Part shown: positions 1 through 21,777 of the stretch, piece after piece
How the letters are laid out: every line of letters starts with the position of its first letter
Numbering within the stretch: position 1 is the stretch's first letter
Source: a virus
DNA length: 21,777 nucleotides
Direction: 5' to 3' (one strand)
IMG/VR virus record: IMGVR_UViG_3300050821_019806
Location: 1 to 21,777 of that record
Program-made: the position numbers and the translations under genes
The notes under the pieces: model-generated
Seen by the model: only the letters and a program-made list of their open reading frames with translations
Told to the model about the DNA's origin: nothing
Database searches by the model: none

Positions 1-127
1 TAACACCTTGAATAAAGAAGCTAACGTGCTGAGAAAACTGGCGGAAAAGAAAGAGTCTTCAGGTTATAGGAATTCTGCCGATATAGATAGGGTAAGGGAC
101 TTCATCTCTTTAGTAAAAAAAGCTTAA
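1..127 (+). CDS. 3' end of an unidentified gene (partial)
   Basis: An open frame enters from the left edge, with codons starting at base 2, and ends at TAA 125-127. It gives the last 41 residues of a protein. The visible tail is rich in Lys, Glu and Arg and looks helical, ending in FISLVKKA. The start lies outside the window and the fragment has no recognisable motif, so no function is assigned. It lies 22 bases upstream of the dUTPase gene on the same strand and is probably co-transcribed with it. It is accepted as real because it fills the space up to the dUTPase ribosome-binding site in one uninterrupted frame. Confidence 0.6.
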   Translation, partial: NTLNKEANVLRKLAEKKESSGYRNSADIDRVRDFISLVKKA

Positions 128-149
128 GGATTTAGAAAGGGGAGACTGA

Positions 150-617
150 ATGATTTCTTTGCGAGTAAAGAAACTAAATCCTAATGCAGTGATTCCTAAG
201 TTCCAAACAGATGGGGCTGCGGGAATGGATCTAACCGCCACAACTAGAACAATAGAACAGATCCCATCTGAAGATGGGCACGTCTATGCAACCTGCAAAT
301 ATACGTATGGAACGGATCTCGCCTTCGAGATTCCAGAGGGGCACGTAGGTTTACTGTTCCCCCGATCTTCCATTCAGAAGACGGATCTGAGACTTTCCAA
401 TTGCGTTGGGGTGATAGACTCCGATTACAGAGGGGAAGTAAAGTTGGTCTTTTTCGTTAGATCCAACAGCAAAAGATCCTATGAAAAAGTCTATAAAATC
501 GGGGATAGAGTGGGTCAGTTAGTGATCCTGAAGCTACCCGAAATTGAGATAAAAGAAGTTGAAGAACTTTCCGAAACAATTCGGGGGGTTGGGGGATTCG
601 GTTCTACGGGGAACTAA
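150..617 (+). CDS. dut: dUTPase (deoxyuridine 5'-triphosphate nucleotidohydrolase)
   Basis: This enzyme hydrolyses dUTP to dUMP and pyrophosphate. It keeps uracil out of phage DNA and supplies the dTMP precursor. At 155 aa it has the normal size for the trimeric family, and all five signature motifs are visible. They are AGMDL around D27, PRSS at 71-74, GVIDSDYRG at 87-95 (catalytic Asp D90, in the GVID motif), GDRVGQLVI from 118, and the glycine-rich C-terminal arm RGVGGFGSTGN at 145-155. The ATG follows a strong purine-rich site (AAAGGGGAGA) at a normal distance. It stands first in the nucleotide-metabolism block, ahead of the ribonucleotide reductase and DNA polymerase. Known of the family: the C-terminal arm closes over the active site of a neighbouring subunit. 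Confidence 0.95.
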   Translation: MISLRVKKLNPNAVIPKFQTDGAAGMDLTATTRTIEQIPSEDGHVYATCKYTYGTDLAFEIPEGHVGLLFPRSSIQKTDLRLSNCVGVIDSDYRGEVKLVFFVRSNSKRSYEKVYKIGDRVGQLVILKLPEIEIKEVEELSETIRGVGGFGSTGN

Positions 618-624
618 TACATAG

Positions 625-636
625 TATAATTATAAT
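625..636 (+). promoter_or_regulatory. Tandem TATAAT boxes, weak promoter candidate upstream of the reductase gene
   Basis: Two TATAAT hexamers stand back to back directly after the dUTPase stop codon. No convincing -35 box is found 16-18 bases upstream; the best is TTCTAC, matching only 2 of 6. There is no extended -10 TG either. It could be a promoter needing an activator, or simply AT-rich spacer. The 76-base gap it sits in (618-693) is one of the longest in the window. Confidence 0.3.
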
Positions 637-679
637 AATGATTTGTTACGCCTGAAGAATTAGTTAATCGGTTGAATTT

Positions 680-691
680 ATTGGAGTTACA
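680..691 (+). repeat. Repeated translation-start box, copy 1
   Basis: ATTGGAGTTACA before the ribonucleotide reductase ATG recurs exactly before the RecA-like gene (7232-7243). It contains the ribosome-binding site TTGGAG. Shared leader or chance enrichment of a good site are both possible. Confidence 0.45.
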
Positions 692-693
692 CT

Positions 694-2316
694 ATGTCAT
701 CGAAAGATGTATTTACATCCTCTTTTGCTCAAAATATTTTTACCCAAAAATATTCAATGAACGGTCAAGAAAAATGGGCAGACACATGCGCCCGAGTGGT
801 AAAAGCTGTTACTGAACAGCATCTTCCAGCTGATCTGAAGGAAGAGATCTACCAAGCAATGCTAGCACGCAAATTCATACCAGGAGGCAGATACTTGTAT
901 GCCTCTGGTAGAGAATTTCATCAAGTCAATAACTGCTTTCTATTCAGGGCTGAAGATAGCCGTGAAGGTTGGGCAGATGCCATGCAGAAGGCTACGTCGG
1001 CACTCATGACTGGCGGAGGCATAGGATTTGATTACTCACTTCTACGATCAGAGGGAAGTCCCATCCGCAAGACTGGGGGAACGTCCACTGGGGCTATAGC
1101 TTTAATGCAGATGATCAACGAAGCCGGAAGACACATCATGCAAGGTGGTCAACGAAGATCCGCCATTTGGGCAGGTCTACAATGGGATCATGGGGACGTC
1201 CAGGCTTTTCTAAACGTCAAAAACTGGAGTGAAGAACTCCGCGGACTAAAGGCCAAAGACTACAATTTCGCCCTTCCAATGGAGGGCACGAACGTAAGCG
1301 TCATATATAACACTGAGTTTTTTATAGCAATCGAAGATAAAAAACATCCTAAGCATAAAAAAGCCATGGAAGTTTGGATGGAAAACTGCCGCCAAGCCTT
1401 TCAAACAGCCGAACCAGGCATGTCTTTTAACTTCTGTAAAGATAGCGAAAGCCTCCGTAACGCCTGTACAGAAGTAACATCCAGCGATGATTCTGATAAA
1501 TGCAACTTGGGTACCGTATGGATCAACCGCTGCGAATCAGAAGAAGATTTCGCAAGAGTATGCCACATTGCTACAGCCTTCTTATTGTGCGGAGGTCTGT
1601 ATTCAGATGTTCCCAATGAGAAGATTCGTGAGACAGGCAATAAGAACAACAGAATAGGCCTAGGATTGGGCGGAATGCATGAATGGCTAATGTTACGTGG
1701 GTATGCGTACGAAGTCACTCCAGAGCTCCATAAATGGCTTAGAGCCTATGAACGTGAATCAGATGCTGCTGCTTATATTTGGGCGAAGAACTTAGGCGTA
1801 GCCATTCCTAAAGGAAAGCGTGCCTTGGCACCTACAGGAACCATCGGCATCATAGCTGAAACCACCACAGGGATAGAACCCTTGTTCTGCAAAGCCTATA
1901 AACGCCGATACTTAAAAGGCAAAGATTGGGTCTACGAATATGTAGTGGATGGTACAGTCAAACGTCTACTGGAAAAAGGCGTCAAACTAGAGCACATTAC
2001 AGATGCTTACGACATTTCTTTCCAAGAAAGAGTCAAGTTTCAAGCCGACGTACAACAATATGTAGACATGGCGATTTCCTCTACATGTAATATGGACTCT
2101 TGGGGATCTGCAGAAAACAACGAAGAAACTCTAGTTAAGAACGCTAAGGTTCTGCTCAAATATGCGAAACGACTCAGAGGGTTCACCTGTTACCCAGACG
2201 GAGCACGCGGTGGACAACCCTTAACTAGGGTGGATCTGGACGAAGCTATGAAACAGGAAGGTCTTGTTTTTGAAGAGAAAGAACAAGATTGCCTCAATGG
2301 TGTTTGCGGCCTCTAG
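694..2316 (+). CDS. nrdJ: Adenosylcobalamin-dependent (class II) ribonucleotide reductase, short form
   Basis: This enzyme reduces ribonucleotides to deoxyribonucleotides for phage DNA synthesis. Residues assigned by motif are C81 in NNCFLF (first active-site Cys), N256-C258-E260 in the NxCxE loop (radical Cys and neighbours), C270 in CNLG (second redox Cys), and a C-terminal pair C533/C538 (CLNGVC) that would re-reduce the active site. The stretches GGGIGFDYS, GGQRRSA and APTGTIGIIAETTTGIEPLF are those of the NrdJ type. At 540 aa it is shorter than most class II enzymes and has no N-terminal ATP-cone domain. No small radical-generating subunit or activase gene lies in the window, which fits a B12-dependent enzyme. 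The ATG follows TTGGAG at 681-686. Class II rather than class I is inferred from motifs and context. Confidence 0.88.
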   Translation: MSSKDVFTSSFAQNIFTQKYSMNGQEKWADTCARVVKAVTEQHLPADLKEEIYQAMLARKFIPGGRYLYASGREFHQVNNCFLFRAEDSREGWADAMQKATSALMTGGGIGFDYSLLRSEGSPIRKTGGTSTGAIALMQMINEAGRHIMQGGQRRSAIWAGLQWDHGDVQAFLNVKNWSEELRGLKAKDYNFALPMEGTNVSVIYNTEFFIAIEDKKHPKHKKAMEVWMENCRQAFQTAEPGMSFNFCKDSESLRNACTEVTSSDDSDKCNLGTVWINRCESEEDFARVCHIATAFLLCGGLYSDVPNEKIRETGNKNNRIGLGLGGMHEWLMLRGYAYEVTPELHKWLRAYERESDAAAYIWAKNLGVAIPKGKRALAPTGTIGIIAETTTGIEPLFCKAYKRRYLKGKDWVYEYVVDGTVKRLLEKGVKLEHITDAYDISFQERVKFQADVQQYVDMAISSTCNMDSWGSAENNEETLVKNAKVLLKYAKRLRGFTCYPDGARGGQPLTRVDLDEAMKQEGLVFEEKEQDCLNGVCGL

Positions 2317-2319
2317 GCG

Positions 2320-2348
2320 TTGACTCAGACAAACTAATCAGTTAGACT
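2320..2348 (+). promoter_or_regulatory. Candidate sigma70-type promoter before the DNA polymerase gene
   Basis: TTGACT at 2320-2325 and TAGACT at 2343-2348 are separated by exactly 17 bases and match the consensus at 5/6 and 4/6. It lies in the 50-base gap between the reductase stop and the polymerase ATG at 2367. The predicted start, near 2355, would leave only a very short leader beginning at the ribosome-binding site GGAGGG (2355-2360). That is tight and lowers confidence. Confidence 0.4.
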
Positions 2349-2366
2349 TATTTTGGAGGGCATCCA

Positions 2367-4982
2367 ATGGATAAGTACAACATAGTTCGATCATATGAAG
2401 ATCTCCTGGCTCTTGATGAGTTCTTAATGGATGGGGATAAGCCTAGGTTCGAACTACTTTCCATCGATACGGAAACTAACGGTCTGGCGTTCTGGAAAGA
2501 CGTCGTAATCGGACTGTCTATTTCCTCAGACTCCAAATCAGGATTTTATATCCCACTACTAGCTTGGGTTGCAATCGAAGGCAGATTCAGAGACCTTTGG
2601 TCAGAGGAATTTTACCCCGAAAATGTCACTCAAGCTGAATACAAAGCTCCAGAATGGTTAGGTACATTTCTAAAACGTTGGATTTTAGATTCCGGGGTTA
2701 ACCTTATAATGCACAACGCCCCCTTCGACTGCTTGATGATTGAGAAAAATGTTGGAGTGGACCTGAGCCTCAACGTCCTATGCGACACAGTACTCCTCAA
2801 ACATATTCTAGACGAAAACACTTCCATGGGCCTAAAGGAGATTGCTATTTTATGGCAAGATCAATTGGGAATTGCGGTGGATCAAGAAGCTAACCAAGAG
2901 CAAATAGAAATGGGTGCTTCTGTAACTAAAAACGGAGGCACCTATAACAAGAGTCAGAGACATATTTGGAGAGCAGACTTAGACGTCCTTGGAAAATACG
3001 CCGTAGCAGATACCTTTCTAACTTATGGAGTGTTCGAAGTAGGTGTGCAAAAACTTCTTGCTGAATACGATGAAAAACACTGGAACTGGTTCTTCCACGA
3101 CGAAGTCATGCCTCTATGCAGAGAAGTTGTAATCCCAATGAAACGTAACGGAGTGCGAATCAATGTTCAGCATTTCCAAGAAATGGGAACGGAAACCAAA
3201 GAAAAGCTAATGGATCTGGAACAGGAAATCGTAGATTATCTGGATTCTCATAAATTACTGGAAGGTTTCACCAAGGGTAAAAATACTGACGCAGCGGTGA
3301 CAAAAAAGAAACTAGTGGAAAAAATCATCCAACTAGAAGGACTTGAATACCCAAATATCAAGGGTAAAAACTCCTTGGCTAAGAAGGCCATCGAAAATGC
3401 ATACGATAAAGAACCTCATTGGTTATGGGGGTATTTATTAGGATTCAACGAAATTAGATACTCTTCAGACAAACTAAACGAGATCAAAAAAGAATTGTAT
3501 ATTGCCTCCGAAGGTCGTAGATATCAATTTAATATCAACTCCGATCACCATTTGCGTTGGTTATTTTGCGATAAATTGGGCCATGATCCGGCCAAGTTGC
3601 CACAGACTGAATCAGCTACGCAGGATAAAGTAATCCCCTCTATGAAGGCTGAAGTCCTGGAAACTCATTTCGCCAGTAAATATGAATTCGTAAAATCCCT
3701 CCTCCTGTATAAGAAATTGGAAAAGCTGCATGGAACATATATCCTTCCGGCGCTTAATCTGAATTATAATGGTTACTTATACATGGATATGATGCAACAT
3801 GGTACTATTTCTGGACGTTTTGCCTGCGGAGGGGGATTTAACCTGCAAACCCTGCCCAAGGTCGAGGAACTCGACAAATGCGTCAAATGCGGCAGTAAGG
3901 ACATTCTGGTAGTAAAGCCCATAAAACTTCTTGCAGTCGCCGTATGCCACTATTGTGGCCACGAAAATTCTGACATCCTATGCCCATCGGCCATTAAAGA
4001 GGGATTCATTGCCCCAGAAGGCAAGAAAATCGCTAATGCCGACTATAGTTCTCTGGAACCCAGATGCTTCGCCCAGATGTCAGGGGATGCCAAACTCAAG
4101 GAAGTATATTTAGCAGACTTAGATCTGTATTCTAAGATCTACTGCGACATGGAAGACCGCGAAGGTAAGTATTCAGCGGATCCTAAAGCTCCTAATTTCT
4201 TAAAGAAGCTAGACAAATCCAAAAGAGACATGGTAAAGCCGGTAGTATTGGGCGTTCCATACGGTGCTCGTGCCCCTCAAGTAGCCAATTTAATGGGTTT
4301 TAGAATTAAAGTTAACCATCATGGCGTAGAGAAAGAATTCCTAGATGTAGAGCGAGGCAAAGCTTTCCGAGATAAATATCTGAGTACTTATCGAGAATTA
4401 CACAGATACATGATTAAACAAGAGATGTTAGCTAACACCGAGGGATTCGTAGAAACGTTAGTGGGGCGCCGAAGACACTTCAAGTTCACCACCAAAGTAT
4501 TTGATTTATTGAGGAAAGCCAACCTAGACTATGAAGAATTCCTCGATGAAAAGAATCAAGAACTCAAGAAGATGAGCTATAAGGGTCTTTTGACCAAGGA
4601 AGACATAACAACGCTTTCTAAGGAATTGGGTTTCGCCCTCTATGATGAGAAAAAGGGCCAATACAGAGACTGGGGCTTCGTCCGCAGCATGTATAAGAAT
4701 GAGTTGAATAATGCCAAGAACTTCCCGATACAAGCTCTGGGAGCACACTTAACAAATAGAGCTATGTTAGATATGATGCGTGAGTTTAAAAGCAGGGGAT
4801 TAGATGCTTGGGTTTGCCTACAAGTTCACGACGAAATTACTGTTTATGGGGCTGATGCTCAGATTGACGAAGTAGTCAACATCATTCGGGAAGCCATGGA
4901 ACATAATATCTATACGAAGTTGGTGGATATACCCATGATTGCCGAGCCTATTATCGCCACCAACTTAAAAGATGCGAAATAG
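2367..4982 (+). CDS. polA: Family A DNA polymerase with 3'-5' exonuclease and inserted zinc ribbon
   Basis: This is the replicative or repair DNA polymerase of the phage. The N-terminal DnaQ-like proofreading domain has DTE (D34, E36), HNAPFD (D121) and YxxxD (Y211, D215), so proofreading looks intact. The polymerase domain has motif A ADYSSLEP (D559), the motif B helix RxxxK with R620, K624, L628 and Y632, and motif C HDE (H821, D822, E823). There is no 5'-3' exonuclease domain. Two oddities stand out. Four cysteines, C505/C508 and C527/C530, form a CxxC-x18-CxxC zinc-ribbon-like insertion between the GRF...NLQTLP segment and motif A. The residue equivalent to E. coli Phe762 is Leu628. The ATG follows GGAGGG. 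Length is 871 aa. Confidence 0.95.
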   Translation: MDKYNIVRSYEDLLALDEFLMDGDKPRFELLSIDTETNGLAFWKDVVIGLSISSDSKSGFYIPLLAWVAIEGRFRDLWSEEFYPENVTQAEYKAPEWLGTFLKRWILDSGVNLIMHNAPFDCLMIEKNVGVDLSLNVLCDTVLLKHILDENTSMGLKEIAILWQDQLGIAVDQEANQEQIEMGASVTKNGGTYNKSQRHIWRADLDVLGKYAVADTFLTYGVFEVGVQKLLAEYDEKHWNWFFHDEVMPLCREVVIPMKRNGVRINVQHFQEMGTETKEKLMDLEQEIVDYLDSHKLLEGFTKGKNTDAAVTKKKLVEKIIQLEGLEYPNIKGKNSLAKKAIENAYDKEPHWLWGYLLGFNEIRYSSDKLNEIKKELYIASEGRRYQFNINSDHHLRWLFCDKLGHDPAKLPQTESATQDKVIPSMKAEVLETHFASKYEFVKSLLLYKKLEKLHGTYILPALNLNYNGYLYMDMMQHGTISGRFACGGGFNLQTLPKVEELDKCVKCGSKDILVVKPIKLLAVAVCHYCGHENSDILCPSAIKEGFIAPEGKKIANADYSSLEPRCFAQMSGDAKLKEVYLADLDLYSKIYCDMEDREGKYSADPKAPNFLKKLDKSKRDMVKPVVLGVPYGARAPQVANLMGFRIKVNHHGVEKEFLDVERGKAFRDKYLSTYRELHRYMIKQEMLANTEGFVETLVGRRRHFKFTTKVFDLLRKANLDYEEFLDEKNQELKKMSYKGLLTKEDITTLSKELGFALYDEKKGQYRDWGFVRSMYKNELNNAKNFPIQALGAHLTNRAMLDMMREFKSRGLDAWVCLQVHDEITVYGADAQIDEVVNIIREAMEHNIYTKLVDIPMIAEPIIATNLKDAK

Positions 4983-4984
4983 AA

Positions 4985-4997
4985 GGCTTGAAAAGCC
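4985..4997 (+). other. Small hairpin in the leader of the dNMP kinase gene
   Basis: GGCTT-GAA-AAGCC forms a perfect 5-bp stem directly after the polymerase stop codon and is not followed by a T-run. It covers an in-frame TTG (4988) that could otherwise serve as an upstream start. It may be a processing or translational-coupling structure, or chance. Confidence 0.25.
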
Positions 4998-5023
4998 ACG
5001 GGGATTATGGTACTGTTCCTAGT

Positions 5024-5029
5024 GGGGGA
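5024..5029 (+). promoter_or_regulatory. Ribosome-binding site that sets the dNMP kinase start
   Basis: GGGGGA lies six bases before ATG 5036. The upstream in-frame TTG at 4988 has purines (AGAAGG) only one base away and would add 16 residues before the conserved first beta strand. The ATG is therefore preferred. Confidence 0.7.
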
Positions 5030-5035
5030 TACCAC

Positions 5036-5683
5036 ATGGAAATAATACTGGGACTAATAGGCGCCAAAGGTGCTGGAAAATCAACGGCTTTTAAGTTGAT
5101 GGGTACCATTCTAGATGCCGAAGAGATAACTCTAGCGGGTAAATTGAAAGATACCTGCGCCTCCGTATTTAAGATACCGAGAAACCATTTCGAAGATCAT
5201 AAATTCAAGGAAAGAGATTTAAATGTTCCAGCGTATCTAAGTCCGGCAGCCCTGAATCTAATCTTTAAGGCATTCAACGCCACCCCAGATTTCGATAAGC
5301 ATGTTAGAAAGCACATCGGTAAAATACTATATACTCCCAGACAGATAGCCCAATACGTAGGGACTGAAGTACTGAGGGCCTATAATACAGACATCCACTG
5401 CTCCAACTCCACGAAGGGCAGCCCCAAAAAGATAGGTATTGTAACCGATATAAGATTTCCGGATGAACTCAAGTATTTTGCTGACAACTTTCCCAAGTTC
5501 TACCCGATATACATTAAAAATCTACAGGCAGAAATTCGAGCAAGTAAGGATACGCATTCATCTGAGGCTCATTTGAAGGATTTGGCTAAAAAGGCAGTCA
5601 AAACACTAGATAACGACACAACTATTAGAGAATTCGAAGATAAGATAAAAGCTTATTTAGAGGAAATATCTCATGAACTTTAA
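5036..5683 (+). CDS. Deoxynucleoside monophosphate kinase (T4 gp1-like)
   Basis: It phosphorylates dNMPs to dNDPs, feeding recovered or newly made nucleotides into phage DNA synthesis. The chosen start gives 215 aa beginning MEIILGLIG, so the P-loop GAKGAGKST (G9 to T17) follows the first beta strand as in P-loop kinases. Further family features are the helix segment TPRQIAQYVGTEVLR and the TDIRFPDE strand, which resembles the TDxRFPNE pattern of phage dNMP kinases. It sits directly behind the DNA polymerase, and its end overlaps the next gene by 11 bases, which suggests translational coupling. Substrate preference cannot be read from the sequence. Thymidylate kinase of the host type is less likely because of the TPRQ...GTEVLR and DIRFPDE signatures. 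Confidence 0.8.
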   Translation: MEIILGLIGAKGAGKSTAFKLMGTILDAEEITLAGKLKDTCASVFKIPRNHFEDHKFKERDLNVPAYLSPAALNLIFKAFNATPDFDKHVRKHIGKILYTPRQIAQYVGTEVLRAYNTDIHCSNSTKGSPKKIGIVTDIRFPDELKYFADNFPKFYPIYIKNLQAEIRASKDTHSSEAHLKDLAKKAVKTLDNDTTIREFEDKIKAYLEEISHEL

Positions 5684-5912
5684 TAACTTACTGCTAACAG
5701 ATACTGCGGGGAAAAAATCCACCACACTAACTGTATTCGTGTCGGGATCTTTGGTGGTACATGTCAAACTGCTGCTAGCAGGAATGGTGATAAACGGATA
5801 TGCCTTTTCAGCCTTTAGCGGTAGTGAGTACGCGGCCGCGATGGGAGCTTTAGGAGCAATCTACGTTCTTCGCAGAAGTACCGACCCCAATAATAAACCA
5901 TCTAACTCTTAA
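5673..5912 (+). CDS. Small two-segment membrane protein
   Basis: This is a 79-aa protein with two hydrophobic stretches, roughly residues 17-40 (TLTVFVSGSLVVHVKLLLAG and beyond) and 54-68 (YAAAMGALGAIYVL), ending in a polar tail after RR. The ATG overlaps the end of the dNMP kinase by 11 bases and is served by AGAGGAAA inside that gene. Size and topology would suit a holin or other small phage membrane protein. Its position among replication and recombination genes rather than beside an endolysin argues against assuming lysis. No endolysin is seen in the window. The function is unknown; only the membrane location is supported. Confidence 0.75.
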   Translation: MNFNNLLLTDTAGKKSTTLTVFVSGSLVVHVKLLLAGMVINGYAFSAFSGSEYAAAMGALGAIYVLRRSTDPNNKPSNS

Positions 5913-5923
5913 GAGGAGATAAT

Positions 5924-6715
5924 ATGAACTTTTTAGATGCAATCAAGACTTACTTTATACACATGATGTCCCTATTTACATTAGTGGCCGTTCTGGTTTT
6001 TGGCTACAAATTCCACGTAATGAGTGAAAAATTGGAGAATGAACAAGCTATTGCGACCCAGCGTTATAATGAGCTGATCAATACCCAAACACAATACGTA
6101 CAGCTGACAAAACAGGTAGCTCAATTGTCTACTGTTTACCAGGATCAAAAGGCTTTGAAAAATCAATTGGATAGTATTTGGAAAGCAGTAAAACTTAGCA
6201 AAACGGAACAAGTGAACTCCACCCAAACTACTTCAGTAAACTTAGCCAAAATTAAGACAAATCAGTCAAAATCAGACTTTGTTTTCTTAGCACCTAAGGG
6301 TGAAAATACTGGGTATACCCTCAATGAACTCAGGATCGCAGGAAAAGATTCCCCAGCACTAGGTTCCATCCTAGTTAATGACAATGGCTCTGTAGAGAAA
6401 ACTAATTACAACCTAACATTCAAACTAGAGTCTGTACAAATCACAGATGAAAAAACAGGAAAAGTAAGAGTTATTTCCCAGGCTTATCTGGTTCCTCAGG
6501 AAAACGGATTGGCTGACACGCAGCCTGAACTTAAAAAATGGGCGGGAGTTGAATACCCCCTCCCAGTTACTGGAGGTCAAATTGAAGTAGACCCCAAACA
6601 AAATATAGTAACTGTCAGCCCCCCCGAAAACTACATTAAAGACGCTTTACTTATAGGCGGGGGTGTGTTAGGATTCATTATATTCAAGAATCCGATGCTC
6701 CTTAAATTTTGGTAA
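5924..6715 (+). CDS. Membrane protein with coiled coil and C-terminal hydrophobic anchor, function unknown
   Basis: This 263-aa protein has a hydrophobic segment near residues 12-28 (MMSLFTLVAVLVFGYKF). A Gln/Leu-rich stretch of about 32-75 follows that looks like a coiled coil, then a beta-rich, presumably extracytoplasmic region of about 95-235. A second hydrophobic segment lies at 240-254 (ALLIGGGVLGFIIF) and the protein ends KFW. The ATG is preceded by AAGAGGAGAT. An N-terminal membrane segment plus coiled coil recalls inner-membrane spanins, but the second membrane segment and the long beta-rich middle do not fit that family. I do not recognise it. It is followed ten bases later by the UvsY-like gene, and the preceding neighbour is also a membrane protein. 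Confidence 0.72.
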   Translation: MNFLDAIKTYFIHMMSLFTLVAVLVFGYKFHVMSEKLENEQAIATQRYNELINTQTQYVQLTKQVAQLSTVYQDQKALKNQLDSIWKAVKLSKTEQVNSTQTTSVNLAKIKTNQSKSDFVFLAPKGENTGYTLNELRIAGKDSPALGSILVNDNGSVEKTNYNLTFKLESVQITDEKTGKVRVISQAYLVPQENGLADTQPELKKWAGVEYPLPVTGGQIEVDPKQNIVTVSPPENYIKDALLIGGGVLGFIIFKNPMLLKFW

Positions 6716-6725
6716 GGATTGAGCA

Positions 6726-7103
6726 ATGTTAGAGGAACAATTAAGAGCGAAAATAGCAGAACACTTAGAACTGATAAAGTACAGCCCTAAGGCTCTAAGG
6801 GAGGCTTCCGAACGCTCTACAGCATTCTTGGTTATGGTGGCTATTCTTGCAGATGAGAAACGGTCTTGCGAGGAAGATAAGGTCAAACTCTCAACTATAG
6901 TATCCGCATCCTATGCTCAAGCCTGGAGTAGGGTTACAGCCCCTCAGGTAACCGAGAAGAAAATACTAGTGGAGAATGACCCACACTATTCCGATCTCAG
7001 AGAAGCATTAGAGCAATGTGAGGCTAAAATCAGTTGGTTGAAGACCCACATGGATATTTTCATGAATGGACACATCACTTACAGGCAACTTTCAAAGGAG
7101 TAA
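6726..7103 (+). CDS. Small helical protein, candidate UvsY-like recombination mediator
   Basis: This 125-aa, almost wholly helical, charged protein has no membrane segment. Its C-terminal part (CEAKISWLKTHMDIF, then GHITYRQLS) resembles the ends of phage UvsY-type proteins, where a helix with Trp/Leu precedes a short basic or aromatic tail. It is the last soluble-protein gene before the RecA/UvsX-like recombinase, the usual place for a mediator. UvsY of T4 (137 aa) loads UvsX on single-stranded DNA coated with gp32. The similarity seen here is in size, helical layout and context, not a diagnostic motif, so the call is tentative. The start ATG follows TAAGGA overlapping the previous stop. Confidence 0.5.
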   Translation: MLEEQLRAKIAEHLELIKYSPKALREASERSTAFLVMVAILADEKRSCEEDKVKLSTIVSASYAQAWSRVTAPQVTEKKILVENDPHYSDLREALEQCEAKISWLKTHMDIFMNGHITYRQLSKE

Positions 7104-7106
7104 GCC

Positions 7107-7226
7107 ATGAAAAAAGTAGGTAAATTAGTAGCCAAGAGCGCTTTATTTGGCGCGGGATTCACCGTTGGAGCAGTAACAGCCATAATCGTTTTGCAGATCA
7201 TAGCCAACGTATTGACGAATTTATAA
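7107..7226 (+). CDS. 39-aa single-span membrane microprotein
   Basis: A complete short frame runs from ATG 7107 to TAA 7224-7226. It is preceded by a strong site AAAGGAG (7094-7100) six bases away, one of the best ribosome-binding sites in the window. The peptide begins MKKVGKLVAKSALFGAG and continues into one hydrophobic segment (TVGAVTAIIVLQIIANVL), with lysines only at the N-terminus. That predicts a single transmembrane helix with the N-terminus inside. It lies exactly between the UvsY-like and RecA-like genes with only small gaps. The function is unknown. A lipoprotein is excluded because there is no cysteine; a cleaved signal peptide is unlikely because nothing follows it. Confidence 0.7.
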   Translation: MKKVGKLVAKSALFGAGFTVGAVTAIIVLQIIANVLTNL

Positions 7227-7231
7227 GTTCA

Positions 7232-7243
7232 ATTGGAGTTACA
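7232..7243 (+). repeat. Repeated translation-start box, copy 2
   Basis: The same 12-mer, ATTGGAGTTACA, lies three bases before the RecA-like TTG start and supports that start. Confidence 0.45.
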
Positions 7244-7245
7244 TC

Positions 7246-8172
7246 TTGAAAAAAGAACCAGTAAATAGTGGATTTGATTTCTCGGGAATCATTGGAGATA
7301 TCAAGGAAACTCTTAAAAGAGATAAGCGGGATTCTGATACTTCGAAGATCAGCCTAGCCGATGAAATGAACCCGGTCTCGAGAAATCCAGAAGATTACGT
7401 AGTTATGCCAACTTGGTTTGATCAAGCATATGGAGTTTTGGGTATTCCTTTCGGAAAGATCGTACAGATTGCTGGAGATTCCGACACAGGAAAGACCTCC
7501 TTCTGTATCGAATCAATGAAGGCAGCTCAAGCCCAAGGTCACGGTATTATCTATGTAGAAACAGAGGGCAAGACCTCTAAAGAGGATCTAGAAGCTTGGG
7601 GAGTCAATCCTAAGGGCGTATTAATCATTGAGACCAACATCACTGAGGAAGCCTTTGACTTAAGCTTTCGAGCTATTAACTCCTTCTTCAAAAACTACCC
7701 AAAAGCCAAAGTGTTGTTCGTTTTTGACTCTTTCGGGAATACTATTTCCCTGAGGGACTCAGATCTGGATATCACAACCGAGCACCAAAAGGTGGGTGGA
7801 TCAGCCAAGACTAACCGTTTAGGTTTAGGACGATTGATCGCCCTAATGTCTCAACACCCCATTGCTTGTTTGCTTGTGAACTACACATATGACAACATGG
7901 GATCTGTAGGTAAGGTGGAAGCTGGTGGTAAAGGCCTGAAGTTCTACACTATGATCGGTATTCATTCCCAAAGAACTGGAGACTGGGTAGTTAAAGAGAA
8001 CAAAATCGACGTCAAACGTGGAGCTTTCGTCCGATGGTCTACGTTTAAGAATCACTTTCAAAAATCCGCCATAGATGCAGATGGTAATCGTAGAACTCTA
8101 CCCAAGAAGTTAGAAATGAAGATTTCGGCCAAGGGCATCGAGATCAACGATAAGGCTAAAGAAGAGGATTAG
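7246..8172 (+). CDS. uvsX: RecA/UvsX-like recombinase
   Basis: This is a strand-exchange ATPase for recombination-dependent replication and repair. At 308 aa it has the RecA core: Walker A GDSDTGKTS (G77 to S85, K83), a YVETEGK strand, and Walker B LFVFDSFG ending in D161. Loop regions with GGSAKTNRLGLGR and an NYTYDNMG segment correspond to the DNA-binding loops. The start is TTG. It is supported by TTGGAG at 7233-7238 seven bases upstream and by the absence of a good ATG before residue 41. The N-terminal 40 residues are polar and probably form the oligomerisation arm. The gene follows the UvsY-like and microprotein genes and precedes the gp47/gp46 pair, a T4-like recombination set. The symbol is by analogy. 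Confidence 0.88.
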   Translation: MKKEPVNSGFDFSGIIGDIKETLKRDKRDSDTSKISLADEMNPVSRNPEDYVVMPTWFDQAYGVLGIPFGKIVQIAGDSDTGKTSFCIESMKAAQAQGHGIIYVETEGKTSKEDLEAWGVNPKGVLIIETNITEEAFDLSFRAINSFFKNYPKAKVLFVFDSFGNTISLRDSDLDITTEHQKVGGSAKTNRLGLGRLIALMSQHPIACLLVNYTYDNMGSVGKVEAGGKGLKFYTMIGIHSQRTGDWVVKENKIDVKRGAFVRWSTFKNHFQKSAIDADGNRRTLPKKLEMKISAKGIEINDKAKEED

Positions 8173-8175
8173 ACC

Positions 8176-8433
8176 ATGCCTAAAGTCACCCTGACCTTTC
8201 GGCTACCAGAAGAAAGAGAAGAGTTTCAATCCGCACTTCACGGCCCAGAAGCCTTCTGTGCTCTTCAGGAAGTACGTGAGAAAATCTTCAGGCCGTTTAG
8301 GAAGCATGGTTTTTCAGACCCGAAGATCATGGATCTTATAAACCAGAACCCTGAATATGCAGCGGAATTGGCCGAAAAGCTCGAAGACATCTTCGTGGAA
8401 ATTCTAAGAGATTACGAACTTAATGAGATTTGA
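8176..8433 (+). CDS. Small acidic phage protein of unknown function
   Basis: This 85-aa protein starts with a beta strand (PKVTLTFRLPEE) followed by helices. It is rich in Glu and ends DYELNEI. The ATG is three bases after the recombinase stop, with GAAGAGGA just upstream. It overlaps, or nearly abuts, the nuclease gene that follows. Small proteins opening with a VTLTFxLPEEREEF-type strand occur near recombination genes of other phages as hypothetical proteins. I know of no assigned role. A partner or regulator of RecA or the Mre11-like nuclease is conceivable from position only. Confidence 0.7.
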   Translation: MPKVTLTFRLPEEREEFQSALHGPEAFCALQEVREKIFRPFRKHGFSDPKIMDLINQNPEYAAELAEKLEDIFVEILRDYELNEI

Positions 8434-8435
8434 AA

Positions 8436-9383
8436 ATGCCAGTATATACAGTCGTTGGCGATCCCCACGCTAAACCAGATAATCTAGATAAACTCGGAGA
8501 ACTCTTCGATGTAATAGAGAATTTGGGCAACGACTGTATCATTCTGGGAGATTTACTAGACACTAAAGAGTTAGTTCGAGGTAAGTGCCTCAATTTCTAC
8601 CTAAATAGGATAGGAAGATCCAAGCTCCATTTCACAATTATAGTTGGTAATCACGACTACTTCAATCTAGCTTGTGAGGATCACTCCCTTCAAGCCCTTA
8701 GACATTTATCCAATGTGACGCTGATTAACGATCCCCACTGTATTTTTTCTGAAAAATCCGACTACAGATTAGGTTTTATACCTTACATTCATGATTCAGA
8801 GAAGTTGAAGCAGGCTTTGCAATTATTGAAGCATTCTGACGTGATTTTTTGCCATGCGGATATCAAAGGTTTTGATTACGGAAATGGTCTTTTGAGTCAA
8901 GCGGGACTAGATAGTTCTGAACTCAAGGACTATCCCACAATAATATCAGGACATTATCACAAATATCAGGCCAAAGAGAACATAACTTACTTAGGAACTC
9001 CCTTCAGCCACTCTTTTGGGGAGTCAAATCAAACAAAATATATAGGTCTATATAGTACTGAAGACCATAACCTGCGGTTATTAGAAACTTCTTTTCCAAA
9101 GCATATAACATATTATGTTAACTGCTCCCAGACTAGGGAACACCCCCTAATAGGGACTACGGACTACGTAAGGGTGGTGCTATCGGGAAAACAGGAGGAT
9201 ATCGCTAGCTTTCCCAGGGAAAATGGGATAAAGTACATAGAGAAACCTGATTCCGACCGAATTTCTACCGAAATAGCCGAAGATCAAACCCCAGAAATTC
9301 AGTTCATAAATTGGGCCATCAATGTTAAAGACTACGATGAGGCCTATATCACTCTAGGCCTGGATATATTAAAAGATGTTTGA
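8436..9383 (+). CDS. sbcD: Mre11/SbcD-like nuclease subunit (T4 gp47-like)
   Basis: This is a metallophosphoesterase-type exo/endonuclease that, with the Rad50-like ATPase encoded next, processes DNA ends for recombination. The metal-binding motifs are in order: GDPH (D9, H11), GDLLD (D39), GNHD (N72, H73, D74), the CHAD histidine (H140) and GHYH (H173, H175). Length is 315 aa with the ATG at 8436. An in-frame TTG lies at 8430, but GAG at 8425-8427 is too close to it and suits the ATG, eight bases on. The end overlaps the ATPase gene by 8 bases, typical of this coupled pair. Confidence 0.9.
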   Translation: MPVYTVVGDPHAKPDNLDKLGELFDVIENLGNDCIILGDLLDTKELVRGKCLNFYLNRIGRSKLHFTIIVGNHDYFNLACEDHSLQALRHLSNVTLINDPHCIFSEKSDYRLGFIPYIHDSEKLKQALQLLKHSDVIFCHADIKGFDYGNGLLSQAGLDSSELKDYPTIISGHYHKYQAKENITYLGTPFSHSFGESNQTKYIGLYSTEDHNLRLLETSFPKHITYYVNCSQTREHPLIGTTDYVRVVLSGKQEDIASFPRENGIKYIEKPDSDRISTEIAEDQTPEIQFINWAINVKDYDEAYITLGLDILKDV

Positions 9384-11169
9384 GTATATTAAAGCTACGA
9401 ATCTATTTTCCTGGGAAAACCTATCATTCCATATCGAATCGGGAATAACCCAGATAACAGGATTCAACTACGACGATGCTACCAGTGAGGGTAGCGGAAA
9501 GAGCTCTATACCCAACATTCTGGCCTGGACTCTCTATGGCAAAGTTCCCAAAGATGCCAAGATAGATGAAGTAATCCGAGAAGGTTCTAATTCGGGAAAA
9601 GGCGAAGTAAAGCTCAGTACCGGAGAAATAATAGCTAGAGCTAGGAAACCCAATGACTTGTACATCGTAGATCAGGATGGTGTGGTTATTAGGGGTAAAG
9701 ATGCTAAAGAAACCCAGAATCTCGTAAATGCCCTTATAAAACTAGATTTTGAAGCCTTCTGCCAATCCGTGTATTTTGCCCAAAACTATCCCAAAAAGTT
9801 CATAACAGCCAATGAGCAAGATAAGGCCACTATTCTATCTGATATACAGGATTTGAGCGTATTCGATAGAGCTCGTAAGAAAACTCAGGATTTAATTAAA
9901 GAAAAAGAGTTAATTTTAGTGGGCACTTTAAGCAAAAGAAGCAATCTTCTTACCCAAATCAAAGGACAAGAAGACCTCATCAACCATGTGAGCGACGTCA
10001 TAGATAGTTTTGAAAGAGAGCAAGGGGAAACCCTGGAGAGTTTAAGCTTAAAGTATATGGAAACTGAGGTCAAAGTCCATAGAAAAGCCTCCGATCTTTT
10101 GGATTCCGACAAAATCAATTTAAAGATATCGAAAGTGGAAGCCTCCATAGAAGAGTTGGTTAATTTGAAGCAAACTCTACTAAGCGACATTCAAGCAGAC
10201 ACCCTGCTACAGAACAAAATTTCTAATCTGAGAGAAAAGTTAAGCGCGTATCACGACGGACAGGATCATTGCCCCCTTTGTAAATCTGAGCTGACTAAGG
10301 AAAAACAGGAAGTTGTAGAAGCAGAACGCAGTAGTCTGAACTCCGAATTAGAAGTCTTGTTGAGCCAAAAAAAAGAATTGGTGGATCCTGAATATCTAAA
10401 GGAGGTAGATGCGGGATTGAAAAGCCTAGTTTCCGAAGTACAACAACTGAGAGAATTGGCTAATGGAGTTAGATTCCAGGAATTAGAGATAAAACACCTA
10501 GCTGATATGTTGGACTCAATCAGTTCCCAAATAGCACTGGAAGAATCCAAGACTCCGAAGTATACGCAAGATTACTTACTTACAAAGATCGAAGAACTAT
10601 CGGAATCGGAAGAAAGATTGAAAACCTCTGATTCGAGTATCTTTGTTTTGCAAAAAGAGATCATACAACTTAATGCCCTCAAAGACGGCTTCAAAGATGT
10701 AAAATCCCATATATTTAGGGGACTTCTGGAAGAACTATCTAGAAAATCCACGGAATTTACACAGGAATTGTATGAGCTCCCCATAAAAATTAGATTCTAT
10801 AATGAGGATCTAGAGGGCTCCATATCCAAGATTCAAACCGAAGTGACTTTGGATGGATCGGTAAGACCAATCGGTTTGTTTTCCGGAGGCCAGGGGCGTA
10901 GAATAGAGATAGGGACTAGTTTAGCCTTAGCTGCCCTTATTTCTGGCAGAAGTACTCGCTCTATGGACTTCAGGGTTTTAGACGAACCTATGAAGGACTT
11001 AAGTGAAAGCAGTCAGGAAAAGGTGGTAGAATTATTAAGAAAACTACCAGGCTCAACCATAATCATAGAGCACAGTCCGGTAACTAAGGCGATTATCAGC
11101 AACACCTTTAACATTGAATATCGGAATGGGATAAGTAAAAGTGTCACTACGAAGCTGGAAATGCCCTAA
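9376..11169 (+). CDS. sbcC: Rad50/SbcC-like ATPase subunit (T4 gp46-like)
   Basis: This SMC-type ATPase partners the Mre11-like nuclease. The Walker A region with GSGKSS (G39 to S44, K42) lies near the N-terminus in a loop of the form GxNxxDxxSxGSGKSS. Two long coiled-coil arms (about 170-290 and 310-450) flank a zinc hook CPLC (C299, C302), which dimerises two molecules. The ABC signature is FSGGQ (502-506), and Walker B ends with D536-E537 in LDEPMKDLSE. All catalytic elements are present. At 597 aa it is close to T4 gp46 and much shorter than bacterial SbcC, meaning short arms. Its last 29 bases overlap the next gene. Confidence 0.93.
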   Translation: MFEYIKATNLFSWENLSFHIESGITQITGFNYDDATSEGSGKSSIPNILAWTLYGKVPKDAKIDEVIREGSNSGKGEVKLSTGEIIARARKPNDLYIVDQDGVVIRGKDAKETQNLVNALIKLDFEAFCQSVYFAQNYPKKFITANEQDKATILSDIQDLSVFDRARKKTQDLIKEKELILVGTLSKRSNLLTQIKGQEDLINHVSDVIDSFEREQGETLESLSLKYMETEVKVHRKASDLLDSDKINLKISKVEASIEELVNLKQTLLSDIQADTLLQNKISNLREKLSAYHDGQDHCPLCKSELTKEKQEVVEAERSSLNSELEVLLSQKKELVDPEYLKEVDAGLKSLVSEVQQLRELANGVRFQELEIKHLADMLDSISSQIALEESKTPKYTQDYLLTKIEELSESEERLKTSDSSIFVLQKEIIQLNALKDGFKDVKSHIFRGLLEELSRKSTEFTQELYELPIKIRFYNEDLEGSISKIQTEVTLDGSVRPIGLFSGGQGRRIEIGTSLALAALISGRSTRSMDFRVLDEPMKDLSESSQEKVVELLRKLPGSTIIIEHSPVTKAIISNTFNIEYRNGISKSVTTKLEMP

Positions 11170-11455
11170 ATGCGGCGAAGAATACTCTACCAAGGATAAA
11201 GCCCCCCTTCATTGCGAAATGCCCTCAGAAGTCCAAATAACAGCGCCTGGCACTAAGTTCATGGAAAAGACGGATAAGGAACGGGGAAAGTCTCAAATGG
11301 TAGGGCAAGAGAGAATTCTCCGGGAACGTGCCCGTAAACATTCTAGGGACGTGGAAATGGGGGATTTGATCGAAACCAATCCCAAAGAAGTAGCTTATGC
11401 AAGCGGTTGGTTGACTGAAGCTGGTACCCGAAGAAAAGCGATAGATGACCTATGA
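11141..11455 (+). CDS. Small zinc-finger protein
   Basis: This 104-aa protein has C8, C11, H24 and C25 in its first 25 residues (CPKCGEEYSTKDKAPLHC), a compact zinc-binding knuckle. A basic stretch follows (QERILRERARKHSRD), then an acidic or polar C-terminus. It starts with GTG inside the end of the gp46-like gene (29-base overlap). The next in-frame Met is after the cysteines, so GTG is favoured. Its end overlaps the RuvC-like gene as ATGA. The Zn knuckle plus basic helix suggests nucleic-acid or protein contact. The role is unknown, and it is not a recognisable FmdB or DksA protein. Confidence 0.65.
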   Translation: MSLRSWKCPKCGEEYSTKDKAPLHCEMPSEVQITAPGTKFMEKTDKERGKSQMVGQERILRERARKHSRDVEMGDLIETNPKEVAYASGWLTEAGTRRKAIDDL

Positions 11456-12063
11456 GAGATATTGTATTAGCCTTGGACCTTAGTACGACCTGCACCGGGT
11501 TCGCCGTATTCAACAATTCCACTAAAAAACTACTGGAATACGGCTTTATCGTACCCAGGATAAAGAATCCCACGGTCAAAAAGAAGCCAACTTATGAGTA
11601 TCCTATATTTCAGGGCTTGAAAATAAAAGATATAGTCAGTCAGATTCTAGAGTTGATGGAGAGGGTACAACCGGATCATTTAGCCATAGAAGAGGTCGTA
11701 AGCCACAAGTCACGCCTTACCGGCAAAGTCCTAGACGGCCTACACTTCGTACTCGTCGATAGGCTCCTAGAATATCCCGGAACGATAACATATGTAGATG
11801 TTTCCGGCACTTATGGGTGGCGCCCACACTTCAAAATCAGATTATCTGAGCAAGACAAACTGATCAATGCGGAGCACAAGAAGCTGAATAAGAAGTTAAG
11901 AGCCAAAGATAGACTAGACATAATAGACTGGAAAACGTTATCCTCTAGATACGTGAATGATAAATTCAAGCTCAATCTAGATCCAACCAAAGAAACAAAC
12001 CATGGAGACATGGCGGATGCGATAATGGTAGGTCTTTATTACCTCGACGAAGGTTCAAAATGA
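11452..12063 (+). CDS. RuvC-like Holliday-junction resolvase / RNase H-fold nuclease
   Basis: It probably cuts branched recombination or replication intermediates before packaging. The RNase H-fold acidic residues can be placed: D9 in LALDLSTTCTGFA (the DxSxxxTG pattern of RuvC), E80 in HLAIEEVV, and D186/D189 in HGDMADAI, matching the HxDxADA end motif of RuvC. Length is 203 aa, slightly longer than bacterial RuvC (about 170), with a Lys-rich insertion before the last motif. ATGA overlaps with both neighbours place it in the same operon as gp46/gp47. RuvC is the closest family; a related phage or poxvirus-type resolvase would look similar. Confidence 0.8.
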   Translation: MRDIVLALDLSTTCTGFAVFNNSTKKLLEYGFIVPRIKNPTVKKKPTYEYPIFQGLKIKDIVSQILELMERVQPDHLAIEEVVSHKSRLTGKVLDGLHFVLVDRLLEYPGTITYVDVSGTYGWRPHFKIRLSEQDKLINAEHKKLNKKLRAKDRLDIIDWKTLSSRYVNDKFKLNLDPTKETNHGDMADAIMVGLYYLDEGSK

Positions 12064-12395
12064 TAGAAAGTCTAGAAGATAATCCCCAGGGAGCTGCTCT
12101 TAGTTGGTTACTTGAGATGGAAGTGGTTGCTAATCCTATGGTCCTGGATACTTTGATCATGAACATAGGTGCTTCGGTCAAGGGTATACAAGATCTTCAA
12201 TTCGTGATAGATGAGAAGAACAAGAAAATTTTAGTTTATGTAGAACCTACAAAATACTATGGAAGATTCTTTAAACGCCAAATTCTGACTCAAGTTACTG
12301 AAATGATTAGTCAAATCCTGCCCTCATTCGAGAAAAGGGTAACTTTAAATAGAGATTTACTTGACAGAGCCATAAAAATCTTAAAAAACCAATAG
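12060..12395 (+). CDS. Hypothetical protein, 111 aa
   Basis: This 111-aa protein has an N-terminal helix, a central strand pair (LQFVIDEKNKKILVYVEP) and a helical C-terminus ending in LLDRAIKILKNQ. It has no cysteines, membrane segment or known motif. Its start overlaps the RuvC-like stop as ATGA, so it is translationally coupled to the recombination genes. The 24 bases after it separate it from the terminase block. I do not recognise the family. Confidence 0.7.
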   Translation: MIESLEDNPQGAALSWLLEMEVVANPMVLDTLIMNIGASVKGIQDLQFVIDEKNKKILVYVEPTKYYGRFFKRQILTQVTEMISQILPSFEKRVTLNRDLLDRAIKILKNQ

Positions 12396-12419
12396 ATTTG
12401 AGTAGTTAAGGCCTAAAAA

Positions 12420-13034
12420 ATGTCCGATATTTTCAGAAAATTACCAGCAGATAAAAAAGATGTGGTGAAAACTCTTAACAAGGATAAAGAGTATCCAGTA
12501 GACATCCTGCGAAAGCTTTATATCAATACTGATGAAACTCTGGAGCAAATAGCCCGGGAATTCAGCATGCCCCTAGATCAACTTGAGCTGATGGCGAAGT
12601 CTGAAGAGAAGTCATGGCATCAGCTTAAAGAGGAAACTAAACACGATCGTTTGGAATACTTCAGGGCAATAGCTGAAGACAATGGCATAGAAACCATCTC
12701 CGTAGTAGAAGAACTACACCTTGTAACCATTGTGGATATGCGGTCTAAAATCAACTTTTTGAAGAAGTATTACAAGGAACATGGAGATCTATATGCTAGG
12801 AATTCCGAAAAGGAGATCCTACTGGATGGTCGAGGTCAACCCATCAGCCTATCTATCCCAAACTCCGTAAAAGATCTCCTTAGTTTACAAGGAATTCTGA
12901 AACTCAAGGATGAATCCAGAGAATCGGTTAAAAAACTCATGGCATCAGATCCAGCCCCAAGGAAAATAAGCAATAACCAAGAAAATGTGATTGATGTAAG
13001 TCAGTATGGCATTTTCAAAGATGATGAAGAATAA
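12420..13034 (+). CDS. Probable terminase small subunit
   Basis: This 204-aa protein lies two bases before the large terminase gene, the usual place for the DNA-recognition subunit. Residues about 36-66 (DETLEQIAREFSMPLDQLELMAKSEEKSW) read as a helix-turn-helix, in which an IAxxFxM-type second helix and a W-containing third helix recall small-terminase DNA-binding domains. The middle is helical and could support ring oligomerisation. The C-terminal 35 residues are polar and end in an acidic tail (QYGIFKDDEE). The start ATG follows AAGG eight bases upstream. The call is by context plus the HTH; no family signature is decisive. Confidence 0.6.
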   Translation: MSDIFRKLPADKKDVVKTLNKDKEYPVDILRKLYINTDETLEQIAREFSMPLDQLELMAKSEEKSWHQLKEETKHDRLEYFRAIAEDNGIETISVVEELHLVTIVDMRSKINFLKKYYKEHGDLYARNSEKEILLDGRGQPISLSIPNSVKDLLSLQGILKLKDESRESVKKLMASDPAPRKISNNQENVIDVSQYGIFKDDEE

Positions 13035-13036
13035 AC

Positions 13037-14857
13037 ATGAAACCTATCGCGGAAATGGACGATCTTGAATTTGCCCTATTCTTTAAGGCAGTTCACGCAT
13101 ATGTCATGCAAAATCCGCTCAATAACTTCGTGAAAGCTCCGGGATTTATCAATTTCTCACCAACACCCGGACAAATAGTCTTATTGAAAAATGCTTTCGG
13201 CCAACCATTAGATGACGAAACTAAGCATTCCGTGTGGGTAGAGACTCTGGATTCCGAAGGAGAATTCGATCTAGCCAAGAGCGATTTCACGGAAGTGGAG
13301 TTGTTCAACTTCTTCACAGGTTTAGATTACGAATATTCTGGCAAGAAGTTCAATAGAATAAATCTATTGTGCGGACGCCGAGCCGGTAAGTCCACCTGTG
13401 CCTCTATCCTAGCTCTTTTCTCCGCAATAAAAATGAACTGGCGCCCTTATCTTAAAAAGACTCCAGTCGCAACCATCGCGATTTTATCCCACTCAGTGGA
13501 GTTTTCCCAGGAAATCTTAGAGATCCTAAGAGGCATGGTGGAAGAATCTCCAGTATTATCAAGACTTAGGGATAAAACAAAGAAAGATACGCAGTCTACT
13601 TTCCACTTGAAAGTCCCATTCTTCAACGAATATGGCGAAATAGAATATTCCTACGTGGGCATCAAGGTAGGTGCTGCGTCTAAGAAAACCACCCGCGGTA
13701 GAGCCGTATGCACTCTTCTAGCCGACGAAGCTTGTTGGTGGAACTTGGATGAAAACTCCAGTGAGCCTGACGTAGAAGTTTTCCGAGCCATCAGACCTTC
13801 TTTGCTCCAGTTCGGGGAGCATGGGACCATCATCAAGTTATCTTCCCCAGCCATTAAGGCCGGCGTAATGTATGAGGAATGGAAGCGTAAGGCTGAACTG
13901 CAGGATGAGTTTATACAGCTAAAGGCCCCTTCCTGGATGATGAATACGATTCTCCCTAAGGAAGAGTTCAAGAAAGAGTACAAGCAAGATCCGGATGGCT
14001 TCGCCACAGAATATAGGGCTGATTTCGTAGATGCCATCTCCAACTTCATTCTCCCAGAATTCGTGGATTCTTGTATCGTGAAGGGAGCCTCGTTCTTGCC
14101 TCCAGCCGATTCTCGGAACACGATCTACTCAGCCGCCATAGATGCAGCTTTCAAGGGCGATAGATTCGCCTTCGCCCTTACTGGATATAATGAGAAGCGA
14201 GTAACTCTCCACGTCCTCAAATACTGGGAAGGTACCAAGAAAGACCCAGTACAGGCGTTTGAAGTAGCAGCCTACATTCGCAACGTTTGTAAGGAATATG
14301 GAATAAGCCAGGTAGTAGCTGACCAGTATGCTTTCCAACCCCTCAGAGAGATTTTTGCTCAATTCGGGGTTACTCTGGTTGAAAATACCTTCTCCCTGCC
14401 GTATAAAAGAAAAATTTACTTTGGTTTGAAACGGTTGATCCACAGCAATCAAATAGATTTGTTAGATGAACCCTTATTAGCCAAAGAAATCAAAGAGTTG
14501 CAGGTAGAACAGACTGCTACCGGTCAAATCCGAATCGGCCATCCAATGGGTGGAAATGATGACTTGAGTGACGCAGTGGCAGTGGCAGCCTACGTTTCCA
14601 TGGAGAAGGCTGGATCCGTCCATATGATGGTCGGAGAAGTGGCCGCAGGCCAAGACTATGGTATAGTCACGGACGTCAAGGGAACGGCATTTACGGCCCC
14701 CTCTGTGGAACTTTTGCACAACTTCCCCGGGTTCACCGGAGCAATGGACAACTCCCATGAATACGCAAAAGACCCCAAAACTGGCAGGATCATGAAGAAA
14801 ACTGAGATTGACGAGCTAGAAGACCTGGGAACAGATGGTCCGAATTTCATTTTTTAG
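13037..14857 (+). CDS. terL: Terminase large subunit (packaging ATPase/nuclease)
   Basis: This motor ATPase and nuclease pumps genomic DNA into the prohead through the portal and cuts it. The ATPase domain has Walker A CGRRAGKST (G113 to T120, K118) and Walker B LLADE (D230, E231) followed by ACWW. The RNase H-like nuclease domain has D369 (AAIDAAFKGD), D429 (VVADQYAF) and D512 (GGNDDLSDA). Length is 606 aa, normal for the family. It begins three bases after the small-subunit candidate with only a weak GAAGAA site, which suggests coupling. A promoter candidate follows its end. Confidence 0.95.
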   Translation: MKPIAEMDDLEFALFFKAVHAYVMQNPLNNFVKAPGFINFSPTPGQIVLLKNAFGQPLDDETKHSVWVETLDSEGEFDLAKSDFTEVELFNFFTGLDYEYSGKKFNRINLLCGRRAGKSTCASILALFSAIKMNWRPYLKKTPVATIAILSHSVEFSQEILEILRGMVEESPVLSRLRDKTKKDTQSTFHLKVPFFNEYGEIEYSYVGIKVGAASKKTTRGRAVCTLLADEACWWNLDENSSEPDVEVFRAIRPSLLQFGEHGTIIKLSSPAIKAGVMYEEWKRKAELQDEFIQLKAPSWMMNTILPKEEFKKEYKQDPDGFATEYRADFVDAISNFILPEFVDSCIVKGASFLPPADSRNTIYSAAIDAAFKGDRFAFALTGYNEKRVTLHVLKYWEGTKKDPVQAFEVAAYIRNVCKEYGISQVVADQYAFQPLREIFAQFGVTLVENTFSLPYKRKIYFGLKRLIHSNQIDLLDEPLLAKEIKELQVEQTATGQIRIGHPMGGNDDLSDAVAVAAYVSMEKAGSVHMMVGEVAAGQDYGIVTDVKGTAFTAPSVELLHNFPGFTGAMDNSHEYAKDPKTGRIMKKTEIDELEDLGTDGPNFIF

Positions 14858-14872
14858 GGTTAATGATATAAT
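14844..14872 (+). promoter_or_regulatory. Extended -10 promoter candidate before the beta-rich structural gene
   Basis: TGATATAAT (14864-14872) is an extended -10 element with a perfect TATAAT box. The matching -35 at 17 bases, ATTTCA, is poor (3/6), as is common when TG is present. Predicted initiation near 14879 would give a leader of about 30 bases for the gene at 14908 and then the portal gene. The 50-base gap here holds no convincing terminator. Confidence 0.5.
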
Positions 14873-14907
14873 TAAATGAGCTTTTTTTAACAAGGTTAGA
14901 ATAATAT

Positions 14908-15288
14908 ATGAAAAATCTTGACTTAGTTTTCGAATGGTTAACGTATGATGGGGCACCAACTAACGATCCTTCGGATTCCACACGCCTCAAAAATAAGATA
15001 ATCGAAACTAAAATCGCCAATACATCTAGGCAACAATTCCAATTAATTACAGGGGTTATGAACCAAACCGTTCCATTCCCTGACAATGAGTGCGACTATT
15101 TGGTCATCTTGACAGATACGACTATCTCCGTTACAGTTAGTGGATCCAATACGCCTAGCGTCTTAGTCCCAAAAGCTGCTGGAACCAAGACTTTGGTCTA
15201 TTTCCAAAAGGGTGGCGTAACTTCTTTAACAATATCCAACACTTCCGGCGTCACAGCCAACGTAGATATCATTATAGCTACATATTAA
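14908..15288 (+). CDS. Beta-rich small protein between terminase and portal, probable virion component
   Basis: This 126-aa protein has no cysteine motif or membrane segment apart from one Cys at the middle (NECDYLVI). From residue 40 onward it is made of short beta strands rich in Thr, Ser and Val, for example TISVTVSGSNTP, TKTLVYFQ and SLTISNTSGVTANVDIIIA. That composition is typical of small head-decoration or fibre-like domains. It lies between the large terminase and the portal with its own promoter candidate. The Shine-Dalgarno site is weak (AAGG, 12 bases before ATG). The exact function is unknown; a virion role is inferred from composition and position. Confidence 0.65.
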   Translation: MKNLDLVFEWLTYDGAPTNDPSDSTRLKNKIIETKIANTSRQQFQLITGVMNQTVPFPDNECDYLVILTDTTISVTVSGSNTPSVLVPKAAGTKTLVYFQKGGVTSLTISNTSGVTANVDIIIATY

Positions 15289-15302
15289 GCAGGGTGAAAT
15301 AA

Positions 15303-17276
15303 ATGGCCGCAGAAGATAAAAAACCGAACATTTTCGAGAAGATGCTGGATGTTGGCTCCGCCATGCTAGATGCCCAGCTATATAAAGCTCGTAATTCAAT
15401 GGTCAGCGAACAATCCGGTGAAGTGAATTTCGGTAAGGCTATCACTCGGGACCGAACATACTATATGGGATCCCAAGGTTTTTTCGAGAAACCTACAGCC
15501 ATAAGCTATGAGTACCAAAAGCAAATTGCAATTAAATCGTCCATTGTATCCGCCATTATCAAGACGAGACAGAACCGAGTGGCAGCCCACTCTCAATACG
15601 TCCCGGAAGGAACTGGTCTAGGATTCAAGATCGTTCTAAAGCATGAGCAAGAACTTCTCGAAGAGATCAAAGAAGAACTCTTTGGTGAAGAAGAAGATGT
15701 GGGAGATGGAGGAGAGAAATCTCAATCTGCCGAAAATCGCATGTCAGAAATGGCTACAGAAGTTCGTAAAGCAGTCCTAAGTCCAGAGGCTATGGAAACT
15801 TTGTCACCACAAGGTCAGGAAGCCGAAGTATCCGACGAAGAAAAAAATCGTATAGCCAAAAAAGAGATGCAAAAGCGTAGCCGTAAGAAAAAACAGGCAA
15901 TTGCAGAATTCATCCTCAATTGCGGTGAGCTTAAAGATCGCCCCTTTGAAAGCAAGATGTGGAACTTCGACGCATATCTACGAGCTATTACTTGGGACAG
16001 TTTAGTATTCGATCAAGTAGCAACAGAGAAAGTTCCCAAAGAAGCCCAAATTCTTCAAGGAAGAATGAATATCCATCATTTCTTTCCAGTAGACGCTTCT
16101 ACTATCCGCTTTGCTTCTCCAGCATTGAGCAAATATAAAACAGCCGATCTGGGAGCCATGGGCCAAGATATTTTGTACAGCGAAGAAGAAATCGAAGGTA
16201 TGGAACGCAGGGATGCCCTGGACCTAGATGCTGAGCGCCTAGAAAAAGACGAATACAAATACGTGCAATTAATCCGCGGACGCATTGCTAGGGCCTTTAC
16301 GGAAGACGAGATAGCCTTCGGCATGCGTAACCCAGTCACGGACATCTTCGCTAACGGATACGCCATCTCTGAAATTGAATTACTTGTAGCTTTGATCACA
16401 AGTCATCTACAAACAGAATTCTATAACCGTTCTTATTTTTCTCAAGGATTCTCAGCCAAAGGTATCCTCCACGTTAAAGCTAACCTAAACCGCTCTAAAC
16501 TGGAAGAATTACGCAGACACTGGAACCACATGGTTAAAGGCAACCGTAACTCCTTCCAAACACCTATTATGGCCGGTATGGATGAAGTTCAATGGATTCC
16601 CCTGACCCAGAGTCATAGTGAAATGGAATTCAGCCTGTGGTTGAATTACTTGATCCGTATGATCTGCGCCATCTATCAAATCGATCCGATTGAAATTGGA
16701 TATGGAATGAAAGATGAAGGCGGAGCTGGAATGTCCGGCGATAACACCGCTGAAAAATTGAAGAATTCCAAGGATAAAGGTTTCACCCCGTTGATGACCT
16801 TCATTCAAAACTACATTAATAAGAACATTATTGATGAGTTAGATCCAGATTACATGCTTGAGTGGACTGGTTTACAAGAAGAAGGATCTGCGGAACGTAT
16901 CGCCCGCCAATCACAAGAAGTCAAGTTTAAGAAAAGCATCAATGAAATCAGAGAAGAAGATGGATTGCCACCTATTAAGGGTGCTGACCAATTGATTCTA
17001 GATCCAGTATTTTTCCAATGGTTTACCCAGTTTAGCGACACCGGTAAAAAACAGATGGAAGAAAACCAGGCTAAAATGATGCAACAAACGCCCATCTCAG
17101 GTGCTGGAGAAGAAGAAAAACCAGAAGACGAGAAAGCTGACAAATCAGAACCAGCAAGTGATGAAAAATTCAGAACTCAAGAATCAGCTAAAGAAAACGA
17201 CCACATGCGAGATATAGAAAAACAGATGTTAGCACATCAAAATAATCTAGAACTCGCAGACAAGAAAGATAAGTAA
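15303..17276 (+). CDS. Portal protein
   Basis: It forms the dodecameric ring at the head vertex through which DNA is packaged and ejected. Length is 657 aa. The segment from about 380 (GFSAKGILHVK) through the WxxLxxSHSEMEF-like region and the YQIDPIEIGYG stretch is characteristic of HK97/SPP1-type portals, as is the following long helix region before EWTGL. A charged, low-complexity insertion of about 112-200 (Glu-rich, then Lys/Arg-rich) and a polar tail of about 600-657 are additions to the core fold. The ATG follows AGGGTGA. It directly precedes a terminator and the ClpP-like protease A, the usual portal-protease order in heads that are matured by a ClpP-type enzyme. Confidence 0.9.
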   Translation: MAAEDKKPNIFEKMLDVGSAMLDAQLYKARNSMVSEQSGEVNFGKAITRDRTYYMGSQGFFEKPTAISYEYQKQIAIKSSIVSAIIKTRQNRVAAHSQYVPEGTGLGFKIVLKHEQELLEEIKEELFGEEEDVGDGGEKSQSAENRMSEMATEVRKAVLSPEAMETLSPQGQEAEVSDEEKNRIAKKEMQKRSRKKKQAIAEFILNCGELKDRPFESKMWNFDAYLRAITWDSLVFDQVATEKVPKEAQILQGRMNIHHFFPVDASTIRFASPALSKYKTADLGAMGQDILYSEEEIEGMERRDALDLDAERLEKDEYKYVQLIRGRIARAFTEDEIAFGMRNPVTDIFANGYAISEIELLVALITSHLQTEFYNRSYFSQGFSAKGILHVKANLNRSKLEELRRHWNHMVKGNRNSFQTPIMAGMDEVQWIPLTQSHSEMEFSLWLNYLIRMICAIYQIDPIEIGYGMKDEGGAGMSGDNTAEKLKNSKDKGFTPLMTFIQNYINKNIIDELDPDYMLEWTGLQEEGSAERIARQSQEVKFKKSINEIREEDGLPPIKGADQLILDPVFFQWFTQFSDTGKKQMEENQAKMMQQTPISGAGEEEKPEDEKADKSEPASDEKFRTQESAKENDHMRDIEKQMLAHQNNLELADKKDK

Positions 17277-17305
17277 ATCCAAAGGTTATCCGACCTTATC
17301 TTTTT
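17265..17305 (+). other. Inverted repeat over the portal stop codon, weak terminator-like structure
   Basis: AAAGATAAG (17265-17273) pairs perfectly with CTTATCTTT (17295-17303), nine AT-rich base pairs around a 21-base loop. An alternative inner stem AAGGT/ACCTT (17282-17286 with 17293-17297) is followed by ATCTTTTT. Neither alone is a strong terminator. The pairing covers the portal stop codon. Confidence 0.4.
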
Positions 17306-17324
17306 AGACTCCCCGTGATAAGAT
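17296..17324 (+). promoter_or_regulatory. Extended -10 promoter candidate overlapping the terminator region
   Basis: TGATAAGAT (17316-17324) resembles an extended -10, and TTATCT (17296-17301) lies 17 bases upstream as a weak -35. Predicted initiation is near 17330-17331. A transcript begun there would lack the left arm of the terminator hairpin and the CCCCG that can pair with the downstream ribosome-binding site. Confidence 0.35.
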
Positions 17325-17359
17325 TTAAGAGTGACAACACTCTTTTATTTTTTCCGGGG
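17311..17359 (+). promoter_or_regulatory. Possible Shine-Dalgarno-sequestering stem for ClpP-like A
   Basis: CCCCG (17311-17315) is complementary to CGGGG (17355-17359), which contains the ribosome-binding site of the ClpP-like A gene (GGGG seven bases before GTG 17367). The pair would enclose the terminator hairpin. Five GC pairs closing a structured loop is plausible but not proven. Confidence 0.35.
17327..17353 (+). terminator. Rho-independent terminator after the portal gene
   Basis: AAGAGTG (17327-17333) and CACTCTT (17338-17344) form a perfect 7-bp stem with a 4-base ACAA loop, followed by the T-run TTATTTTTT (17345-17353). It is the clearest terminator in the window and separates the terminase-portal transcript from the protease and chaperone genes. 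Confidence 0.75.
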
Positions 17360-17366
17360 TTCAGTC

Positions 17367-18032
17367 GTGGCAGATACTAAATTTTTACAATTAGACAATA
17401 ATTCAGAAACAATCTGGATATATGACTTCACTGAAGAAGTGGCAACCGATTTCCATGAAAAAGTCCTAGCCAAATTCGAAGATAATCCCCACAAGCCCAT
17501 AACTATTAATATAAATTCCTTCGGCGGAGAAGTCACCTCACTTCTTGCCATGCTAGATACAATGGATTACATTCGGGGCATAGCTCCCGAAGATTTCTAT
17601 TTCATCACTGTAGCCAAAGGCAAAGCTATTTCCGCCGGCGCAATGATGCTCTCCTATGGCGACTTCAGATTCGCCGAACCCAAGTCTCAAATAATGATCC
17701 ATCAGGTAGTTGGAGGAGTTTTCGGAAGTCATCCAGAAAATGAGTCGGAATTCCAAGAGATTGACCGAATGAATCAACTGCTCTTGTCTTTATTACAAAA
17801 AAGATGTAAATTAAACACAACGATGAAAGAGTTAAAAGAGCTACTGGCTCATAATTTATACTTAACTCCTCAAGAAGCTAAAACATTTGGATTAGTAGAC
17901 ATTGTTGGATATCCTAAAGTAGTGGAATTCAAAGCCTATGAACTCCAAGTAGTAAATGAAGAAGTAGCAACAAAGGGATCAAAAAGTGCTGATCGAAGAA
18001 CAAATAAAAAGTCTACTTCGCGTAAAAGCTAA
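17367..18032 (+). CDS. ClpP-like serine protease A (probable head maturation protease)
   Basis: This cytoplasmic ClpP-fold serine peptidase stands directly behind the portal, where phages encode the prohead protease. The triad is visible: S89 in KAISAGAM, H112 in MIHQVVGG, and D178 in GLVDIVG. NSFGGE (52-57 region) is the ClpP oxyanion/GG strand motif. The start is taken as GTG 17367 with GGGG seven bases upstream, giving 221 aa. An earlier in-frame GTG at 17331 lies inside the terminator hairpin and would add an unlikely LFYFFRG leader, although a leaderless transcript could use it. The C-terminus is a basic Ser/Lys/Arg tail overlapping the next gene by 47 bases. A host-like ClpP is excluded by divergence and context. 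Confidence 0.88.
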   Translation: MADTKFLQLDNNSETIWIYDFTEEVATDFHEKVLAKFEDNPHKPITININSFGGEVTSLLAMLDTMDYIRGIAPEDFYFITVAKGKAISAGAMMLSYGDFRFAEPKSQIMIHQVVGGVFGSHPENESEFQEIDRMNQLLLSLLQKRCKLNTTMKELKELLAHNLYLTPQEAKTFGLVDIVGYPKVVEFKAYELQVVNEEVATKGSKSADRRTNKKSTSRKS

Positions 18033-18492
18033 AGTAGATCTCTACAAAAAAATCATCTCTACTATTGAAGCTGAGAAATCTTCAAAATCTGAAGAACAAG
18101 AAGCTTTGAATAGCGAGTTTCCCGGACTCTTGAATGAATTCTGTGGGGAAATCCTAACCTTCTGTTCTAAACGAGTGGATGACCTAGGAAATATGCGTAA
18201 AGAATCACCTAGCGCAGTTACAATCGTGGATCAACCCCAGATTCCCATGCAGTCTCAGCCGGTGGCCCAAGTACAAGCTCCAGCCGCTCCTACAGAAGAG
18301 GTAGAACCTACAGACCCACTTAAGTTCCTCCTTAAGTATAGACATATGGATGGTAAACGTGTTACAGTGACAACTAGAGATGGAAACGTCGAAGGCACCG
18401 TACGCGGGATGGTCGCCCCAAACATTAAAGTAGAAACGGATACCGGCTACATAGTCGGAGTTCCTCCCAGAACCGTTAAAATCATAGGATAG
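17986..18492 (+). CDS. Helical protein with C-terminal Sm/SH3-like barrel, function unknown
   Basis: This 168-aa protein starts with GTG (17986), supported by AAGGGA about eight bases upstream, inside the end of ClpP-like A. Residues 1-75 are helical and charged, 78-110 form a Pro/Gln/Ala-rich linker, and 111-168 are a short beta-barrel-like domain (KRVTVTTRDGNVEGTVRGMV, then IKVETDTGYIVGVPP and VKIIG). The pattern of strand, DGNVEGTV turn and strand is like Sm or SH3 folds. It contains three Cys without a metal motif. A scaffold, adaptor or head-associated role is possible from its place between the protease and the chaperone-like genes. No family is recognised. Confidence 0.65.
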   Translation: MLIEEQIKSLLRVKAKVDLYKKIISTIEAEKSSKSEEQEALNSEFPGLLNEFCGEILTFCSKRVDDLGNMRKESPSAVTIVDQPQIPMQSQPVAQVQAPAAPTEEVEPTDPLKFLLKYRHMDGKRVTVTTRDGNVEGTVRGMVAPNIKVETDTGYIVGVPPRTVKIIG

Positions 18493-18496
18493 AATC

Positions 18497-19084
18497 ATGC
18501 CAAAGAAAAAAGAATTATCATCACCACACGCATCATCCTCTTTCGCTCAATTGGTATCCAAAGCCCAATTAGAAGCGCTCAAGCCATATATCGAACAAGT
18601 GGCTGATCAAAAAATGGCAGAGTTGGCAAATAAGATCATTTCTACCTTGTATCAAGTAGTAATGAACAATCAAGCTCAAACTCAAATTCGTCAACTGGCC
18701 TTCGAAAAGTTGTTGAAGGAACATACCAAGTGGTTGACTGACGATGCCCTGGCGATGGCAACAGCTGATATCGAAGATGGAGCCCTGGGATTGGAGTCAA
18801 TTAAAACTCCAGCCGCAGAAGGTGATAAAGTCCGAGTAGAAGTTAAATATTCTACGCAACCTGAAGCAGCTCCCGAAAAGGTTCTTATCAATGCCCTGCT
18901 GCAAACCAGTCCTCAAGGACAAGTACAAACGCTTTTGGAAGTAGAGCAAGCTTTGGTAGGATTGGCGGTAGGTGAATCCACAACAGTAACTCTACCAAGC
19001 CAAGTGCCCGGAGTAGACGGAACAGCAGAACAAACCTCCGTGGAAATTACAGTTAAGAGAGTTTCTCGCAAAAAAGGAAGCTAA
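18497..19084 (+). CDS. Protein with helical N-terminus and possible FKBP-like C-terminal domain
   Basis: In this 195-aa protein, residues 15-92 are helical (a Gln/Leu-rich region). Residues 108-192 look like a shortened FKBP/SlyD/trigger-factor prolyl-isomerase module. It opens GDKVRVEVKYS, has the helix and turn LEVEQALVGLAVGESTTVTLP (compare the LeeALxGlkxGe...vxlP pattern of that family), and ends with a strand VEITVKRV. Several aromatic active-site residues typical of FKBPs are not evident, so isomerase activity may be lost. It sits between the Sm/SH3-like protein and the GroES-like gene. A folding or head-assembly helper is a reasonable inference. The domain call rests on pattern only and needs a profile search or structure. 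Confidence 0.5.
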   Translation: MPKKKELSSPHASSSFAQLVSKAQLEALKPYIEQVADQKMAELANKIISTLYQVVMNNQAQTQIRQLAFEKLLKEHTKWLTDDALAMATADIEDGALGLESIKTPAAEGDKVRVEVKYSTQPEAAPEKVLINALLQTSPQGQVQTLLEVEQALVGLAVGESTTVTLPSQVPGVDGTAEQTSVEITVKRVSRKKGS

Positions 19085-19085
19085 T

Positions 19086-19340
19086 ATGTTGCGATTACAA
19101 CCAGTCAATGACTTTATTTATGTAGAACTTAACGATAAAATCAGAAAAAAGACTGGAGATTCCCCCTTTACTACTATTATTACTAGTAATAACGAGGGAA
19201 CAGTCAAGTACTCGAGTTCTGAACAATTCCCAGTAGGATCTGTGATCCGCTTCGGTGGGGACCATCAGAGAGAGAATGTAGATGGTGCAGATTTATTAGT
19301 TATGAGTATTTCTAATATACGGGCTAAAGTTTTGGAATAA
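19086..19340 (+). CDS. GroES-like co-chaperonin (T4 gp31 / Cpn10 analogue)
   Basis: This 84-aa protein matches the Cpn10 layout. The N-terminal strand LRLQPVNDFIYVEL corresponds to GroES 'IRPLHDRVIVK'. A flexible charged segment of about 17-37 with a hydrophobic patch FTTII would be the mobile loop that docks on GroEL. EGTVKY is followed by VGSVIRFGG (50-58), equal to the VGDIVIF strand. The end DGADLLVMSISNIRAKV (67-82) equals the 'LIMSESDILAIV' end strand. Phage versions let host GroEL fold large capsid proteins. The roof loop is shorter than in GroES. The gene follows the FKBP-like gene by one base (AGGAAG before ATG) and precedes ClpP-like B by four bases. Confidence 0.72.
   Translation: MLRLQPVNDFIYVELNDKIRKKTGDSPFTTIITSNNEGTVKYSSSEQFPVGSVIRFGGDHQRENVDGADLLVMSISNIRAKVLE
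19177..19192. repeat. 16-bp perfect palindrome inside the GroES-like gene
   Basis: TTATTACTAGTAATAA is a perfect inverted repeat lying in codons for the hydrophobic part of the presumed mobile loop. It may be chance from the codon run ATT ATT ACT AGT AAT AAC. Confidence 0.35.
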
Positions 19341-19344
19341 TTCC

Positions 19345-19917
19345 ATGATAATTAAAGATGACGAAAAAGATACGGAGCGCTTAGGCCTCCATCTAATGCA
19401 TGTTTTTGAAAAGAACGTCAATTTCAAAGAACGGGTCATTTTAATAAATGGGGAAATCGAAGAGCAAGTATTTTCTCTTTTGGACGCCGCTCTAACTGAA
19501 ATGGAAAGTCACAATAGACAGGCCGTAACCATTCGTATTTCTTCGGATGGCGGCGGAGTCTACGATGCCTTGGCTATTGTGGGACGGCTTAAAAGATCCA
19601 AGTGTAAGATCGTAACCGAAGGATACGGCTGTATTATGTCGGCTGCCACATTGATCTTAGCTTGTGGAGATGAACGCCTCATATCCAAGTATGCTTGCTT
19701 CATGCATCACGAAGCTTCATATGCCCTAGAAGGACGACACTCTCAAATCGTAGCTGAAGTCCAGCAAAGGCAGAAAGAGGAAGAATTGTGGGCTCAATGG
19801 ATGGCTGAGTTCTCCAAGAAAAGTAAGAAGTTCTATTTAGAAGAAGCCAAGTTCACGGATAAGTATTGGAATCCACAAGAAATCCTCGATTTTGGAATTG
19901 TTGATAAGATCATATGA
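19345..19917 (+). CDS. ClpP-like serine protease B
   Basis: This is a second cytoplasmic ClpP-fold peptidase, 190 aa, with the triad S99 (GCIMSAAT), H121 (CFMHHEAS) and D187 (FGIVDKI). SSDGGG (66-71 region) is the GG strand motif. The Ser-His and His-Asp spacings (22 and 66 residues) nearly equal those of protease A (23 and 66), so they look like paralogues of one fold. It is 190 aa against about 193-207 for host ClpP, with no obvious propeptide. It might form its own ring, mixed rings with A, or be specialised for another substrate. ATG 19345 follows TTGGAATAA. Its stop overlaps the Cas4-like gene start by ATGA, so these two are translationally coupled. Confidence 0.85.
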   Translation: MIIKDDEKDTERLGLHLMHVFEKNVNFKERVILINGEIEEQVFSLLDAALTEMESHNRQAVTIRISSDGGGVYDALAIVGRLKRSKCKIVTEGYGCIMSAATLILACGDERLISKYACFMHHEASYALEGRHSQIVAEVQQRQKEEELWAQWMAEFSKKSKKFYLEEAKFTDKYWNPQEILDFGIVDKII

Positions 19918-20738
19918 ATCTAGAAAAACTAAAATCCTTCGTATCTTCAGATCTTTACCGAGCTAAGGATCCTTTAGTTTCTAGAATCAACAAACACTTA
20001 GTTAAAGAATACAACCCGCCAGCAAGTACCAGCTCGAGGCCTAGCCACAGCCCGTCTTCCATCGGAACCAAGTGCTATAGGAAGATTTATTACCAATTCT
20101 TCAAGTTAGATAAAGATATCCCAGTAGATGCTCGAGGAGCTAAGATATTCGAATCTGGCAAACAGCATGAAGAAATGGTAATGACATGGCTTAAGGCTTT
20201 GGGAGAACACATCCCTTATACAGACCCGGAATCTGGGCTAGTGCCTATGGACAGGGATGGAGTGACCCCCAATCCACAATTCCCCATCAAATCCCCTGAA
20301 TGGAGAATTAATAAGGGATTTATAGATAATGTAGGAATAATAGACGGAAAACTCTGGTTGTATGAGATAAAATCCTCTAATTCTAACAAGTTTCAGTCCT
20401 TAGAGGCAGTAATGCCGGAACACAAAGATCAGGTATCCATCTATTTAAAGACTTTCAATGAGCTTTTAAAGGCGGGGGAATTCAGTCATATCCCAGAATT
20501 GAAGCCTTTCGAAGAAGTAGTAGGAGTTAAGGTACTTTACATCAATAAAGATAACTCCGATATCAAGGTATTCTCACTAAGAAAAAATCATCTGCAAGCT
20601 AACATCTGGAAACTAAAAAGTAAAATAGAGCGGGCAAACAAATACATAGATGAAAAGCAACTACCGCCTAAGACCCCAGATAAATGCGAATATTGCCCAT
20701 TTAAGACTAAATGTAGCAAGAGCTTCAATGTCGTTTGA
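19914..20738 (+). CDS. Cas4-like PD-(D/E)XK nuclease with Fe-S cluster cysteines
   Basis: This 274-aa RecB-family exonuclease-like protein has all nuclease and cluster elements visible. C54 (GTKCYRK) and C258, C261, C267 (CEYCPFKTKC) form a four-cysteine 4Fe-4S site as in Cas4/AddB. D138 (GFIDNV), E151 and K153 (YEIKSS) are the PD-ExK catalytic residues, and Q173-Y177 (DQVSIYL) is the QxxxY motif. No CRISPR array or cas1/cas2 lies nearby, so a role in resecting ends for recombination or packaging is more likely than spacer acquisition. It is coupled to ClpP-like B, and its stop codon lies inside the -35 box of the next promoter. Confidence 0.85.
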   Translation: MNLEKLKSFVSSDLYRAKDPLVSRINKHLVKEYNPPASTSSRPSHSPSSIGTKCYRKIYYQFFKLDKDIPVDARGAKIFESGKQHEEMVMTWLKALGEHIPYTDPESGLVPMDRDGVTPNPQFPIKSPEWRINKGFIDNVGIIDGKLWLYEIKSSNSNKFQSLEAVMPEHKDQVSIYLKTFNELLKAGEFSHIPELKPFEEVVGVKVLYINKDNSDIKVFSLRKNHLQANIWKLKSKIERANKYIDEKQLPPKTPDKCEYCPFKTKCSKSFNVV

Positions 20739-20763
20739 CAACTGGCCACGTGGCTGATATACT
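20735..20763 (+). promoter_or_regulatory. Near-consensus sigma70 promoter of the exported ClpP-like protease
   Basis: TTGACA (20735-20740), a 17-base spacer and TATACT (20758-20763) match the consensus at 6/6 and 5/6 with ideal spacing. Initiation near 20770 leaves a leader of about 38 bases before ATG 20808, with AAAGAGGGT as ribosome-binding site. The Cas4-like stop codon TGA (20736-20738) lies within the -35 box. Confidence 0.85.
20745..20754. promoter_or_regulatory. Operator-like palindrome in the promoter spacer
   Basis: GCCACGTGGC is a perfect 10-bp palindrome centred in the spacer of the promoter at 20735-20763. A second dyad, TACTC-n6-GAGTA (20760-20775), covers the -10 and the predicted start. 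Either could bind a dimeric repressor; neither has been matched to a known site. Confidence 0.4.
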
Positions 20764-20807
20764 CCCTAAAGAGTAGAAATACTAATACCAAATAAAGAGG
20801 GTAAAAC

Positions 20808-21777
20808 ATGTTAAAAGCAATCGAAAAAATCAGCAAAGCACTAGTCCTCGGTGGACTCTTGGTAGGAGGTGCCGCGCTTGTTGCAGCTGCACCAGCACCC
20901 CAAGCACCAGCACCCGTTGTGGTATCAACCGCTCCCACAAAGGCACCCACATCTAAGGATCAAGTGGTATTGACGAAATATAACGTAATCGTCATGAATG
21001 ATGTTTTCACACCAGAAAGCACAATGAAAGTAGCCTTGGCTGCTCAAAAGATCGATGAACAATTGCCACCCGGCGAAACAATTTATTTGGTTCTCTCTAC
21101 CCCAGGTGGAGATGTTGATGCCGGTACAGAGTTGATCCGCAACTTGAATAACCTCCAACACAAAGTCAGCACAATCACCTTGTTCGCAGCCTCTATGGGA
21201 TTCCATACCGTAGAAGGTCTTGGTGAACGCCTTATTACTACAGACGGAGTGTTGATGGCTCATCGTGCAAAGGGTGGCTTTCAAGGTGAATTTCCGGGAC
21301 AATTGGATTCTCGCCTCCGTTTGGCTGAACACGCTACACGTACTTTGGATGAGCATGCAATTTCCCGTACAGGTGGAAAGTTAACATACGAAAGCTTCCG
21401 CAAATTGATCGATAATGAATTGTGGATGCAAGGACAAGAAGCTGTAGACCTCGGATTGGCTGACCGCGTAGTAGGAGCCACATGTGATGCGTCCTTAGAC
21501 GGAACTACATCAGAAGCCGTTACACTCCATTTCATGGGTATGAGCATCGAATTGAATGTAGTGCGAGCAAATTGCCCACTGATCACCGGAGTATTGGTTA
21601 GCACTGTAGGAATCAACGGCAAAAATGTAGATCCGTCGAATTTAGCATCTATTGCGGCTGCAGTAGGCAATCCAAACATCCCAACTGACGTACTTGTAAG
21701 TCTACAAAAGAAAATCCAAGAAACCGTCCAATCAGTAACTGGAAGTTCCAATGTCCTCCGTCAAGAAGCACTCGCCA
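20808..21777 (+). CDS. Exported ClpP-like serine protease C (partial, 3' end outside window)
   Basis: This is a third ClpP-fold peptidase; 323 residues are visible. The N-terminus is MLKAIEKISKALVLGGLLVG, followed by GAALVAAAPAP. That is a basic n-region, a hydrophobic core and Ala-rich residues fitting a Sec signal peptide or a membrane anchor, then an Ala/Pro-rich linker (about 29-48). The triad is S129 (FAASMGF, the classical ASMG), H152 (LMAHRAKGG) and D219 (GLADRVV). STPGGDVDAG gives the GG strand motif. The His-Asp spacing (67) matches paralogues A and B. An extra C-terminal region of unknown fold begins near residue 230 and continues off the edge. ATG 20808 has AAAGAGGGT upstream. Location outside the cytoplasmic membrane is inferred. 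Confidence 0.85.
   Translation, partial: MLKAIEKISKALVLGGLLVGGAALVAAAPAPQAPAPVVVSTAPTKAPTSKDQVVLTKYNVIVMNDVFTPESTMKVALAAQKIDEQLPPGETIYLVLSTPGGDVDAGTELIRNLNNLQHKVSTITLFAASMGFHTVEGLGERLITTDGVLMAHRAKGGFQGEFPGQLDSRLRLAEHATRTLDEHAISRTGGKLTYESFRKLIDNELWMQGQEAVDLGLADRVVGATCDASLDGTTSEAVTLHFMGMSIELNVVRANCPLITGVLVSTVGINGKNVDPSNLASIAAAVGNPNIPTDVLVSLQKKIQETVQSVTGSSNVLRQEALA

Follow-up and report, generated by a model that had tools for sequence, protein, structure and literature searches.

Gene C, which lies at the end of the window (the whole stretch of viral DNA analysed here, a virus record of 21,777 bases), probably encodes an exported serine peptidase of the ClpP fold, stabilised by disulfides and independent of AAA+ partners, that would act in the host periplasm during infection. 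ClpP is the textbook example of a cytosolic protease fed by an ATPase, and an exported, phage-restricted clade of such proteins would demonstrate that this fold can be relocated to an ATP-free compartment. Such a clade raises the question of what feeds an exported ClpP and what it destroys, and C is a candidate factor in the takeover of the host envelope. While automatic annotation would call C a "head maturation protease", its gene neighbourhood argues against that name.

Gene C and its predicted parts

Gene C is a real gene. Its reading frame starts at the ATG at 20808, opens in translation with MLKAIEKISKALVLGGLLVGGAALVAAAPAPQAPAP, continues into the ClpP core downstream and runs open to the end of the contig (Table 1). 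The 3' end, which the earlier note wished to see completed, was supplied by the IMG/VR contig L002, whose overlap with the last 136 bases is about 98% identical; it adds one more codon and a stop, and the protein of this close relative ends in ...EALAN at 324 aa. The N-terminal sequence, MLKAIEKISK-ALVLGGLLVGGAALVAAA-PAPQAPAP, carries a basic n-region (K3, K7 and K10, with one Glu), an uncharged stretch of 18 residues (A11-A28) with an Ala cleavage zone, and an Ala/Pro linker thereafter; the best cleavage sites are those after A26 or A27, because Pro follows A28. This layout, together with a ClpP core bearing the ASMG serine, had been described in the earlier note and can indeed be seen in the sequence, PF00574 matching the core at E 1.5e-15 and AASMG standing at residues 127-131.

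Table 1. Coordinates in the window of gene C, its predicted parts and its upstream neighbours
Feature	Position	Strand	Basis or remark
ClpP-like paralog B, without export signal	19345..19917	+	neighbour, outside the exported family; conserved in group I phages
Cas4-type exonuclease	19914..20738	+	conserved neighbour in group I loci
Sigma-70-type promoter TTGACA-17-TATACT, extended -10 (TG)	20735..20763	+	11/12, the region's best; overlaps the stop of the upstream nuclease gene
Ribosome-binding site GAGGG	20797..20801	+	sequence; similar AGAGGGTAAA context ahead of the L003 homolog
Gene C, predicted exported ClpP-like peptidase	20808..21777	+	323 codons shown; with the codon and stop added by L002, 324 aa
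Predicted export signal, residues 1-27	20808..20888	+	sequence; cleavage probably after A26 or A27; conserved in 60/63 members and 8/8 of the hold-out
Ala/Pro-rich disordered linker, residues 28-51	20889..20960	+	AlphaFold pLDDT 48-65 over residues 1-50
ClpP (S14) core, residues 52-225	20961..21482	+	PF00574; ClpP structures, VIA Z 22.8 (model residues 54-225); pLDDT mostly >90
Predicted catalytic Ser129	21192..21194	+	63/63
Predicted catalytic His152	21261..21263	+	63/63
Glu204, at the position of E. coli ClpP Asp171 (catalytic Asp)	21417..21419	+	61 Glu, 2 Asp (acidic in 63/63)
C-terminal beta-meander/helix domain, residues 226-323	21483..21776	+	Cys226 opens the domain, Cys256 lies inside; no PDB match found
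Cys226, invariant, predicted disulfide partner of Cys256	21483..21485	+	family alignment
Cys256, invariant, followed by invariant Pro257	21573..21575	+	family alignment

The AlphaFold model of the single chain reaches a mean pLDDT of 88, with high values over residues 51-311 and disorder over residues 1-50. The core is matched to the ClpP fold by Foldseek (E 1.5e-14) and by VIA (168 aligned residues, rmsd 2.4; Table 1), and on the canonical clpP equivalog of NCBIfam, TIGR00493, C scores 41 bits, below the cut-off of 308.6. Beyond the core, residues 226-311 are modelled as a confident beta-meander/helix domain; searched alone, this C-terminal domain gave no PDB match below E 0.1, an absence that is not proof of a new fold.

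Across the 63-member clade described below, the predicted Ser-His-acid triad is intact, the acid usually being Glu, and the oxyanion glycines are conserved. It is very unlikely that C is a catalytically dead binding protein that has merely kept the ClpP fold. Although 61 of the 63 members have Glu in place of Asp as the third triad residue, conservation of the Ser, the His, the acid and the oxyanion loop extends across a median identity of 36%, whereas a loss of catalysis would predict drift, and this counts against a dead enzyme.

In cytosolic ClpP, ClpX or ClpA gates the pore through the N-terminal axial segment. The core of C begins at Leu55, which aligns with Leu24 of E. coli ClpP, and in the clade the median distance from the end of the signal to this position is 10 residues, the minimum 4; in the C of the window, a low-complexity Ala/Pro linker stands where ClpP has its axial segment. 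The alignment indicates that the export signal usually replaces most of that segment. Given the missing segment and a periplasm that holds no ATP, we infer that C acts independently of AAA+ partners.

A predicted export signal across a phage clade

As far as searched, the clade to which C belongs is restricted to phages, and none of Pfam, PHROGs and NCBIfam has a separate name for it. IMG/VR was scanned with a pattern taken from an alignment of C and its homolog on contig L003 (47% identical to C), which yielded 69 loci, and removal of fragments left a clade alignment of C and 62 homologs (61 distinct; length 247-345; median pairwise identity 36%). In a maximum-likelihood tree, whose comparison rows were 19 ClpP-like paralogs of the same phages, E. 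coli ClpP and seven named-phage or plasmid sequences, the rows with predicted export signals fall on one side of a branch with 100/100 support. No record among 50,697 of named phages covers 80% of C, only ordinary ClpP-like proteins occur among the plasmid matches listed, and a literature search for exported or periplasmic phage ClpP found nothing.

Phages with a C-family gene reach sizes of about 100-170 kb, and the short signal peptides together with Rz-like genes suggest a two-membrane host. Among 84,980 GTDB species genomes, relatives were found in one MAG alone, at two loci, both on short phage fragments. As a possible host lead, C-family phage fragments (L080, L081 and L082) are binned in a bog Deltaproteobacteria MAG, PLEQ01 (G002). 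The 43 genomes of the order of PLEQ01 and the 58 of its phylum gave no other match to the motif FAASMGF[QHI]; as this motif alone was used, FSASMGF-type members in GTDB genomes would be missed.

The family scan relied on a motif in the catalytic core and so placed no constraint on the N-terminus. Signals were recognised across the family by a simple hydrophobicity and charge rule: a 12-residue core with a mean hydropathy of at least 2 and no charge, and a net positive start. The N-termini of 60 of the 63 clade members (C and its 62 IMG/VR homologs) follow this rule, against 39 of 1223 (3.2%) other ORFs of at least 80 aa at the same loci and, as a negative control, 0 of 20 cytosolic ClpP paralogs of these loci. 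Two of the three exceptions still resemble export signals, L011 carrying a lipobox (LASC) and L055 falling narrowly under the hydropathy limit. Further, the signal sequences vary between phages in the manner of real signal peptides. A hold-out set, assembled through a scan with the portal protein, added 8 members with F[SN]SM-type variants, which had escaped the core motif; all 8, judged by eye, have a hydrophobic N-terminal export signal.

The cysteines add a second line of evidence. While the Cys226/Cys256 pair is present in 63 of 63 members, a second pair occurs in 19 (shifted by one column in two of these), both cysteines of a third pair are found in exactly the same 6 members (6/6), and 60 of the 63 mature proteins have exactly 2 or 4 cysteines. 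Such co-occurring pairs point to disulfides, cysteines gained in pairs being what disulfides, and with them an oxidising compartment, would leave in an alignment.

Taken together, the signal conserved in a diverse clade, the paralog control, the hold-out set and the paired cysteines make export of the gene C protein, via a Sec-type signal or signal-anchor, well supported by comparison, and the proposal of export in the earlier note has gained from each of them. Several members of group I (see below) have no clean cleavage site, and for that reason some of them may stay anchored.

Gene neighbourhoods and candidate roles in infection

Three recurrent gene arrangements surround C. In group I, which includes the window, the order is ClpP-B, Cas4-type nuclease, C, a small gene, S78-like protease, scaffold and capsid. 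Group II (about 28 loci) has a helicase, an SbcD-type gene, two small genes, C, a zinc-ribbon gene and an SbcC-type gene, and in group III (about 10-18 loci) C lies amid dUTPase or HNH genes. The gene immediately ahead of C in some group III loci encodes a membrane metallopeptidase or a small holin-like two-TM protein, and an exported coiled-coil or Rz-like protein often follows it (weak hits).

Several further genes around C deserve mention. The window phage has three S14-type genes (A, B and C), of which the ClpP-like paralog A (17331-18032) has no export signal, is very divergent and was not seen in L003. On L003, a 109-kb phage contig, an NRAMP-type metal transporter (18556-19836; PF01566, E 1.2e-47) lies two genes after the C homolog. 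A GroEL-like chaperonin is encoded upstream of the recombination operon of C at L011:3156-4922 (minus), L062:2307-4073 (minus) and 11 other group II loci (by eye, cluster 25). The exported coiled-coil protein of cluster 34 (L036:10755-11180, L007:8218-8634 and relatives), which recurs just after C in group III, has a C-terminal TM segment, two cysteines in most members and no confident family. A membrane-anchored HExxH metallopeptidase, PF18894/M48-like below cut-off, is found at L039:9477-9953, L051:4093-4575 and L002:4299-4775 (minus); directly before C in two phages, it would be a second envelope-directed protease. In the window itself, a small two-TM holin-like gene (5673-5912) and a gene with terminal hydrophobic segments and a weak Rz-like match (5924-6715; E 0.044) resemble the neighbours of C in group III.

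The earlier note had set C apart from the head genes, a claim that the map does not bear out. A portal gene lies upstream of C, and in L002 C is followed by a small gene, an S78-like prohead protease (PF04586, 20.7 bits against a cut-off of 21), a scaffold-like gene and a putative major capsid gene (called on an SU10_MCP match below cut-off), the protease, scaffold and capsid genes lying within 2-3 kb downstream of C both there and in several relatives. These surroundings bring up the possibility that C is itself the head maturation protease, its hydrophobic N-terminus being a pro-sequence or a scaffold-binding segment, as would fit its place between portal and capsid in group I, a codon use like that of the capsid gene, and PHROG best matches that are head maturation proteases for 39 of the 39 members scanned. 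However, L002 and the group I relatives have the separate S78-like gene by scaffold and capsid, in about 28 relatives C is flanked by SbcD- and SbcC-type genes, in others it neighbours membrane-protein genes, and a signal with paired cysteines would be senseless in a cytoplasmic prohead. Such a role is highly improbable; with a separate S78-like protease near the capsid and the C of most relatives outside the head module, C is probably not the head protease. Judged by gene order, it is a stable gene of these phages (carried by 9 of 12 contigs longer than 45 kb with a closely related portal) that is not tied to head assembly, given the about 28 loci in a recombination operon and the about 10-18 beside membrane-protein or other non-head genes.

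The strong promoter of its own that had been ascribed to C was found again in the window's lineage, where the sigma-70-type site listed in Table 1 has a counterpart, TTGACA-17-TAGACT, at the equivalent position in L003 and L005, and the region overall has no excess of such sites. As a family trait the promoter is not supported, a strong site occurring in 9 of 66 cases against a background of 6%. The Arg codons of C are CGY in 10 of 11 cases and never AGR, as in the L002 capsid gene (17 of 18 CGY, 0 AGR); most other genes of the window use many AGR codons, the portal excepted (20 CGY to 7 AGR). Family-wide, codon adaptation is modest (mean rank at the 30th percentile within loci). Promoter and codon adaptation together suggest that large amounts of C may be made in the window's lineage.

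What an exported C would do is less firmly indicated. Its likeliest use, put forward tentatively, would be the clearing or remodelling of host envelope proteins in infection, such as receptors or entry factors of competing phages. In one form of this explanation, C would serve superinfection exclusion, destroying receptors or injection cofactors once a first phage is inside the cell. This is possible, in keeping with the predicted periplasmic location and intact active site, the strong sigma-70 promoter in the window's lineage and the early/middle-type neighbours in group II, although no paper on such a system was found. The anti-phage defence models of PADLOC-DB matched 0 of 39 members at E 0.001.

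Alternatively, C might help or time lysis by cleaving, in the periplasm, a lysis protein, an antiholin or a tether of the outer membrane. In several group III loci the genes flanking C are small holin-like two-TM genes, an Rz-like gene (phrog_1152, E 0.0026), or genes for a membrane metallopeptidase or the exported coiled-coil protein. A cleavable signal peptide also has a precedent among phage lysis regulators in T4 RI (PMC8385771). However, the lysis labels are weak matches or were assigned by eye, and the neighbours of C in groups I and II are head or recombination genes rather than lysis genes; a part in lysis seems unlikely. A comparably unlikely role would be quality control of the phage's own exported or membrane proteins, or of the envelope stress that results from them. 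The C loci do encode other exported or membrane proteins, among them a small exported protein (cl54) one or two genes upstream of C at some group II loci, and ClpP-fold proteases prefer unfolded chains, but the periplasm has no ATP-driven unfoldase.

For the favoured use on host envelope proteins, the following course can be envisaged. Protein C would cross the inner membrane of a two-membrane host, its signal would be cut off, or kept as an anchor in some relatives, and its disulfides would form after export. Going by their fold, the subunits may then join through the ClpP handle to form a ring or barrel, which would cut envelope proteins that are unfolded or exposed; as the periplasm contains no ATP, it would do so without any. 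The more specific proposal, that an uncultured phage clade places a self-assembling, ATP-independent ClpP barrel in the host periplasm, with a new C-terminal domain selecting the envelope substrates, is conceivable yet doubtful. If true, the barrel would be a ClpP-type chamber degrading proteins beyond the cytosol, and the host envelope would be taken over in a way so far undescribed.

Relation to known systems

With cytosolic ClpP (MEROPS S14; E. coli, Thermus), the C clade shares the core fold (VIA Z about 22), the catalytic Ser and His, the oxyanion GG and the handle-helix region. It differs in its predicted export signal, in Glu for Asp in the triad, in the extra C-terminal domain and in the paired cysteines; moreover, the axial N-terminal segment is absent in many members, and an AAA+ partner would not be expected in the periplasm. 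The ClpP-type head maturation proteases of phages (PHROG 94; NF045542) give the best profile matches and likewise have the fold without a dedicated ATPase. However, C scores 50.8 bits on NF045542 against a cut-off of 120, is predicted to be exported and, in group I, stands beside a separate S78-like gene.

SppA (S49) and NfeD/1510-N are similar in having a ClpP-like fold that acts at or outside the inner membrane. Unlike these, which are marked by a Ser-Lys dyad, C keeps a putative Ser-His-acid triad and is nearest to S14. Identity with an SppA/NfeD membrane protease was considered and rejected, the profiles being below their cut-offs (SppA_dom a weak match in 2 of 39 members, NfeD1b_N far below) and His152 invariant; the C-terminal membrane domain of this kind, looked for downstream at the suggestion of the earlier note, does not occur in the completed 324-aa protein. 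Among predicted viral structures, the second-best match to C is the Clp/TepA-like protein A0A7D3V576 of the giant virus Fadolivirus (222 columns, rmsd 2.2), which differs in being only 25% identical and from a eukaryotic virus. Finally, the T4 antiholin RI is a phage protein with a cleavable signal peptide that is released into the periplasm (PMC8385771); C would resemble it in the signal peptide, whereas RI is not a protease and its fold is unrelated.
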